Shown piece after piece: positions 1 to 64,000 of a DNA stretch of 64,000 nucleotides. The notes beneath the pieces were generated by a model, which worked only from the letters and a program-made list of their open reading frames with translations, was not told the origin of the DNA and did not search any database. This DNA comes from Anaerolineaceae bacterium (GTDB lineage Bacteria > Chloroflexota > Anaerolineae > Aggregatilineales > Phototrophicaceae): NCBI GenBank assembly GCA_002699585.1, contig PABP01000038.1, positions 806,001 through 870,000 on the forward strand, in the 5' to 3' direction. Position 1 is the stretch's first letter; each line of letters starts with the position of its first letter. A program made the position numbers and the translations under genes.

Positions 1-1
1 G

Positions 2-1210
2 CCGGATAGCAGCAGCACACAAAACCTGTTGTATTTGCTGTTGGGTGCCGTGCTGTTCCTGGGACTGGGCATCGCCTTTGGCAGTTGGAACGCCCAGCGT
101 AAAGAGCAGCAGGAAGATCATCTGCTGGCGACCAACTTTTACCAGAGCATCGACACGCCTGTCAGCAACCCGCCGCCATCCGCATCGAACCAGCCCTCAC
201 CGGCGACGATTGTGTCGGTGGTGGATGTTGCCGAAACGCCCCGCAGCCGCAGTCGCAGCCTGGACAGCAGTCCAACTGAGGATCATCAAGAATCGGACAC
301 ACCGCCGCTCTCAAAAGCCAACCTATCGACACCGGTTGTTGAAAGCGAACACGCGGAGCCGCTGGCCAGCCGCCTGATCTTCCCAGATGGCGAAGACGAG
401 TCGATGATTATCACGCGCATCATGTCGCCGGATACGCTGCAAGAGATCGAAGCACGTGCCCAACAGCTCAACGGGGTCGGCGTGCTGCGGCTAATGGTCA
501 ATGATGTCGTCCGCGACTATGTGCTGACGGAAGATGGTGTGACGATTGGTCGCGGTAATGACTGCGAGATTCGTATCCTGGAAGATGAGATGATCTCCAG
601 GCAGCATGCCCGGATCGACGTGCGCGACCATGACGTAGCCATCATCCGGCGCCTGAGTGCCGATAACCCGATTGTGGTGCGCGGCAAATTGATCGTCAAT
701 GACTTTGAACTGATTAATAACGACGTCATCTATCTATCGCCAAAGGCCAAGCTGGTCTACTTCACGATGCCAATCAGCATGCCGTTGATGCCGGACAAAA
801 CAGCAAAACCGGATACCGAAAAGCCGCTCACCGAGACACGGATACTGGATGCCCAGGCTGTGGCGCAGATGCTGCACGAAAACGAAAATCGCATGGGTAT
901 GGCCTGGTTGCGCATCGTGGATGGCAAAAATGGCCACGATCACCTGATGCAAAAAGACAAAATCATCATCGGGCGCGATGACCGCTGCGACATCGTCATC
1001 ACCAGCGACCCGACCGTCTCGCGCCAGCACATCGAGTTGTCATTCACAGATGATGGCAAACTGGCCATCCGCCGCCTGAGCATGACCAATCCGGTGTTCG
1101 TCAATCAGACTGAAGTCCCGGATATGAGTACGCTCACACCCAACGATGTCGTCACGATTTCCGATAATGTCCGCCTGATTTTCATCGCGGCTGCCCCTGC
1201 GGGCAGCTAG
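2..1210 (+). CDS. Tandem FHA-domain membrane protein (5' partial)
   Basis: The reading frame is open to the left edge, so the true start lies upstream; the TTG at 29 is only the first start-like codon seen. A hydrophobic stretch (about residues 10-26 of the visible part, YLLLGAVLFLGLGIAFG) forms one membrane helix. It is followed by a basic stop-transfer patch and a low-complexity Ser/Pro linker. Two forkhead-associated domains follow. Each carries the FHA signature: GVTIGRGNDCEI...ISRQHARI in the first and IIIGRDDRCDI...VSRQHIEL in the second. FHA domains bind phosphothreonine peptides, so the protein probably tethers phosphorylated partners at the membrane. Related proteins often carry a vWA domain before the helix, but that part is outside the window. 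The gene ends 32 bases before the YD-repeat gene and may be co-transcribed with it. Confidence 0.85.
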   Translation, partial: PDSSSTQNLLYLLLGAVLFLGLGIAFGSWNAQRKEQQEDHLLATNFYQSIDTPVSNPPPSASNQPSPATIVSVVDVAETPRSRSRSLDSSPTEDHQESDTPPLSKANLSTPVVESEHAEPLASRLIFPDGEDESMIITRIMSPDTLQEIEARAQQLNGVGVLRLMVNDVVRDYVLTEDGVTIGRGNDCEIRILEDEMISRQHARIDVRDHDVAIIRRLSADNPIVVRGKLIVNDFELINNDVIYLSPKAKLVYFTMPISMPLMPDKTAKPDTEKPLTETRILDAQAVAQMLHENENRMGMAWLRIVDGKNGHDHLMQKDKIIIGRDDRCDIVITSDPTVSRQHIELSFTDDGKLAIRRLSMTNPVFVNQTEVPDMSTLTPNDVVTISDNVRLIFIAAAPAGS

Positions 1211-1242
1211 CCACGCCGATTCCCCTCAGAGAGGAGCGTTTC

Positions 1243-4200
1243 TTGAAGCCGATTCGCTGGTTCTTGCTCGTCATCACCCTGTTCAGCCTGAGCCTATCGC
1301 TGCACGCGCAGGAAGCCACGCCCCACGCCATCGGCTATGGCATGACGCGCAGCGCTTTCTTCGCACCGGGCACCGACCTGCACCTATGGCAGTTCGAAGC
1401 CGAGCAAGGCGATATGGTCCAGGTGGATGTGGTACGCATCGCAGGCCAGATGATGCCACAAATCCGCCTGTTGAACGCCAACGGCGAGCAAATCGGCACG
1501 ATCGAAGCGGATGATCGACCTTATGACAGCAGCGTGGTCGTGTGGGAAGGATTAGCGGCCAGCGGCAGCTTCACGATTGAAATCAGCAATACTGCCGAAC
1601 CCTCAACTGTGCCGGAAAACCCGGATGAATATGCCCTCACACTGCGCAAATTAGGACAGCATCGCACACCGCAGCAGTTGGGCCTGGATACGCTGCCGAC
1701 CCTGGGCACAGAAGCACTGCCTGTCTTTGAAACTGGCGAACAAACGCCAAATACTCTGGGCATCGACATCTACGGCAACCCGAACGAAGTAGAACCAGTG
1801 AGTAGCCAGCCGAATGTCTATGCATTCCAGCGCGGGCCACTGACAGCCACCCTCGACAACAATTTCCCGCTGGCATCCGGCATTAAGTCCATCACTTTGC
1901 AGCAGCAAGGCATCGGCATTCTGGCCAGCAACAATAGCATGGCGCAGGAGCAGGTGGCTTTCTATACCAACCAGAACGTGCAGGTCGCCTATGTGAATGC
2001 GACCTTTACCTATACCTTCACGCTGGATTCTGGACAGACCATCACCACCGATTTTTACAACATCAGCCGCATTGAGGCAGTCGATGGACTGGTGGCGGTC
2101 ACATTCACAACGTCGGATGCTGAGGGCAACCTGACCGAGCAGCGTGCCCTATTCGACAATGCCACCATCGACCTCCAGCGGCCCCAACAAGGCCCCGCCG
2201 AGGAACCCCTCAACAGCATTTTGCTGGGTGATGCAGGCTATATCTACACGGATTTAGAAGGCTGGCACACGCTGGCGTATCTGGATGACCAACTGACTGT
2301 CTATTATGGCGGCTCGACTACGTATCCGATCAGCAATGGCCGCTTCATCACGTCCGATGTGCGCCTGGATAGCTTGCTGGGCAACAATGGCCTGACCGAG
2401 ATCCAATTCGCCAGCACTGACGAAGACGCCACGGCCTTTTCGCTGGATTGGGGACGGATGGGCGATGTCATCATCGACGATGGTCAGCTTCGTGTTCAGC
2501 CGCTGGATGGGCGCAATATCAACCACCCGGTTGCCAGCGTCGAGAGCGTCCTGGTGCAGCAAGGCGGCGTTCGGATGGCATTTGTCAATGGCAGCTACGT
2601 AACATCCCTACCGGATGGCACCCTCATCCAGACGCCCAGTGAGCAAGCTGTCAACAATGACGCCCTGCCTTTGGAAGCAGGCTATCAGGCAAGCGGCTAT
2701 AACAACCTGGGTGAACGCCTGCTACCGAGTTGCCCATGTATGGATAGCGCATTCGACGATGGCCCGGTCAATCCAGCCAATGGCAACTTCTACATGGCCA
2801 TCACGGATTTTTCCCTACCTAGCCATACGCTGGAACTGGACTTCACGCGCCATTTCAACAGTCAATCGCGCGACTTAACGCCCGATTACCTGACCGAAGC
2901 TCCCAGTGGTACGCTCGGCCAGGGTTGGCGACACAGCTATCAGTATGACCTCGACCTGACCTACGCCAGCCAGGGACGCATCACACTGATTTTGCCAGAT
3001 GGCGCACAGCATCAATTTACAGCCTCAGCCGATGGCCGCTATCGGTCGCGCTCTTTGCCGCAGTGGTCCTTCGAGCAGCAGAACGGCGTTTTAGGCGCAT
3101 GGACTGGTTATCGCAGCGATGGCAGACGCTTTGCCTTCGACCGGGCGGGCCGATTGCAGCGTATCACCGACCACCTGGGCCACAGCCTGTATCTGGTGAC
3201 GGCACCTACCGACTATCTATCAGAGGATGCCAGCGGCACGTTCATCGTTGAGCCGTATGGTCGCCGACTAGAGCTATATGCCGACACCAGCGGCAAAATC
3301 ACGTCGATGATTGACCCGCTGCTGCGCAGCACGGACTATGATTATGATAATGATACCCTGACAGCCGTCACCCAGGCGGGTTATCAGGCCAGCTACGCCT
3401 ATGATCGCGATGACATGCTGACGGGCTACGTCGACCCGCATGCGCCCTATGCCAACGATGTCACGCTGGGATATGATGCCCGCAAGCGCATCACCAGCTT
3501 GACGATTGCCCCCGACAGCGACCAGAGCCACCAGATCGAATATGCCTATACCGACGATGGCACGACTGCCCGTTCACAGACGGTCGATGGCACGCTGCAT
3601 GTAGACCGTTGGCGCTACACGCGCGACGCTATCGAAGGTTGGCTGCTGACGAGCCGCTCCATAGGCCGCGACGATTACACCTACGAATACGCCTATTCCA
3701 ATGGCCGATTGGTCGAAATTCGCCAGCCCAACCTGACGCGCTACGGCTTCCAGTATGATGCCAGCGGCAACCTGACGCGCTTCAAAGATCCGTTCGCCAT
3801 TTACGAACCCTACGAACTGACCTACACGACACTCAATGAGCGCAGTCTGCCAACTGCGATTGACTACCCCAACAATGGCCGTGACACGTTCGAATATGAC
3901 GAAACAGGCCAATTGATGGCCCATACGCAGCGTGTGCGCCAGGAGCCAGAGGCTACCACTGCGACGACACGCTATACCTATGACGACACGGGGCGATTGG
4001 CGGTCATTATCACGCCGGATAACAGCGCGACGGTTTATCACTACGATGGGTTCGGCTATGTGGCCGCCATCTGGCGCGGCATCGACTGGCAAGAGGACGA
4101 TACCTACGCCAATCTCACCACCGACCGCGCCCAACAGGTCATGACCTTCCAGCACGATTTACTGGGTCAGCTACGCGCTATCGATGACGGGACTGGGCGC

Positions 4201-7200
4201 ACCTGGCTGCTGAACTGGCACATGGGCCAGCTCAGTAATGTGACGCTGCCCAATGGCGACATCATCAGCTATGCCTATGACGACGCAGGCCGGATGGTCG
4301 CCGTCAATGATCGCGGAGCCGTATCGAGCTATACCTATGATGCGCTCGGCCATCTGCTAACGATGAGCGACCCCCTGGGGAACATCACCCAGACGACTTA
4401 CGATGCCCTGGGCAACCTGCTGCAAACGGTCAATCCGCTGGGAGAAACCACCCAGTACAGTTATGATTTACGCAGTAATTTGACCAGCGTCGTGACGCCC
4501 GATGGGCTGACCACGCACCACGAAACGGTCATTGAAGCGCCACCGAGCAGCCGCACCCAGCATATCGTCACTGAACCGAGTGGTCGCCAAACCACCTGGC
4601 GTTATGACGCCACCGGGCGGCTCATACAGGTGTCAGTCATGGATGGCACATTCAGCCAGTCGTACAGCATCGACTACAACGCCATCGGCCTGCCCACGCG
4701 CATTCAAAAGGAAAACGGACGCACGCTGACATTAGCCTATGACTTATTGGGCAATGTCACCAGCACGCGCATCAACGACACGGAAACGCGCTATGCTTAT
4801 GATGCCAACGGTCGCCTGAGCCAGGTCACGGAAGCCAACGGGCGCACTTTTAGCTACACCTATGACCTGCTTGGCAATCTGGTGGCAGTCGGCCAGGATA
4901 ACGGTGACAGCATCCAGTACGCCTACGACAGCAGCGGGCGCGTCATCAGCTACACGGATGCCATCGGGCGCGTGTACCAGTATGGCTACGATGCCAATGG
5001 CCGCCTGCAAACAGAAAGTGACGCGGTCAGTAACAACACCATCTACAGTTACGATGAGCGTGGTAATCTGGTCGGCGTGCATGATCCGTTGGGGAACACG
5101 ACCAGCTATGCTTATGATCTATCCGGCAACCAGGTTACGGAAATTGACGGGCTGGGCCATCAGGTTGAACAGGCTTATGATGCCCTCAATCGGTTGATTG
5201 CCATTGATTACAATGCTGAGGGGCGCGACCTATTCATCTCCTACGATACCAGCGGCCAGATTAGCAGCATCAGTGCTTACCGTGACCGCGTACGCGAGCT
5301 TTACAGCTACGATGCAGCAGGCCGCCTGACCACCGTGACAAACCCCATCGGCTACACGACCACGTTCCGCTATAACGGCCTGGGCCAACTCAGCAGCGTG
5401 ATTGACGCCATCGGCAATGAGCAAGCCTTTACCTGGCTCTCCGGGCGGTATGCGCTGGGCCGTTACACCGACGAAGCCAACCGCACCTATTCCTATGAAA
5501 ATATCGACGATCTAGGGCGTTTGTTATCGCTGCTGGATGTCACCACAGCAGAAGCCGATGCGCTCAATACGCGCTACAGCTACAACACCATGGGCGACAT
5601 CACCCAGGCACAGCGCTTCAACATCAACTCCAACAGTGAGCAGGTCATCACCGACCGCTACACATACGATGCCGAAGGCCGCGTGACGAGCTACGTCAAC
5701 GCGGAGGGTGGCCAATGGCAGTTGACTTATAATGCCGAAAACCAACTAATCGAAGCCGTCCAGCCCGATGGCATCCGCAACCAGTACAGCTATGATGTCT
5801 GGGGCAACATCACCCAGGCGACCTATGCCGTCGGGACATCTGACGAGCGCACCGAGCAATTCGTCTATGATGCAGTCGGCAACCTGCGCGAATACACCAG
5901 CCCAGGCGGCATCATCACCAGCTATGTGTATGATGCCAACCAACGGCTGGCCCTGGTCACGGAAGCGGTCGGCACCGAGCAGGAACGCACGCATACCTTC
6001 AACTACAACGATCTGGGGCAGATCGTGCGCTATACGGACCCCTTGGGCAACCCGACAGAATATCGCTACAGCCGCGACAATCTGGTGCAGGTGCGCCAGC
6101 CCTTAGGCGAAGACGAAATTGCCACATTCTATGAGTACGATCTGGCCAATAACCTGACGACGGTTCGTTTACCGGAACTATTGGGCAAGACGGCTAATAC
6201 CATCAACATGGCCTATAACGCGCTCAACCAACGGGTGCGCTTCACAGATACACTCAGCAACGTGTGGGCCTACAACTACGATACCTCCGGCAACGTCACC
6301 CAGGTCAGTGACCCGCTGGGCAGCATCACACGCTATAGATACGACAGCAATGATCGACTCATCGGCACGACGCTGCCAACCAACGCCGCCATCACCTATG
6401 ACTATGACATCATCGGCCACCTGAGCGAAATCGTGCTGCCGAACAATGCCAGTGGCGATGCCCAGGCCGTCGATTATGGCTTTGACCGCATGGGGCGCTT
6501 GCTTACGGTCAACAACGGCGATGGCCGCCTGACACGCTATCAATACGACTCAATGGGCCGCATGGTCAGTGTGCAGCAGCCGGATGGTACCACCATCAGC
6601 CTGAGCTATGACGTCCAAGGTCAACTGGTACGCTATGGCGACACACAAATCAGCTATGATGCCGATGGCCGCGTCGTGCAATTAGAAAATGGCCGTTCGT
6701 CGATCAATTACACCTATGACGCACTAGACCGCGTCGTCACAGTCACCGAGCAAATGGACGACACGGTCATGCTCAGCCTGAACTACAGCTACGATGCCAA
6801 CAATAACGTACTTGTCCGTCAGAGCGATGATTACGGCACTGTGCAATATCAATATGACGAACTCGGTCGATTGATAAGCCTGGGCAACGAGACACATAGC
6901 GTCACACTGGCCTATGATACGCAGAGCCACATCACACAGTTGGCGCGCAGTAATGGCATCACGACTTTTTACGCCTATGATGGCAATGGTCGCGTGGTGT
7001 TGGTGCAGCATTTTGACGCCAGTAACGAACGCCTGGAGCGCTTTGACTATCGTTATGATGCTATCGGCAATCTGGTGCGGGTTGACCGCACCAGCGCCCA
7101 GAGCGAAGACAGCGCCGCGCGTGTTACCAGCGTGTTATATACCTATGACATCGCCCACCGCCTCATCAGTGAGCGCTGGCTGGATGGCAACGGCACGGCT

Positions 7201-8772
7201 GTCTACACGATGGAAGTGCGCTACGATGACGCTGGCAACCGCATCGAGACGGTGCGCAACGGTCAACAGACAGAGTACATCTACAACAGCCAGAACCAAC
7301 TGATCGAAACACGGCCCATCACCGGGCAAGCCTCGACGGGCGCATTGCCACTGGCGGCCATCGGATTAATTGCCCTGGTGGCGTTAAGGCGGCGGCGCAC
7401 TTTGCTGCTCATCAGCGTCAGCAGCATGATGCTCTTCGCGGCTGTCACCTGGGCGCAGGGGCCGTATGTTCCGGCAGGGATGCCCATCGATACAGCCGCT
7501 TACAGCTACAGCTATAACGCCAACGGTCGCATCAGTCAGATGGCCAGCACCGCCGAAAATATCGCCTTTGCTTATAACGACCTCGGCCTGTTGACAGAGA
7601 TTGATCAGGTCACAACCGATGGCGCTTCCGGCCAATCCATTACTCTGAACTACGATGCCCTCTCACGGCTTCGCCAGTGGCAGGACAACGTGCTGTATTA
7701 CCACGACGAGACGCTCATCGCCCAGGCGCAGGCTACCTATATGTCGATGCCCGATGGCGAACGGCTGCTGTCGATTCTGCCGGAAGGCGGCGCTCGGTGG
7801 CACCTGAACGACGGACTAGCGACAACGCGCCGTTTCGCTGACGATGCGGGCGCGCTGCTGGACCTGCCGCAGACAATCCGCGATTTCGGCAGTTTTGGCG
7901 AGTGGTTGGGCGCCGCTCCCGCTGATGAGAGGCTGTTTACAGGCTATCAGGGCGACCTCTACGAGCCGATGGAGGGCATATATGTGCAAGATGGCATCGG
8001 TTATTTACCGACGCTGGATATGACTTTGCAGCCGCAGTCGCCGTGGCGCGCACCGACCGCCATCCATAATGAAAATCCCAGCCACGCGATCCCTGACCCG
8101 GCCCTGGCACTCGATACCCTGCCCGCAGTCGTAGAGCCGGATAGCTACCTGCATCAGCCGCAGTTACCGGATATTCCGCTACCGCCCGATACACGCAGTT
8201 ACCAGGAAGCCGAGATGGTCCGCCCCCTATCTCTGCTGGCGATGATCGGCTATGGCAGCAACGACACGACTGCCCTGCTTGATCCGTCACTGGAAGATTT
8301 CTACGTCGGCGTGGCGCACCCGGCTCCGGCCAGTGCCATCGACACCGCCGCAAAGTCAATCCAGCAGTTATTGAGCTTATATGAAAGTGGGAATAGCTGG
8401 CAGACTGATCTGCGTCCGCAGCCGCAAGTCCATGACAATCCGCTGGCGATATTGAGCACCGTACAGCCACTGATTCAGCGGCCTTTGCAGCAGCCGCTCA
8501 TCTGGTGCTGGAACAGCGACCTGTCGCCCCTCCAGCCGGACATCCCCAGCATAGACACCGCGTTTGCCGCCTACAACCTGGAAGCTGACATCAGCCAAGC
8601 ATTGGTGCCGATCCAGCCACAGTTTGCCTTCATGCCCTATGAAGCGCCGATGGTCGATCCGGTAGCGTGGCTAGCGGAGCAAGGCAGTTCCCAGCCTGAC
8701 CTGGATGTGCTGCCGACCGTCACCACGCAGTTGGAGCAAGCCGCAGCCGACATCAGCGGCGCAATGCCCTAA
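1243..8772 (+). CDS. Giant secreted YD-repeat (RHS-like) protein
   Basis: The start is a TTG behind a good Shine-Dalgarno (gagagg, about 1229-1235). A signal peptide is clear at the N terminus, with a hydrophobic core after MKPIRW and a likely cut after LHAQ. Residues about 25-490 form a beta-rich N-terminal part. Around 495-560 there is a DUF6531-type entry region (NPANGNFY...DFTRHFNSQSRD). From about 700 to 2020 there are dozens of YD repeats of the YDxxGNL / YDAxGRL type, the beta-cocoon fold of RHS and teneurin proteins. Residues about 2030-2072 hold two hydrophobic segments split by RRRR, an internal anchor-plus-signal arrangement described in the findings. YD repeats then resume. The usual C-terminal core motif is not recognisable; YLPTLDMTLQPQSPW may be its remnant. 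The last 230 or so residues are Pro/Gln-rich with no toxin domain I recognise. It is probably a cell-surface shell or adhesion protein rather than a classic polymorphic toxin. Confidence 0.9.
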   Translation: MKPIRWFLLVITLFSLSLSLHAQEATPHAIGYGMTRSAFFAPGTDLHLWQFEAEQGDMVQVDVVRIAGQMMPQIRLLNANGEQIGTIEADDRPYDSSVVVWEGLAASGSFTIEISNTAEPSTVPENPDEYALTLRKLGQHRTPQQLGLDTLPTLGTEALPVFETGEQTPNTLGIDIYGNPNEVEPVSSQPNVYAFQRGPLTATLDNNFPLASGIKSITLQQQGIGILASNNSMAQEQVAFYTNQNVQVAYVNATFTYTFTLDSGQTITTDFYNISRIEAVDGLVAVTFTTSDAEGNLTEQRALFDNATIDLQRPQQGPAEEPLNSILLGDAGYIYTDLEGWHTLAYLDDQLTVYYGGSTTYPISNGRFITSDVRLDSLLGNNGLTEIQFASTDEDATAFSLDWGRMGDVIIDDGQLRVQPLDGRNINHPVASVESVLVQQGGVRMAFVNGSYVTSLPDGTLIQTPSEQAVNNDALPLEAGYQASGYNNLGERLLPSCPCMDSAFDDGPVNPANGNFYMAITDFSLPSHTLELDFTRHFNSQSRDLTPDYLTEAPSGTLGQGWRHSYQYDLDLTYASQGRITLILPDGAQHQFTASADGRYRSRSLPQWSFEQQNGVLGAWTGYRSDGRRFAFDRAGRLQRITDHLGHSLYLVTAPTDYLSEDASGTFIVEPYGRRLELYADTSGKITSMIDPLLRSTDYDYDNDTLTAVTQAGYQASYAYDRDDMLTGYVDPHAPYANDVTLGYDARKRITSLTIAPDSDQSHQIEYAYTDDGTTARSQTVDGTLHVDRWRYTRDAIEGWLLTSRSIGRDDYTYEYAYSNGRLVEIRQPNLTRYGFQYDASGNLTRFKDPFAIYEPYELTYTTLNERSLPTAIDYPNNGRDTFEYDETGQLMAHTQRVRQEPEATTATTRYTYDDTGRLAVIITPDNSATVYHYDGFGYVAAIWRGIDWQEDDTYANLTTDRAQQVMTFQHDLLGQLRAIDDGTGRTWLLNWHMGQLSNVTLPNGDIISYAYDDAGRMVAVNDRGAVSSYTYDALGHLLTMSDPLGNITQTTYDALGNLLQTVNPLGETTQYSYDLRSNLTSVVTPDGLTTHHETVIEAPPSSRTQHIVTEPSGRQTTWRYDATGRLIQVSVMDGTFSQSYSIDYNAIGLPTRIQKENGRTLTLAYDLLGNVTSTRINDTETRYAYDANGRLSQVTEANGRTFSYTYDLLGNLVAVGQDNGDSIQYAYDSSGRVISYTDAIGRVYQYGYDANGRLQTESDAVSNNTIYSYDERGNLVGVHDPLGNTTSYAYDLSGNQVTEIDGLGHQVEQAYDALNRLIAIDYNAEGRDLFISYDTSGQISSISAYRDRVRELYSYDAAGRLTTVTNPIGYTTTFRYNGLGQLSSVIDAIGNEQAFTWLSGRYALGRYTDEANRTYSYENIDDLGRLLSLLDVTTAEADALNTRYSYNTMGDITQAQRFNINSNSEQVITDRYTYDAEGRVTSYVNAEGGQWQLTYNAENQLIEAVQPDGIRNQYSYDVWGNITQATYAVGTSDERTEQFVYDAVGNLREYTSPGGIITSYVYDANQRLALVTEAVGTEQERTHTFNYNDLGQIVRYTDPLGNPTEYRYSRDNLVQVRQPLGEDEIATFYEYDLANNLTTVRLPELLGKTANTINMAYNALNQRVRFTDTLSNVWAYNYDTSGNVTQVSDPLGSITRYRYDSNDRLIGTTLPTNAAITYDYDIIGHLSEIVLPNNASGDAQAVDYGFDRMGRLLTVNNGDGRLTRYQYDSMGRMVSVQQPDGTTISLSYDVQGQLVRYGDTQISYDADGRVVQLENGRSSINYTYDALDRVVTVTEQMDDTVMLSLNYSYDANNNVLVRQSDDYGTVQYQYDELGRLISLGNETHSVTLAYDTQSHITQLARSNGITTFYAYDGNGRVVLVQHFDASNERLERFDYRYDAIGNLVRVDRTSAQSEDSAARVTSVLYTYDIAHRLISERWLDGNGTAVYTMEVRYDDAGNRIETVRNGQQTEYIYNSQNQLIETRPITGQASTGALPLAAIGLIALVALRRRRTLLLISVSSMMLFAAVTWAQGPYVPAGMPIDTAAYSYSYNANGRISQMASTAENIAFAYNDLGLLTEIDQVTTDGASGQSITLNYDALSRLRQWQDNVLYYHDETLIAQAQATYMSMPDGERLLSILPEGGARWHLNDGLATTRRFADDAGALLDLPQTIRDFGSFGEWLGAAPADERLFTGYQGDLYEPMEGIYVQDGIGYLPTLDMTLQPQSPWRAPTAIHNENPSHAIPDPALALDTLPAVVEPDSYLHQPQLPDIPLPPDTRSYQEAEMVRPLSLLAMIGYGSNDTTALLDPSLEDFYVGVAHPAPASAIDTAAKSIQQLLSLYESGNSWQTDLRPQPQVHDNPLAILSTVQPLIQRPLQQPLIWCWNSDLSPLQPDIPSIDTAFAAYNLEADISQALVPIQPQFAFMPYEAPMVDPVAWLAEQGSSQPDLDVLPTVTTQLEQAAADISGAMP

Positions 8773-9467
8773 GAGCGCATTTTCTCGCGTTTTATCTGCT
8801 GACGGCGGTCGCTATCGATGCCCACTTGACGCGCATACTGCCCCAATAAGTGCCCCTGCCAGGGAATAGCCAAGGCGGGGGCGGCTAACCATCCCAGGCA
8901 GGGAATGAGCGCCAGCAGGCTAATCAAGGTATTGGCGAAGAAGCTCATAATCATCCACTGGATGGTAATCGAGCCGTAGCGCTGCAACGACCACCACAAA
9001 TCAGCGAGGCGGTAATAGACATTTTGATCGAGCGTATCGGCGTATTCGGTGGTTGCTAAACCGAACATGGCCCATGCCAGGGCGATGTAGATCAGCGCGA
9101 AGGGGGCCAAACAGCACGCGATCACGTAAAACGTCAGATCACCAAGGAAGCCACCCGCGATGGCACCAATCAGCCAGGTGGTGCAGCCGAAGAACATCAC
9201 AAACGGCAGGTGATAGACGAACCACGCCACCAGCAGATAGCCACCAGTGCGAAATTTGGTTTCCATGCCTTCCCAGGTCGGCAAAGGAGTTGGATGGCCG
9301 CTGCGGACATTGCCCACCAGTTCAACCAGATAGCCCATTGCGACCGCCAGCGCCAACAGCCCCAGCACAGGAATCGCTGAAAGCAGCATGATGAGCAGCA
9401 GCATCGCCAGCTTGCTGACCCAGGCTTGATCGTCAAATACGTAAGACAGACTGTTGCCAAAATCCAT
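8769..9467 (-). CDS. DUF4013-type multi-pass membrane protein
   Basis: 232 residues from an ATG at 9467 that has a GGAGG Shine-Dalgarno nine bases or so upstream. The frame is open further upstream but has no credible ribosome site there. The protein is mostly hydrophobic: LAMLLLIMLLSAIPVLGLLALAVAMGY near the N terminus, then several helices, and a GxxxxLPTWEG segment after the first pair. This arrangement is typical of DUF4013 proteins, a family of unknown function in many bacteria and archaea. The stop overlaps the stop of the convergent YD-repeat gene by four bases. It is transcribed away from the TIR-STAND gene, with 132 bases between the two starts. Confidence 0.75.
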   Translation of the reverse strand: MDFGNSLSYVFDDQAWVSKLAMLLLIMLLSAIPVLGLLALAVAMGYLVELVGNVRSGHPTPLPTWEGMETKFRTGGYLLVAWFVYHLPFVMFFGCTTWLIGAIAGGFLGDLTFYVIACCLAPFALIYIALAWAMFGLATTEYADTLDQNVYYRLADLWWSLQRYGSITIQWMIMSFFANTLISLLALIPCLGWLAAPALAIPWQGHLLGQYARQVGIDSDRRQQIKREKMRS

Positions 9468-9544
9468 GACATGCCTCCAGGGCCTTGTCGGACTGTTACG
9501 ATAATGATTGTCGCATACTGGGACCGCTGCTGGGTAGGGCCTGC

Positions 9545-9574
9545 TTGCTGGCGAATGACAGGCTATGTCATAAT
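9545..9574 (+). promoter_or_regulatory. Candidate sigma-70 promoter for the TIR-STAND gene
   Basis: TTGCTG at 9545-9550 and CATAAT at 9569-9574 are 18 bases apart. They sit 25 bases before the ATG at 9600. The sequence gtCATAATA recurs before the next gene at 12489. Identified by eye only. Confidence 0.35.
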
Positions 9575-9599
9575 AAGTGGGTATGCGACAGGAGACACC

Positions 9600-12407
9600 A
9601 TGACCACCACGCCCGAACCCCTGAAAATCTTTGTCAGCCACGCCACCGCCGATGACGACATTGTGACGCGCATCCACGATACACTAGAAGCCGAAACCGG
9701 GGCCGACATTTGGGTCGATCACAAGGATATTGGCCCAGGCGATATATGGGAACTCGAAATTGAGGCGAACCTCAGAACACGTCCATATTTCATGGTGTGC
9801 ATCTCGAAGAACTCAATGCCTTCTCTAGAAGTGCGGGCCGAGTGGCGCGAGGCTATTGCTCTTGGACACAACTTACTACCTGTAGTTATAGACGACATTC
9901 AAATGAGCGCCATCCCACCAAGATTAAAGCTATACCAGCTTGTATGGGTGTCCGAGACGAGCCTAAACAAAGACGTAGAAAAGCTAGTTCACGCTATCCG
10001 TAAAGCATCAGGATTAGCTGAAGCAGATGATGAGCCTAGCTTCACTATTATCAGTAAAATCACAGGTGAAATCCCACGTAACCTAGTACGAATAACGATG
10101 CATGGCCGCGAAAATGACCTTAAAGCTATTCAAGATGCTTTAATAACTGGCAATATCACCGCCATCATCGGCGTGGGCGGACTGGGCAAATCACGATTGG
10201 CCGCCGAGGTCGTCGCCAACAGTGAGGCCAAAGGCATCGTGTGGCATCGCATCAGTGATATAAGTCGGACTGATGATGTTGTCGTCATGTTGCGCCAAAA
10301 TATGGGTCTGCCCGATAACAGTGAGCGCGAAGAAATTATCACCAAATTCGGCACAGAAACGAGATTGCTAGTACTAGATAACGGCGAGGATGCCACTGGC
10401 GAACGTTTGGATGATTATGTGATTCTGGCCAATGAGTTATGCAGTGCTGGTGCAAAAGTTCTGCTGACCAGTCGTGTCATGTGGGATGACCTGGAAATGC
10501 CCAGAGAGAATCATCCTCAAACACTGCCATTGGACACAGCCGTTCAAGTCGTTGCAGAAATGGCCATCGCGTATGATGTGAGCGTACCAGAAACCGAACA
10601 CCAAGCTATTGCTCGCGACGGTCGACAGCACCCCTGGCTGATTGAATGGGCGATTAAACAGATGAAACGTCTGCCCATTCAGCACGTACTAGCCCTATTA
10701 CAATCGCTGGATGTACCACGTATACAAGACGCCATATACCAGATGATCGGCAAGACAGTCGAGCAAATGCGCGAGGAAAGCGCCGAAGCAGCCAAACTAC
10801 TGACCTGGATAACAGTGTTCAGAGGTGGATTCACTTATGATGCTGCCAAATTCGTTACGAGAGATAGTGGCGTAACCGACTTCGATACTGCGCTGGAAAT
10901 CCTGCAAAAATACGCTTTTGTGAACTTTGATCAATCGACGCAACGCTACAAAACAGATGTATTTGTAATCGAGGTTATACCGACAAACCTAGAAGCGCAT
11001 AAGCCGCATTATTTTTTCTACTTCTCACAAGCAGAAGAACACAATAGCAAACAGGATTACGTGGGCCTGAATGAAGAACAAGAAAATCTACAGAGTGCCT
11101 TTGAATGGGCCTTGTCAGTTGGCGACGGTGAGGACGCACTTTGGCTTATGAATCGGTGTGGTCAATACATGACAAACCGGGGCTATTTTGAACTTAGCTT
11201 GAATTGGGCAATCAGAGTTTTAGAGAGGTTAGATTCAACGGGAAAATCAGAATTACGAGCCAGCGCATTAAATGCCTTTGGGAACCGTTATGCACAGCTT
11301 CCTCATGGCAACAAGGTAACAAACATACACAAAGCAATCGATGCATTTGAAGAGGTATTAACCATACGTGGTTCTGATATGAAAACAAGTGACTATGCAG
11401 GAACGCAAAGCAATATTGGGCTAGCATATACAGAATTATCTTTATATGAGAATCCTCAACTCAATCTAGAAAAGGCTATTTCTGCTTATAAAGTTGCATT
11501 AAAAAACTTTGCAGTCAATTCTGATCAACTAGCTTATGCTATGGTTCAAAACAACTTAGGTATGGCATATCGTAGATTGTCAAAATATAAGCAATCAAAA
11601 ATAAATTTAGATTCGGCAATCCAAGCCTATCAACAATCACTACAAATCTATACTCCCGAATCCTCACCCATTGACTATGCAATGGCGCAAAATAATTTAG
11701 GAACGGCTTTTCGTGAATTGTCTGAGTATGCCCAGTCAGAAATCAATCTAAATTTGTCTATTGAAGCACTCAAGACGTCCTTATCATTTGCCAATATTGA
11801 AACTGCTCCTCAAGATTATGCTGCGACCCAGAATAATCTTGGTAACACTTATCGGACTTTAGCTCATATTACAGATCCTAAAGAGAATTTGGGTAAAGCT
11901 ATTGATGCATACAAAGAAGCCTTGAGAATACGAACTATTGGGACGGACCCTGTTGCTTTTTCAGCAACCAAGCATAACCTCGGAACAGCTTTCAGTGATC
12001 TAGCCGACTACGAACAGCCAATAGTAAATTTGAATAGAGCAATTCACTGCTATAAGAAAGCACTGCAGATACGCACTGCTGAAGATTACCCGCTTGATTA
12101 TGCCTTAACTCGGAATAGCCTTGGTGTCGCTTACTGGAAGCTCTCCCCATACGAAAACAGCAAAGACAATCAACAAAAAGCTATTAATTCATTCCAGGAA
12201 GCTCTCCGATTCTATACAGTTGATTCCACACCACTAGATTATGCTCAAATAAAAGCCAACATGGGAGTTATCTTAGAACGACAACAACAAATTGATGAAG
12301 CGCTACTTGCCTGGCGTGAAGCTGAGGCCATTTATCTACAGTTAGGCCATCCACATGCAGATCGTGTCAAAGGTTGGATTGAAGAGTACGAAAACCCAGG
12401 CGACTAA
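9600..12407 (+). CDS. TIR-STAND (NB-ARC)-TPR protein, putative antiphage effector
   Basis: 935 residues from the ATG at 9600 (Shine-Dalgarno aggaga just upstream). The N-terminal TIR domain spans about 7-135, with KIFVSHATADDD, IWVDHKDIGPGDIW and EVRAEWREA; Glu84 aligns with the NADase catalytic glutamate. A STAND ATPase follows: Walker A GVGGLGKS at 191-198, Walker B RLLVLDNGED at 255-264, sensor AKVLLTSR at 285-292, and a GxP-like segment HPWLIEW at 344-350. A winged-helix-like region runs to about 470. From about 490 to the end there are TPR repeats of roughly 48-52 residues (e.g. TQNNLGNTYRTL, TRNSLGVAYWKL). The architecture matches bacterial TIR-STAND immune proteins, in which the repeats sense a ligand, the ATPase oligomerises and TIR depletes NAD. 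The function is inferred. The TPR half is visibly more AT-rich than the N-terminal half, which suggests a different origin. Confidence 0.88.
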   Translation: MTTTPEPLKIFVSHATADDDIVTRIHDTLEAETGADIWVDHKDIGPGDIWELEIEANLRTRPYFMVCISKNSMPSLEVRAEWREAIALGHNLLPVVIDDIQMSAIPPRLKLYQLVWVSETSLNKDVEKLVHAIRKASGLAEADDEPSFTIISKITGEIPRNLVRITMHGRENDLKAIQDALITGNITAIIGVGGLGKSRLAAEVVANSEAKGIVWHRISDISRTDDVVVMLRQNMGLPDNSEREEIITKFGTETRLLVLDNGEDATGERLDDYVILANELCSAGAKVLLTSRVMWDDLEMPRENHPQTLPLDTAVQVVAEMAIAYDVSVPETEHQAIARDGRQHPWLIEWAIKQMKRLPIQHVLALLQSLDVPRIQDAIYQMIGKTVEQMREESAEAAKLLTWITVFRGGFTYDAAKFVTRDSGVTDFDTALEILQKYAFVNFDQSTQRYKTDVFVIEVIPTNLEAHKPHYFFYFSQAEEHNSKQDYVGLNEEQENLQSAFEWALSVGDGEDALWLMNRCGQYMTNRGYFELSLNWAIRVLERLDSTGKSELRASALNAFGNRYAQLPHGNKVTNIHKAIDAFEEVLTIRGSDMKTSDYAGTQSNIGLAYTELSLYENPQLNLEKAISAYKVALKNFAVNSDQLAYAMVQNNLGMAYRRLSKYKQSKINLDSAIQAYQQSLQIYTPESSPIDYAMAQNNLGTAFRELSEYAQSEINLNLSIEALKTSLSFANIETAPQDYAATQNNLGNTYRTLAHITDPKENLGKAIDAYKEALRIRTIGTDPVAFSATKHNLGTAFSDLADYEQPIVNLNRAIHCYKKALQIRTAEDYPLDYALTRNSLGVAYWKLSPYENSKDNQQKAINSFQEALRFYTVDSTPLDYAQIKANMGVILERQQQIDEALLAWREAEAIYLQLGHPHADRVKGWIEEYENPGD

Positions 12408-12415
12408 ACCCTGCC

Positions 12416-12444
12416 TGCACAAGTGCGGGACTTTCTGTCATAAT
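12416..12444 (+). promoter_or_regulatory. Candidate promoter before the two-TM protein gene
   Basis: TGCACA at 12416-12421 and CATAAT at 12439-12444 are separated by 17 bases. The -10 sits in the same gtCATAATA context as the promoter candidate at 9569. The -35 match is weak. Confidence 0.25.
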
Positions 12445-12488
12445 ACGGCCATGATCGCAAATGAACATACGCAGCCAGCAGGAACGTT

Positions 12489-13616
12489 ATGACCCGGATC
12501 GCTGCCGCACGCAATAATCTGATTGATATCGCGCCGACTGAATGGCGCTTGAGCAATGGTGAAACCCCGCTGATGGCCGCCACGCGCGGTGGTCTGCGTT
12601 TTGGAAAGAATTTTGCCCGCACACGCCGCCTCTCTGAAGACGGGGCACTCGGTCGGGATGCCATTATGCAGGTGGTCGCTGGCTGGCAGCAACGCGACGA
12701 AAGTTGGCACCTGGGCCTGATCGTCACGCCCTCATTAGCAGAAGAACGCGGCAGTCGCTGGTGCGAATTGGCCGCATGGCCTGACCCGGATCAGGAGCAG
12801 TACCTCGACCTGGTCAAAGAAGCCGGACGCGGGCTATCAACTGTATTGGGACTGCCTTTCCATGTGGTGCCACCCAAAACGCCGGAGCAAGCCCCACCGC
12901 CGCCCTTGCCGGACCTGCCCATCACCTCCGGCCTATGGTCCCTGGAACCCGTCAAAATGGGGGAATCATTCAAAAAAGGGACGCCCGTGCAGCCGGGGCA
13001 GTTGGTACTGGTCCGCAGCAGCCAATGGACGCGCCAGAAGCTCATGCGCGCCTTGTGGTACCTCTTCTGGCTGATCGTGTACGTGATTCTGTCGGTGGCA
13101 ACCCTCACCAGCGAAATCGCCCTGCCCAACGCCGGAACCCTGCTGCCCAATCCAGAGATTTTGCCCTACCTGGGCTTGGCGACCGCCGTATTGCTCGGTG
13201 TGCTGGTCATCGGCAATGTGATTCACACGCTGGTAGCCATTAAAGCCATCGTGATAGACCCGACATCCCGCAGCATCAGCGCCTATAGTGGCAAAAAGCA
13301 AAAATGGCAAAAAGCCGTGCCCGATGTGCAGTCGGTGTATGTATCGGAGATGGTAAAAAAGAAAAGCAACGATCCCACTATCGAACATGGCGAAATCAAC
13401 CTGCACCTGGGCGGTGGCAATTTCTTCCATGTGATGCAGCAAGGCCAAGCGGAAACCAATGATACCGCCCCGCGTGGGACCAATAAGCCCCAGCGTGAGG
13501 CCGATGCCATCATGCCTCTATCGCGTGATATGCTGCATACCCATCTCCAAAGTATGGGATTGCACATTGCAGAAGCGCTCCAGACGCCTTGCTGGTATGA
13601 TATGCGTGTGAAGTGA
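12489..13616 (+). CDS. Two-TM protein of unknown function
   Basis: 375 residues from an ATG preceded by agcagga. I recognise no family. The N-terminal 125 residues look like a soluble alpha/beta domain. A proline-rich linker follows (about 129-145). There are two membrane helices at about 187-207 (LWYLFWLIVYVILSVATL) and 226-250 (LPYLGLATAVLLGVLVIGNVI). A C-terminal cytoplasmic domain of about 120 residues includes a Gly-rich strand, HLGGGNFFHV. The gene lies 81 bases behind the TIR-STAND gene on the same strand, with its own candidate promoter. It may be a membrane partner of that gene or unrelated. Confidence 0.7.
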   Translation: MTRIAAARNNLIDIAPTEWRLSNGETPLMAATRGGLRFGKNFARTRRLSEDGALGRDAIMQVVAGWQQRDESWHLGLIVTPSLAEERGSRWCELAAWPDPDQEQYLDLVKEAGRGLSTVLGLPFHVVPPKTPEQAPPPPLPDLPITSGLWSLEPVKMGESFKKGTPVQPGQLVLVRSSQWTRQKLMRALWYLFWLIVYVILSVATLTSEIALPNAGTLLPNPEILPYLGLATAVLLGVLVIGNVIHTLVAIKAIVIDPTSRSISAYSGKKQKWQKAVPDVQSVYVSEMVKKKSNDPTIEHGEINLHLGGGNFFHVMQQGQAETNDTAPRGTNKPQREADAIMPLSRDMLHTHLQSMGLHIAEALQTPCWYDMRVK

Positions 13617-13850
13617 GGCCGTTCTTAATTAGCGATCATGATGGATGACTCTTCGTCTACACCCCCTGACCCTGCGCCTGCCCGACTGGCTGGGCGCTGC
13701 TTCTCCGATGATATTGCTCACACTGCGCGTGTGATGCTCCCATTGGTTTCTCAGTTTAGTTTCTCAAAATTAGCACCCCAATCGCGATCATTTATAGATG
13801 CGCGCATTCTCCGCGCCATCCATTCAGAAACGATAGGATGACACTTAATC

Positions 13851-14531
13851 ATGGAAATTGTGGACTTACGTCTGAAGACCCACGACCTGGAAGCCCTACG
13901 TAGCTTTTATGATGACCTCTTTGATCTGGCTCTATTGGACGAGCAAGAAGACGAGTTCTTCACGGTCGGGGCCGGGGAAACCCGCCTGACCTTTGAACAA
14001 GGCGATGAGGATGAGGCATATCGGTACCACTTCGCCTTCAACATTCCCAACAACCAGGTAGCCGATGCCCGTTTGTGGTTAGCATCGCGCGTGGAGCTGC
14101 TGGAACATAACGGCGAAGATGTGGTCGAGTGGACGAGTTGGGATGCCTCTGCCCTCTATTTTCGCGACCCTGTAGGTAATATTGTGGAGTTCATTGCACG
14201 GCGCACCGTCGATAATGACAGCGATTTGCCCTTCAGCGCCCAGAGCATCATCCGCGTAAGCGAAATTGGTCTGGCTGTTCCCAATGTGCCGCAAGCAGTT
14301 GCCGAACTCAAGCAAGCCTTCGAGCTAGATGTCTACGACGAGACTGGGGATACGTTCTGCGCCCTGGGTTCGCCCATTAGCCTGTTTATCGTCGTCAAAG
14401 ATGGCCATAACTGGTTCCCAACGCCCGATAAAGCGCTTGCCAACCCTATGCGCATCCAAATTAAGGGCGATGAAGAAAAATCGCATGTGCTATCAGGCTC
14501 AGCTTATAGAATTGATGTAATTGCTCCGTAA
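13851..14531 (+). CDS. VOC-superfamily (glyoxalase/dioxygenase-like) protein
   Basis: 226 residues. The N-terminal half is a clear VOC module: a first beta-strand MEIVDLRLKTHD, then ALRSFYDDLFDL, and closing with ALYFRDPVGNIVEFIAR, where the Glu of VEF is the usual metal ligand. A shorter, more diverged second module begins near IIRVSEIGLAVPNVPQAV. VOC proteins bind divalent metals and act as glyoxalases, dioxygenases or resistance proteins. The substrate cannot be told from sequence. Confidence 0.78.
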   Translation: MEIVDLRLKTHDLEALRSFYDDLFDLALLDEQEDEFFTVGAGETRLTFEQGDEDEAYRYHFAFNIPNNQVADARLWLASRVELLEHNGEDVVEWTSWDASALYFRDPVGNIVEFIARRTVDNDSDLPFSAQSIIRVSEIGLAVPNVPQAVAELKQAFELDVYDETGDTFCALGSPISLFIVVKDGHNWFPTPDKALANPMRIQIKGDEEKSHVLSGSAYRIDVIAP

Positions 14532-14596
14532 GGACTCGCGTTCTGCATGCGTCAGTCATTGTGTGGCTACGAGTTATGATGTTAGAGGGTTAACCT

Positions 14597-15382
14597 ATGA
14601 GCACAATCTTGACAGTTAACGACAGCGATTGGTCCAGCACCGTCGCCGACAAAGCTGTCCTGGTTCTTTTCAGCAACGGAGATGGTGTACGGGGTGACTT
14701 TACCACCCAGTTCAAAAAATCCGCAGCGGAAAAGAACAATATCACCTTCTTGCAGCTTGACCCAAGCAAAAATCCAGAAACGGCTGCGGCTTACAACCTG
14801 GGCGACAAACCCATTATGGCAGCCTTGTACAAGGGCGAACTCCTGACACGTCGTCAGAAGCCCTGGGGCAGCGATGTCATCCTGGCTATCGACCTCCTGG
14901 AAAGTAAGCTTGCCGAGGAAAAAGCAGCATCCGCAGCCGTAACCACAGAAAAACCAGATGAAGATGTATCAGAAGAACGCAATCCAGAGGAGAATGTAAT
15001 TGTGAGTGACGGTAAACCATTTGTCGTAACCGACAACACCTTCCAGGCAGAAGTCATCGACTACAGCAACGATACCCCGGTCCTGGTGGACTTCTGGGCA
15101 GAATGGTGTGGCCCATGCCGCATGGTCGCCCCCATTATGGAAAAAATGGCTGAAGAATTCGCTGGCCAGATCCGCGTGGCAAAGGTCGATACCGATGCCA
15201 ACCCCGGCCTGTCCCAGGCATTCCAGATTCGCAGCATCCCGACCATCATGGCTTTCAAAGATGGCAAGCTGGTCTTCAATCAGCCCGGTGCCTTCCCGGA
15301 AGAAGCCTTCCGTGACCTGATTAAACAGCTCATCGACTTGGAAATCCCGGAAGATGAGGGCGAAGAAGAACCGCAGCAATAA
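14597..15382 (+). CDS. Double thioredoxin-fold protein with C-terminal catalytic thioredoxin
   Basis: 261 residues. Residues about 1-105 form a thioredoxin-like domain that lacks the CxxC pair; SNGDGVRG stands where the active site should be. A charged linker (about 106-135) joins it to a canonical thioredoxin domain with WCGPC (Cys171, Cys174) and the cis-proline strand RSIPTIMAF. The C-terminal domain should reduce protein disulfides in the cytoplasm, since no signal peptide is seen. An in-frame GTG at 15002 has a strong Shine-Dalgarno (agaggag, 14986-14992) nine bases upstream. A free thioredoxin of about 126 residues could therefore be translated from the same message. A terminator follows at 15450. 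Confidence 0.9.
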   Translation: MSTILTVNDSDWSSTVADKAVLVLFSNGDGVRGDFTTQFKKSAAEKNNITFLQLDPSKNPETAAAYNLGDKPIMAALYKGELLTRRQKPWGSDVILAIDLLESKLAEEKAASAAVTTEKPDEDVSEERNPEENVIVSDGKPFVVTDNTFQAEVIDYSNDTPVLVDFWAEWCGPCRMVAPIMEKMAEEFAGQIRVAKVDTDANPGLSQAFQIRSIPTIMAFKDGKLVFNQPGAFPEEAFRDLIKQLIDLEIPEDEGEEEPQQ

Positions 15383-15449
15383 GCGGTCTGCAACGCCAAC
15401 CCATCCTTGCGGCCAAACCGCAAAGGGTCTTAGGGAAATAGAACCACTC

Positions 15450-15476
15450 AAAACGCCCCTACAACGGGGCGTTTTT
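15450..15476 (+). terminator. Rho-independent terminator after the thioredoxin gene
   Basis: The stem aaaacgcccc / ggggcgtttt pairs perfectly around the loop tacaac, with a run of T at its 3' side. Confidence 0.9.
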
Positions 15477-15566
15477 GATTGGGCAAATCAGGGCCTTGAT
15501 GTGCGCCATTCATCTAGTAGCATTGCCCCTCATGATGATGAACGCACTCGCTGGAGAAAACGCACT

Positions 15567-16250
15567 TTGACACTGAAGCTGGTTCTATTTGACATTGATG
15601 GCACGTTGCTGAACTCCGGTGGTGTGAGCCGCGAATCGAAAGCCCTGGCAACCGAAGACCTGTATGGCACAGCTGGCAATTTGCGCACGGTGCATATTGG
15701 CGGCAAAACCGACCTGGGCTTGCTGACCGATACCCTGGGCGCACATGGCTATCAACCGGAGCAACTCAAGCAAGCGATGGGTACGTTTGAAGCTCAGTAT
15801 GCTAAGCGCATGTCGGAAATCATCGACGACTATACTGTGCAATCGCTGCCCGGTGCCCACGAAATCGTCGCCAAACTGCGCCAGCGTGAAGATGTGCTGC
15901 TGGGCATCGTTACTGGCAACGCCAGCCTGACCACACCGATTAAACTGCGAGCAGGCGGCTTTGACCCTGATTGGTTCCCGGTAGTGGCTTATGGTAGCGA
16001 ATCAGCGAACCGCAATGACCTGCCCAAGTTGGCCCTGAAACGCGCCCAGGCCCTGACCGGGCTGACGATCACGCCCGAACACGTCTGGATTATTGGCGAT
16101 ACCGTGCTGGATGTCGAAGCGGCACGCGCTGTCGGCGGAAATGTGGTGATTGTCTTAACCGGGTTTGAGGATCATGAGGAATTGTTGGCGGCAGGCCCGG
16201 ACATCGTGCTAAATGACCTGACCGAATTTGAAGAACGGGTAACGATCTGA
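15567..16250 (+). CDS. HAD-family phosphatase (phosphoglycolate phosphatase-like)
   Basis: 227 residues from a TTG at 15567 with ggaga nine bases upstream. Longer in-frame versions would start inside the preceding gene or its terminator. HAD motif I is DIDGT, with nucleophile Asp9 and acid Asp11. Motif II lies at IVTGN and motif IV at GDTVLDVEAA. A helical cap occupies about residues 17-85. The family hydrolyses small phosphate esters such as phosphoglycolate, pyrophosphate or nucleotides. The substrate is not decidable here. Confidence 0.85.
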   Translation: MTLKLVLFDIDGTLLNSGGVSRESKALATEDLYGTAGNLRTVHIGGKTDLGLLTDTLGAHGYQPEQLKQAMGTFEAQYAKRMSEIIDDYTVQSLPGAHEIVAKLRQREDVLLGIVTGNASLTTPIKLRAGGFDPDWFPVVAYGSESANRNDLPKLALKRAQALTGLTITPEHVWIIGDTVLDVEAARAVGGNVVIVLTGFEDHEELLAAGPDIVLNDLTEFEERVTI

Positions 16251-16251
16251 G

Positions 16252-16860
16252 CTATTCACCCAGACGCGGATGTGGTGTCTTGACATAGCTATCGGTGAAG
16301 CCATGAAATTTACACAGGGCGGCGTACTGTGACCACAGGTAGTCGCCCACAGCGGGCGTAAAATCGAGGCGCATATCATAGGCATCCTCGTTGTTCTGGT
16401 AATACTTGCGCTTGATGCCCTGGATTTCAAAGTTGTATTTTTTGTAAAGCGCCTGGGCGACGGCATTGCTCACGCGCACTTCCAGGACGCAATATTCTGC
16501 GCCAAGCCGCAGTGCCCGGCACAACATCGCCACCAGGATCAACTCACCAAAGTTTTTGCCCCGCGACGTCGGGTGTACGGCAATCGTGCTGATGTGAGCC
16601 TCTTCTTTGATGCGCCACAGGCCCCCATAGCCTACAATCTCGCCCGATGATGACTGACCTCGTAAATTGGACCACCAGCGCGCCAAGCTCAAACGCGTAC
16701 CATTGCTCTGTTCGAGGACTGTCATATGGCTGCACGCAGATTTGTTGATTTCAAAATAATAAGAACTCGCAGGCCAGGCTGGGTCAAACGAGAGATTGTC
16801 AATTTCCACTACTGAGTTGACATCAGTAGCGCGCATGTGGCGTAAGATCAATTCGCTCAT
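16252..16860 (-). CDS. rimI: RimI-like ribosomal protein S18 alanine N-acetyltransferase
   Basis: 202 residues, GNAT fold. The acetyl-CoA loop is in ISTIAVHPTSRGKNFGELIL, with glycines in the usual spacing. The C-terminal half has the RimI signature: LEVRVSN.A..LYKKYNFE followed by KRKYYQNNEDAYDM. An insertion of about 20 residues (around 50-75) separates the early strands. RimI acetylates the N terminus of S18. The gene follows tsaE and tsaB on the same strand, a common tsaE-tsaB-rimI cluster, which supports the assignment. The convergent HAD stop is only two bases away. Confidence 0.85.
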   Translation of the reverse strand: MSELILRHMRATDVNSVVEIDNLSFDPAWPASSYYFEINKSACSHMTVLEQSNGTRLSLARWWSNLRGQSSSGEIVGYGGLWRIKEEAHISTIAVHPTSRGKNFGELILVAMLCRALRLGAEYCVLEVRVSNAVAQALYKKYNFEIQGIKRKYYQNNEDAYDMRLDFTPAVGDYLWSQYAALCKFHGFTDSYVKTPHPRLGE

Positions 16861-16878
16861 TGGATGGAGCGTCCGTCG

Positions 16879-17592
16879 TCAATCTGTGGTTGATTTAAGG
16901 TATACAGGCTGGACCAGTGCCGGCTTAAACGTCTGCTGGATGTCCTCCGGCAAGGGTTGCCCCATATGAGCGCCCGCTTCGCACAAAGCCCCCCAGGCCA
17001 ATTCTGCCAGATTCCCCGCCCGTCGCGCACGTTCACTCACAGATACAGTCGTGATTTGCACGTTTTCGTCAGCAGCCGCGATAGCTGCCTCACCTGCCTC
17101 GTTAATTTCCCCTGTGAACAAATACTTGCCCGGTTCCAGGCCAGCCAGCAAATTATCCCAATCAGTGATATACGATTCGGTTTCAATATGCCAGTTATTG
17201 GCCTTGCGCCGATAATGCCCGACGATGATGCGCCCACGCCCCGCCTGGACAATCGCGACCAGCAGCGAGGCCGGTTTGTAGTGCGTCACGCCCGCCGCCA
17301 AGATATTGAGCGTCGGCACAGGCAACAGCGGAATCCCAGCGGTCATGGCGATGCCTTTGGCCAGGGCGACCCCCACCCGCAACCCGGTATAAGAACCCGG
17401 CCCGGTACAGACAGCAACCGCCGTTAGGTCTGACAGCGAAACACCACAGCGCGCCGCCAACTGATGTATCGACGGTGCGAGTTGTGAATTCTGCTGATTG
17501 CCAGCCACACAGGTCTGCTCTGCGAGCAGTTGCACACCACTATGGATAGCAAGGCTCATCGAGCGTGTCGCAGTGTCTATCGCCAACAACAT
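16879..17592 (-). CDS. tsaB: tRNA threonylcarbamoyladenosine biosynthesis protein TsaB
   Basis: 237 residues from the ATG at 17592, which has gagg nine bases upstream. A TTG five codons earlier overlaps that ribosome site and is less likely. The ASKHA-type start MLLAIDTATRSMSLAI and the motif TGPGSYTGLRVGVALAKGIA are diagnostic of TsaB. TsaB is the scaffold partner of TsaD and TsaE in making t6A37 of ANN-decoding tRNAs. It sits between tsaE and rimI; tsaD is not in the window. Confidence 0.93.
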   Translation of the reverse strand: MLLAIDTATRSMSLAIHSGVQLLAEQTCVAGNQQNSQLAPSIHQLAARCGVSLSDLTAVAVCTGPGSYTGLRVGVALAKGIAMTAGIPLLPVPTLNILAAGVTHYKPASLLVAIVQAGRGRIIVGHYRRKANNWHIETESYITDWDNLLAGLEPGKYLFTGEINEAGEAAIAAADENVQITTVSVSERARRAGNLAELAWGALCEAGAHMGQPLPEDIQQTFKPALVQPVYLKSTTD

Positions 17593-17664
17593 ACTAGGTT
17601 TCCTCAACAGCCGGGGCTACCGACTCGCAATAATCAGGCCATCATCATGCGATGGGCTGACAAA

Positions 17665-18165
17665 TTAAAATCCAAATGCCTTTTCTCTAAAGGCATCAAT
17701 CAACTTCTGATAATGGTCACCGGTCGCCTCAAAGATGAAATTGCGGCGGTCGCCTTCGATAACTTCAATATCAATCCATAGCAGGGCTTTTGGCAGCGCG
17801 TCTTCGATGCGCTCCGGCCATTCAATGACCACTGGGCCACTGTGATCGAGAATATCATCAAAGCCAATGGTATCGACCTCGTCGGCACTACCGAGGCGGT
17901 AACAATCCAGATGATAAAGAAGCTGGTCGTCAGCTTCGCGCTGATACTGGTTCACCAGATTGAACGTCGGACTGGTCACGGGCAAGGTCGCCCCCCAGCC
18001 GTGGCCGATGCCAGCCGTAAAGACAGTCTTACCCGCGCCCAAATCGCCAGATAGGCAGATCATGTCGCCGGGCTGCAAAAGTTGGCCCAGGCGCGCACCT
18101 AGCCGCCGCGTCTGTTCGGCACTATGGCTGATAATATCCAGTTCACCTTCTTTTAAGATTGGCAC
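17665..18165 (-). CDS. tsaE: tRNA threonylcarbamoyladenosine biosynthesis ATPase TsaE
   Basis: 166 residues. Walker A is GDLGAGKT (40-47), followed by the family motifs SPTFNLVNQY (65-74), HLDCYRL (85-91) and EWPER (115-119). TsaE hydrolyses ATP to reset the TsaB-TsaD complex during t6A synthesis. It is first in the minus-strand run tsaE-tsaB-rimI, 72 bases before tsaB. Confidence 0.95.
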   Translation of the reverse strand: MPILKEGELDIISHSAEQTRRLGARLGQLLQPGDMICLSGDLGAGKTVFTAGIGHGWGATLPVTSPTFNLVNQYQREADDQLLYHLDCYRLGSADEVDTIGFDDILDHSGPVVIEWPERIEDALPKALLWIDIEVIEGDRRNFIFEATGDHYQKLIDAFREKAFGF

Positions 18166-18516
18166 AGAGAATCCGGTAGGATCAAATCAACGTGTAAGCA
18201 TGGTTGCCAGCACGATCAACATGGATCGTAAAGCGTGGTTCGATTATACACCTTGGCCCCCTCTCATTTGTAGGGCACGCCCGTTGGGCCTTATAGCCAA
18301 AGACAGCGTAAATATTCCTAACAAATAATTTACAACAGGAGCGCATATGTTATGAACCCTTAAGACCTAAGCGCTTGCGCTTCCTTAAGAACGGGTATAG
18401 TATTGATTTAGTGTTGTAGTCTTTAAACATAAAGATCAACATAACAATGAAATGTTGATTGAAAGATAAGGCAACGCACGGGACAACACTCTGGGGATTA
18501 GTAACGGGACAAAATT
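18166..18516. other. Intergenic region between divergent tsaE and the unknown gene at 18517
   Basis: No gene is seen in these 351 bases. An inverted repeat sits at 18359-18389: inner arms AAGCGC/GCGCTT around TT, plus outer CTTAAG copies that are offset by three bases. It is followed by AT-rich DNA (tagtattgattta) that could hold the promoter of the gene at 18517. It could be an operator; there is no T-run to suggest a terminator. Confidence 0.3.
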
Positions 18517-19365
18517 ATGTTAGATGCAAGCAGTTTCTCAATCCATGATAGTCATTCGAGCTATACACGTCCGCTGTCATTAACGGAGCAGAGAAAAGCC
18601 GCACTGATGGCAAAAGTAGATACCTTTGAACCTGCTGACTTCGAGGCTATGAAACAAGACGATGCGGGTGGCAAACGGGACAACACCAGCGGTCGCAACA
18701 AGCTCATTGCCTTACACAATGCCATCTATCCACAACTTCGCACCCACAACCTGGATCTGCACCTGATGTTTGGCGACAGCAACATCATCACCGATCACTC
18801 TGCAACCACGCTGTACGCTGGCGATTCTTTAGCTGTGCAATATTCACGCAGCCGTTCACAGGCACGCATGGTCGAGCGTTTGATGGGCCGTGAAGAAGCC
18901 GTCGCAGTGGGTGACATCAGCATCCGCCGCCACCCCATTATCGAAATGCGACTATCAGCAGAAGCCTTCGCCATTGAGCTGGTGCTTGGGCCAGATGCCC
19001 GCTGGGACCAGACCAATCTAGCTGGCAAGCTGACCATCGAGCGCCACAATAGCGAACTCTATACCTTGCTCAGCCATATGGACAAATCCTACGCGATGGG
19101 TTTCTGGCGCGGGGTGCACTGCAATGACATGCACTTGACCACGGGTCAATTCTATCATCCGCAGATTATGGACGAGTGGATGAGCACCTTTGAACCGGGC
19201 CAGGACTGGTTCCGCCTGGGTACGTGGTACGAAACAGACGATGAACGCCTGCAAGACGACGACTTCGCCGAGGATGTGCTCAATCACATTCGCGCGCTGT
19301 ACCAGGTCTACATCATGCTGCGCTGGGCCAGCGACAATAACTTCCACACATTTTACAATCGCTAA
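18517..19365 (+). CDS. Hypothetical protein, unrecognised family
   Basis: 282 residues, soluble, no signal peptide or membrane segment. The N-terminal 60 residues are polar and probably flexible. The rest is a mixed alpha/beta protein rich in His, Trp and Tyr, with segments such as FWRGVHCNDMHLTTGQFYHP and an acidic stretch DDERLQDDDFAED before a final helix. I cannot assign a function. It opens a plus-strand run of four genes and is followed by a hairpin at 19411. Confidence 0.65.
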   Translation: MLDASSFSIHDSHSSYTRPLSLTEQRKAALMAKVDTFEPADFEAMKQDDAGGKRDNTSGRNKLIALHNAIYPQLRTHNLDLHLMFGDSNIITDHSATTLYAGDSLAVQYSRSRSQARMVERLMGREEAVAVGDISIRRHPIIEMRLSAEAFAIELVLGPDARWDQTNLAGKLTIERHNSELYTLLSHMDKSYAMGFWRGVHCNDMHLTTGQFYHPQIMDEWMSTFEPGQDWFRLGTWYETDDERLQDDDFAEDVLNHIRALYQVYIMLRWASDNNFHTFYNR

Positions 19366-19410
19366 CGTGCCGCAAAGCCGCATTCGATAGCAACTAAATC
19401 GCGCATTTTC

Positions 19411-19451
19411 ATAAAGCCGCCTGATGACTAACCCAATCAGAGCGGCTTTAT
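19411..19451 (+). terminator. Probable terminator after the gene at 18517
   Basis: The stem ataaagccgc-ctgat pairs with atcag-agcggctttat, with one bulged base and a ten-base loop. The T-tract is part of the stem and is not extended, so termination may be inefficient. Confidence 0.6.
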
Positions 19452-19659
19452 AACGACTTCCCTACCTCATACACAACTTTATGCCCGCTGATAAGTCCAT
19501 TCCACATAGCAAACGCGGTAATAATTATTTATATTTGTGCATAATCCCAAAAGCACGCATACTTAACGCATTCCGAAATACAATACTGCGCAATCGCGTT
19601 GTTGTGCTGTGCCTTTGTGTAATTACTGATCTATTTGACGACTTATCGGTAGGTTGAAT

Positions 19660-20595
19660 ATGCGTGACGTTAGCCCGAACGTTCCCCAGCCAGAGGAAGA
19701 AACAGCAACCCCAGAACAGCATCAGGAAGATGATCGCAGACAGGCCATTAAAACCGCGCGGGGCCTCGTCCGGCAAGCGATGGACCATCTGCGTCAGGGG
19801 CACCTGTCGTTGGGCGCTGTGGAAGCGTCGGTGGGTTTCGTCGATGTCATCACCCATCTCAAAACAAGCACGCCGATCCTGAACTATGCCACACCGCGAC
19901 GCAATACCGCCTGGGTTGGTAGCGGCCATATCAACGATGGCCTGACCATCCTCAGCCAACTGGGGCGCAAAGAAGTCTTTATCTTCCCGGATTTACTGTT
20001 CCCCCCGGTCTTCAACAAAACGCTCATCAAAGCCGGACTCCAGCCTGCCTTTAGCCTGCCTGTTTGGGCCTATGCAGCCGGTCAGCGCACGTACAGCGCG
20101 CCGGTCCTGCCGACGTCCATCTCCATCCAGCCTGTCAGCCGCCGACAAAGTATGCGCAACTGGTGGTACATTCGGCGTCATAATCCGTTTGAAATCAACG
20201 CCAGCATCCTGGATCAGATGCAGCTCAGCCAGGATTTGCAGGATGAATCCAACCGCGAAGAAATCAATCTCGTCGTGCGCCGCTATAATACGGCCATTGG
20301 TGCAGCCCGCATCACCCTGCAAGAAACAAGCGCCCATATCGCCACAACCGCATTGCTGCGCGATGCAGGTGACGAACTCGGTCGCTTGCTGCTGGCCTAT
20401 TGCCTACAATATGCCCTGGGTACCGGACGCGACATGGTTTTCACCAGCAGTCTGTCGGAAAAACAAGGGACCTATGCCCAGTCGCTTGGATTTGTCGACG
20501 TTGGCAATATCGTATGTTATGCTGAATCTGCTACCGTGTTCAAGGACATGAAAGGGCAACATGGTTCGCTGGCACAGCCTGTATCTACCCTCTGA
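19660..20595 (+). CDS. GNAT-like acetyltransferase, putative
   Basis: 311 residues from the ATG at 19660; a TTG two codons upstream is possible. An acidic disordered start (PEEETATPEQHQEDD) leads into a helical region. The last 110 residues look like a degenerate GNAT fold: LVVRRYNTAIGAARITL, ATTALLRDAGDELGRLLLAYCLQYALG in the acetyl-CoA loop position, then a SLGFVDVGNIVCY closing strand typical of the family. The glycine-rich pyrophosphate loop is altered, so activity is uncertain. The 3' end overlaps the next gene by 35 bases. Confidence 0.6.
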   Translation: MRDVSPNVPQPEEETATPEQHQEDDRRQAIKTARGLVRQAMDHLRQGHLSLGAVEASVGFVDVITHLKTSTPILNYATPRRNTAWVGSGHINDGLTILSQLGRKEVFIFPDLLFPPVFNKTLIKAGLQPAFSLPVWAYAAGQRTYSAPVLPTSISIQPVSRRQSMRNWWYIRRHNPFEINASILDQMQLSQDLQDESNREEINLVVRRYNTAIGAARITLQETSAHIATTALLRDAGDELGRLLLAYCLQYALGTGRDMVFTSSLSEKQGTYAQSLGFVDVGNIVCYAESATVFKDMKGQHGSLAQPVSTL

Positions 20596-21334
20596 CCACA
20601 CGGTTAACGTCGCTGACGCCCTGCAACCGCTGCTTTCTGCTGCCGGATATACCCCCAACGATCCCTTCGTGTTGGGGGCCGCCGCCTATGACCAGGCCGT
20701 GCGGCTGTTTTGTGCCCCACCTCAGGATAATTGGCGGCGCATCCTCCTGGAAATTACCCAATTCACGCTTGTCGATGATATAGCCTCGGCGCTGGCGCCC
20801 GGAGCGAGCGTTTGCATTTCCGCATGGATGGCCAATGGCGACAACGGTGGCCTGTCTGTATATCAGCATGGGCAGCGCACCACGCTTGATGTCCTCGACA
20901 CCTATCAGACAGCAGCGCCACCAAATCCTGACTTACCTGAGCAAAAGACGGTCGGCAATATACCCGTTGACCAGATGCCTGAGCATATCCAGAAGCTGGC
21001 AGGTAAGGTAAAATCCAATCAAGCTGAAAACATGTTCAACAAGGTGGCCAAGCGGTTCCTCAGTGTAGACCAACAAGAGGCCGGAGCCAACTTGATTGAC
21101 AATCAGCCCAACTGGCAAAGTGAAACGGGCCAGCAGATCATCACCGTGCTGTCCTCATTGGGCATCACCAACTGGGCCCAGCCGGATTTTGCGACATTAC
21201 GCGGCGCGTATGTTTTGCACCTGCGCCGTCAACGCAATCCGAATGCTGCGCTGCTGCCAGGTGATGATGACATTTTACAAGCGGTGCCGAATGCACTGGA
21301 CTATGTGCCATATTATTGGGGAAAGGAGGCGTAA
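20561..21334 (+). CDS. Hypothetical protein in the GNAT/methyltransferase unit
   Basis: 257 residues, cytosolic, unrecognised. The N-terminal half is alpha/beta. The C-terminal half contains a helix-rich segment (VDQMPEHIQKLAGKVKSNQ) and ends in LDYVPYYWGKEA. It overlaps the preceding GNAT-like gene by 35 bases, and its stop shares one base with the start of the methyltransferase. Translational coupling is therefore likely, and the three products probably work together. The function is unknown. Confidence 0.65.
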   Translation: MVRWHSLYLPSDHTVNVADALQPLLSAAGYTPNDPFVLGAAAYDQAVRLFCAPPQDNWRRILLEITQFTLVDDIASALAPGASVCISAWMANGDNGGLSVYQHGQRTTLDVLDTYQTAAPPNPDLPEQKTVGNIPVDQMPEHIQKLAGKVKSNQAENMFNKVAKRFLSVDQQEAGANLIDNQPNWQSETGQQIITVLSSLGITNWAQPDFATLRGAYVLHLRRQRNPNAALLPGDDDILQAVPNALDYVPYYWGKEA

Positions 21335-21897
21335 TGGCTGCTGAAGATCGCATTCGTTGGGATGGCATTTTCCGACAGCGCGTCAGCCAACCCTACCCAC
21401 CTGCCGACCCCTTGCTGCTGCAATATGCCCCGCCCCCCGGCGATGACGACGCGCGTGCGCTGGACCTGGCCGCGGGTGTGGGCCAGAATGGCTTATGGCT
21501 GGCACAAGAAGGCTATACAGTCGATATTATCGACATCAGCCGCATTGCCCTGCGCCGCGCCCTATCCGAGCAAACCATGCGCAACTTACGCAATGTCAAC
21601 CTGCTCCAGATGGACGTCGATGATTTGCGTCTGGACGCCAAACGCTATGATGTCGTCTGCGTGTTCCGTTACCTCAAACGCCACCTGTTCCCGCTGCTCA
21701 AACGGTCAGTAAAACCCGGTGGCCGCATCATTTACAGCACCTTCAACGTGGACTACTTAGACGTGGTGCCACAATTTAATAAAAAGTTCTTATTGGATTT
21801 AGGCGAGCTGGAAGGCTACTTCAGCGATTGGCAACTTGTATATAGTGAAGATGTCGGGCATGTATCCCATTTGGTCGCCATCAAACCCGAAATCTAA
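21334..21897 (+). CDS. Class I SAM-dependent methyltransferase
   Basis: 187 residues from the ATG at 21334, chosen for its ggagg Shine-Dalgarno and the overlap with the upstream stop. Motif I is ALDLAAGVGQNGLWLAQEG, the acidic end of strand 2 is VDIIDIS, and motif IV lies at YDVVCVFRYLKR. This resembles the small TehB/UbiE-like methyltransferases. The substrate is unknown. The start RIRWDGIFRQRV is typical of proteins annotated as tellurite-resistance or thiopurine-type methyltransferases. Confidence 0.8.
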   Translation: MAAEDRIRWDGIFRQRVSQPYPPADPLLLQYAPPPGDDDARALDLAAGVGQNGLWLAQEGYTVDIIDISRIALRRALSEQTMRNLRNVNLLQMDVDDLRLDAKRYDVVCVFRYLKRHLFPLLKRSVKPGGRIIYSTFNVDYLDVVPQFNKKFLLDLGELEGYFSDWQLVYSEDVGHVSHLVAIKPEI

Positions 21898-22162
21898 TAG
21901 AAATTATGTCACGAATGGTTATTATAAAAGCACATCAGCACCTGATTTGCACTTGATAGGCATCACCTGATGGGTGGACCCTGATCGCAAAGTTTGAAGC
22001 ACATTTGAAGCAGCTAAATATTGGCCCTCTGAGGGTAACAAGCCGTGCCCGGACCGCGTCTGAGTAGCATGGCATGAACCACTCACTGGATACATCGAAC
22101 CGATACGAAACCATAAGCGAAACACATTTTCATACACACGCAAAATAGGGGATATTCATATT
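21898..22162 (+). promoter_or_regulatory. Leader/promoter region of rpiB with repeats and hairpins
   Basis: Two copies of TTTGAAGCA (21993-22001 and 22004-22012) lie 11 bases apart, about one helical turn. Hairpins are possible at 21964-21976 (CACC/GGTG), 22025-22035 (CCCT/AGGG) and 22042-22073 (GCCGTGC/GCATGGC with one G.T pair). It could be a structured leader, a small RNA or a regulator site. No known riboswitch was recognised. Confidence 0.3.
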
Positions 22163-22630
22163 ATGAAATTAGCACTTGCATCCGATCACGCCGGATATGT
22201 ACTGAAACAGCACCTCGTTGATTACCTGAAGCAAGAAGGTCACGATGTGCTCGACCTGGGCGTGAATACGGACAAAGTCCGTGCCGACTACCCGGTGGCG
22301 GCTAGGGCCGTTGGCGAAGCGGTCACCGATGGGCGTGCCGAACGCGGCATCCTGGTATGCGGCAGTGGCGTGGGCGCATGTGTCGCGGCTAATAAGGTAA
22401 AAGGCGTATATGCTGCCATTTGTCATGACACATATAGTGCTGCGCAAGGTGTGGAACATGATAATATGAATGTACTGTGTGTTGGCTCTCGCGTGATCGG
22501 CTCCGCCGTCGCAGAAACGCTGGCCGATGCCTTTATTGGTGCGAATTTCTTCTCAGATGGTGAGCGCTATGTCAAGCGCCTGAATATGATCAAAGACATG
22601 GAAACACATTTTTCTGAGGATAAGAGCTAG
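22163..22630 (+). CDS. rpiB: Ribose-5-phosphate isomerase B
   Basis: 155 residues. RpiB hallmarks are SDHAG at 7-11, the catalytic Cys66 in CGSGVGACVAANKV, and His99 in GVEHDNMN; the spacing of Cys66 and His99 matches the E. coli enzyme. It interconverts ribose-5-phosphate and ribulose-5-phosphate in the non-oxidative pentose phosphate pathway. The tal-pgi fusion follows on the same strand after 136 bases, so three steps of the pathway are coded together. Confidence 0.96.
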   Translation: MKLALASDHAGYVLKQHLVDYLKQEGHDVLDLGVNTDKVRADYPVAARAVGEAVTDGRAERGILVCGSGVGACVAANKVKGVYAAICHDTYSAAQGVEHDNMNVLCVGSRVIGSAVAETLADAFIGANFFSDGERYVKRLNMIKDMETHFSEDKS

Positions 22631-22707
22631 CAAAAACGAATATCCTATTATGGGTCTATATACCAGGGATTTAACCAGCCTGTACGTAACGGTTTTTAGG
22701 TATAACC

Positions 22708-22735
22708 TATCCATATCACAATATATCCATATCAC
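22708..22735 (+). repeat. Two direct repeats upstream of tal-pgi
   Basis: TATCCATATCAC occurs at 22708-22719 and again at 22724-22735, a 16-base period. Just downstream, acggagac is repeated up to the ribosome binding site. They could be regulator half-sites or a small slippage expansion. Confidence 0.6.
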
Positions 22736-22766
22736 GGAGACGAAGTAACGGAGACGGAGACCTCTC

Positions 22767-25652
22767 ATGACCGAAAATCCTGCATTTGCTGTACAAGAAA
22801 TCGGACAATCCCTGTGGCTGGATTTCATCCATCGCCATGACCTGGAAAATGGGGAATTCCAGCGGCGGATTGACGAAGAAGGCATTCTGGGGGTGACATC
22901 AAATCCCTCAATCTTCCAGAAAGCTATCGGAGAATCTGATACCTATGACCAGGAAATCCTGAATAACGTTGATCTGGTCGCCAATGACATTTACGAAAAA
23001 CTCGCCATTGCGGATATTCAGACAGCGACCGATCTGTTCCGGCCCGTTTATGACCGTACCAACAAAAAAGACGGTTACGTCAGCCTGGAAGTTTCGCCGC
23101 TGTTGGCCAGCAGCACCGAAGACACCATTACCGAAGCCAAACGGCTGTTTAAAGAGGTGGATCGTCCCAATTTGATGATTAAGATTCCGGCCACCCCGGC
23201 AGGCATTCCGGCGATTGAAGAAGTCATCGCCGCAGGCGTCAACGTCAATGTGACCCTGATCTTCTCGGTAAAAAATTATCTTGAAGTCGTCGATGCCTAC
23301 ATCAAGGGCCTGGAACGCCGTCTGGAAGCGGGTGAATCCGTCAAAGACATCGCCAGCGTGGCCAGCTTCTTCCTCAGCCGCATTGATTCCGCTGTAGATA
23401 ACATTCTCAAGAACAACATGCGCGCCGCCCAGGTACACGGTGATACCAACCGCATTGCCGCCAATCGGCGCATGCTGGGCCAGGCAGCCATCTCCAACGC
23501 CAAGTTAGCCTACAAAGAATATCAGCGCATCTTCGAAGGCGGCCGCTTCGCCAAATTGCGCGAAGCCGGTGCCCAGGTCCAGCGACCCCTATGGGCGTCG
23601 ACCAGCACCAAAGACCCCGCCTACCCGGATACCATGTACGTCGATCAGTTGATCGGTAACAACACGGTCAACACCCTGCCGCCAAACACGCTCTCGGCCT
23701 TCCTCGATCATGGCAAGGTCAAAGGCGAGACCATCCGCAAGAATAACGATGACTATCTTGACCCCAACCAGGTCATGGACAATCTGGCTGAACTGGGCAT
23801 TGATATGGACCAGATCACCAATCGCTTGCAGGTCGATGGTGTCGATGCATTTATCGAAGCCTTCGAGAAGTTGATGCAGCAGGTCGCCGCCAAACGTAAC
23901 CTGCTCAAGACAGGCATCATTGAGCGCCAGAAACTGGCAATGGGCATCTACCATGACCAGGTCATTAAGGCCCAGTCACAGATGGACAAGGAATTCATCG
24001 TCGCGCGCATCTGGTCCAAGGATGGCAGCGTCTGGAAAGATCACGGCCCAACGATTGAGAAGATCAAGAACCGCCTGGGCTGGCTGCAAATCCTACAAAC
24101 CATCGACATTGAGCGCCTGAAAGACCTGCAAAAAAGCATCAAAGGCACGGGCATCAGCCATGTTGTCCTGCTCGGTATGGGTGGCAGTAGCCTCGCCCCG
24201 GAAGTGCTATATAAGACCTTCGGCAAGGCTGAGGATTTCCCGGAGTTGATCGTGCTCGACAGCACCGACCCGGCAAGAATCCGTGAAGTCGAAAACAGCA
24301 TCGAACTGCCCAACACGCTCTTCATCGTCGCCAGCAAATCCGGTGGCACCGTAGAAACGATGTCGTTCTATAAGTATTTCTATGCCAAAACGGGCGAAAA
24401 AGGCCAGCAGTTCATCGCCATCACCGACCCGGACACCTCACTCGCCAAACTGGCCGAAGAAAAAGGCTTCCGGGATACCTTCATCAACCCGCCGGACATC
24501 GGCGGTCGTTACAGCGCCCTGAGCTATTTCGGCATGGTCCCAGCATCCTTGATCGGCATCGACCTGGACCGCGCCTGGGAATCCGCCCGTATGATGATCG
24601 ACATCAATCGGCCAGAGATCCCATCGTCCTATCATCCCGGCCTGATTCTCGGCTCGGTGATTGGCGCATTGTCACAGGCAGGCCGCGACAAGGTCAGCAT
24701 CTACGCCACCGAATCGATTGCCAGCTTCGGCGATTGGGCTGAACAACTCCTGGCGGAAAGCCTGGGTAAAGAAGGCAAAGGCGCGCTGCCTGTCGTCGGT
24801 GCGACAGTTGGCAAGCCCCATGACTATTCCTCGGATCGTGTGTTCATCTACTTGCGTGTGGATGATGACAGCGATACCGAAAGCATGGACACGGGTATCC
24901 GTACATTGCGCGAAGCGGGTCATCCCCGCCTGACGCTGCGCCTGCCCGATACGTATGCTATCTTCGCGGAGTTCTTCCGCTGGGAATTTGCGACAGCCGT
25001 TGCGGGTTATCTGGAGGACGTCAATCCATTTGACGAACCGAACGTCACTGAAGCCAAAGAAGCCACCAAAGATCTGCTGGCATACTATCAGGAGCACGGC
25101 GAGCTACCAGAGAACGAGCCATTCATCTCCGGCACCAACGTGAACCTGTACGCAGACGAAACCACGCTAGCCCCGCTGCGTGAGCTGACTCGGGCACACA
25201 ACTATGCCAATACCAGCCGCACCGAAGTCCTGGCTTCGCAGATCACGGGCACACATGCTGGCGATTACTTCGCCTTGCTGGTTTACCTGACACCAGACAA
25301 AGAGACTGCCAAATTGATCAACGAAACGGCACGGCGCTTGCGCCATGTCACCCGCCGCGCTGTTACCATTGGCTATGGTCCGCGTTACCTGCACAGCACC
25401 GGACAGTTCCATAAGGGCGGCCCAAATAATGGCGTCTTCATCCAGATCACAGCCGACATGGGCGAAGACCTGGACATCCCTGGCGAACCCTACAGCTTCG
25501 GCACGCTGTTCCAAGCCCAGGCCGCTGGCGATTTGCAGGCGCTCAACAACCACGACCGACGTGCGTTCCGCTTCCATATTGCAGGCGAGGTCAACGAAGG
25601 TTTGCAGAAGCTGCTGGATGCCATCGAGTTTGTGGAGCAGCGCCGCAGCTAG
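22767..25652 (+). CDS. tal-pgi: Bifunctional transaldolase / glucose-6-phosphate isomerase
   Basis: 961 residues from an ATG with ggagac upstream. Residues about 1-365 are transaldolase: Asp19 in WLDFIHR, GVTSNPSIF at 42-50, and the Schiff-base Lys139 in LMIKIPAT. Residues about 400-955 are phosphoglucose isomerase, with GMGGSSLAPE, the sugar-phosphate loop VASKSGGTVET, and a late KGGPNNGVF segment carrying the active-site lysine. The fusion joins the non-oxidative pentose phosphate pathway to glycolysis. Such fusions are known in several bacteria including Chloroflexota. Both halves look catalytically complete. A terminator follows. Confidence 0.95.
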   Translation: MTENPAFAVQEIGQSLWLDFIHRHDLENGEFQRRIDEEGILGVTSNPSIFQKAIGESDTYDQEILNNVDLVANDIYEKLAIADIQTATDLFRPVYDRTNKKDGYVSLEVSPLLASSTEDTITEAKRLFKEVDRPNLMIKIPATPAGIPAIEEVIAAGVNVNVTLIFSVKNYLEVVDAYIKGLERRLEAGESVKDIASVASFFLSRIDSAVDNILKNNMRAAQVHGDTNRIAANRRMLGQAAISNAKLAYKEYQRIFEGGRFAKLREAGAQVQRPLWASTSTKDPAYPDTMYVDQLIGNNTVNTLPPNTLSAFLDHGKVKGETIRKNNDDYLDPNQVMDNLAELGIDMDQITNRLQVDGVDAFIEAFEKLMQQVAAKRNLLKTGIIERQKLAMGIYHDQVIKAQSQMDKEFIVARIWSKDGSVWKDHGPTIEKIKNRLGWLQILQTIDIERLKDLQKSIKGTGISHVVLLGMGGSSLAPEVLYKTFGKAEDFPELIVLDSTDPARIREVENSIELPNTLFIVASKSGGTVETMSFYKYFYAKTGEKGQQFIAITDPDTSLAKLAEEKGFRDTFINPPDIGGRYSALSYFGMVPASLIGIDLDRAWESARMMIDINRPEIPSSYHPGLILGSVIGALSQAGRDKVSIYATESIASFGDWAEQLLAESLGKEGKGALPVVGATVGKPHDYSSDRVFIYLRVDDDSDTESMDTGIRTLREAGHPRLTLRLPDTYAIFAEFFRWEFATAVAGYLEDVNPFDEPNVTEAKEATKDLLAYYQEHGELPENEPFISGTNVNLYADETTLAPLRELTRAHNYANTSRTEVLASQITGTHAGDYFALLVYLTPDKETAKLINETARRLRHVTRRAVTIGYGPRYLHSTGQFHKGGPNNGVFIQITADMGEDLDIPGEPYSFGTLFQAQAAGDLQALNNHDRRAFRFHIAGEVNEGLQKLLDAIEFVEQRRS

Positions 25653-25677
25653 GCATCAACAATACATCACAGTAGAG

Positions 25678-25704
25678 AGGGCGTACGCAGGAGCGCCCTT
25701 TTTA
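25678..25704 (+). terminator. Terminator after tal-pgi
   Basis: The stem agggcg / cgccct encloses a ten-base loop and is followed directly by ttttt. Confidence 0.85.
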
Positions 25705-25853
25705 TTTCGATAGCAAAAAGCTGTTTTTACAGTCCATAGAGGTCCAATTTGGACTTTTATTACCATAATACACCTGTAGAGTGTCATAACGGATCAAATA
25801 CGATTCATCGGATAATGAAGTCATCTGATAATGACACATGACAAGGAGCACTC

Positions 25854-26789
25854 ATGGCTGCTCAACAGAGTAATATCACCCATCGGCCTCTAAACGGCCA
25901 AGACGATGCCCTGCGACTGCGGCAGTTACTGATCGACAGCTACACGATCATGGGTCGCGAATTCAACTGGGAGCCACGCCGCTGGGAAGGTCACTACTGG
26001 GCCGCCAGTGATGCCCAGCGTGCTGATCCAGATTGGCGCAGCGACACCACGCATCTATGGGAAACGCCATCAGGCGATCTACACGGCGCTGTCGTTGCTG
26101 AGGGGCCGGGTGACATCGCGCTTATCATCCACCCCGATTACCGCGCGCTCGAAGATGACATGATTGACTGGGCCGAGGCCAATCTGGCTTCAACCGATGA
26201 CTCAGGTCAGAAAGCACTCGAAATCTGGACCTTTGACTGGGACACGGACCGCAAGCAACGGTTGCAGCAGCATGGCTATCAGCCCTGTGAAGATCGCTTT
26301 TACCAGCATCGCCGCCGTTTTGTAGAGCAGTCTGTACCCGATGAGCCTGTCGCGGAAGGGTATACATTACGCAGCGTCACAGATACGCCAGCGGACGACG
26401 CCCGCTGGGTGGCCTGTTCCAATGCCACGTTCGGACAATCCTACTCTCCAGAGATCCACCGTAACTTCCAGCAGAATGCCCCATCGCACAATTACAACCT
26501 GCACATCATCGCGGAAACGCCTGATGGATCATCTGCAGCTTTCGCCGGGTTAACCGTCGAGACCGTCAATCGCTATGCCGTTTTTGAACCTGTGGGCACG
26601 CATCCCGACCATCGCCGCAAGGGGTTGGCGCAGGCGGTCATGTATGAATGTATGCGGCGCGTCCAGGCATTGAGAACAGCCGACGTGCTATATGTCGCCA
26701 GTTGGGGAACCTCACCCGCAGGCGCATTTTATAAATCTATGGGGATGGCGCACTATGCCACACAGCGCGCCTGGAAGAAAACCGTATAG
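25854..26789 (+). CDS. Tandem GNAT N-acetyltransferase
   Basis: 311 residues with a strong aaggag ribosome site. The N-terminal half is a degenerate GNAT-like domain (ending near AALIIHPDYRALEDDMIDWA). The C-terminal half is an intact GNAT domain with the acetyl-CoA loop VGTHPDHRRKGLAQAVMYE and the closing SPAGAFYKSMGM. Mycothiol-synthase-like proteins have this two-GNAT layout, but the substrate here is unknown. The convergent neighbour ends 13 bases away. Confidence 0.85.
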   Translation: MAAQQSNITHRPLNGQDDALRLRQLLIDSYTIMGREFNWEPRRWEGHYWAASDAQRADPDWRSDTTHLWETPSGDLHGAVVAEGPGDIALIIHPDYRALEDDMIDWAEANLASTDDSGQKALEIWTFDWDTDRKQRLQQHGYQPCEDRFYQHRRRFVEQSVPDEPVAEGYTLRSVTDTPADDARWVACSNATFGQSYSPEIHRNFQQNAPSHNYNLHIIAETPDGSSAAFAGLTVETVNRYAVFEPVGTHPDHRRKGLAQAVMYECMRRVQALRTADVLYVASWGTSPAGAFYKSMGMAHYATQRAWKKTV

Positions 26790-26802
26790 CGCGATGATCC
26801 GG

Positions 26803-27735
26803 CTACTGCTCCAAAAGCGCTCGCTGTGGGAAAACCAGCCGATCCGGGGGCATGTTACGCGCCAGCGGGCCTTCGTTCGCACGCTCGAAATCGGTATGCA
26901 TGTTGCTTAGTTCGATGCCTTGGTTACCAGATGGCTCCATGAAGTAAACGGCCATCGTAAAAGTCGTATCGCCCGTGACCAGCATCATCCAATAGCCATC
27001 GCTCAATTGTTTGCGCGCGAGGCCCTTCTTCCAACTTGGCAACCGCCAGATCGCCCGCGAGAACTTGAGCACTTCCCGCGCGACTTCTTCCGGCAGCTTA
27101 CCAGAAGCGATCAGCGGTTCCGCGCGCCCCCGTTTGAAGACCACATAGTACTTGGGCCGTGACTGAAAGCGATCACGCAGGTTCTGGGTAAAGCCCGGTT
27201 GGGCCGCTGCTTGCCACGCTTTGGAATCCGGGTCACGCTCGATGAGTCTTTCGACAAGAATGCGCTTTTCACTGTAATGACGATAAAGCGCATTGAACTG
27301 CGGCGCATTCAGGTTGCCCGCCGCATATTCGTCACTGAGCATGGTTAGGCGGTCGCGCAGCCATGCCAACACGCCCTGCTGGCTGGAGTCGCCTTTTTGC
27401 GCACTGGCGCGCAATGCTCCGGTTAAGGTCGAGGGTTTCGCCTCGGTGGGCTTAGCCGCAGCCGCTGGGGCTTTGGCTGGCTCTGGCTTGGCATCATTTG
27501 ATTTGGCATCAGGAGCAGCCTTAGACAGCTTTTCGTCCGGCATAACAGGTTGTTCTGGGTTGTATTTGGCAGGCGCAGGCGTAGCCTCTGCGGAGGGCCT
27601 CTTGGTATCTGCCGCAGTGACGGGTTTCAACGACTCAGGTGGCGTCGGTTGTGACGCCGCACTGACCGGTTTATCCGTTTGTTGCTCCGCAGTTGTGTCA
27701 TTGACTTGATCTTGCGATGATGGCGATTTGTCCAT
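26803..27735 (-). CDS. Unknown protein with low-complexity Pro/Ala/Lys N terminus
   Basis: 310 residues from the ATG at 27735; a GTG four codons earlier is an alternative. Residues 1-115 are disordered and rich in Ala, Pro, Lys and Asp, like a flexible linker. About 120-165 is a predicted coiled or helical segment (WLRDRLTMLSDEYAAGNLNAPQFNALYRHYSEKR). The last 120 residues form a compact domain (KYYVVFKRGRAEPLIAS...YWMMLVTGDTTFTMAVYF) that I do not recognise. No membrane segment is seen. A role as an adaptor is only a guess. Confidence 0.65.
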   Translation of the reverse strand: MDKSPSSQDQVNDTTAEQQTDKPVSAASQPTPPESLKPVTAADTKRPSAEATPAPAKYNPEQPVMPDEKLSKAAPDAKSNDAKPEPAKAPAAAAKPTEAKPSTLTGALRASAQKGDSSQQGVLAWLRDRLTMLSDEYAAGNLNAPQFNALYRHYSEKRILVERLIERDPDSKAWQAAAQPGFTQNLRDRFQSRPKYYVVFKRGRAEPLIASGKLPEEVAREVLKFSRAIWRLPSWKKGLARKQLSDGYWMMLVTGDTTFTMAVYFMEPSGNQGIELSNMHTDFERANEGPLARNMPPDRLVFPQRALLEQ

Positions 27736-27878
27736 CACGGCCCCCACTTACGCGCCATATCCAAATTGAACTGTATGTATTCTACATAATTGCTCAGTAT
27801 CGTGTAAACGAAACTGCCTTAATTATTGCTATAATCGGCATGTATAAGGCGATTTTATGACAGATAGGCAAAATCAGT

Positions 27879-28874
27879 TTGCATTACGGACTTTTTTTTG
27901 ATGCGGAAGCGGTCGCTAAAAGCCATCAAGACCCGGCTGACGAGCAACTCAGCGCGGCCCTTGGCTACTTGACAGCCCAACCAGGGACCATACTGCGCGA
28001 GGTAACCGTCCACCAGACAGACGAAGAACTGTCGCAGCAGATCACCCGGCCTGAACTCACACCCATCGGTCAGGCATTGGTCGATGCCACCGCCTATCGT
28101 TTTCTGGAAGATGCCCAGGCGGGGGCACGAGCTGTCGAGGCACTGCGCAATGGACTCGGTTTTGCTGAGCAGGACGATCCGCTGTTAGCAATCTGGGCGC
28201 TGGTCAGTGCCAGCCAGATTGCGGAAATGGCCCGTGAGCATCCCGACTTTGCCGATTTCCAGGACGAATGGCTGGCGGCCTATCGCGGTGAGCTTATGGA
28301 CTTGTTGCAACCGCAGACGGGGCATGTGGTCCACATCTGGCAGATGACGCTGCGCATCGTGGCGGGCATCGTGCTGGAAGACGAAACGCTGTTTAACGAA
28401 GGCGTTGCCCAATTTAAGCGGATGATCGACGAGGAAGTCCATGCCGAGGGCTACCTTAAGTTCATAGCCAAAAACAAAGATGGCAACAGCTTCATGTATC
28501 AACTGCTGGGCGTAGCAGCCCTGTCATTGGCCGCAGAAGCCGCCACCCACGCCGGGGAACGTCTCTGGCAATACGAGCAGCGCGGCGTCAGCCTGACGAC
28601 CGCTGTCGCCTACATCGTGTACTACTACTTTTTCCCGGATAAGTGGCGATGGGAAGAAGGCGACAAGCTGCCTACAGCCGAGGATGTCCGCCAAGCGTTC
28701 GCCCAGTATGGCGCATTTGTCGCTATCGCCGAGTATCGCAAGCAGCCGCGCTTTGCCAGCGACCTGCTCGACGAAATGGCCCCCATATTCAGCGAGTTGG
28801 GCGGCCTCACCAGCCTGACGCATCATGGCCACGCCGCCGCCGAACCCAAGAAAAAGTTCCTGGGGCTGTTTTAA
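27879..28874 (+). CDS. Putative alginate-lyase-fold (alpha/alpha toroid) protein
   Basis: 331 residues from a TTG; an in-frame stop lies seven codons upstream and no ATG is close. A TATAAT at 27830-27835 is a plausible -10. The protein is nearly all helical, with segments such as HIWQMTLRIVAGIVLEDETLF and NSFMYQLLGVAALSLAAEAA. These resemble the core of the alginate-lyase family, which cleaves uronate polysaccharides. It lacks a signal peptide, so it would act in the cytosol or on oligosaccharides. The catalytic Asn/His/Tyr/Arg set was not verified. Call it a fold-level guess. Confidence 0.55.
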   Translation: MHYGLFFDAEAVAKSHQDPADEQLSAALGYLTAQPGTILREVTVHQTDEELSQQITRPELTPIGQALVDATAYRFLEDAQAGARAVEALRNGLGFAEQDDPLLAIWALVSASQIAEMAREHPDFADFQDEWLAAYRGELMDLLQPQTGHVVHIWQMTLRIVAGIVLEDETLFNEGVAQFKRMIDEEVHAEGYLKFIAKNKDGNSFMYQLLGVAALSLAAEAATHAGERLWQYEQRGVSLTTAVAYIVYYYFFPDKWRWEEGDKLPTAEDVRQAFAQYGAFVAIAEYRKQPRFASDLLDEMAPIFSELGGLTSLTHHGHAAAEPKKKFLGLF

Positions 28875-28882
28875 CCAAAAAT

Positions 28883-28908
28883 AGGGCACGCCATCTGACG
28901 TGCCCCTT
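28883..28908. terminator. Bidirectional terminator between convergent genes
   Basis: The stem gggcacg / cgtgccc has an eight-base loop. The better T-run (tatttttgg) is on the minus strand, serving the anti-sigma gene. Confidence 0.75.
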
Positions 28909-28939
28909 CTACACACTACACTCTGCTTTTTATAGCTGC

Positions 28940-30415
28940 TTATTCCGATTCAGCCGCCAGGTTTTCAGCGATGCTCTCAGCCATGTTAAGCATCACATCG
29001 TCAATGCTGCTTTGACCGGCGTTAAACCAGAAATTCATCTCGTAGATATAGGCGTCGTCCTGCCACCGGATGCGATACACAGGGATGTCATTTATCCAGT
29101 TAAATTCGTCCTCATCCGCAGTTACCCAACTGCCTTGGACCCATTCAGCTTGGAAATCACCAATCTGTATCGTTTGGAGCTCTGCTGCGGGGCCAATTGC
29201 TGCCAATGGCGATGGATCGCCAAAAGTACCTAAACTTTCGACTTCCTCAAGGCGCTGCTGTCTCATGCTGAGGCCCGCATCCGGCTGAATCGCATCGGAG
29301 TTTGCATATTGGAGTGCATACACGACTATGGCCGTGCGCCCTTCAACATCATAAACGACCTGCTCCATCACGTATGTCTCTGGTAGGAAAGACAGATCCA
29401 TGATGTCTATATCGACAACCTCTTTCAATTCATCTGTGGTATCGAAATATCGAACCTGGCGGTTGCCCAGCCCAGAACCCTCTTCCAGTGCGAATTGAGT
29501 GGCATTGTATGCACCATCCGACATCATACTTTCAGCGAGGCTCAGGACGAAGTCAAGGGCGCTCGTATCGAGCCTGCCGAAGAACTTGACTTCATAGATA
29601 TAGGTCTCGTCCTGCCAGCGCAGCCGATAAATGGGGAACTCAGTACGCCAGATATAATCCGCTTCAATGGCGGGATTCTCATTCTGCGTCCACATACCTT
29701 TGACCCACTGGCCCTCGTAAGCCTCATCATTGACGCCCTCACCAAACGTATAATGCTGGATATTGGCATCGGGACCGACTGCAGCTAATGCGCCTTCCTG
29801 GCCAAAGACCACGCCTGATGCAATCTTCCAGAGTGGCTGTTGCTGAATCGTAACGGCATTGCCATCACGGCGGTTGTTGATGAATTCGCCCTCAAAATAC
29901 TGCACGTAGGCGGTCTGGATGTCCGCATTGTACGAGTAGGATTCATACGGATATTCATCCAGCAGACCCCGATCAGGCAGGACAATCGCAAACGGCACAT
30001 CGGTCTGGGCTGCCTCGAACGTCTCATAGAACTGCGTATCTACCCGTTCGACGACATCCTCTACGTACTCGTCAGCCCTCACCTGATCGCTTTCAGCCAC
30101 CGGGAACAATGATTCGATGATCGATTGGGCAATGGCGCGCATATCGGGCACAGCGAAGACCAGCGCCAGGCCCAGTACAGCTACGGCCAGCACAGCCGCC
30201 ATCCGGCGCAAAAAGGCGGGTTTTGGGCTTTTGATCGTCTGTGGCTTCTTAAATTTTTGGTGCAGCATATGGTCGAACCTTTCATCAAGCGTGAACGATT
30301 GGCCGAGGCTCATCAACTCGGATAGGGTTTCTTCTTCCAGTGATGTCGGCGTGGGGGCATCACCCTGTTGGAGGGCATCGATAAATGTTTTCAGCTCATC
30401 GGGTTGGGTCGTCAT
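28940..30415 (-). CDS. Anti-sigma-factor-like membrane protein with duplicated outer domain
   Basis: 491 residues, ATG with aggag upstream. A cytoplasmic N-terminal region of about 70 residues precedes one membrane helix (MAAVLAVAVLGLALVFAVP). The outside part holds two related modules: QWVKGMWTQNENP...IYRLRWQDETYIYEVKFF at about 235-285 and WVQGSWVTADEDE...VYRIRWQDDAYIYEMNFW near the C terminus. Both resemble DUF4367. Its start overlaps the end of the ECF sigma gene by 20 bases, so it is probably the cognate anti-sigma factor that holds the sigma at the membrane and senses an envelope signal. Confidence 0.78.
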   Translation of the reverse strand: MTTQPDELKTFIDALQQGDAPTPTSLEEETLSELMSLGQSFTLDERFDHMLHQKFKKPQTIKSPKPAFLRRMAAVLAVAVLGLALVFAVPDMRAIAQSIIESLFPVAESDQVRADEYVEDVVERVDTQFYETFEAAQTDVPFAIVLPDRGLLDEYPYESYSYNADIQTAYVQYFEGEFINNRRDGNAVTIQQQPLWKIASGVVFGQEGALAAVGPDANIQHYTFGEGVNDEAYEGQWVKGMWTQNENPAIEADYIWRTEFPIYRLRWQDETYIYEVKFFGRLDTSALDFVLSLAESMMSDGAYNATQFALEEGSGLGNRQVRYFDTTDELKEVVDIDIMDLSFLPETYVMEQVVYDVEGRTAIVVYALQYANSDAIQPDAGLSMRQQRLEEVESLGTFGDPSPLAAIGPAAELQTIQIGDFQAEWVQGSWVTADEDEFNWINDIPVYRIRWQDDAYIYEMNFWFNAGQSSIDDVMLNMAESIAENLAAESE

Positions 30416-30959
30416 GATCGACTCCTAATCTCTCTTGTAGATCACGGGTGGCACGCAATACGAGCATAGCGACCGCTTCCGGCGTTTTGCCCATGATGTG
30501 CGCCACCTCGACATTGCTCAGGCCAGCGAAAAGGCGCAGCGCTAGCGCTTCCTGACGATCTTCACTGAGCGCGTGCAGCATTTCTGAGACTTTTTGCAAA
30601 CGGATTTCCTGGGCGGCCATGTCTTCCGGCAAAGGGGCCGGGTCAGGCAGATTGAGCGTTTCCGTGAGCTGGACCTCGTCGCGCTGCTGCCGAAAGTGAT
30701 CAGCCGCTTTGCGACGGGCGATGCTCATCAGCCAGTGGATGACAGGCACATCCTGCCGGAACTGTGGCCAACTGCGGTACGCCCCCAGGAACGTCTGAGC
30801 AGTTAGGTCATGGGCATCGGGCACGCTGCCCGTCCGTGCCAACATATAGCGATACACCTGCTGTTTGTACTGTTCATACAACTGCGCGAAATCGCCTTTG
30901 ATAGCGATTGACGCAGGCATATCATGGTCATCTTGCAATGGGAGTGTGGGGTTCAACAC
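30396..30959 (-). CDS. ECF-type RNA polymerase sigma factor
   Basis: 187 residues from a GTG with gaggag nine bases upstream. Region 2 spans about 25-95 (YEQYKQQVYRYMLARTG, DLTAQTFLGAYRSW, PVIHWLMSIARRKAADHFR). Region 4 spans about 130-180 (LSEDRQEALALRLFAGLSNVEVA followed by a recognition helix TPEAVAMLVLRA). It directs transcription of an unknown regulon. It is translationally coupled to the anti-sigma-like gene, the classic ECF/anti-sigma arrangement. Confidence 0.93.
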   Translation of the reverse strand: MLNPTLPLQDDHDMPASIAIKGDFAQLYEQYKQQVYRYMLARTGSVPDAHDLTAQTFLGAYRSWPQFRQDVPVIHWLMSIARRKAADHFRQQRDEVQLTETLNLPDPAPLPEDMAAQEIRLQKVSEMLHALSEDRQEALALRLFAGLSNVEVAHIMGKTPEAVAMLVLRATRDLQERLGVDHDDPTR

Positions 30960-31116
30960 ATGGTAGCTCCTCGTTTATGGCCGCCTACACTCTATCTGTC
31001 GGGATTCACCCCACATCCTAACACCCAATCTCAAAATGGGCGGTCTGCGCGTCATTGCGACCGCTGGCGGTTTGCGCTACGCTAAGGCAAATTCGACTTT
31101 AGCGGGACACGATCTT

Positions 31117-32505
31117 ATGACAGCACCCACATTTACAGCAGTGACTCCGGCTGTCCTGGAGCAAATCCAGGCGATTGTCGGTGAAAACAACATGAGCACC
31201 ACCCAGGCCGATATCGACCTGCATGCGCACGATGAAGGCCACCATGACGCCCATCCAGCGGAAGTGGTCGTGTGGCCGCGCAGCGCGCAGCAGGTGGCGG
31301 ATATGCTCAAACTGGCCAATGAAAATCACATTCCGGTCACGCCCTGGGGCGTCGGCACCGGGCTGGAAGGCAATTCGATCCCTGTTCGCGGCGGTATTCT
31401 GCTCAGTTTGCAGCGCATGGATAAAGTGGTTGAGGTTCATATGGACGATTTCCAGGTGACAGTGGAACCTGGCATTCCCTACATGGACCTCAACGAGCAG
31501 CTTGCGCGCTATGGTCTGTTCTTTGCCCCAGACCCCGGCGCAAACGCCACCATCGGCGGGATGCTGGCCAACAACGCGGCAGGTATCCGCACGGTGAAGT
31601 ACGGCGCCCTGCGCGATAACGTGCTCAAGATGCAGGTCGCCCTGGCTGATGGTCGCCTGATTGAGGTGGGATCACGCAGCATCAAGCAGTCTTCCGGCTA
31701 TGATCTGCTGCACCTATTTGTCGGCAGCGAAGGCACCCTAGGCGTCATCACCCAGGCGACACTGAAACTGCTGCCCGTCCCAGAGCATATGATCGCCGCT
31801 ATTGCCGGGTTTGAATCGGTCGAGGATGCTATTGAAACGGTGGTGGCCGTGCGCGGCAGTGGCATTGACGTAGCCGCACTGGAATTCATCGACGTAACCA
31901 ATACCCATGCCATGAACCAGGCCGGGGCAGAAATCGAACCGCTGCCGACTTTGCTAATGGAAGTCCACAGTGCCCACGAAAGCAGCATGGCCGAGGACAT
32001 CGCCATCGTGCAGGAAATTTGTGAGGAAATGGGCGCCAGCAACTTCCGTGCCACCAGCGACCTGGCCGAGCGCAAGAAGCTATGGCACGCGCGTCACATC
32101 GCCTATGAAACGCTGCGCCGCATCAATCCGGGCCAGCGCATCTGGATCATGGATGTGGCTGTGCCCATCAGCAACTACCCGGCCCTGATCGCAGGCGCGC
32201 GCCGCATCATCGACGAAGCAGGCATTGTCGGCTATATGAAGGGCCACGCCGGCGATGGCAACATCCACGTAGAGCTGCCCTTTGGCGATGAGGAAACGCT
32301 GGAAAAGGTGCATGTGGTCAATAACGCCATCGTGCGCGAAGCCTTGGCGCTGGAAGGCACCGCCACGGGCGAACACGGCGTCGGCATTGGTAAAGCTCAA
32401 TTTATGGAAGAAGAACACGGGGAATCATTGAATGTGATGCGGTCGATCAAGAACCTGCTTGATCCCAATGGCATTCTCAATCCGGGTAAGGTGTTCCCGG
32501 AGTAG
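31117..32505 (+). CDS. FAD-linked oxidase, glycolate oxidase GlcD / D-lactate dehydrogenase type
   Basis: 462 residues from the ATG at 31117. The FAD-binding PCMH domain shows PWGVGTGLEGNSIP, PDPGANATIGGMLANNAAG and SEGTLGVIT. The C-terminal FAD-oxidase domain carries GHAGDGNIH and ATGEHGVGIGK. The family oxidises 2-hydroxyacids such as glycolate or D-lactate and passes electrons to a quinone or an iron-sulfur partner. No glcE/glcF-like genes are adjacent, so it may act alone as a D-lactate dehydrogenase. A strong terminator follows. Confidence 0.92.
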   Translation: MTAPTFTAVTPAVLEQIQAIVGENNMSTTQADIDLHAHDEGHHDAHPAEVVVWPRSAQQVADMLKLANENHIPVTPWGVGTGLEGNSIPVRGGILLSLQRMDKVVEVHMDDFQVTVEPGIPYMDLNEQLARYGLFFAPDPGANATIGGMLANNAAGIRTVKYGALRDNVLKMQVALADGRLIEVGSRSIKQSSGYDLLHLFVGSEGTLGVITQATLKLLPVPEHMIAAIAGFESVEDAIETVVAVRGSGIDVAALEFIDVTNTHAMNQAGAEIEPLPTLLMEVHSAHESSMAEDIAIVQEICEEMGASNFRATSDLAERKKLWHARHIAYETLRRINPGQRIWIMDVAVPISNYPALIAGARRIIDEAGIVGYMKGHAGDGNIHVELPFGDEETLEKVHVVNNAIVREALALEGTATGEHGVGIGKAQFMEEEHGESLNVMRSIKNLLDPNGILNPGKVFPE

Positions 32506-32530
32506 GTACTATACGCCTAGCAGACGTCAC

Positions 32531-32560
32531 AAGGGACGGGTCTTGGCCCGTCCCTTATCT
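32531..32560 (+). terminator. Terminator after the FAD-linked oxidase
   Basis: A perfect ten-base-pair stem aagggacggg / cccgtccctt with loop tcttgg, followed by tatctttc. Confidence 0.88.
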
Positions 32561-32591
32561 TTCACATATCTGCTGAGGTCGATCCGATGCG

Positions 32592-32924
32592 CTAATCATC
32601 TCCGTACAAATCGACGAAGCCTTCGTCATCGTCGTCGTCATCCCAGAAGTCGTCCTCGTCTAGTTCGTACCCCTCATCATCGAGATCATCTTCATCGATG
32701 TCGTCATCATCAACGATCAGGTCGTCATCCAGCTCGAGGTCTTCCTCATCGTCTTCGGCATTCGCATAAGCGAAGCTATCGTCGGCATCGTCTTCGTCTT
32801 CTTCTTCGTATTCTTCTTCCTGAAGCGCTTCTAACGACAGTTCTTCCTCTTCTTCGCCAAGAGCATCTTCATCTTCATCGAAGCTGATCGGCCCCATTTC
32901 TTCTTCATACAAATCGCGTACCAT
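32592..32924 (-). CDS. Very acidic Asp/Glu-rich small protein
   Basis: 110 residues from the ATG at 32924, which has gggagg nine bases upstream. After a short normal N terminus (MVRDLYEEEMGPISF) nearly every residue is Asp or Glu, broken by isolated Leu, Tyr, Phe and Trp (e.g. DDDIDEDDLDDEGYEL, DDFWDDDDDDEGF). It must be intrinsically disordered. It resembles the acidic tail of RNA polymerase delta and other DNA-mimic or chaperone-like proteins, but no family was recognised. Minus-strand context with pdxT upstream. Confidence 0.75.
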   Translation of the reverse strand: MVRDLYEEEMGPISFDEDEDALGEEEEELSLEALQEEEYEEEDEDDADDSFAYANAEDDEEDLELDDDLIVDDDDIDEDDLDDEGYELDEDDFWDDDDDDEGFVDLYGDD

Positions 32925-32996
32925 TGTGAGAACCTCCCTACTCAGCCTTTTGGCCACATCCAGTGCTTTACACCAGTCTTATTATGTCCGATTTTG

Positions 32997-33560
32997 CTAT
33001 ACCATAGCACAAAAATAGCGATGTAGGCGCACATCATCCGTTAATTCTGGATGAAAAGCCGTACCAAGCAGGTGTCCTTGCCTCACAGCGACAATCGTAC
33101 CGTCCTGTAAAGTCGCCAAAACCTCAACATCACCACGTACATCGGTCACGCTGGGGGCACGGATAAACACCGCATGGAACGGGCCATCATCCAGCCCCTT
33201 AATGGACAAGTCTGTCTCGAAGCTATCCCGCTGGCGACCAAAGGCATTGCGGTTGACGGTAACGTCCATCACGCCCAGGATCGGCTGGCGCTCAATGCCG
33301 ATGTCCTTGGCCAGGAAGATCAACCCGGCACAGGTGCCCCAGGTCGGCGTCGTAGCTGCGAATTGGCGCAGCGGCTCAATCAGTTTGTACTCAGTGGCCA
33401 GCTTACCGATGGTCGTGCTTTCGCCGCCAGGGATAATCAATCCATCAAGGTCGTCTAAATCCGCTGGCAAGCGCACTTGTTTCGTTTCCATACCCAATTG
33501 AATGAGCGTTTTCTGGTGCTCGATAAAAGCGCCTTGCAGCGCCAACACGCCGATTTTCAT
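32997..33560 (-). CDS. pdxT: Pyridoxal 5'-phosphate synthase glutaminase subunit PdxT
   Basis: 187 residues. The class I glutaminase triad is Cys77 in TWGTCAGL, with His170 and Glu172 in AFHPEL. PdxT-specific segments are LALQGAFIEHQ and IPGGESTTI (44-52). It releases ammonia from glutamine for PdxS, which builds PLP. In most genomes pdxS is adjacent, but none is seen here; the neighbours are the acidic protein and a TPR gene. Confidence 0.96.
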   Translation of the reverse strand: MKIGVLALQGAFIEHQKTLIQLGMETKQVRLPADLDDLDGLIIPGGESTTIGKLATEYKLIEPLRQFAATTPTWGTCAGLIFLAKDIGIERQPILGVMDVTVNRNAFGRQRDSFETDLSIKGLDDGPFHAVFIRAPSVTDVRGDVEVLATLQDGTIVAVRQGHLLGTAFHPELTDDVRLHRYFCAMV

Positions 33561-33736
33561 CGTGAGAATTCCTCTGTATCAGAGATACATTGCAGGTATT
33601 TGAAAAGGCACACCAACGGCATGCCTTTAATTCTTCATACTGTGCTGTGTGCTGCTGACATCTTTGCGAAAAATGCTCACAAAATCAAGCGTAGGAGTAG
33701 ACCAATTATTAAGTCCAATTTCAATAAATAGGCAAT

Positions 33737-34339
33737 CTATGCAAATGGAATCACCTTGCGCACCAGTCGGCGCAGTTGCAGGGTGAAGATCAGGCTTTGT
33801 GTTTCGCTGTGGTTATCATACTCACGACCGCCACCCATGCGCAGATACCGTTGCAAATCCGTAACAGCCCCATCCAGGTCATTAAGCTGGATGCGCATCT
33901 GGCCGCGCAGTTCATAAGCGGGGGCAATTGTCGGGTTCAGGCGGATCACCTGTGAGAGATCGGCTTCGGCGGCTTCGGCCTGCCCTAACATCTCATGGGC
34001 CAGCGCCCGATTGTAATAGGCCTCAGCGTAATTGGGTTCCAATGTGAGGGCCGCGGTCTGGTCTTCAATCGCCCCACTGACATCGCCCATAAAACGGCGC
34101 AGATTGCCACGCTCGTTATAGGCTTCGGTCAGGTAGGCATTCTGGCGCAAGGCTTCGTTGAAATCAGCCATCGCCCTGGGGAAGTCGCCTTTGAATGCGT
34201 AGGCTTCTCCTCGGAACAGCAAGACCTGGGCCAGGTCACCCAGTGTCAGGCGCAGCGCTTTGGTAAACGCTTCGATGGCCGCATCATAGTCTTCTGATTG
34301 AAGGAATTCCAAGCCCTGTTGGAAGTAATCGCTCGCCAA
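33737..34339 (-). CDS. TPR protein 1 of 4
   Basis: 200 residues, at least four tetratricopeptide repeats (e.g. AIEAFTKALRL, AMADFNEALRQNAYLTEAYNERG, AEAYYNRALAHEML). No signal or membrane helix. TPRs form superhelical protein-binding scaffolds; the partner is unknown. It is last in a run of four minus-strand TPR genes whose products share wording such as NERGNLR and YNRALA, indicating duplication. Confidence 0.85.
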   Translation of the reverse strand: MASDYFQQGLEFLQSEDYDAAIEAFTKALRLTLGDLAQVLLFRGEAYAFKGDFPRAMADFNEALRQNAYLTEAYNERGNLRRFMGDVSGAIEDQTAALTLEPNYAEAYYNRALAHEMLGQAEAAEADLSQVIRLNPTIAPAYELRGQMRIQLNDLDGAVTDLQRYLRMGGGREYDNHSETQSLIFTLQLRRLVRKVIPFA

Positions 34340-34475
34340 AGTGCCCCCTCTTTGGTGATGTCGCTGTGTGGATCGATGTCATGCTGCTGTAGCATGCGGA
34401 TCTGGCGATCCGTCATGTTAAGTGTAGGCCAAAGTGGGGTGCGCTGGCAAGACGAACGAAGGTCCTGCGGCACGA

Positions 34476-35462
34476 TTACGCAGGCTGAGCGTCAGCTAGC
34501 ATCTGGCGAACGGCATCAGCCATCGCTGACGGAAATTGCAACTCGCGCAGGGCACGGTCAATATCGCCGTATAAATCGGCATCACGGTCGATTAAGCGCT
34601 CCCAGGATGACGTAGCCCGATCTTCATCGCCCAACAAATAGTCCATCGTCGCCATTGCCGCCTGTGCCCGTGCAAATTCCGGTTGCAGCTTGAGCGCCAT
34701 ATTGAAAAAGGCCCGTGCCTGGTCATACTCGCCCTGGAGCACATAAACGATGCCCTGGTTGGTATGCACCGAAGGATGCACCATGCGTTTGTTGGCATCC
34801 GGCAGCGCGATGGACAGTGCCATGTTGTAATCAGACAGTGCCGCCGTGTAGTGGCCCTTCATGCGCTGGGCCGTGCCACGATTGTTATAGAGCAGCACTT
34901 CACCAACGGGCGTGTTTTTCAAGGCCAATCCCTGGTTACAATCTTCAATCGCCTGGTCATAATTGCCCAGGTAGATATTGGCATTGGCGCGGTTGCCATA
35001 ACCAACTTCGCTCTCCGGGTTGATTTGCAGCAGACGATCGGCATCATCCAGCGCACTGACGTAATCGCGTTCAGCGATAAACAGCGCCGAGCGCACCGCA
35101 TAAATCGATTGGTCGCGCGGGGAGAGCTTAAGCGCTTCTGTATACGCCTTGATGGCCGCTGGCGTATCGCCTGTCGCATGGCGCAGTGCCGCTAGCCGTG
35201 CCCATAAAAAGGCGCGATTAACCGGAATAGGCAGGTTCAACACGCGCTCAAAATGGTCGGCAGCATCCTTGAGCCGTCCGCGCATCATCATAATAGCCCC
35301 ATGTTGATACACAAAATACACATAGACCATCGGCAGCACAATGACGATCAAAAAGACCACCAATGCCAGCGTCGGACTCACACGCGAGAGGCTACTGAGA
35401 ATGGTAAATATAATAAATGACAGGAAGAAAACGCGGATCGCGCGCCGGAACACGGGTGACAT
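34476..35462 (-). CDS. TPR protein 2 of 4, membrane-anchored
   Basis: 328 residues. Two membrane helices near the N terminus (about 8-24 and 31-50: LALVVFLIVIVLPMVYVYFVY) precede about six TPRs (DHFERVLNLP, AIKAYTEALKLSPRDQSIY, AIEDCNQGLALKNTPVGE, ARAFFNMALKLQPEFARA). The TPR domain probably sits in the cytoplasm, held to the membrane. Gap to TPR 1 is 136 bases and to TPR 3 is 114 bases. Confidence 0.85.
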   Translation of the reverse strand: MSPVFRRAIRVFFLSFIIFTILSSLSRVSPTLALVVFLIVIVLPMVYVYFVYQHGAIMMMRGRLKDAADHFERVLNLPIPVNRAFLWARLAALRHATGDTPAAIKAYTEALKLSPRDQSIYAVRSALFIAERDYVSALDDADRLLQINPESEVGYGNRANANIYLGNYDQAIEDCNQGLALKNTPVGEVLLYNNRGTAQRMKGHYTAALSDYNMALSIALPDANKRMVHPSVHTNQGIVYVLQGEYDQARAFFNMALKLQPEFARAQAAMATMDYLLGDEDRATSSWERLIDRDADLYGDIDRALRELQFPSAMADAVRQMLADAQPA

Positions 35463-35576
35463 ATGCCCTCAATGTGGGTATTGCTGTTTGTATGACCGAC
35501 CCCATTTACAGGGTAATGGACCTGGTTTGCAGATAAAACCCATGTCTAGGATACCCCGATTGGCGTGTCGCGTCAC

Positions 35577-36815
35577 CTATTGGGCCTGGGAATCCAGCAA
35601 GAGACGTGCTTTCCCGATTAAGGAATCTGACCAGCCGAACTGCTCACCAGCAAGCTGTGCATCGCTGTAATCCGCATTGCGCTCGGTCAGCATGTCCCAC
35701 ATTTTGCTCGCCTGCTGCTGATCGTCTAATTCGGCATAGACCAGCGCTAACCCGGCAATGGTGGAGCTACTCAAAAGTGTGGTCGGGTCGTCCTGGAGCA
35801 AAAAAGCCCGTTTGTAGTCGATCATGGCACTATCCACGTCACCTAACTCTAAGGCGACTTCCGCACGGGCGATACGATACAGCGGGTCTTGTGGCTGGCG
35901 ATCAATAGCTTCCGTCAGCGAATCAATGGCTTTATCGAGCTGGCCCAGGCGCTGATACGCGACACCACGCTTGAAGTGCGCCGACACCATATCCGGTGCG
36001 GATTTGAGTGCATTACGGAAGTCATTGCGCGCTTCTCGATAGTTGCCCTGTTCCATATACACAGAACCGCGTGCATACAATATTTGCGCACTCTGGGCAT
36101 TGAGCTTAAGCGCCCGGTCGAAGTCGGCCAGGGCTTGCTCATACTGGTCGGATTGATAAAAGACCACACCGCGATTGTAATAGGCATCACCATCGCGCTT
36201 ATCCAGCGTCACCGCCTCGTCATAATCGGCAATGGCCTTCTCATATTCGCCGATGGTCGCCCAGGCGCTACCGCGTGCTTTATATACATGCGGGTGGCCC
36301 ATGCCCAGGTTGATCGCCGCTGTGCAATCGGCTACCACCGCATGGAAATCGCCCATTTTGTAGTGCAACGTAGCTCGACTGTAATAATGCTCGGCGCTAT
36401 CCGGGTTGATGCGGATGGCCTCACTGTAGTCGTTTATAGCCAACTGCCACTCATCGCGCGCGGCCTGGGCCGCTGCCCGCCGGACGTAGGCTTCTTCGTG
36501 GTTTTTATCCAGTTGGATCGCCAGATTGTAGCTGTCGAGCGCCGCGTCGGCATCACCCATGCGCAGCCGCACTGTGCCCAGGTTGATATAGGCCTCTACC
36601 TGCGAGGGATCGAGTTCCAACGCGCGTGTAAAATCCAGAACGGCTTCCAGATCATGCTGGCGCATATAGTGCAGCAGGCCGCGGCTGACGAGCACATCAG
36701 GATGTTCTTCGATCTGCAAAGCCTGCGTAAAGCTCTTGATGGCCGCATCATAATCGCGGCGACCCATATGGGCCTGGGCCTGCTCGACCAATACGCCTAT
36801 TCTGTCGGAAGTCAT
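35577..36815 (-). CDS. TPR protein 3 of 4
   Basis: 412 residues, about ten tandem TPRs covering almost the whole chain (e.g. AIKSFTQALQI, VLDFTRALELDPSQVEAYINLG, AINDYSEAIRINPDSAEHYYSRA, ALADFDRALKLNAQSAQILYARG). It is cytosolic, with no catalytic domain. It begins with MTSDRIGVLVEQAQAHMGRRD. Within-family similarity suggests repeat expansion after duplication of a shorter ancestor. Confidence 0.87.
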   Translation of the reverse strand: MTSDRIGVLVEQAQAHMGRRDYDAAIKSFTQALQIEEHPDVLVSRGLLHYMRQHDLEAVLDFTRALELDPSQVEAYINLGTVRLRMGDADAALDSYNLAIQLDKNHEEAYVRRAAAQAARDEWQLAINDYSEAIRINPDSAEHYYSRATLHYKMGDFHAVVADCTAAINLGMGHPHVYKARGSAWATIGEYEKAIADYDEAVTLDKRDGDAYYNRGVVFYQSDQYEQALADFDRALKLNAQSAQILYARGSVYMEQGNYREARNDFRNALKSAPDMVSAHFKRGVAYQRLGQLDKAIDSLTEAIDRQPQDPLYRIARAEVALELGDVDSAMIDYKRAFLLQDDPTTLLSSSTIAGLALVYAELDDQQQASKMWDMLTERNADYSDAQLAGEQFGWSDSLIGKARLLLDSQAQ

Positions 36816-36876
36816 TCCGGCTCCTTTGACACTGTTATTGCTTAATAACTACAGCTTTTTGACTATAGTTTTCTGA

Positions 36877-37788
36877 CTACAGCTTTTTGACCAATTTGCG
36901 CGCTTCGGCGATCAACTGCGGCGGCCACAGGAAATCTTTCCCGGCGAAGTCGGCATCTTTGTAGCGCCGATCCATTTCCAGTAGCACCTTCCAGAAAGGA
37001 ATGGCTTCTTCCTCATGGCCCAGCGCATGATGCGAAATCGCCATACCACCAAGCAGAATGCGCTCTGTCGGCATCAGTTCGATAGCCGTTTCGTAGTCCT
37101 TGAGGGCGTCTTCGTAGCGATCTTCCACAAAAGCGACCACAGCCCGGTTGTTATAGGCCCCGGCGTTGGTGTCTTCCAACTCAATCGCTTTGGTGAAGTC
37201 TTCCGTCGCCGCCGCCAGATTGTCCAGATAGAAGTGGGCTGCGCCCCGGCTGGTATAGACATCGCTGTCATCGCCCATCAACTCCAGTGCCCGATTATAG
37301 TCTTCGAGGGCATCAGCGTGGCGGTTCAAATCAGCATAGATGATGCCCCGACTGTAGATGGCATCGCCATTGTCCGGGTTGCGCGTCACCGCTTCGTCGA
37401 AGTCGGCCTGGGCTTTGGTCAGGTTACCCTTCTGCCGGAACAATTCGCCGCGTTCGAGGAAGGCATCAGCATGGTTGGGATCAAACTTGAGCGCCCGTTT
37501 GAAGTCGCTCATGGCTTCGCTGCCGTCGCCGCGCACCATATGCAGCCGCCCCCGGCTGACCAGATAATCCGGGTTTTGCTTATCCAGCCGAATGGCCATA
37601 TTCAGGTCACGCAGAGCCGATTTGATGTCTTCCAGTTCCAGGTAGGCTTCCCCACGCATATGAAAAGCCGCTGCCGCTTTGTTATCGGCTTCGATGAGGG
37701 CATCCAACTGGGCGATGGCCTCGTCATATTCGCCCTCTTCCATCAAAGCCTGGATGGGAGCCAATTGGGTTTCTTGTTCAGTCGTCAT
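36877..37788 (-). CDS. TPR protein 4 of 4
   Basis: 303 residues, about seven TPRs (AIAQLDALIEADNKAAAAFHMRG, AMSDFKRALKFDPNHADAFLERG, AQADFDEAVTRNPDNGDAIYSRG). The C-terminal segment (PFWKVLLEMDRRYKDADFAGK.FLWPPQLI) closely parallels the end of TPR 3 (KMWDMLTERNADYSDAQLAGEQFGWSDSLI). This shows that the two are paralogues in a common layout. It is first in the minus-strand run. Confidence 0.87.
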   Translation of the reverse strand: MTTEQETQLAPIQALMEEGEYDEAIAQLDALIEADNKAAAAFHMRGEAYLELEDIKSALRDLNMAIRLDKQNPDYLVSRGRLHMVRGDGSEAMSDFKRALKFDPNHADAFLERGELFRQKGNLTKAQADFDEAVTRNPDNGDAIYSRGIIYADLNRHADALEDYNRALELMGDDSDVYTSRGAAHFYLDNLAAATEDFTKAIELEDTNAGAYNNRAVVAFVEDRYEDALKDYETAIELMPTERILLGGMAISHHALGHEEEAIPFWKVLLEMDRRYKDADFAGKDFLWPPQLIAEARKLVKKL

Positions 37789-37867
37789 GTTTGCTTTCTT
37801 CTTCGTCTAAATCATGTGGATTCATGGAGTCAATATATGCTAGAAACAAACTATTATGTGTCACAAA

Positions 37868-37911
37868 ACCCCTATCCTCAATCCTTCGCCTGCGAGGTGG
37901 AAGGACGCCTT
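37868..37911. repeat. Dispersed repeat A, copy 1
   Basis: A 44-base element beginning acccctatcctcaatccttc and containing the hairpin TCCTTC...GAAGGA. It matches the copy at 43423-43466 with six differences by eye. Intergenic, between the TPR array and the MNT gene. Confidence 0.75.
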
Positions 37912-37959
37912 ATCTATCAATTTGGTTGTAGGCATAAAGGGATGGCTTCAAAAATATAT

Positions 37960-38283
37960 TCAAGCATAAAACTGAGTAAGCTCGCATTCATAAACCATCA
38001 CAGCCCGGTCGACCACATCCTGACGAAATTGCTCGCTCAACTCCTGTGACGTGCGCAAATCGACCTGACGACCAACAAGATCACACAATTCTTGTTGCAT
38101 CGTCAAAAGACCGAAGTAACCAACTCCGGCATCTGGCAACAGTTCAACCAACATATCCACATCACTATCCTGGGTGAAATCCTCACGCAAAACGGAGCCA
38201 AACAAGGCCAGTCGTTTAATGGGATGACGACCACAAAACGCGCGAATATCTTCAAGTGGCAGGTCAATTTGTGTCGTGAACAT
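37960..38283 (-). CDS. Minimal nucleotidyltransferase (MNT), orphan
   Basis: 107 residues. It has the MNT signature LFGSVLREDFTQDSDVDMLVE, with GS and two aspartates of the DxD type. In type VII toxin-antitoxin systems such proteins AMPylate or neutralise a HEPN ribonuclease coded next door. Here no HEPN gene (Rx4-6H motif) is seen on either side, so it is either an orphan, or the toxin is diverged or elsewhere. Confidence 0.85.
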   Translation of the reverse strand: MFTTQIDLPLEDIRAFCGRHPIKRLALFGSVLREDFTQDSDVDMLVELLPDAGVGYFGLLTMQQELCDLVGRQVDLRTSQELSEQFRQDVVDRAVMVYECELTQFYA

Positions 38284-38370
38284 GGTCCAGCCCTCTTGAT
38301 AACCAATGCCTTCATTATCAAGCAGCCTGGGATTTACGTCAACGATAGCCTGACAGCCTCATCTCAAACC

Positions 38371-38395
38371 CAAAAAGGCGACCGATTGGCCGCCC
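38371..38395 (-). terminator. Terminator after the first M3 peptidase gene
   Basis: On the minus strand, ggcggcc pairs with ggtcgcc (one G.T pair) around a four-base loop, followed by ttttt. Confidence 0.8.
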
Positions 38396-38418
38396 TTCAG
38401 GTGAAATTTGCTTATCTT

Positions 38419-40122
38419 CTAGACCGCTTCTAGTTCATTGATCGTTGATTCAAGCAGGTTGATGTAGGTGCGCAGCGTATCAGCATCGAAAGCCAATTTA
38501 GCCCCGGCAGTTTCATAAAGCTGCGGCAGCGTCACCGTGCCACCCAGCGCCAGCGCATCACGGTACTGGCTGAGGGCTGTCGCCTGATCTTTGAGCGCAT
38601 TGCCCCACACCTGGACCGCGCCCAACTGCGCCAGACCATATTCAATGTAGTAGAAGGGATAGCGGAAGATATGCAACTGCCGCCGCCAACGGTTGAGGAT
38701 GAAATCTTCGTAACCGCTATAGTCAATGCCTTTCATGAAGCGACCCCATAGTTCCAGCCATTTAGCATCGCAAGCAGCAGGGTCAGTGGCTTCGTCATGG
38801 TTGGCATAAATCCAGTGCTGGAACTCAACCACGACCGCCATATAAGGCCAGAACTTGACGATGCCCTGTAAATGGCCGATGCGGCTGCGCGCGGCTTCAG
38901 CATCGCTGTAGTAGCCGCCGTTTTCGGTCGTGATGTACGGCATGGCCAACAGTTCCATCGCCATTGATGCCACTTCGTTGAACTCCATTGGCGACCGCAT
39001 TTGCTGGGCATAGGGCAATTCATAACGGGCAAACCCATGAAACGCATGACCCGCTTCGTGCAGTAGCGTGCGAATATCACGGTCCACGCCAACCGCATTC
39101 TGGAAGATGAAAGGTCGCTCACTGATGGGGAAAGCCGTGCAATAGCCACCGGGTCCCTTGCCCTTGCGATTGCCCAGATCGAGCAATTTTTCCGAGCGCA
39201 TAGTGGCAAACTGGCCACCCAGTTCCGGGTCTACCTGCTTAAAGATGCCCTCTGTACGGCGCTCGAATTCATCAATTGAATCGAAGGGCTTCAATGGCTC
39301 GCGGTTCAGGGAATCGACATCGGTATCCCAGGGACGCAATGTTTCCAGGCCCAACTGCTGCTGCCGCTGCTCATGCTGGCGTTCCATCGCCGGCACAACC
39401 ACTTCTTCAATGGCGGCGGTGAACTGTAAAACCTGCTCCGGCGTATAGTCAAAGCGGCCCTTATCCTGCCAGATGTAATCACGATAGTTATCGTAGCCGG
39501 CATTCTTGGCGATCTGCTTGCGCAGGTCCATGAACTGCCGCCACAGATCGTTCTGGGCCTCACGATCTTCCCGCATCCGTTCCTGAATCAGCTTCCATGC
39601 GGCTTCACGACGATCCCGGTTTGTTTCCAAAAAGACGGGTGACATCTGCGAGATGGTCTTTTCTTCGCCATCCCACTCGACCGTCTGTGCACCGACGATC
39701 TTGTTATAAGCCATGCCCAGGTCGCTTTCCTGCACGAACAGCGGCAGGTTTTCTTCGCGGAACAGCTCGATTTCCGCACGAATGAGGCGCATAGGGATTT
39801 CCATGCCTTCCGGCACAATACCCGTTTCGACCAGCTTCTTGTTGAGCAGGAAGCTCTGTTCCTGCACCTTGGGGAAAACAGTCGACATGAACGTTTTGTA
39901 AAGCTCGGACGCTTCATCATCGGTGGTATCGACCGTTGTGGCCACACGCAGACGACTGGCAACTTCCATCACCAACTTAGAGAAGGCCGTCCAGTCTTTT
40001 AGCCACTGCTCGATGGTTTCGGCATTCAGGTCGCGGGACTGCAGGGCTTCGTAGTAAGGCGCGAAGTCGTCCCACTGCCAGCTTAACGCCGCGTCAAGCT
40101 GGCTCTTTAGATTATCAAACAT
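38419..40122 (-). CDS. M3-family oligoendopeptidase F-like, copy 1
   Basis: 567 residues, cytosolic. The zinc site is His355, Glu356 and His359 in LLHEAGHAFHGF, with the third ligand Glu383 in FNEVASMAMELL. These are the M3 family motifs. Enzymes of this family hydrolyse short peptides in the cytosol. It ends the minus-strand unit pepF-like 2, DUF3052, pepF-like 1, and shares length and segment order with the copy at 40595. Confidence 0.92.
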   Translation of the reverse strand: MFDNLKSQLDAALSWQWDDFAPYYEALQSRDLNAETIEQWLKDWTAFSKLVMEVASRLRVATTVDTTDDEASELYKTFMSTVFPKVQEQSFLLNKKLVETGIVPEGMEIPMRLIRAEIELFREENLPLFVQESDLGMAYNKIVGAQTVEWDGEEKTISQMSPVFLETNRDRREAAWKLIQERMREDREAQNDLWRQFMDLRKQIAKNAGYDNYRDYIWQDKGRFDYTPEQVLQFTAAIEEVVVPAMERQHEQRQQQLGLETLRPWDTDVDSLNREPLKPFDSIDEFERRTEGIFKQVDPELGGQFATMRSEKLLDLGNRKGKGPGGYCTAFPISERPFIFQNAVGVDRDIRTLLHEAGHAFHGFARYELPYAQQMRSPMEFNEVASMAMELLAMPYITTENGGYYSDAEAARSRIGHLQGIVKFWPYMAVVVEFQHWIYANHDEATDPAACDAKWLELWGRFMKGIDYSGYEDFILNRWRRQLHIFRYPFYYIEYGLAQLGAVQVWGNALKDQATALSQYRDALALGGTVTLPQLYETAGAKLAFDADTLRTYINLLESTINELEAV

Positions 40123-40165
40123 ATGATTTCCTATTTCCTTGTTGATATAACCACGTCCGCCTCAA

Positions 40166-40585
40166 TCAACGGTCGCTTTTACGATAGACGAACTTGTGCC
40201 CGGACCAAACGGCATCGACCGCTGCCACCTTCACATCTACCAGACCTGCTTCCAGGCCAACTTCACGAACATCATTTCCGGTGATGTCCGTCGGCACTTT
40301 GCTGGCCTTTTTGGGCCAGCTTATCCACACCATGCCATGTTTAGCGATAGCCGCAGCAAGTTTGGCAAATTCAGCAGCCAATTGTTCGCGCTCGACATAA
40401 AATGCGTGGACAAAATCCAGTTGTTCCGCTTCCAGACTGAGAAACTCCACACCATCCGGTAAAGGACCGAGCAGGTCAAGGTAGTGGTCCGGCGCATGCA
40501 CAAACGCCACTCGATTCCCCGGCTTGATGCCGAGTTTCTTAATCAAGGGCGTACCCGAATATCCTGCCGACTGACTTTGACTCAT
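40166..40585 (-). CDS. DUF3052-family protein
   Basis: 139 residues. It begins YSGTPLIKKLGIKPGNRVAFVHAP and has VWISWPKKASKVPTDITGNDVREVGLEAGLVDVKVAAVDAVWSG, the DUF3052 layout. The fold resembles a Rossmann-like methyltransferase without an obvious SAM site. No activity has been shown for the family as far as I know. It lies between two M3 peptidase genes, 43 bases before the downstream one and only nine bases after the upstream one. Confidence 0.82.
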   Translation of the reverse strand: MSQSQSAGYSGTPLIKKLGIKPGNRVAFVHAPDHYLDLLGPLPDGVEFLSLEAEQLDFVHAFYVEREQLAAEFAKLAAAIAKHGMVWISWPKKASKVPTDITGNDVREVGLEAGLVDVKVAAVDAVWSGHKFVYRKSDR

Positions 40586-40594
40586 ATGATTGAC

Positions 40595-42298
40595 CTACGA
40601 CACCGGGTCCAATTCGTTGATGGTCGATTCCATCAGGTCGATGGCCGTTTGCATGGTCTCCACATCGAAGGCCAGCTTGGCCCCTGCCGCTGCGAACAGA
40701 TCCGGCAGCTTGGCGGTGCCACCCAGCGAGAGCGCCTTGCGATAGTTGGCCAGTGCCCCGGCCTGATCGCTGAGGGAGTTGCCCCACACCTGGACTGCGC
40801 CCAACTGCGCTAGACCATATTCGATGTAGTAGAACGGCAGTTGGAAAATATGCAATTTACGCTGCCATCCGGTGGCGATCCAATCTTCCAGACCGCTGTA
40901 ATCGACGCCCTGCTTGTAGGTGTGCCACAGTTCGGTCCATTTGGCATCACAGTTGGCCGGGTCGAGAGCGGCATCGCCGCTGGTATAGACCCAATGCTGG
41001 AAAGCATCGACCACCGCCATATACGGCCAGAAGACAATGCTGCCTTCCAGATGCTCGACACGAGCGCGGGCCGCTTCTTCTTCGCTGTAGAACCCACCCT
41101 TATCGCTGGTCAGATAGGGAGCCGCCAGCAGTTCCATCGACATAGACGCCACTTCGGCAAATTCCATCGGCACATCTTCCTGATGCTGATAGGGCAAATG
41201 CGCTGATTCAAATACATGGAAAGCATGTCCGGCTTCGTGCAGCGTCGTCTGGACATCATCGTGGATGCCGACCGCGTTCTGGAAGATAAACGGCTTGTGA
41301 ATGTTGGGATAAGAGGTGCAGTAACCACCGGGGGCCTTGCCCTTGCGGTTTTCCAGATCCAGCAAATTGCCATCGCGCATTTCTTGGAAGTAGCCGCCCA
41401 GTTCCGGGTCCACCTGGTTGAAAATACGCGCTGCGCCTGCGGCCAGTTCTTCGCCTGTGCTGAAGGGAGCCAGAGGGTCGCGGCCTTCAGGGTCAACCAT
41501 CAAGTCCCATTGTTTGAGCACGTCCAGGCCCATGCGCTGGCGGCGACGTTCGTTGATGCGTTCCACTGCCGGGACGACCACTTCAGCGATGGTTTCCTGC
41601 AAGCGTAGGGCATCGTCTGGCGTATAGTCGAAGCGACCCAGTCGCTGCCACTGGAACTCTAAGAAGTTATCGAAGCCCGCATTGGCCGCCATCTGGTGAC
41701 GCAGCTTGAGCATCTTGACCCACAGATCGTTGAGCGTCTCGCGATCTTGCAAGCGGCGCTCCATAATCAATCGGAAAGCTTTTTCGCGCTTGTCGCGGTC
41801 GGTGCTCATGAAGACCGGGGCCATCTGCGAAAGCGTCTTTTCCTCGCCTTCCCATTCGATGGTCTGCGCGCCAGCGATTTTGTCGTATTCATTGCCGAGC
41901 TTGGTCAGTTCGGTGATAAGGGGGATATTTTCTTCACGGAACAGTTCGACGCTCTTGCGGATGCCACGCAGCGGAACCGTCAGTTCTTCTGGTTCCAGGC
42001 CACTGTCGAGCAGCTTACGATTGAGCTGGTCATCGACAACCTGCATATGCGGCATCACGCCTTCGATAAAGGCATTAAAGCGGTTTTCAGCGGCTTCGTC
42101 GGTCGTATCGACGCTGAGCGCCACGTACAGCCGCGAATACACTTCGTACAGCAAACGAGCAAACTTGGTCCAATCCGCCAGCCATGCGTCAATCGTATCC
42201 GCATTGACATCCTGGTCGAGCAGAGCCTGGGTATAGGGTTCGTATTGTTCCCAACCCCATTCGAGCATATCTAGCGCACTAGATGGTAAGGCGTCCAT
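40595..42298 (-). CDS. M3-family oligoendopeptidase F-like, copy 2
   Basis: 567 residues, the same length as copy 1. The zinc site is His354, Glu355 and His358 in TLHEAGHAFHVF, with Glu382 in FAEVASMSMELL. Similarity to copy 1 runs from end to end (e.g. NRKGKAPGGYCTSYP against NRKGKGPGGYCTAFP). It is first of three minus-strand genes. The two paralogues probably differ in peptide preference. Confidence 0.92.
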   Translation of the reverse strand: MDALPSSALDMLEWGWEQYEPYTQALLDQDVNADTIDAWLADWTKFARLLYEVYSRLYVALSVDTTDEAAENRFNAFIEGVMPHMQVVDDQLNRKLLDSGLEPEELTVPLRGIRKSVELFREENIPLITELTKLGNEYDKIAGAQTIEWEGEEKTLSQMAPVFMSTDRDKREKAFRLIMERRLQDRETLNDLWVKMLKLRHQMAANAGFDNFLEFQWQRLGRFDYTPDDALRLQETIAEVVVPAVERINERRRQRMGLDVLKQWDLMVDPEGRDPLAPFSTGEELAAGAARIFNQVDPELGGYFQEMRDGNLLDLENRKGKAPGGYCTSYPNIHKPFIFQNAVGIHDDVQTTLHEAGHAFHVFESAHLPYQHQEDVPMEFAEVASMSMELLAAPYLTSDKGGFYSEEEAARARVEHLEGSIVFWPYMAVVDAFQHWVYTSGDAALDPANCDAKWTELWHTYKQGVDYSGLEDWIATGWQRKLHIFQLPFYYIEYGLAQLGAVQVWGNSLSDQAGALANYRKALSLGGTAKLPDLFAAAGAKLAFDVETMQTAIDLMESTINELDPVS

Positions 42299-42502
42299 AG
42301 CACTTCCTTTAGCTTTTATCGGAAAAAGAACGAAAACATATCAATACTGACAAACGGCACATATAGGCCGTGACGATCCATTTAAATCCATATGAATGAT
42401 GGAAGTTAGTGTAAACGAGCCATCTCCTTTTTTCCACCAGTTTGGTTATAATGCCACATAGCTACAATGCCTCGGACCAACTACGCCAGGGAGCAGGCCG
42501 TC

Positions 42503-43384
42503 ATGCCGCGCCAATACACGCGCCATTTTCATGTGCGCCACTACGAATGCGATCCATACAACCACCTCAACAACGTCAATTATGTGCGCTATATGCAAGA
42601 AGCCGCGCTGGATGCCTCCGCAGATGTCGGCTGGCCAACGCAGCGCTACATGGAAAGTGGCTGTGGCTGGTTCGTGCGAGAAACAGAAATTGAGTATCTG
42701 CGGCCCATCGGCCAGGGACAGACGGTGGGCGTCACCACCTGGATGGAAGACGTGCGCCGCGTACGATCACAACGGCGTTATGAGTTCAAAGTGGAGGGTT
42801 CAGACGACCTGGCAGCGCGTGCCAACACGGAATGGGTGTATCTCGATATGGAAAAACAGATGCCGCTGCCCGTGCCGGATGACATCATCCAGGCTTATAT
42901 GCCGGAAGGCGCGCCGGGGGCATCACGCCAGCGCAACCACTTTCCTAAACTGCCGGAGCAACCCAAAGACGTTTATACAGCCCGACATCATGTCGCATGG
43001 CGCGATCTGGATATGATGGGCCACATGAACAACGCCAACTATTTGGAATATTTCGAGGATGCCACATCCCAGGCGGGCAACAAGTACGGTTGGCCCGTGA
43101 CGAGATTGCTAAAAATGGGCCGCGCGATGGTCCTGCGCAAGATGCACGTCCAGTACTTACAACCCGCCCTCATCAACGACGAGATCGAAGTGACGACTTG
43201 GTTCAGCCATGCCGAGCATATCCGGGCGCGGCGGCACTTCACCATGCACCGCATCAGCGATCACGCCTTACTCGCTCAGGCGACCAGCCTGTGGGTCAGC
43301 TTTGACTTGAATGCACAGCGCCCCATCGCCATGCCCGATGGCTATGTCGAGGACTTCGCGGCCAATGGCTCGCCTGAGAGCTAG
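42503..43384 (+). CDS. Double-hotdog acyl-CoA thioesterase-like protein
   Basis: 293 residues from the ATG at 42503, which has agggag nine bases upstream. An ATG at 42467 is too close to a TATAAT (42447-42452) to have a ribosome site. Two 4HBT hotdog domains each carry the family signature: YECDPYNHLNNVNYVRYMQEA and WRDLDMMGHMNNANYLEYFEDA, the latter with the catalytic Asp of the 4-hydroxybenzoyl-CoA thioesterase type. It probably hydrolyses acyl-CoA or acyl-ACP. The duplication makes an internal dimer. The substrate chain is unknown. Confidence 0.88.
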   Translation: MPRQYTRHFHVRHYECDPYNHLNNVNYVRYMQEAALDASADVGWPTQRYMESGCGWFVRETEIEYLRPIGQGQTVGVTTWMEDVRRVRSQRRYEFKVEGSDDLAARANTEWVYLDMEKQMPLPVPDDIIQAYMPEGAPGASRQRNHFPKLPEQPKDVYTARHHVAWRDLDMMGHMNNANYLEYFEDATSQAGNKYGWPVTRLLKMGRAMVLRKMHVQYLQPALINDEIEVTTWFSHAEHIRARRHFTMHRISDHALLAQATSLWVSFDLNAQRPIAMPDGYVEDFAANGSPES

Positions 43385-43422
43385 TGTGTCCCTAAAATAG
43401 AGGCGTCTTTCCCATCTGCCAG

Positions 43423-43520
43423 ACCCCTATCCTCAGTCCTTCCCCCATGAGGTGGAAGGATGCCTTTCTAAGCCTCTTGGCAGCAGGCAAAAGTCCCCTC
43501 ACATCATGGGGAGGGGATTT
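43423..43520. repeat. Composite dispersed repeat (A copy 2 plus B copy 1)
   Basis: 43423-43466 matches repeat A at 37868. 43494-43520 (tcccctcacatcatggggag...) matches 47624-47650 with one difference. Both parts form hairpins. The remaining DNA between 43385 and 43617 shows no gene. Confidence 0.75.
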
Positions 43521-43617
43521 AGGGGTGGGGTTTTACTGAAAAAAGCGGAACTGATTCCTCAGCCTTTTTCGATTCCATCATTCAGTCATCTCAAGGTATT
43601 GTTCCGGCTATTTTTAT

Positions 43618-45009
43618 CTAGCCAACAATCTGCTTGAGCAGTGTCGCCAGTCGTTCTTCCAGATGCCAGATTTTGCTATAAGTCAGCAGAGGGTCGTACT
43701 CAGCGAACATAGGAGCAACTTGTCCCTCTTCGCCTATAAGAATGACCGGGCGATCAGCACCCCAGGCCAAACCCAGCCCCAGGGCAATGCTGTGGTCATA
43801 TTGGCTGACATCGGCAATGACGACCTGCGCCTGCTGGATTTGCTGGCGCAGCACATCGCGTTCCAGCGGCAAACTGGTATCGATGCTGAACGTCTCGCAT
43901 AACAGGCCGTAAGCATGGGTCGGGCGCTGGATGCCATAATAGAAAATATCGCTGTAGGCATCACTGGCCGGAACAATGGCCACCGCATAGGGCTTCACAT
44001 CGGATACGCTGTCAACAGCATCTTGCAGCCCGTCATCCGCCGCATTCAGAATCAGGTCATAAACACCCGGTTCACCATCTATGGGCTGGGCGGTACTGCT
44101 CTCGTTCAAATAAGGCATCATGGTTTCCAGCAATTGCTGATAGCGCGCTTCATGTTTTTCCACGATGGTGATCGACTGCAAACCCTGTGGGAACAACCCA
44201 GATTGCAGGCCATCCAGCAGGCCACCAAACTGGGCCAGCACCGCTTCGCTGATGTCCAGGCCAATACCGGGGCCATGTACCGTCATGGCGACATGCTGTA
44301 TTGCAGGCGCGGCTTCAGCCAGTTTCGCCAGAATCAGCTCACCAAACTGCCGTATTTCGCCGTACTTGAGTTTGAAAATATTGGGCATACTAAGGTACAT
44401 CACATGCGGCGCGGCCAACGCCCCTACTGTTTCGCCATAATAATACCTACCGCGCTCATGCAGTCCGCGCGTTTCTACAGGAACACCTGCCTTGTCCAGC
44501 AAGCGCCCTACATAACGATCTGCCCCATGGAAACCGCGCGCATACTTAAAAACGGCCACATCTGCCGCCTGCTGCGCGATGTCGCCTTGCACTATCGAAA
44601 AGCGAATGGCGTCCTGGGTTTTCTGTGAGCCATAAGCCCGCTGCAAACTACGGATCAGATCGGGTTCCAACTGGGCATTGAGGCCCGCACGCATATCCTC
44701 AAACTGAATTTCCGCCAACCGCGACCACATATCCCCCCGATACAGCACCGGGAAAATGGGCTTGTCGTGCTGCTCCGCCAGCAGGATTTCGCGCCGTACC
44801 CACTTGGACTCCTGGCTTTCCGGCGACATGATGACGACAAAGGCATTGCAGGTCGTCACGCCCTGCTCGATCTCATCCCACCAATCGACGCCCGGTTGCA
44901 GCCGCCTTTGATCCAGCCAGACGCGAAAGCCCTGGTTATTCAATAACGCCTGTAGATAGCGTGCAAAATCAGCGTCTTCGCTGCTGTAGCTAATGAAGAT
45001 ATGGGCCAT
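43618..45009 (-). CDS. TIR / macro-like / nucleoside-deoxyribosyltransferase-like protein
   Basis: 463 residues, cytosolic. Residues 1-125 are TIR: AHIFISYSSEDADFARYL, FRVWLDQRRLQPG and SKWVRREI, with Glu74 in the NADase position. From about 134 to 305 is a domain beginning IRFSIVQGDIAQQAADVAVFKY, with TVHGPGIGLD at 243-252. It resembles a macro or M17-N-type Rossmann domain that binds ADP-ribose-like ligands. Residues about 310-460 resemble the NDT/TIR-like fold, with VVIADVSQYDHSIALGLGLAWGADRPVILIGEEG. No neighbouring toxin or antitoxin is seen. Known architectures (e.g. Thoeris components) pair TIR with macro or SLOG sensors in separate proteins, so having all three in one chain is unusual. 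The domain calls for parts two and three are by pattern only. Confidence 0.72.
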   Translation of the reverse strand: MAHIFISYSSEDADFARYLQALLNNQGFRVWLDQRRLQPGVDWWDEIEQGVTTCNAFVVIMSPESQESKWVRREILLAEQHDKPIFPVLYRGDMWSRLAEIQFEDMRAGLNAQLEPDLIRSLQRAYGSQKTQDAIRFSIVQGDIAQQAADVAVFKYARGFHGADRYVGRLLDKAGVPVETRGLHERGRYYYGETVGALAAPHVMYLSMPNIFKLKYGEIRQFGELILAKLAEAAPAIQHVAMTVHGPGIGLDISEAVLAQFGGLLDGLQSGLFPQGLQSITIVEKHEARYQQLLETMMPYLNESSTAQPIDGEPGVYDLILNAADDGLQDAVDSVSDVKPYAVAIVPASDAYSDIFYYGIQRPTHAYGLLCETFSIDTSLPLERDVLRQQIQQAQVVIADVSQYDHSIALGLGLAWGADRPVILIGEEGQVAPMFAEYDPLLTYSKIWHLEERLATLLKQIVG

Positions 45010-45063
45010 TGCGCGGACTCCATCGTAATCGGCGAAAGTCCCTGCATTCTACTGCGATGCGGC

Positions 45064-46470
45064 CTATCTGGCGACTGAACGACGGGCCGTAACCCACTGC
45101 ATCAGCCAGACCAAGGCATATGCCGATAGCAAAAACAGCAGCGGATCAGAGGGAGCACGGTAGCGCGTCGAGGAGTGGAACAGCACGTAAACCAGCGTCA
45201 TGCTGATCTGTACCAGCCACAGCAAGGAGGCTTCACGCCAGATGCGAATCGACAGCAGCGTTCCGAGGATCGCCAGCAGCAGCAAGCCGCCAAAGTAAAC
45301 GATATGCACAGGCCGACCCACCGTATTGAGCAGGCCGCTATCGTAAGACGTATTGGCATCCGTCACCCCGGCGATGCTGCCATCAGCCCGCACGATTTCC
45401 AGTTCGCCATCATCATTAATCTGGAAGGCTTCATTGGGCTGCGGATTATAGCGGGGGGCGATGTCGACGCTCCAATGAATCAAGAATTTAACCCAGAACA
45501 ATTCCGGCAGCTTATCGGGATTTTCGCGCCAGAACTGCATCGACAGGGCGAAGCGCTCGGCGTCGGCTTCACGGGTATCCCGCGGCGCGACCGTATCGGG
45601 GGCGGTCCACTGCACATCATAACCCGCTTTGAAAACCGGGATGGTCCACTCGCTGTTACCCTGCCATAAATTCGCACCAGAAGTCGTCGTCATAGGTACG
45701 AAGGCATCATACAGGCCATAATTCCGCACGATCCAGGGCACGAGTACCAGCCCACCGACGAGTGCCACAGGCAGCAAACGAGCAATTGTCTGCCACAGGC
45801 TCAGCCGGAACAGGTACCACAGGGCCACAAATACAGCAAAAAACGGCATAATCGGGCGTGCCAGCAGCGATAGCCCCAGCACGACCCCGGCAGCAATGGC
45901 AACGCCCCAGGTGCGCGCATTCAGGGCAGGTTGTTCCCGCAGGATAATCACCAACCACACGAAAGCATGCAGCCACACAATCCAGAAGGGCGTATCAATC
46001 AGCGTCAAATTCTGGAAAATCAAATAGGGGTAGACGGCAAAAAACAGGCCGCCCAATAGCCCGACCCATTCGCCCGTTGGCACGCCCCATAGGCTGCCCT
46101 GCCGGAACAAGCGGCGACCAATGTCATACAGCAAAATCAGGCTGATGGCGTCCAACACGATATGGAACAGCGCCACCTGCACAAAGCCGCGCCCGAACAG
46201 GCCATAAATCACGGCCAGCGCGTAGCTATACAGCGGCGGAACAGCTGCATCGGGGACAATCTCGCCAGAGCCATCCAACGGCGTGCGGCCATACATCCCC
46301 GTTTCGATCAGGTTCTGGGCATAATCGTCATAGGCTTCCGAGCCGTGAATGGCGTTCCCTGGCAGCGTAAAATCCAGCATAGGGGCAAAGGCCACCATAC
46401 ACCCCAGCCGCACGACTATCGCCAGCAGCAATACCAGCCCAAAACGGTATTTGACCCCAAAACGCCCCAT
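45064..46470 (-). CDS. GT39-like membrane glycosyltransferase (ArnT/PMT superfamily)
   Basis: 468 residues from the ATG at 46470 (aagga upstream). Many membrane helices (MGRFGVKYRFGLVLLLAIVVRLG at the start, AVIYGLFGRGFVQVALFHIV, LPVALVGGLVLVPWIVRNYG). The first outside loop carries the acidic motif IHGSEAYDDYAQNLIETG, where GT-C enzymes keep their catalytic acid. Such proteins transfer sugars from polyprenyl-phosphate donors to lipids or proteins on the outer face. Acceptor unknown. Neighbours include methyltransferases and another glycosyltransferase. Confidence 0.8.
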   Translation of the reverse strand: MGRFGVKYRFGLVLLLAIVVRLGCMVAFAPMLDFTLPGNAIHGSEAYDDYAQNLIETGMYGRTPLDGSGEIVPDAAVPPLYSYALAVIYGLFGRGFVQVALFHIVLDAISLILLYDIGRRLFRQGSLWGVPTGEWVGLLGGLFFAVYPYLIFQNLTLIDTPFWIVWLHAFVWLVIILREQPALNARTWGVAIAAGVVLGLSLLARPIMPFFAVFVALWYLFRLSLWQTIARLLPVALVGGLVLVPWIVRNYGLYDAFVPMTTTSGANLWQGNSEWTIPVFKAGYDVQWTAPDTVAPRDTREADAERFALSMQFWRENPDKLPELFWVKFLIHWSVDIAPRYNPQPNEAFQINDDGELEIVRADGSIAGVTDANTSYDSGLLNTVGRPVHIVYFGGLLLLAILGTLLSIRIWREASLLWLVQISMTLVYVLFHSSTRYRAPSDPLLFLLSAYALVWLMQWVTARRSVAR

Positions 46471-46670
46471 GCAATTATCCTTAACTTGGTGAATCTTTGT
46501 GTGCAACACAGCCTGTCTAAAGCAATCTTGAGTGTAGCATCGGCCATTTGACGATACTATAGAGGATGCCATATGACATCACAGGCGGATGACACGCCAA
46601 CGCTTGCTGATGCTATAAACTATGTTAAGATAGCGCACCTCTATCGTAAAGATACCCTGGGGACAAATTT

Positions 46671-47594
46671 GTGAACCCATCAAGCCCCGCCAGCCCTCGC
46701 GTGGCGGACAACATAGAACGTCATACGATTGATAGCTGCAACCTGTGCGGCTACCGCGATACCGAGCCATTTTGCCCAGCCAATGGGCGCGGCCTCGTCA
46801 AATGCAAAAACTGCGGTCTGGTCTACGTCGGCCAGCAGCCGGACGCCGAAGAGCTGTACGCCCTATATGGCGAAACCTACTTCCACAACGATGAATCCGG
46901 CGAAGTGGGTTATACCGATTACATCAAGGATGAGACCAACATCCGCCGTACCGTTAATGGCCGCTTTGACCACATTGAAAAGTTTGTGACGTCTGGCCGC
47001 TTGCTGGATGTCGGCTGTGCGATGGGCTTCTTCATCGATGAAGCCAGCAAACGCGGTTGGCAGGTGGAAGGCATGGATGTGTCGCACTTTGCTGTGCAAT
47101 ACGTTAAAGAGCGCTTTGGCCACAAAGCCTACCAGGGCAGCCTGAAAACGCTCGACCTGGAAGAGGGCGCCTACGACCTCGTGACCATGTTCGATGTCAT
47201 CGAGCATGTGCCCGACCCCAAAGGCTACATGGTGGAAGTCGGCAAGCTGCTGAAATCCGGCGGCATTTTTGAGCTGGCCACGCCAGATGTCGATAGCATC
47301 CCGGCCAAGCTCACTGGCAAGCGCTGGATCGGCTATAAGCTGTCAGAAGAGCATGTGTATTACTTCTCGGTGAATACCCTGCGCCAGATGCTGGACTACG
47401 CCGGGTTCGATGTGGTACACGTACGCCATATCGGCAAATACGTGACGCTGCGCCTGTTCCTGGATCGCCTGGGCTTTTATGCTCCCTGGCTGAGCAAGCC
47501 GCTGGCTGCGGTCGAGCGCCTGTTCAAACTGTCCGAGCGTGCCCTGTACGTCAACCCGATGGACATCGTGGCAATTACGGCTCGTAAACGCTAA
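46671..47594 (+). CDS. SAM methyltransferase with N-terminal zinc ribbon
   Basis: 307 residues from a GTG with gggga upstream. CNLCG (about 24-28) and CKNCG (about 45-49) form a zinc ribbon. A class I methyltransferase follows, with motif I LLDVGCAMGFFIDEASKRG and DVIEHVPDPKGYMVEVGKLLKSGG. This is the layout of methyltransferases in sugar, lipid or O-antigen modification. The substrate is unknown. A terminator-like repeat follows. Confidence 0.83.
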   Translation: MNPSSPASPRVADNIERHTIDSCNLCGYRDTEPFCPANGRGLVKCKNCGLVYVGQQPDAEELYALYGETYFHNDESGEVGYTDYIKDETNIRRTVNGRFDHIEKFVTSGRLLDVGCAMGFFIDEASKRGWQVEGMDVSHFAVQYVKERFGHKAYQGSLKTLDLEEGAYDLVTMFDVIEHVPDPKGYMVEVGKLLKSGGIFELATPDVDSIPAKLTGKRWIGYKLSEEHVYYFSVNTLRQMLDYAGFDVVHVRHIGKYVTLRLFLDRLGFYAPWLSKPLAAVERLFKLSERALYVNPMDIVAITARKR

Positions 47595-47620
47595 CAACAG
47601 GTCGTCAAAACCCCGTCTCT

Positions 47621-47653
47621 AAATCCCCTCACATCATGGTGAGGGGATTTTTA
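47621..47653. terminator. Bidirectional terminator, also copy 2 of dispersed repeat B
   Basis: A perfect 12-base-pair stem aaatcccctcac / gtgaggggattt with loop atcatg, then a T-run on the plus strand. It serves two convergent genes. It is nearly identical to 43494-43520. Confidence 0.85.
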
Positions 47654-47693
47654 ATTGCTGCTAAAGGCATGAGGCTTCGAGCAACATGCTTGC

Positions 47694-48296
47694 CTATTTA
47701 TCAGATAGCACCTGGGCTATTTGCTGCTTAATGGCCTGCGAATCCGTAAATAGCAGGCCATGCATACCCACCCGGATGGCCCCATCGACCTTGCGCTGCG
47801 TATCATCCACGAAGATGGCTTCGGCTGGCTCTACACCCAGACCCGACAGCGCCCGCTGGTAAATTTCTGGGTCGGGCTTGAGCAATCCCTCTTCCGCTGA
47901 ATACACGATCACGTCGAACAAGTCGTCTGTGATGGGCACATTGGTTGTTCGCGCATTGGGCCATGCATCGCTGATGACGCCCGTTTTGTAGCTTGCCTTG
48001 AGACTGCGAATGTAATCGAGCAAATCCGTATCCCAGGTCTGGGTCGCCCAGATGTCAGCCCTCAACGCTTGCAGATCATCCTCCGATAGCCCAAATGTCT
48101 GATTGGCAAACGCCCATATTTCTGCCACAGTCGCCTGACCGCGCGAAGCACGCCCACCCACTTCATTCCCGAAAACCGTATGCAGGATTTGCTCGGCAGG
48201 CAGGTTCAGTCGATCTAGCCAGGGATCGAGCGCGGCCAAGTTATGGTGATGCGACAGCACGCCACCCACATCGAAGATCACTGCACGGATTGTCAT
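47694..48296 (-). CDS. HAD-superfamily hydrolase (IA subfamily)
   Basis: 200 residues. Motif I is FDVGGVL (nucleophile Asp9), motif II VISDAWPNAR, and motif IV FVDDTQRKVDGA. The second Asp of motif I is replaced by Gly, as in HAD proteins of the dehalogenase or epoxide-hydrolase type. The enzyme is therefore probably a phosphatase or dehalogenase of small molecules. Substrate unknown. Confidence 0.85.
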   Translation of the reverse strand: MTIRAVIFDVGGVLSHHHNLAALDPWLDRLNLPAEQILHTVFGNEVGGRASRGQATVAEIWAFANQTFGLSEDDLQALRADIWATQTWDTDLLDYIRSLKASYKTGVISDAWPNARTTNVPITDDLFDVIVYSAEEGLLKPDPEIYQRALSGLGVEPAEAIFVDDTQRKVDGAIRVGMHGLLFTDSQAIKQQIAQVLSDK

Positions 48297-48428
48297 AATT
48301 GTTTGCTTTCAATAGGCGATCCAAATTAGTAGTCCGAGTATGCAAAAAAGCCCTAGTTATGGCAATGACTCAAAATCGGTGCCTTCAAATACTTGTCAGG
48401 ATCGGACTTGCCACCATCACAGTTCTGT

Positions 48429-49697
48429 TCAAAAAACTGCTTCATTAACTGCGCTTTCGATTATTTCGACGGCATTGGCAACACCATCTTCACTCTGGAT
48501 TTTTGCACCCAATTCTCCCGCACGTTGCTGCATTTTCACATCACTTACTGACTGCTGGATCGCCTCTGCTAACAGTTCAGCAGTCAGTCTTTTTCGTGGA
48601 ATTGGTTTAGGTCCAACACCGAGCTTATATACCCGATCTCCCCAGAAGCCCTGATCGCCAAAAAACGGGATCAAAATCGACGGGACACCTGCTCTGAGGC
48701 CAGCCGCAGTTGTTCCTGCACCGCCATGATGAACAACTGCCGCGACCTGCTTAAACAACCAGGTATGCGGCAGAGACTCTGCTAAGTAAACTGTATCAGG
48801 AATATCTTCTTTGGCAAAGCCGCTCCAACCAGACAGCAGAATCGCGCGCTGACCACTGCGATCAACAGCATCCAGCACCAATTGTTTGGTCTCTTCAGGA
48901 TTACGATTGCCCATACTGCCAAAACCAATGTAAATAGGCTTTGGACCCGCTTGAATGAATTGCACCAAATCGTCTGGTGGTGTCCAATTGCCTGAGGCAT
49001 CAAGGAACCAATATCCTGTGACGTGAGCATTCTTCCAATCAGTTGGCTTTGGAATCACATGCGAACTGAAACCATATAACACCGGAAATCGCGCATATGA
49101 TTCGGAGCGATACGGCCCCCAAAAGGGAACGGAGGGCAAACCTAGCTTCTGACGGATAACGTTGTCACCAGCACGAATACCTTGCCACATAATTTGTCGA
49201 GTTAGATGATGTGAAAGAAGGTTTACTGTTCGGCCCAGTTTGGCAAGGTTTTGTGGCAGCAACACACTGGCGAATTCATTTGTCGGCGTAAAGGGAAAAA
49301 CATGCGCATGAATGAGAGGGATGCCTAGTTTTTCTGACAAAGCCAGCCCAAGTGACATACCCCCATAACCAGCTAATAACAAATCCGCGCCTTTGCTGCC
49401 CGCCAGACCGTCCTCAGCCCAGTGAGCAGCAGCTTCTTTAGCCGCACTCGCAGTTTTCGCCGTGATTTTGAAGAAGTTGCCGCTCGCCAGCAGGTCGCGC
49501 ATTTCATCACTCTCAGCGAACGCCTGGACATCACCTCTCGCGGGATAGAAGCCAAGTCCCGATGACTCGACTAGCCTGCGGTAGTTCTCATGTGTAATGA
49601 GCCGGACAGCATGCCCAGCGCGCTTGAACCCTATGCCTAAAGCAATATAGGGCTGAACGTCGCCTCGACTTCCGAGAGCAATAACTGCGATATCCAT
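48429..49697 (-). CDS. GT1 (UDP-glycosyltransferase-like) glycosyltransferase
   Basis: 422 residues. The N-terminal GT-B domain begins with IAVIALGSRGDVQPYIALG, the signature of sterol and macrolide glycosyltransferases. The C-terminal donor-binding region has AAVVHHGGAGTTAAGLRAGVPSILIPFFGDQ. It transfers a sugar from a nucleotide donor to a lipid or small aglycone. A methyltransferase and a VOC protein precede it on the same strand (22 and 895 bases upstream of its start), which fits a small tailoring cluster. Confidence 0.9.
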   Translation of the reverse strand: MDIAVIALGSRGDVQPYIALGIGFKRAGHAVRLITHENYRRLVESSGLGFYPARGDVQAFAESDEMRDLLASGNFFKITAKTASAAKEAAAHWAEDGLAGSKGADLLLAGYGGMSLGLALSEKLGIPLIHAHVFPFTPTNEFASVLLPQNLAKLGRTVNLLSHHLTRQIMWQGIRAGDNVIRQKLGLPSVPFWGPYRSESYARFPVLYGFSSHVIPKPTDWKNAHVTGYWFLDASGNWTPPDDLVQFIQAGPKPIYIGFGSMGNRNPEETKQLVLDAVDRSGQRAILLSGWSGFAKEDIPDTVYLAESLPHTWLFKQVAAVVHHGGAGTTAAGLRAGVPSILIPFFGDQGFWGDRVYKLGVGPKPIPRKRLTAELLAEAIQQSVSDVKMQQRAGELGAKIQSEDGVANAVEIIESAVNEAVF

Positions 49698-49719
49698 ATT
49701 GAATCACTTTCTGGCTAGC

Positions 49720-50595
49720 TCACTTGCGTGCGTAGACAACGACCCCCGTATTTTTGAGGACCCCAAGTCGAACTAGCAGGTCATCGAACACGCCAATCGT
49801 GCGCAGCAGCGGAATCGCCAGCCAGCGCGGCAGCCTGATCTGATGCGCCAGGTAGCCCGTCACAGCCGGTTTGTTAATGAGCTTCTCAACCGTGAATTGC
49901 TGCTGCACCAGTGCCAGCCAATCATGCTCCCGACCGGCTCCCTCAAATGGCGACAGGTCTTCGGCTTCCATGCTGGCCTTAATGCGCGAAGGCGCGTTCA
50001 GGCCAAACTTGAACAGCCCCGCGAACTTCTCGCGATAGCTAACCTGGGTCGGCAGCAAGAACATCAGTGCCGAGGAAAACAGCGCCGAGCGCATATTCAC
50101 GTCACCCGCTTCATCGCTCACCCAGAACAGGCCGCCCGGTTTGAGGGCCGTATGCACCTGGGCGATGACCTGCGGCATATTGGTTAGATGATGCAGCGTG
50201 CCCTTCACGACGATGATGTCGTAAGTCTCAGGGGCCAAATCAAGCGCGTTGAGGTCGTGCATGGCATAAGTGACTGTCCCAGCGACGTCATCGGCGATGC
50301 TGGCGTAATAATCGCGGGCCACTTGCAGCGATTTCTCGCTGATGTCATAGCCGGTAGCGATTGCACCCTGCTGGGCCATCGCCAGTGACAGCCAGCCACT
50401 GGCACAGCCGAGTTCGAGCGTGTGCATCCCCAGCTGAACGCGGCTGAGTAGCGCGTCAATATCGGCCCGATGGTTGATGACGTTATATAGCAGGTGCCGA
50501 TGGGCACGCCAATCCGGCGGCAGCTCTGTGGCCATACGCTGGGCTTCCGTGCCCCATAATTCGGCTTCTTGCTGGAGTTTTTGTTCGTAGGTCAT
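49720..50595 (-). CDS. Class I SAM-dependent methyltransferase
   Basis: 291 residues. Motif I is TLELGCASGWLSLAMAQQG, the post-I acidic residue is in TGYDISEKSL, and motif IV is YDIIVVKGTLHHLTNMPQV. C-terminal helices follow (LAIPLLRTIGVFDDLLVRLGV). It resembles methyltransferases of polyketide, sugar or lipid tailoring. The start overlaps the end of the VOC gene by four bases (atga), so translation is coupled. Confidence 0.85.
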   Translation of the reverse strand: MTYEQKLQQEAELWGTEAQRMATELPPDWRAHRHLLYNVINHRADIDALLSRVQLGMHTLELGCASGWLSLAMAQQGAIATGYDISEKSLQVARDYYASIADDVAGTVTYAMHDLNALDLAPETYDIIVVKGTLHHLTNMPQVIAQVHTALKPGGLFWVSDEAGDVNMRSALFSSALMFLLPTQVSYREKFAGLFKFGLNAPSRIKASMEAEDLSPFEGAGREHDWLALVQQQFTVEKLINKPAVTGYLAHQIRLPRWLAIPLLRTIGVFDDLLVRLGVLKNTGVVVYARK

Positions 50596-50984
50596 TCGGA
50601 CTTCGGCTTGTATCCCATAATCGCTAACAGATTCTGGTCCATATCATGGAAAAAAGCCATCCAGAGATCGCGTGGGCCTTCATTGGTGACGAATTCCGGT
50701 TGGCGCACAAAATTCACACCGCGCCCGCTGAGGGCTGCATAGGCCGCGTCGATATCCTCCACCAGGAAGTAGAAAATCGACGCTGAAACGTCAATATCTT
50801 CTTCAATAGTGCTCAGCATCAGTCGGATGCCCTCGCAATCGAAGAAAGCCAGATTCGGCACCTGGAACAAAAACGTCAGGCCCAGTTGATCCCGATAAAA
50901 GGCCACAGCCGCGTCCAGATCACTGACATGGAAAGCGATCTGCCCAATTTTACCGAGACGTACTTCTTGCGTATTCTCAGCCAT
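50592..50984 (-). CDS. VOC-family protein (glyoxalase/dioxygenase-like)
   Basis: 130 residues, one VOC unit. It starts IGQIAFHVSDLDAAVAFYRDQLGL (His18-like metal ligand) and closes near DLWMAFFHDMDQNLLAIMGY. It lies directly upstream of the methyltransferase with a four-base overlap. The role is unknown; it may act on the same small molecule as the methyltransferase and GT1 enzymes. Confidence 0.85.
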   Translation of the reverse strand: MAENTQEVRLGKIGQIAFHVSDLDAAVAFYRDQLGLTFLFQVPNLAFFDCEGIRLMLSTIEEDIDVSASIFYFLVEDIDAAYAALSGRGVNFVRQPEFVTNEGPRDLWMAFFHDMDQNLLAIMGYKPKSE

Positions 50985-51187
50985 AATCAGCCTCTTTTAC
51001 CCCCTCTAATAGAACATATGTATAATACAGGAAGATTGATAACGCTACAAACCGATCAGGTTGGCGAATACCCACCTCAGCACAAACGCCAACGTTGCAA
51101 CAACATGAAAGAGGCGTATAATGCAAACGCCATCCACACAAGTGACCATCAATTGACATAGACCATAATCGGCATAGACCAAGAGCC

Positions 51188-53239
51188 ATGATTCATTATC
51201 CGCGCACATTGCTGAACCGTTTGCCATTTTCAGATAATTCCATGCTGTTGGCGCTGGCCGTTGTCGTCGGCCTGACGACGGGTATCTGCGTCGCACTGTT
51301 TCGTTCAGCGATTGAGTGGGTGCATGATATCCTGGGTGTAGAATTCGGCGAGCACTTTTTGGGCGGATTGCTGGAAAGCCTGGGCATTGATCCCCGTATC
51401 AGCATTATCATCGTGTTGGTGCTGGCCGGGCTAGTCGTCGGCTCGATTGTCCACTACATGGTCGGCCATGAACGCCATCATGGCGTTGCTGGTATTATGG
51501 AATCCGTCGCGCTGGCAGGGGGTCGCCTGCCCTATATGAAAGCACCCGCTAAAATTGTCGCTTCGGTGCTCTCGTTGGGTGCCGGGGCCTCTGTCGGGCC
51601 AGAAGACCCCAGCGTGCAGATCGGTGCCGGACTGGGTTCCTTCTTTGGCCAGAGGCTGCGTCTCAGCGAAGAATACATCAGCTTGCTGGTAGCCGCGGGC
51701 GCTGCCAGTGCCATTGCTGCCGCCTTCAACGCGCCAATCGCTGGCGTGTTTTTTGCCTTAGAAATCATCCTGCGGGAATTCACGTCACGCACATTTGGCA
51801 TTGTCGTGCTAGCCGCTGTGATTTCCTCCGGCTTTACCCAGGCCGTGCGTGGGGCTAGCCCGATCTTTGAAGACCTCAGCTATGTACTGGGCAACCCGCT
51901 GCAACTGGTCTTCTTCTTGATTCTAGGTTTCTTACTTTCAGGCATCTCAATTGTCGCCATTCGCTTCTTCTACTGGATGTCGCACGTCTGGCATGAAAGA
52001 ATTCACCTGCCTATTCCCATAGAAACCGCCGTGACTGGCCTCGCAGTCGGCATCGTTGGCTACTTCCTACCGGAAATCCTGGGGCCGGGTGAAGACTTCA
52101 TGCATAACGTGCTCACCGGGCATCTGGAGCCACAACTGGGTATTCTCATGTTGGTGCTAATTGGTGTCGCCAAGTGGATAATGACCGCGACCAGCATTGG
52201 TGGCCAGTTTGTGGGCGGTGTCTTCGCACCGACGATCTTCGTAGGCATTGTATTGGGTAATGCCTACGGCGAACTCGTAAACGTCATCCTACCCCAATCG
52301 GTCGTTGGCGCACCGCAAAACTATGCTATCGCCGGGATGGCAGGCTTGCTGGCAGGTATCGTCCGCGCGCCGATTACAGCCATCATGCTCGTGTTTGAAA
52401 TCACCGACGACTACGCCCTCATCCTGCCCATGATGCTGACAGCCGGGGTTTGCATTCTGCTGCTGGAACGCACCAATACGCATGGCATCTACATGACCAG
52501 CCTCGTCAACCAGGGTGTTTACCTCAAGCAAGGCCGTGACATCGACCTGATGCAAGCCATCACCGTTGAAGAAGCCATGCTCCAACCCGCGCCTAGCGTT
52601 CCAATCAGCCTGGACTTGCGCCAACTGCGTGATGCCTTCCACGATCAGCAGACGCGCGCCCTGTGCGTCGTCACAAAGGACAACGAACTATTTGGTATTG
52701 TCACGCTAGGCGATTTGCAACGCGCCTTTGAATCGACCATTCGCAATCCTGAAGGCGGCGCCAAAACGGTTGGCGAGATTGCCACAATCGACATCATCAG
52801 CGTACATCCTGAAGAAGCACTTTGGTCCGCCATTCGCAAGATGGGCGTACACGAGATTGGCCGCGTCCCCGTTGTCGATAGCCACAATGGCGCGGTTGTC
52901 GGTATGTTACGCCGCCACGACATCATGAAGGCCTATAACGTGGCAGCCGCCCGCAAACTGCGCGAGCAACACATCGCGGAGCAGGTGCGATTACAAACCC
53001 TAACGGGCGCACATGTGCTTGAGTACCATATCCGCAAGGGATCCGGCCTGTGTAACAAGCAAGTTCAAGAAGTCAAATGGCCACCCGAATCGGTGATTGC
53101 CTCTATCCAGCGCAAAAACCGCCTGATCGTGCCGCATGGATCGACAAAACTACAGGCTGATGATATGCTCACAGTCGTTGCTGATGCCGATAGCGAATTG
53201 TTATTGAATCGGCTCTTCGGAGAAGATAGTTACATCTGA
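51188..53239 (+). CDS. ClC-type chloride channel/antiporter with CBS and RCK-C domains
   Basis: 683 residues. About residues 20-430 form the ClC membrane domain. The GPEDP segment (137-141) matches the canonical GREGP filter, with Glu139 as the gating glutamate, and GGVFAPTIFVG is the GxFxP filter. Two CBS domains follow (about 460-590, e.g. VTKDNELFGIVTLGDLQRAF and RVPVVDSHNGAVVGMLRRHD). The C terminus (about 600-683) is a TrkA-C/RCK-C domain (KNRLIVPHGSTKLQADDMLTVVA). Such modules let nucleotides or ions regulate transport. Its stop overlaps the start of the GT9 gene by one base. Confidence 0.93.
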   Translation: MIHYPRTLLNRLPFSDNSMLLALAVVVGLTTGICVALFRSAIEWVHDILGVEFGEHFLGGLLESLGIDPRISIIIVLVLAGLVVGSIVHYMVGHERHHGVAGIMESVALAGGRLPYMKAPAKIVASVLSLGAGASVGPEDPSVQIGAGLGSFFGQRLRLSEEYISLLVAAGAASAIAAAFNAPIAGVFFALEIILREFTSRTFGIVVLAAVISSGFTQAVRGASPIFEDLSYVLGNPLQLVFFLILGFLLSGISIVAIRFFYWMSHVWHERIHLPIPIETAVTGLAVGIVGYFLPEILGPGEDFMHNVLTGHLEPQLGILMLVLIGVAKWIMTATSIGGQFVGGVFAPTIFVGIVLGNAYGELVNVILPQSVVGAPQNYAIAGMAGLLAGIVRAPITAIMLVFEITDDYALILPMMLTAGVCILLLERTNTHGIYMTSLVNQGVYLKQGRDIDLMQAITVEEAMLQPAPSVPISLDLRQLRDAFHDQQTRALCVVTKDNELFGIVTLGDLQRAFESTIRNPEGGAKTVGEIATIDIISVHPEEALWSAIRKMGVHEIGRVPVVDSHNGAVVGMLRRHDIMKAYNVAAARKLREQHIAEQVRLQTLTGAHVLEYHIRKGSGLCNKQVQEVKWPPESVIASIQRKNRLIVPHGSTKLQADDMLTVVADADSELLLNRLFGEDSYI

Positions 53240-54294
53240 TGCACATACTGGTGATACGCCCCTGCTGTATCGGCGATGTCATGATGGCGACACCTGCCCT
53301 CGCTGCTCTACGCGCACATTATCCTGATGCCTATATTACCTTTGCGGTCAGTAGTTGGGCACGCAAAGCTATCGAATTCCACCCGGCAATCAACGCTGTA
53401 TTGGATACGGGTCCCTCTGCTTTACCTGTCAAATCGATAACAGGCTTTCCGCGCTTCGTCGCTACCCTGCAAATGGGCGACTATGATCTGGCTGTCTCGC
53501 TGGTGCGTTCGCCATTGATGAGCCTTGCCCTACGTATGAGCGGCATTCCGCAGCGGGCAGGCATCAGCAGTGGATGGCGCGGTTTTGGCTACAATGTCAA
53601 AGCCCAGGTTGATCCAGCAGAACGCCGCAACGAAGCCGAAATTTACCTGTCAGTAGTCGCTGCCCTGGGTGTGCCAACCGAGGGCTTCCAGACGAATATC
53701 ACAGCCCCCATCGAAGATCAGGAATATGTTGACGAACTGCTGGCCAAACGCAGCCTCGATGGCCCGTTTGTGGTCATCAACCCGGCAGGCGGCAGCAACC
53801 CCGGCATGCAGATGGTCAGCAAGCGCTGGCCCGCCGAGCGTTTTGCCCAGCTCGCCGACCAACTCACAGAAGACATGGGCATGCAGATCGTCCTGCTAGG
53901 CGGCCCCGACGATAGCGGCATTATCAATGCCGTCCGCAGCCAGATGGAAGCTCACATCACGCCCTTTATTGGCGAACTGACTTTCCCACAGATTGCCGCC
54001 CTCACCGCCCGCGCCGCGCTCTACATCGGCAACGACACCGGCCTGACGCATATCGCAGCCGCATCTGGCGCACCGACCGTCACCATCTTCGGCCCCAGTG
54101 ACCCGGCCCGTTATGCGCCTTATACCCGCAATTCGCTGGTGCTGTGGCACCCCACCGAATTGGCCAGCGGCGGCGTCGATCAGACCCAGCACACAGCCTG
54201 GGATTGGGAGCGTGATGGCATCAGCGTGGAAGATGCACGCTCACAAATACAAAATTTTCTGGCAAATGCCCCAAAAAGTCGGCAAAACCTATAG
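53239..54294 (+). CDS. GT9 (heptosyltransferase-like) glycosyltransferase
   Basis: 351 residues. It opens IRPCCIGDVMMATPALAALRAHYP and has the donor-site signature GNDTGLTHIAAASGAPTVTIFGPSDPARYAP, both of the heptosyltransferase family. It transfers a sugar to an envelope glycan or glycolipid. It begins one base inside the ClC stop, so the two are co-translated; the link between transport and glycosylation is not obvious. Confidence 0.92.
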   Translation: MHILVIRPCCIGDVMMATPALAALRAHYPDAYITFAVSSWARKAIEFHPAINAVLDTGPSALPVKSITGFPRFVATLQMGDYDLAVSLVRSPLMSLALRMSGIPQRAGISSGWRGFGYNVKAQVDPAERRNEAEIYLSVVAALGVPTEGFQTNITAPIEDQEYVDELLAKRSLDGPFVVINPAGGSNPGMQMVSKRWPAERFAQLADQLTEDMGMQIVLLGGPDDSGIINAVRSQMEAHITPFIGELTFPQIAALTARAALYIGNDTGLTHIAAASGAPTVTIFGPSDPARYAPYTRNSLVLWHPTELASGGVDQTQHTAWDWERDGISVEDARSQIQNFLANAPKSRQNL

Positions 54295-54405
54295 ATACCT
54301 CATATAGTTTTATAGTTATTTCTAAGATTGAACCGCTATACTGATCTCAACGTTGGTTTCTAAACACCTTTGTTACCCATCTTTTCACAGTCAGTGACCC
54401 AGCCC

Positions 54406-55761
54406 ATGTTCATTGATCGCAGCCATCTTTTACTGAACAATCCAGAGCGATTGCACTACGGCGTTTGCGTCACCGATATGGATGGTGATGGCGAATTCGA
54501 GTGGCTCATTGCCGGGTTTGGCGACGCCAACCGCGCTTACAAATGGACCGGACAGCACTACGATGACATCGCGCCGCTCGCCCTGGCCGATAAACGTCGG
54601 CAGGCGATTGGTCTAGCGGCCTGTGACATCGACGGTGATGGCCGTGAAGAAATCTATATCCTAAATACCGATACGTTCGGCGGGGCCAAGCGCTTCGCGG
54701 ATCGCCTGTTCGCCTTTGGCGATGACTGGGTCGACCTGTATTCGTTGCCCCATAATCAAGCCGCCCTCAACCTGACCGCAGGTCGCTCGGTGGTGGCCCT
54801 CGACCGCACCGGAAACGGCCTGTACGGCTTTTTCGTCGCCAACTATGGCGGCCCCATGCGCCTCTATGAACTCGACGACGATGGCATCTTGCTTGATGTC
54901 GCCCCACAGGCAGGCCTGAATATGGTGACGGGTGGGCGCGGATTGGTAGCGCTGCCGATCGTCAGCGACCGCATGGACATCTTCGCTGGTAACGAACAAG
55001 GTCCCAATTTTTTATTCCGCAATGAGGGTGATGGCACATTCAGCGAGATCGCCAGCAAGGTCGGCATCGGCGACCCCTTTGAGCATGTGCGCGGTATCGC
55101 TGTACTGGATACCAATGGCGATGGGCGCTTTGATCTGGTCTATGGCAATTGGGAAGGCCCACATCGCATGTTTGTCCAGAGCAGTGATGGCATCTGGGAC
55201 GACATTGCCCCACCCGCCATGGCCAACCCCTCGCGCATTCGTACCGTCATCGCCGCCGATTTCGATAACGATGGCTACGAAGAGCTGTTCTTCAACAACA
55301 TTGGCGAACCCAACCGTTTGTTCGCCCAGCGGAATGGCGATTGGGTACCGATCGATATGGGCGATGCTGAGGAAGAGGATGGCCTGGGAACAGGTGCAGC
55401 CATCGCCGATCTCGATGGCGATGGTCGCCTGGAGTTGCTTATTGCCCACGGTGAGAGCAGCCCACAGCCCTTGAGCCTGTATCACACGCCTAAAAACAGC
55501 AATCATTATTTGCGCGTACTCCCCCTGACGCGCTACGGTGCACCCGCGCGTGGCGCACTGGTCACGCTCAAAACGGCTAGCCGAACTCAGCAGCGGGCCA
55601 TAGACGCTGGCAGCGGCTACCTCTGCCAGATGGAACCCGTCGCCCACTTTGGCATGGGCCAGGAAACAGTTATCGAGTCGGTCACCGTGCGTTGGCCATC
55701 GGGTCATGTGCGCCAGGTCGATCATCCCGCGCCCGACCAACTCCTACGTATCGCATACTAA
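54406..55761 (+). CDS. FG-GAP/VCBS repeat protein with C-terminal UnbV/ASPIC domain
   Basis: 451 residues from the ATG at 54406; a TTG at 54370 would add 12 residues. Neither has a clear ribosome site. Repeated calcium-binding FG-GAP motifs (VTDMDGDGEFEWLI, ACDIDGDGREEIYI, VLDTNGDGRFDLVY, AADFDNDGYEELFF, IADLDGDGRLELLI) form a beta-propeller. The C-terminal ASPIC/UnbV domain has GSGYLCQMEPVAHFGMG and VRWPSGHVRQV. Family members are usually exported, but no signal peptide is seen, which is odd. It might be exported another way or the true start may differ. Confidence 0.85.
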   Translation: MFIDRSHLLLNNPERLHYGVCVTDMDGDGEFEWLIAGFGDANRAYKWTGQHYDDIAPLALADKRRQAIGLAACDIDGDGREEIYILNTDTFGGAKRFADRLFAFGDDWVDLYSLPHNQAALNLTAGRSVVALDRTGNGLYGFFVANYGGPMRLYELDDDGILLDVAPQAGLNMVTGGRGLVALPIVSDRMDIFAGNEQGPNFLFRNEGDGTFSEIASKVGIGDPFEHVRGIAVLDTNGDGRFDLVYGNWEGPHRMFVQSSDGIWDDIAPPAMANPSRIRTVIAADFDNDGYEELFFNNIGEPNRLFAQRNGDWVPIDMGDAEEEDGLGTGAAIADLDGDGRLELLIAHGESSPQPLSLYHTPKNSNHYLRVLPLTRYGAPARGALVTLKTASRTQQRAIDAGSGYLCQMEPVAHFGMGQETVIESVTVRWPSGHVRQVDHPAPDQLLRIAY

Positions 55762-55843
55762 ATGGCTGTTCTCTACGACACATAAATAAAAAAGGCACCA
55801 TGTATTGAGCCCCTACGATATGTCATCTAGTTAAGATTCGTAG

Positions 55844-55863
55844 GGACGCAGTATGCTGCGTCC
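55844..55863. repeat. REP-like palindrome
   Basis: ggacgcag and ctgcgtcc pair perfectly around tatg, with no T-run. It resembles the small hairpin repeats scattered between genes in many bacteria. Confidence 0.55.
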
Positions 55864-55882
55864 GCTTGTGGCCTCATAAACC

Positions 55883-55908
55883 AAAAAGGCGCACCCTGGG
55901 GCGCGCCT
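55883..55908 (-). terminator. Terminator after the TPR/PPC gene
   Basis: On the minus strand, aggcgc and gcgcct pair and are followed by ttttggtt. Confidence 0.75.
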
Positions 55909-55944
55909 CTCAAAAGCAAGTTATTGTTGGACTGAAGGGTTGGC

Positions 55945-56712
55945 TTAGTCCAGGCCGATTGTCACGTCGACAACACCGTAGGAACCACCACCTGCATGGC
56001 TGACCAGAACAGTATATTCGCCGCTGGTCGGCACAGTGTAAGCGTCAATGTAGGAATCCATCGTGCGGATGACATGACCATTGTTCAGGTCATCTTCGCC
56101 CATGACTGGCGTCCCATATGGATCCAGAATGACGACTAGCGGATCAACAACATCCAGCAGATCACTTTCAGCAGTCACACTCAGGGATTGGCCCATTTCT
56201 GCATCAATCGTGTAGGCGAATATGTTGCCCTCGCCCATCTTCAACATCTGCTCTACGCCATTTTCAAAGTTGAGCGGAATATAATACTGCTCAACGCCGC
56301 GCATCCAATCAATGTATTCGGAAGCAGCACGGCTGGGCATATTCATCTGCTCGTAAGCGATGCCAATCGCCAGGTCAATACCTGGGCTGTACGGATTCAA
56401 CGCCTGGGCACGGTTAAAATTGACGAGCGCCAGCGCCGGCTCCCCTGTATCGAGGTAATTCACCCCTACGCTGTAATAATAATCAGCATATTCCTGATGC
56501 GTAGGACGGTCCGAATTCGCTTGCCAGTCTTCGTTATTGTCATAAGACCGGGTAGTGATGACGTAAGTGGCGTCTGCGGGGGCGGCTTTGTCAAAGATAT
56601 TCGCCAGGGCTTCAATCCCAAAATAGGCAATACCTAAAACCAACAGGGCCTGCACCGCGAGTACGACACCCCGACCTGGATAGGTTTTCTGCGTCTTGCG
56701 TCCGTAAATCAT
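55945..56712 (-). CDS. Membrane-anchored protein with TPR and PPC-like domains
   Basis: 255 residues. One membrane helix at about 17-33 (VLAVQALLVLGIAYFGI) anchors an outside part. About 75-145 is a TPR pair (YYYSVGVNYLDTGEPALALVNFNRAQALNP...). The last 90 residues (IDAEMGQSLSVTAESDLLDVVDPLVVILDP...GEYTVLVSHAGGGSYG) look like a pre-peptidase C-terminal beta domain. Its function is not known. Confidence 0.78.
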   Translation of the reverse strand: MIYGRKTQKTYPGRGVVLAVQALLVLGIAYFGIEALANIFDKAAPADATYVITTRSYDNNEDWQANSDRPTHQEYADYYYSVGVNYLDTGEPALALVNFNRAQALNPYSPGIDLAIGIAYEQMNMPSRAASEYIDWMRGVEQYYIPLNFENGVEQMLKMGEGNIFAYTIDAEMGQSLSVTAESDLLDVVDPLVVILDPYGTPVMGEDDLNNGHVIRTMDSYIDAYTVPTSGEYTVLVSHAGGGSYGVVDVTIGLD

Positions 56713-56914
56713 AAGCCAATACCCATAATAAGAACTATCATGCGGTTGCTACCAAGTATACACGAAATTATGATAAAACGGTGAATTTACTCATGGTACG
56801 TTGGTAAATCGTGCGGAAACAACAGGGTTTATTGTGCGAGTTTGCCAGCTTTGGCCGCTGTTTTGGCACATCTGCCACGCAAAATACGCCAATTTTAGTC
56901 ATAGTAGACAAGCG

Positions 56915-57244
56915 TCAAATCAGCGCAGGCGCCACCAATCCCCGCCAAACCAGGAAAATGACCATTCCCAGGACAATCGTCAACAGCAGGCTGCGCGTCT
57001 TCCAGGCGATGAGCGCCGCTGCCACGCTGCCAATCAAGGCGGCATTGCTCAGGCTGATGTCCAGCTCGCCCGTTGGCATCAACGCAGCCGGGACCAAGAT
57101 GGCGGTCAGCACAGCAACGGGCACATAGCGCAAGGCACGGGCCACACGCGGCGGCAACTGCGCCCGCCCCACGACCACCAGCGGCACATAGCGCACGCTG
57201 AACGTCACCGCGAACATGCCCAAAATCAAGAGCGCTTCGTTCAT
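56915..57244 (-). CDS. azlD: AzlD-type branched-chain amino acid exporter small subunit
   Basis: 109 residues, four hydrophobic segments, with the family pattern [33 protein letters not shown]. AzlD pairs with AzlC to export branched-chain amino acids or analogues. It overlaps azlC by four bases. It is probably under the AraC-type regulator upstream. Confidence 0.9.
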
Positions 57245-57990
57245 TGTGCCACCTCCACAGTTTTAGCTTCCGGCTGATCTTTAGCGCCTAGCAGCGTTTC
57301 CATGACAATGCCTGCCAGAATACCGGCAAAGGCCGCGATCATCAGGCCTGCTTTGTTCTCAAGGTGATTGGTCAGCAGCGCCGTAATCGCGGATACCAGC
57401 GCACACACCAACATCGGGCGCGTGACCAGCATCGGCACCACAATGCCGATGAACGTCACTACCAGCGCAAAATCCAGGCCGATGTCTGCCAGTCCTTCTA
57501 ACTGCGACCCAGCCACCATGCCGACAATCGTGCTGATCTGCCAGTTGGTATACATCGCCAGCGAGGAACCGAGATGATACCACTGCTTATGTGGCGAATC
57601 ATCTTTGTCAGCATAGCGCCGTACCACCACAGCAAACGTTTCGTCCGTCAGCCAGAAGCCCAACGGGGCCAACCAACGCTGCGAAAGATCGCGCATATAC
57701 GGCGCGAGCGAGGCCGCATACAGCATATGGCGCAAATTGACGATGAACGTGGTCAAGACGATCAGCAGCGGAGCCACCCCCTGTGCGATTAATCCGGCGG
57801 CGATGAACTGTGCCGATCCAGCGAACACGAACAGCGACATGCCAATCGTCGCCAATGGAGAAATGCCACCGTTGATGGCAATCGCACCATAGATGATGCC
57901 GAACGGAATCGCCCCTAAAATCAGCGGGATGGTATCGCGCGCGCCGTTGATGAACTCCTGGCGAGGTGTCGGATAGTCGGTTTGGGTCAT
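57241..57990 (-). CDS. azlC: AzlC-type branched-chain amino acid exporter large subunit
   Basis: 249 residues, several membrane helices. The N-terminal [23 protein letters not shown] and [15 protein letters not shown] are AzlC signatures. Its partner AzlD starts four bases before its end. It is 29 bases from the AraC-type gene, so a three-gene operon AraC-azlC-azlD is likely. Confidence 0.92.
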
Positions 57991-58019
57991 TAGTCTGTAA
58001 ACCTGGTTGGGAAGTAAAT

Positions 58020-58862
58020 CTATAGCTGGCTAATGTACTGGCCAGGGGTCACACCGAGAATACGCTTGAAGTGCCGCGACAGATGGCTCTGGTCAGTAAA
58101 GCCACACATCAGGGCCGCGTCGCTAATGGCGATGCCACTTTCCATGTACATGCGCGCCCGTTCTACTTTAAGCTGCAACAGATATTGATGCGGCGGCAAG
58201 CCTGTCTCCTGCCGGAAAACCCGCGCCAGGTGATACGGACTCAGCCCGACCTCGTTCGCCAGGTCTTCCAGCGTGATGTTGGCGGCGAAATGCTGCTGCA
58301 TATAGCGCTTGGCCGCGACCACCGCCTGCCGTTGGTGGCCTGTCGGCATCACTTTGGGGCTGTTGACCGCATGGCGCACGATCAACTGGCCGAGTACATC
58401 GCGCAACAACGTATCGCGCAGCAAGTGCATATTGCCCTTTTCCAGCACGCGATGGCAGCGCTGCATGGCCTGGGCCAGCACTGGGTCGTCAATCACCGAT
58501 TGACTAAACGCAGGCAGCGACCAGTATTTACCGGTCACTTCATAGGCGATCCGCCGCATGAGGCTAACGCCCGGATAGAACATGCGATAGGTCCAGCCAT
58601 CCTCCACGACCGCATGGCCGCTATGAATTTCGCCCGGATTGATGACCACAATCTGCCCCTGTGCGATGTCGCGCATGGACCCATCATGATAGAAGGTGTA
58701 GTTATTGCGCTCGATCATGCCGATGGCGTACCACTCATGGAAGTGACGCGGGAACACATGCGTCACGTAAGTGGCGTGGAGCATCTCCATATTATCGTAC
58801 TGGGGAATCCGCCAGAACGTGGTTTGCTCCTGAATACGCGGGTGAGGCTGAGATAGGGTCAT
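58020..58862 (-). CDS. AraC-family transcription regulator
   Basis: 280 residues from an ATG at 58862; no clear ribosome site supports any of the nearby starts. An AraC-type cupin sensor domain ([17 protein letters not shown].., [12 protein letters not shown]) is followed by a C-terminal double helix-turn-helix of about 100 residues ([58 protein letters not shown]). It sits upstream of azlCD and probably controls amino-acid export; the ligand is unknown. Confidence 0.93.
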
Positions 58863-59001
58863 AGGCCAAAGCATAGCAAATCTGGGGCGAACTGTCTTGT
58901 ACATTCTTGCGCACTTTGCATAAGAGGCCCGTTTGCGTGTCGTAACCTGGGGACGTGCCCTGTAAAATAAGGTCCTATTCGCCAATATAGAGGTAGATGC
59001 T

Positions 59002-59820
59002 ATGGGCACGCTCTACATCGTCCCGACCCCCATCGGCAACCTGGAAGACATGACGTTTCGTGGTCTGCGCATCTTAAAAGAAGTCAGCCTGATCGCCGCT
59101 GAAGACACGCGTACCTCGCGCGTCCTGCTCGACCATTACGAGATTCGGACGCCGCTGACCAGCTACCATGAGCACAATAAAATTGGCAAGCTGGATGCCA
59201 TCTTCGACGCCCTCATGCACGGCGATGTCGCCCTGATTAGCGACGCCGGTATGCCCGGTATCAGCGACCCCGGCTATGAACTCATCCGCGAGGCCATCGC
59301 CCGTGACATCGAAGTCGTGCCTCTGCCGGGAGCCAACGCCGTGATTACGGCCCTGGTCGGCAGCGGACTGCCCGCCGATAGCTTCATCTATTTGGGATTC
59401 TTGCCCAAAAAGCAAAATGCTCGCCGTGACCTGCTCAAATCGCTGAAATCAGAGAAGCGCACCCTGGTCGCCTATGAGAGTCCACATCGGCTGGCGGATA
59501 CCCTCGGCCAGATTCAAGCTGTTCTGGGCGATGATCGCCCGGTGAGTGTGGGCCGCGAACTGACCAAAAAGTTCGAAACCTATGTGCGCGGTCCTGCTGC
59601 CAGGGTGCATCAGCATTTTGTGGAAGAAAACCCCAAAGGGGAAATTACGCTGGTGATCGGTGGCGCGACCAATGGCAAAGTCTGGACGCGTGATGACGTT
59701 CTAGCGGCATTGGAACGCCTGACGGATGCCGGGGAATCGCTATCGCGGGCAGCCAAGCAAATCGCCGCCGAAAGCGGTTGGAAGAAGAGCGATGTCTATG
59801 CCCTGGGATTGGAAGAATAG
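59002..59820 (+). CDS. rsmI: 16S rRNA (cytidine1402-2'-O)-methyltransferase RsmI
   Basis: 272 residues with the family signatures VPTPIGNLEDMTFRGLRIL, AAEDTRTSRVLLDHY, SDAGMPGISDPGYEL and PLPGANAVITALVGSGL. RsmI methylates the 2'-hydroxyl of C1402 in the ribosome decoding centre with SAM. It is transcribed away from the AraC gene; the Nudix gene starts six bases after it, so they are co-transcribed. Confidence 0.96.
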   Translation: MGTLYIVPTPIGNLEDMTFRGLRILKEVSLIAAEDTRTSRVLLDHYEIRTPLTSYHEHNKIGKLDAIFDALMHGDVALISDAGMPGISDPGYELIREAIARDIEVVPLPGANAVITALVGSGLPADSFIYLGFLPKKQNARRDLLKSLKSEKRTLVAYESPHRLADTLGQIQAVLGDDRPVSVGRELTKKFETYVRGPAARVHQHFVEENPKGEITLVIGGATNGKVWTRDDVLAALERLTDAGESLSRAAKQIAAESGWKKSDVYALGLEE

Positions 59821-59826
59821 GCGACG

Positions 59827-60288
59827 ATGTGCATCCTCACTGACCGACACGGCAATGTGCTCCTCAGCTTTGAGCATATGGAAGAAACATGTCTGCAATC
59901 CCCACCTGTCGATGCCCCCATCACGCACGCATTGATCGTCGTCAAGCACCGGGACAAGTACCTGCTTGGCTTCAATGTTTGGCGCAAACAATGGGAAATT
60001 TTCGGTGGCATCATTGACCCTGGCGAAACGCCCCGGCAGGCTGTCCTGCGTGAACTACAGGAAGAGGCAGGCATCTACATCGAAAATGCGGATTTCCTGG
60101 GCCTGACGAAATTGCGGCTTCAGCCGGACGATCATCTGGAATATGGGGCGCTGTTTGGCGTTGATCTGCCGATCCTGCCACCTGTCGAACTTTGCTATGA
60201 AATTTTGGGCTTCATCCTGTGGGACAAGACCACCAACATCGGCCCCCTCAGCGAAATTGACGCCCAGTGCCTGGATTATCTAGCCTGA
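59827..60288 (+). CDS. Nudix hydrolase
   Basis: 153 residues. The Nudix box runs from Gly61 to Ile83: GIIDPGE, REL and EEAGI in the spacing G-x5-E-x7-RE-U-x-EE-x-G-U. Family members hydrolyse nucleoside diphosphates linked to another group. It follows rsmI by six bases and precedes the CoA-binding gene by 30 bases. Confidence 0.92.
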   Translation: MCILTDRHGNVLLSFEHMEETCLQSPPVDAPITHALIVVKHRDKYLLGFNVWRKQWEIFGGIIDPGETPRQAVLRELQEEAGIYIENADFLGLTKLRLQPDDHLEYGALFGVDLPILPPVELCYEILGFILWDKTTNIGPLSEIDAQCLDYLA

Positions 60289-60318
60289 AAATACCGTTTT
60301 TTATAAATAGGGGAATTC

Positions 60319-60738
60319 ATGACTAACCCACTTGTGCCCAATGACATCGACCTGCACGACCTACTGAGCACCGCCCAGACTATCGCCGTCGTTGGCCACA
60401 GCGACAATCCGGGCCGCACCAGCTATCAAATCGCTGGCTATTTACGTGCTGTTGGCTACACAATCTATCCCGTGAACCCGACCGTCAGCGTGATTGATGG
60501 CCAGCCCAGCTATCCCAGCTTGGCCGCTGTCGCCGCACCGATTGACATCGTGAATGTGTTCCGGCGCTCGGAATTTGTGGATGGCATTGTTACGGAAGCG
60601 ATTGCGGTTGGCGCGAAGGCTATCTGGACGCAATTGGGCGTCATCGACGAAGCAGCCCTGCAACGCGCCCAGGACACAGGTCTGCATGTCGTCATGAACC
60701 GCTGCATCAAGGTCGAGCATGTGCGGTTGGGCGTGTAG
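60319..60738 (+). CDS. CoA-binding (YccU-like) Rossmann protein
   Basis: 139 residues, a single CoA-binding domain. The fold motifs are AVVGHSDNPGRTSYQIAGYL, YTIYPVNPTVSVIDGQPSYPSL, and the closing HVVMNRCIKVEHVRL. Similar small proteins are common and have no assigned activity. It ends the rsmI-Nudix unit, just before the AT-rich island. Confidence 0.88.
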   Translation: MTNPLVPNDIDLHDLLSTAQTIAVVGHSDNPGRTSYQIAGYLRAVGYTIYPVNPTVSVIDGQPSYPSLAAVAAPIDIVNVFRRSEFVDGIVTEAIAVGAKAIWTQLGVIDEAALQRAQDTGLHVVMNRCIKVEHVRLGV

Positions 60739-60790
60739 AATCCTCAATGGAGTTAGAAATTGCACACATATCCACAAATCAATTATAGTT

Positions 60791-60828
60791 TTCTTGTGCA
60801 ATAACAATTCTTAATATACTATTATTGC
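60791..60828 (+). promoter_or_regulatory. Candidate promoter and operator of the RelA/SpoT-domain pair
   Basis: TTCTTG at 60791 and TATACT at 60815 are 18 bases apart. A perfect inverted repeat GCAATAA / TTATTGC (60798-60804 and 60822-60828) brackets the -10. An autoregulating protein could bind there. By eye only. Confidence 0.35.
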
Positions 60829-60858
60829 ATACGCTCCAATAAATAGAGTTGCAAACCT

Positions 60859-61896
60859 ATGGATACTTGGAATATTTCATTTGTTGCGGGATATAAAGTA
60901 CCGCCTTGTTACGGCATGAATGAAGAATATGTACAATCACAAGTTGAGGGCTCAAGTTTCGAGCTAGATGAATCCGGCCAAAGATACTTCCTACCCTTGT
61001 TTGAAAATGGCTTATCAAACAATGCAATAAACGTTGCATTCGAAACAAATGATCAAGATCATTACATTCGTAACCAAATTCTTGCTCTCAATGATGATAA
61101 TGTAGCGCTCAAAGAACAAGTGGCAAGGGATCTAGCACTCAGACTGGCAATATCAAGTCCAAAAAGCACTCGCAACGGGCTGCTCGTCATAATGGCAGGA
61201 AAGCAAAGTGATAAGTATCGTGTTGTGCTGTGGAAATTCCCAGCAAATCCGAGTATACAGGCAGAATTACTGGACTCAGAATTAGTTATCCGAGTCCTTG
61301 ATAGCGCCTTTTCCCGAGATACGGATTACTTCAAAGCTGCTATTTTTGAGGATAAAAGCCTCGATAGATCATCTTTCTTGTTTGGAAAGATAGAAGATAA
61401 ACAGACACGAGTTCGTGGTGCAGCCGCATTGTTTTGGATGAAAAACTTCCTAGGAACAAGACCACAGATATCTGATGAAAATGGTACTAGAACTATAGGA
61501 CGTGCCCTGCGTGATCTAACAAAAAAGCACAAGAACACGCAAAGTGTAGTGTCTTTACTGTCTGCGGCTGAGGTCGCTAAATCAAGATCGAATGTAATGA
61601 CTTCTATTCAGGATTTTTCAGAGCATTTATCCGCTGAACTAGCCGAAGAATTTCTAGATACGGTAAATGAGTACATACCAAGAGCAACGCCATTTCATAT
61701 CGTACCTGAGATGTTGGACACTGAACTAGGCGCAAGAATTATAATACTAGAAAACAATGTCAGGATTCTCGGTCCTACTGAAGAAGTAAATGCACTAATG
61801 GATTCTGCGAGAACAAATGGAGATAAGGTAAGTATTTCTATTGAGCAATCCATTGAGGAAGACAAATTGAAAACCATAAATAGCTTGCGTGGCTAA
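60859..61896 (+). CDS. Unrecognised protein coupled to a RelA/SpoT-domain gene
   Basis: 345 residues, soluble, no signal peptide. Sequence segments such as LFWMKNFLGTRPQISDENGTR, VMTSIQDFSEHLSAELAEEFLDTVNEY and LGARIIILENNVRILGP faintly recall the C-terminal part of the NA37/YejK nucleoid-associated family. I could not confirm this. The start uses the ATG at 60859. The DNA is visibly more AT-rich than the neighbours, a sign of transfer. Its 3' end overlaps the next gene by eight bases, so the two are translated together. A toxin-antitoxin or defence pair is an inference. Confidence 0.65.
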   Translation: MDTWNISFVAGYKVPPCYGMNEEYVQSQVEGSSFELDESGQRYFLPLFENGLSNNAINVAFETNDQDHYIRNQILALNDDNVALKEQVARDLALRLAISSPKSTRNGLLVIMAGKQSDKYRVVLWKFPANPSIQAELLDSELVIRVLDSAFSRDTDYFKAAIFEDKSLDRSSFLFGKIEDKQTRVRGAAALFWMKNFLGTRPQISDENGTRTIGRALRDLTKKHKNTQSVVSLLSAAEVAKSRSNVMTSIQDFSEHLSAELAEEFLDTVNEYIPRATPFHIVPEMLDTELGARIIILENNVRILGPTEEVNALMDSARTNGDKVSISIEQSIEEDKLKTINSLRG

Positions 61897-62554
61897 CAAC
61901 ATGGACATTAGGTCTGCGTATGTAGCAAGACACCCTACTCTTGAGGAAATTGCTTCAGAGCTAAAATCATACCTTAACGATGCTCTCGAAGGAGAGCAAA
62001 GAATAGACATGATAGCAACTCGAGCAAAAGACATTGCTGGTTTTGTCAAAAAGGCCAACAATCCAAAAAAAAATTATCAAAACCCTATCAACGAGATTCA
62101 AGATCAAGTTGGCGCAAGAATTGTTGTCCATTTACAGAGCGACGTAGACCACATTGCACACAAGATGAAAAGTGAGTTCACTTTCATTGAGGTGCAAGAA
62201 AAAAAACAAAGTGATCCAAAGGCATTTGACTATCAAGCTCGCCATATGATATGTCATCTACCCCCACAGATCATAAATAAACACAATAGTTTGATTTCAC
62301 TATTTGAACTACAAATCTGCACGTTGTTTCAGCACGCATGGGCAGAAGTTAGTCATGATCTAGCATACAAACCTAATCACGAAATACCAGAAGAAATCAC
62401 AAGAAAAATAGCTCTCATTGCTGCTCAGGCGTGGGGGGCTGACTTAATGTTCCAAACAATATGGAATGAGCTAGAGCAACCAGGACCAACACAAGGAATA
62501 GAAGACAAGGTTGAAAACACTGATAACAAGCATAGCTCATCTTCACCTAGCTAG
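61889..62554 (+). CDS. RelA/SpoT synthetase-domain protein with altered motifs
   Basis: 221 residues from a GTG; an ATG four codons later is also possible. The (p)ppGpp-synthetase fold is recognisable: RAKDIAGFVKKA (45-56), IQDQVGARIVVHLQSDVD (70-87), and LFELQICTLFQHAWAEVSHDLAYKP. The usual GY..H motif appears as FDYQARH (113-119), and the usual ExQxRT motif as ELQICT (140-145). The Arg of that motif is Cys and the Gly before Tyr is Asp. These changes could lower or change activity; toxic members of this family modify ATP or tRNA. The C terminus is a Ser-rich tail. Its partner gene overlaps it upstream. Confidence 0.75.
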   Translation: MANNMDIRSAYVARHPTLEEIASELKSYLNDALEGEQRIDMIATRAKDIAGFVKKANNPKKNYQNPINEIQDQVGARIVVHLQSDVDHIAHKMKSEFTFIEVQEKKQSDPKAFDYQARHMICHLPPQIINKHNSLISLFELQICTLFQHAWAEVSHDLAYKPNHEIPEEITRKIALIAAQAWGADLMFQTIWNELEQPGPTQGIEDKVENTDNKHSSSSPS

Positions 62555-62864
62555 GCCTTCAATCGTACAGCTTATATAAACAATCAATTCTCAGATTTAA
62601 CTTTGGGTCTCTATGTTAAATCTTTCTCTGTGCGCTCTGTGTCCTCTGTGGTGAAATCCCAAACATCGTACCATATGGAACGCTTTTCACGCTCATTTTA
62701 TGCTACGCTGGCCCTGAGCAAGACTTCACTCAGCACTCAAAACTCGGCCCTCAGCACTGTTTTCAAAACTTTTTCTCGTTATGCAGCACTATACTGCGGA
62801 TACTGCAAACAAAAATCGCCCCAACCGAAGTCAGAGCGATTTCATACGTGAGTGAATGTGCTGC
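62555..62864. other. Intergenic region with low-complexity repeats and asnS terminator
   Basis: No convincing gene in these 310 bases. The stretch 62624-62656 (ctctgtgcgctctgtgtcctctgtgg) repeats a CTCTGTG unit, and 62728-62758 repeats cagcact. Both look like dispersed low-complexity DNA. The terminator of asnS lies at 62811-62842. Confidence 0.55.
62811..62842 (-). terminator. Terminator after asnS
   Basis: On the minus strand, aaatcgc pairs with gcgattt, followed by a T-run (ttttgtttg). The loop is 16 bases, longer than usual. Confidence 0.7.
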
Positions 62865-64000
62865 TTATGGGTACTTGCGATTCAGCAAACGCGCGTAGGG
62901 AATCGTCTCGCGGATATGGTCGAGCCCACAGATCCAGGCCACGGTGCGCTCAATGCCGATGCCAAACCCGGCATGCGGCACGCTCCCGAACTGGCGCAGT
63001 TGCAGGTACCAGTCGTAATTCTCTTCCGGCAGGCCCTGCGCTTGCAGCTTCTGGCGCAGCAGGTCGGCATCGAAGATACGCTCGCTGCCGCCAATGATCT
63101 CGCCGTAGCCTTCCGGCGCCAGCAGGTCCACGCTGCGGCAGACCTCATCACGTCCGGCGACGGGCTGCATGTAAAATGCCTTCACCGCGCTCGGATAGTG
63201 ATAGACGAACACGGGCCGATTGAACATCTCGGCCAGCGCGGTTTCATGCGGGCTGCCGAAGTCCTCGCCCCATTCAATCTTGAGCAGTTCTTTCTGCTCC
63301 GGGTCGTCAGTTTCGTCGGCCAGCTTTTGCAGGCGCTCGATGGCCTCATCATAGGTGATGCGCGGGAACGGCGCGGCGATGTTCGCCAGTTGGACCGTAT
63401 CGCGCTCGATGATCTCTAGCTCTTGCTGATGCTTGGCCAGCACTTGCGCCACAATGTAGCTGACCAACTGCTCTTCGACGTCCATCAACTCGTCCAGGTC
63501 ACAGTAGGCGATCTCCGGCTCCAGCATCCAGAACTCGATCAGATGGCGGCGCGTCTTGCTCTTCTCCGCGCGGAAGGTCGGGCCGAAGCAGTAGACGCGG
63601 CCAAACGCAAAAATATTGGCTTCGTTGTAAAGCTGGCCAGTCTGTGCCAGATAAGCAGGTTCACCGAAGTAATCCAGCTCAAACAGCGTGGTGGTTTCTT
63701 CACCTGCCGCCGGAGTGATGATCGGCGTATCGACCAGCAAGAAGCCGTTGTTATCCAGCCAATCGCGCATGGCCTTGATGATCGTCGCCCGGATGCGCAG
63801 GATGGCCCATTGGCGGTCGCTGCGAAGCCACAGGTGGCGGCGGTCCATAAGGTACTCAGTGCCGTGTTCCTTAGGCGTGATGGGGTACTCGTCGCCCACC
63901 TGGACGACTTCCACGCCTGTCACGCCGATTTCATAACCGCCGGGGTAGCCGGGAGCGCGTTCATCGGCCCGAACGTTGCCCGTAATGATGACTGATGATT
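62865..64000 (-). CDS. asnS: Asparagine--tRNA ligase (5' partial)
   Basis: The frame is open to the right edge, so the start lies outside; a GTG at 63923 is internal. The visible N-terminal part includes the end of the anticodon-binding OB fold ([20 protein letters not shown]). The class II catalytic core has motif 2 [21 protein letters not shown] and motif 3 [27 protein letters not shown]. The EFWMLEPE segment favours AsnRS over AspRS. It charges tRNA-Asn in translation. Confidence 0.95.

Follow-up and report, generated by a model that had tools for sequence, protein, structure and literature searches.

Near the end of the window (the whole 64,000-nucleotide stretch of Anaerolineaceae DNA analysed here), an AT-rich pair of genes raises the question of whether a RelA/SpoT-domain protein and its upstream neighbour form a toxin-antitoxin or abortive-infection system, as the initial annotation had supposed, or whether they are a synthetase in decay with an unrelated gene beside it. 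Our analysis favours, tentatively and at a little under an even chance, a horizontally mobile module of two genes, of the toxin-antitoxin or abortive-infection type, with a YejK-like protein as controller of a small alarmone synthetase that would be toxic. The features of the locus are:

60319..60738, forward strand: left flank, a CoA-binding-domain gene at the end of the rsmI-Nudix-CoA-binding run; same order in G059, a genome of the same genus
60739..60858, no strand: AT-rich leader (GC 0.30) separating the CoA-binding gene from the pair
60739..62864, no strand: segment (approximate ends) present in the window and absent at the same place in G059, from gene-order comparison
60859..61896, forward strand: upstream gene (the partner), an ORF with an ATG start, 345 aa, YejK-like predicted fold
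61889..62554, forward strand: downstream gene, a small alarmone synthetase with a RelA/SpoT domain (221 aa if read from GTG 61889; alternative start at ATG 61901)
62865..63923, reverse strand: right flank gene, same order in G059 with 84% identity; presumably asparaginyl-tRNA synthetase (AsnS)

Both open reading frames lie on the forward strand exactly where they had first been called, and the AT-richness remarked on at that time was reproduced: the two genes have a GC of 0.403 and 0.401, compared with 0.562 and 0.599 for the flanks, and a GC3 of 0.33 and 0.35, compared with 0.64–0.70 for rsmI, the Nudix gene and the CoA-binding gene. The 8-base overlap between the genes, also claimed initially, holds if translation of the synthetase starts at GTG 61889 but becomes a 4-base gap if it starts at ATG 61901 (Met5), which is the better fit, the family alignment mostly starting there. 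One sigma-70-like match lies in the leader (60761–60789), while promoter-like matches in the region were at chance level (six, with 5.6 in shuffles), as were terminators, and Rfam gave no match at gathering score between 58000 and 64000. A second AT-rich dip occurs elsewhere in the window, at 11001–12000 (GC 0.392 vs 0.541 for the window).

The region of the CoA-binding gene was compared in nine genomes of the family, and only G059 shares the gene order, which runs AzlC, AraC, RsmI, Nudix, CoA-binding and AsnS (presumptive names, in part those of the initial annotation). G059 has this order without the pair, and the 2.1 kb of the window correspond there to about 0.1 kb; it is an empty site, and the pair is inserted between housekeeping genes. 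The other eight genomes have the CoA-binding gene alone and are uninformative on the insertion site. No terminal inverted repeats were seen at the segment edges, the longest match between the two edges being 8 bases.

The pair is also rare. The synthetase has one match in its own genome, and the partner is absent from the other 97 genomes of the window's family (1/98). A partner profile found only the seed genome both among 350 genomes of the phylum and among 297 of the order of G454 (a Bradyrhizobium, the genome of locus L022); these counts (1/98, 1/350 and 1/297) show rarity, and not independent co-occurrence, because the seeds were chosen beforehand. With a synthetase profile run on the same 350 and 297 genomes, the two seeds scored 238 and 313 bits and a further eleven matches 50–95 bits, and the synthetase subfamily is therefore sharply set off and rare. 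Ten of the eleven weaker matches lie in open frames of at least 343 residues, and these long-frame relatives may be fused forms.

The downstream protein carries a RelA/SpoT synthetase domain, as first annotated (Pfam RelA_SpoT, PF04607, E 4e-17, residues 44–163), and matches PDC-S33 in PADLOC (1.2e-11) and phrog_9640 in PHROGs (2.7e-31); against NCBIfam NF053588 (GTP diphosphokinase YjbM) it scores 62.8 bits, below the cut-off of 320. In its AlphaFold2 model (pLDDT 87.5) a helix at residues 168–196 is followed by a low-confidence tail alone. The closest solved fold is RelQ/YjbM (E 1.6e-10), CapRel chains being matched as well (7ztb, E 5.8e-07), and the closest solved relative by profile is RelQ (E 2e-15), with CapRel at E 0.0079.

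In the portion of PMC5794853 available, ATP is contacted in SaRelP by Arg78, Lys80, Ser84, Lys88, Arg91, Arg112 and His190, magnesium is held by Asp107 and Glu174, and guanosine is bound by Tyr151; FaRel2, according to PMC11782079, uses Arg64, Lys66, Ser70, Lys74, Arg77, Asp90, Arg95, Tyr128, Glu145 and Gln147. Window residues were paired with these by motif and spacing (our own mapping), and R45, K47, K55, D72, R77, Y115, E140, Q142 and H156 proved invariant in all 65 aligned synthetase rows, whereas the equivalents of SaRelP Ser84 and Arg91 are not conserved.

Both motif variants on which the initial annotation had dwelt are present, FELQICT with Cys144 and FDYQARH with Asp114-Tyr115. Position 144 is Cys in two of the 65 rows (the window and L020, the nearest relative of the window's partner protein), Thr in one and Lys in 62, a Lys count that is too high, [KC] having been part of one of the two scan patterns; in the non-window rows bearing the other scan motif, Lys stands at 144 in 25 of 26. 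Since Cys144 is common to the window and L020, it is to be read as a lineage trait and not as damage. Position 114 is Asp in the window only, Gly in 63 rows and Ser in one. Asp114, together with other window positions that deviate from the family and the divergence of the window copy (best partner identity 27%), might be taken as the mark of an alarmone synthetase in decay beside a gene unrelated to it, but neither frame is interrupted, no mapped catalytic residue has been lost, Cys144 is shared and the pair is conserved elsewhere. We regard decay, the alternative that the initial annotation had named as its own refutation, as very improbable, and the invariant mapped residues and the purifying selection in relatives (see below) contradict it.

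The residue after the conserved Tyr is basic in none of the 65 rows. RelQ has Arg117 at this place, which in the available text of PMC5794853 helps to order the G-loop, and the positive acceptor patch of FaRel2 is described as smaller than in alarmone synthetases (PMC11782079, in part). The missing basic residue and the smaller patch of FaRel2 point weakly to an acceptor that lacks a polyphosphate, e.g. a tRNA end, and the tRNA 3' end may be a little more likely as acceptor than GDP/GTP. The same position also bears on whether the genes could be a non-toxic regulatory pair, a (p)ppGpp synthetase beside a YejK-like adjuster of expression, topology or element transfer. Such a pair would agree with the nearest solved relatives of the enzyme, the (p)ppGpp synthetases RelQ and RelP, and with a link, given in the title of PMC8565334, between the NdpA protein NdpA2 and the control of mobile-element transfer in Pseudomonas, but the difference from RelQ Arg117 in every row, an NCBIfam score far short of its cut-off and a patchy distribution that is unusual for a housekeeping regulator make it decidedly unlikely.

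The upstream protein had been described as large and of unknown family, and in the sequence searches this stands, with no significant family match in Pfam, PADLOC, NCBIfam or PHROGs; its fold, on the other hand, is not unknown, the predicted structure matching YejK. Two matches to PDB sequences were discarded as chance, the designed protein SAKe6FE (E 0.00017, where no stretch passes on its own) and an endoglucanase (E 0.13). The AlphaFold2 model, built from 62 sequences, has a pLDDT of 89.2, and in Foldseek its only PDB match under E 0.05 is E. coli YejK (9be2; E 8e-8, TM 0.41), with which VIA-align gives Z 14.7 over 262 residues at an rmsd of 10.1. One viral protein also matches, at 5.3e-8. 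Profile comparison of the partner with a YejK set of 16 sequences gave probabilities of 5 and 18% (P 0.0076 and 0.0014), a match that is weak alone yet collinear, five reversed or unrelated controls giving P 0.11–0.48. PF04245 (NA37) is matched by two of the 62 partner-family members (best E 0.0033), none being assigned to it, and the window partner gives no match to it up to E 1. The partner is very probably related to YejK. A separate bona fide NA37/YejK gene is found in the same genome (G000, C41:63497-64426, L125; 58.1 bits, above the family cut-off).

According to PMC10561277, YejK/NdpA binds double-stranded DNA and contacts topoisomerase IV, and an ndpA gene is present on a mobile element. 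The window partner has a pI of 5.06 and YejK proteins a median of 5.34; since these are acidic too, the acidity of the partner is no guide to DNA binding. Similarity to KwaB, which binds injected phage DNA without cutting it (PMC12904381, in part), covers the first 200 residues of the partner and is only a hint from the model: the KwaB chains align at Z 5.5–5.6 over 133–147 residues and unrelated rows reach Z 5.0. KwaB does not occur among the 25 Pfam families listed, of 28, for the 62 partner members, or among their four PADLOC families, and a genome search with PF16162 (KwaB), which was silent throughout, controls included, was left out of the evidence. The YejK-like fold and this weak similarity would suit an arrangement in which infection leads the synthetase to produce a nucleotide signal and the partner acts as effector, binding DNA and stopping replication or transcription, much as KwaB, in the same portion of PMC12904381, binds injected DNA and blocks replication and late transcription; with KwaB scarcely above the unrelated folds in Z, we consider this improbable.

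Whether the two genes belong together was examined at other loci. Plasmid records gave six partner matches (21–26% identity), each of them on a conjugative plasmid from Rhizobium or Agrobacterium; the same six records also carry the six synthetase relatives that scored best, and four of the six regions read as overlapping pairs. Among phage records there were 15 relatives of the synthetase but none of the partner, and partner-based scans of genome contigs and viral contigs found no relatives. A scan with the synthetase alignment found 80 loci, 76 in genomes and four in viral contigs (L026 and L090, and L035 and L037, are likely duplicates from their identical scores). The loci having been selected by the synthetase, the presence of the partner is a result and not a search condition: 77 of the 80 loci have a partner match immediately upstream, 44 of the 46 genomes behind the loci contain a partner match, and both genes are intact in 64 loci, so that the co-occurrence check proposed with the initial annotation shows a pair conserved as a unit. 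The remaining loci comprise eight with an intact synthetase and a partial partner, which is cut by the contig end in three (L014, L028, L064) and disrupted in five (L013, L057, L062, L067, L081), two with an intact partner and a partial synthetase (L079, at a contig end, and L083, interrupted), three in which both genes are partial (L070, L086, L087), and three with a partial synthetase and no partner match (L048, L088, L092).

In three of the five disrupted partners the damage is a single stop or a shift in a metagenome assembly, which sequencing errors could explain. In L067 (6898-8004) the first third of the partner has been swapped in frame, for what looks like the beginning of a type III DNA methyltransferase gene, with the synthetase left intact; in L062 the remaining end of the partner is preceded by another gene, presumably a Tn3-like transposase. 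There is one clear reverse case, L083 (6758-7870), where an inserted gene, which we assume to be an insertion-sequence transposase, splits the synthetase and leaves the partner intact. In L092 (2391-3095) the synthetase stands without a partner and has lost its C-terminal part, between genes that are presumably phage terminase and portal. The contig that carries the L079 pair (4586-6124) was assigned to an archaeal metagenome bin, labelled Micrarchaeota.

Five disrupted partners beside intact synthetases in 80 loci fit poorly with a simple antitoxin, and indicate either that the partner is an activator or that the orphan gene is silent; an orphan synthetase may simply not be expressed. As an activator or sensor, the partner would switch on a synthetase that is inactive alone when it meets foreign or altered DNA, which would explain why its loss seems tolerated and would fit the YejK-like fold of a DNA-associated sensor; KwaB is likewise described, in the text available, as binding phage DNA during defence (PMC12904381). 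Set against this, three of the five cases may be the sequencing errors mentioned and the others may have lost the promoter of the synthetase, and known toxSAS partners, in the accessible part of PMC11782079, neutralise their enzyme, for which reasons we rate an activating partner as unlikely.

The two genes have evidently descended together. A 4-base overlap is found in 41 of 58 intact pairs at other loci, and the pairwise distances of the two proteins over 59 loci give r 0.83, where 1000 shuffles reach at most 0.23, a correlation that shows joint descent and not by itself interaction. Of the 32 pairs compared for each gene, dS was usable in 5 for the partner and in 4 for the synthetase; in these dN/dS was 0.04–0.10, pointing to purifying selection on both genes in the relatives, while selection on the window copy is not measurable because of its divergence. 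Ten phylum labels occur among the 57 labelled rows of a tree of the 62 partners, in which the window row, on a branch of 3.11, groups with L020 (Myxococcota) and L079 (archaeal bin) at 100/98; this grouping, flagged by the tool, may be a false join of long branches.

The neighbourhood survey, made with a simple gene caller, took in 168 genes at 45 loci (at most two per side, none over 900 aa), of which 148, with five of the loci left out, were scanned and yielded three resolvases, three phage integrases, two cytosine methylases and many ordinary genes, with no gene family in more than three of the 148. As the survey had no matched control, no defence-island enrichment is claimed. On plasmids, genes annotated as AbiJ-NTD4 (L003), TIR domain (L004) and DarT family (L005) lie within 6 kb of the pair, and the 28 pooled neighbour genes of the viral contigs L089–L091 include portal, terminase, head and integrase families. 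A convergent hypothetical gene of about 160 aa, equal in length in all three, adjoins the pair in three Rhizobiaceae plasmids, the L003 copy having no Pfam match:

L003 6681-7163, reverse strand: convergent gene of about 160 aa
L004 6679-7161, reverse strand: convergent gene of about 160 aa
L005 6683-7165, reverse strand: convergent gene of about 160 aa

The module reading, a toxic synthetase under the control of its YejK-like partner, is preferred because the pair is conserved as a unit, with 4-base overlaps, correlated distances and low dN/dS; because of the empty site in G059, the low GC and GC3, and the occurrences on conjugative plasmids close to AbiJ-NTD4, DarT-family or TIR-domain genes and in viral contigs alongside phage structural genes; and because of the invariant catalytic residues, the YejK-like fold and the precedent of toxSAS. 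Counting against it are the five loci with a disrupted partner and an intact synthetase frame, set beside one clear reverse case, and the sequence of the enzyme, which is nearer to RelQ/RelP than to CapRel and so resembles housekeeping enzymes more than a known toxin. We envisage that the downstream enzyme would be an active pyrophosphotransferase, would take pyrophosphate from ATP and, when free, would halt growth, that the partner would control it through a protein-protein complex, and that coupled translation of the overlapping genes might keep the two proteins balanced. In the resting cell the partner would silence the synthetase, probably at the nucleoid, until the state of the DNA changes, for example through incoming or replicating phage DNA; the synthetase would then be freed, and the cell would be arrested before the phage multiplies. 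Complex formation, DNA sensing, toxicity, trigger and translational coupling are all steps that we infer. The stronger proposition, that a nucleoid-associated protein of the YejK kind detects the state or origin of DNA and gates a toxic synthetase directly, the pair being a defence module of a new class that would couple surveillance of DNA to the pyrophosphorylation of tRNA or nucleotides, is speculative and somewhat unlikely. The toxSAS are known phage-defence effectors, and the present family, which spans ten phylum labels and has a nucleoid-fold partner, would suggest a controller of a different kind, with perhaps DNA itself as the trigger and not a phage protein; it would also give some of the YejK/NdpA-like proteins carried by mobile elements a function.

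Jimmy et al. 2020 is reportedly the main survey of toxSAS and may list this synthetase subfamily. Among the matches listed from titles and abstract starts in the open-access literature, none described a synthetase with a partner resembling YejK or KwaB. The toxSAS enzymes are described, in the parts of the sources available, as toxin-antitoxin and phage-defence effectors (PMC11782079, PMC11559606, PMC9712102), the trigger of the two-gene systems being called open in PMC11782079. Like FaRel2/ATfaRel2, PhRel2 and FaRel, the window pair consists of a SYNTH-domain enzyme and a dedicated partner in two genes, and its synthetase has catalytic residues in common with theirs (by our own mapping of published numbering). 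The partners probably differ, those of toxSAS being pseudo-zinc-finger, Tis1-like, PanA-containing or hydrolase proteins in the accessible text of PMC11782079, whereas the model of the window partner matches YejK and, among the matches listed, its fold lists show YejK and none of these four. CapRel shares the SYNTH domain, and its chains are matched by the synthetase model, but the window enzyme has 221 aa without an antitoxin domain in the same chain (unfused CapRel has also been described) and matches CapRel more weakly in sequence than it does RelQ. RelQ and RelP are its nearest solved relatives by profile and fold, from which it is set apart by a score far below the NCBIfam cut-off, by a conserved partner gene and, for RelQ, by the position after Tyr, which is Arg117 there and not basic in the window family. 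YejK/NdpA (PF04245, NA37) shares the fold of the partner model, notwithstanding large differences in arrangement, reflected in the rmsd and TM values, and the window partner is coupled to a synthetase gene and not assigned to PF04245. Kiwa (KwaA-KwaB) resembles the pair only in the similarity between partner and KwaB, which is too weak to argue for kinship, and the second gene of the window pair is a synthetase in place of a KwaA-like membrane gene.
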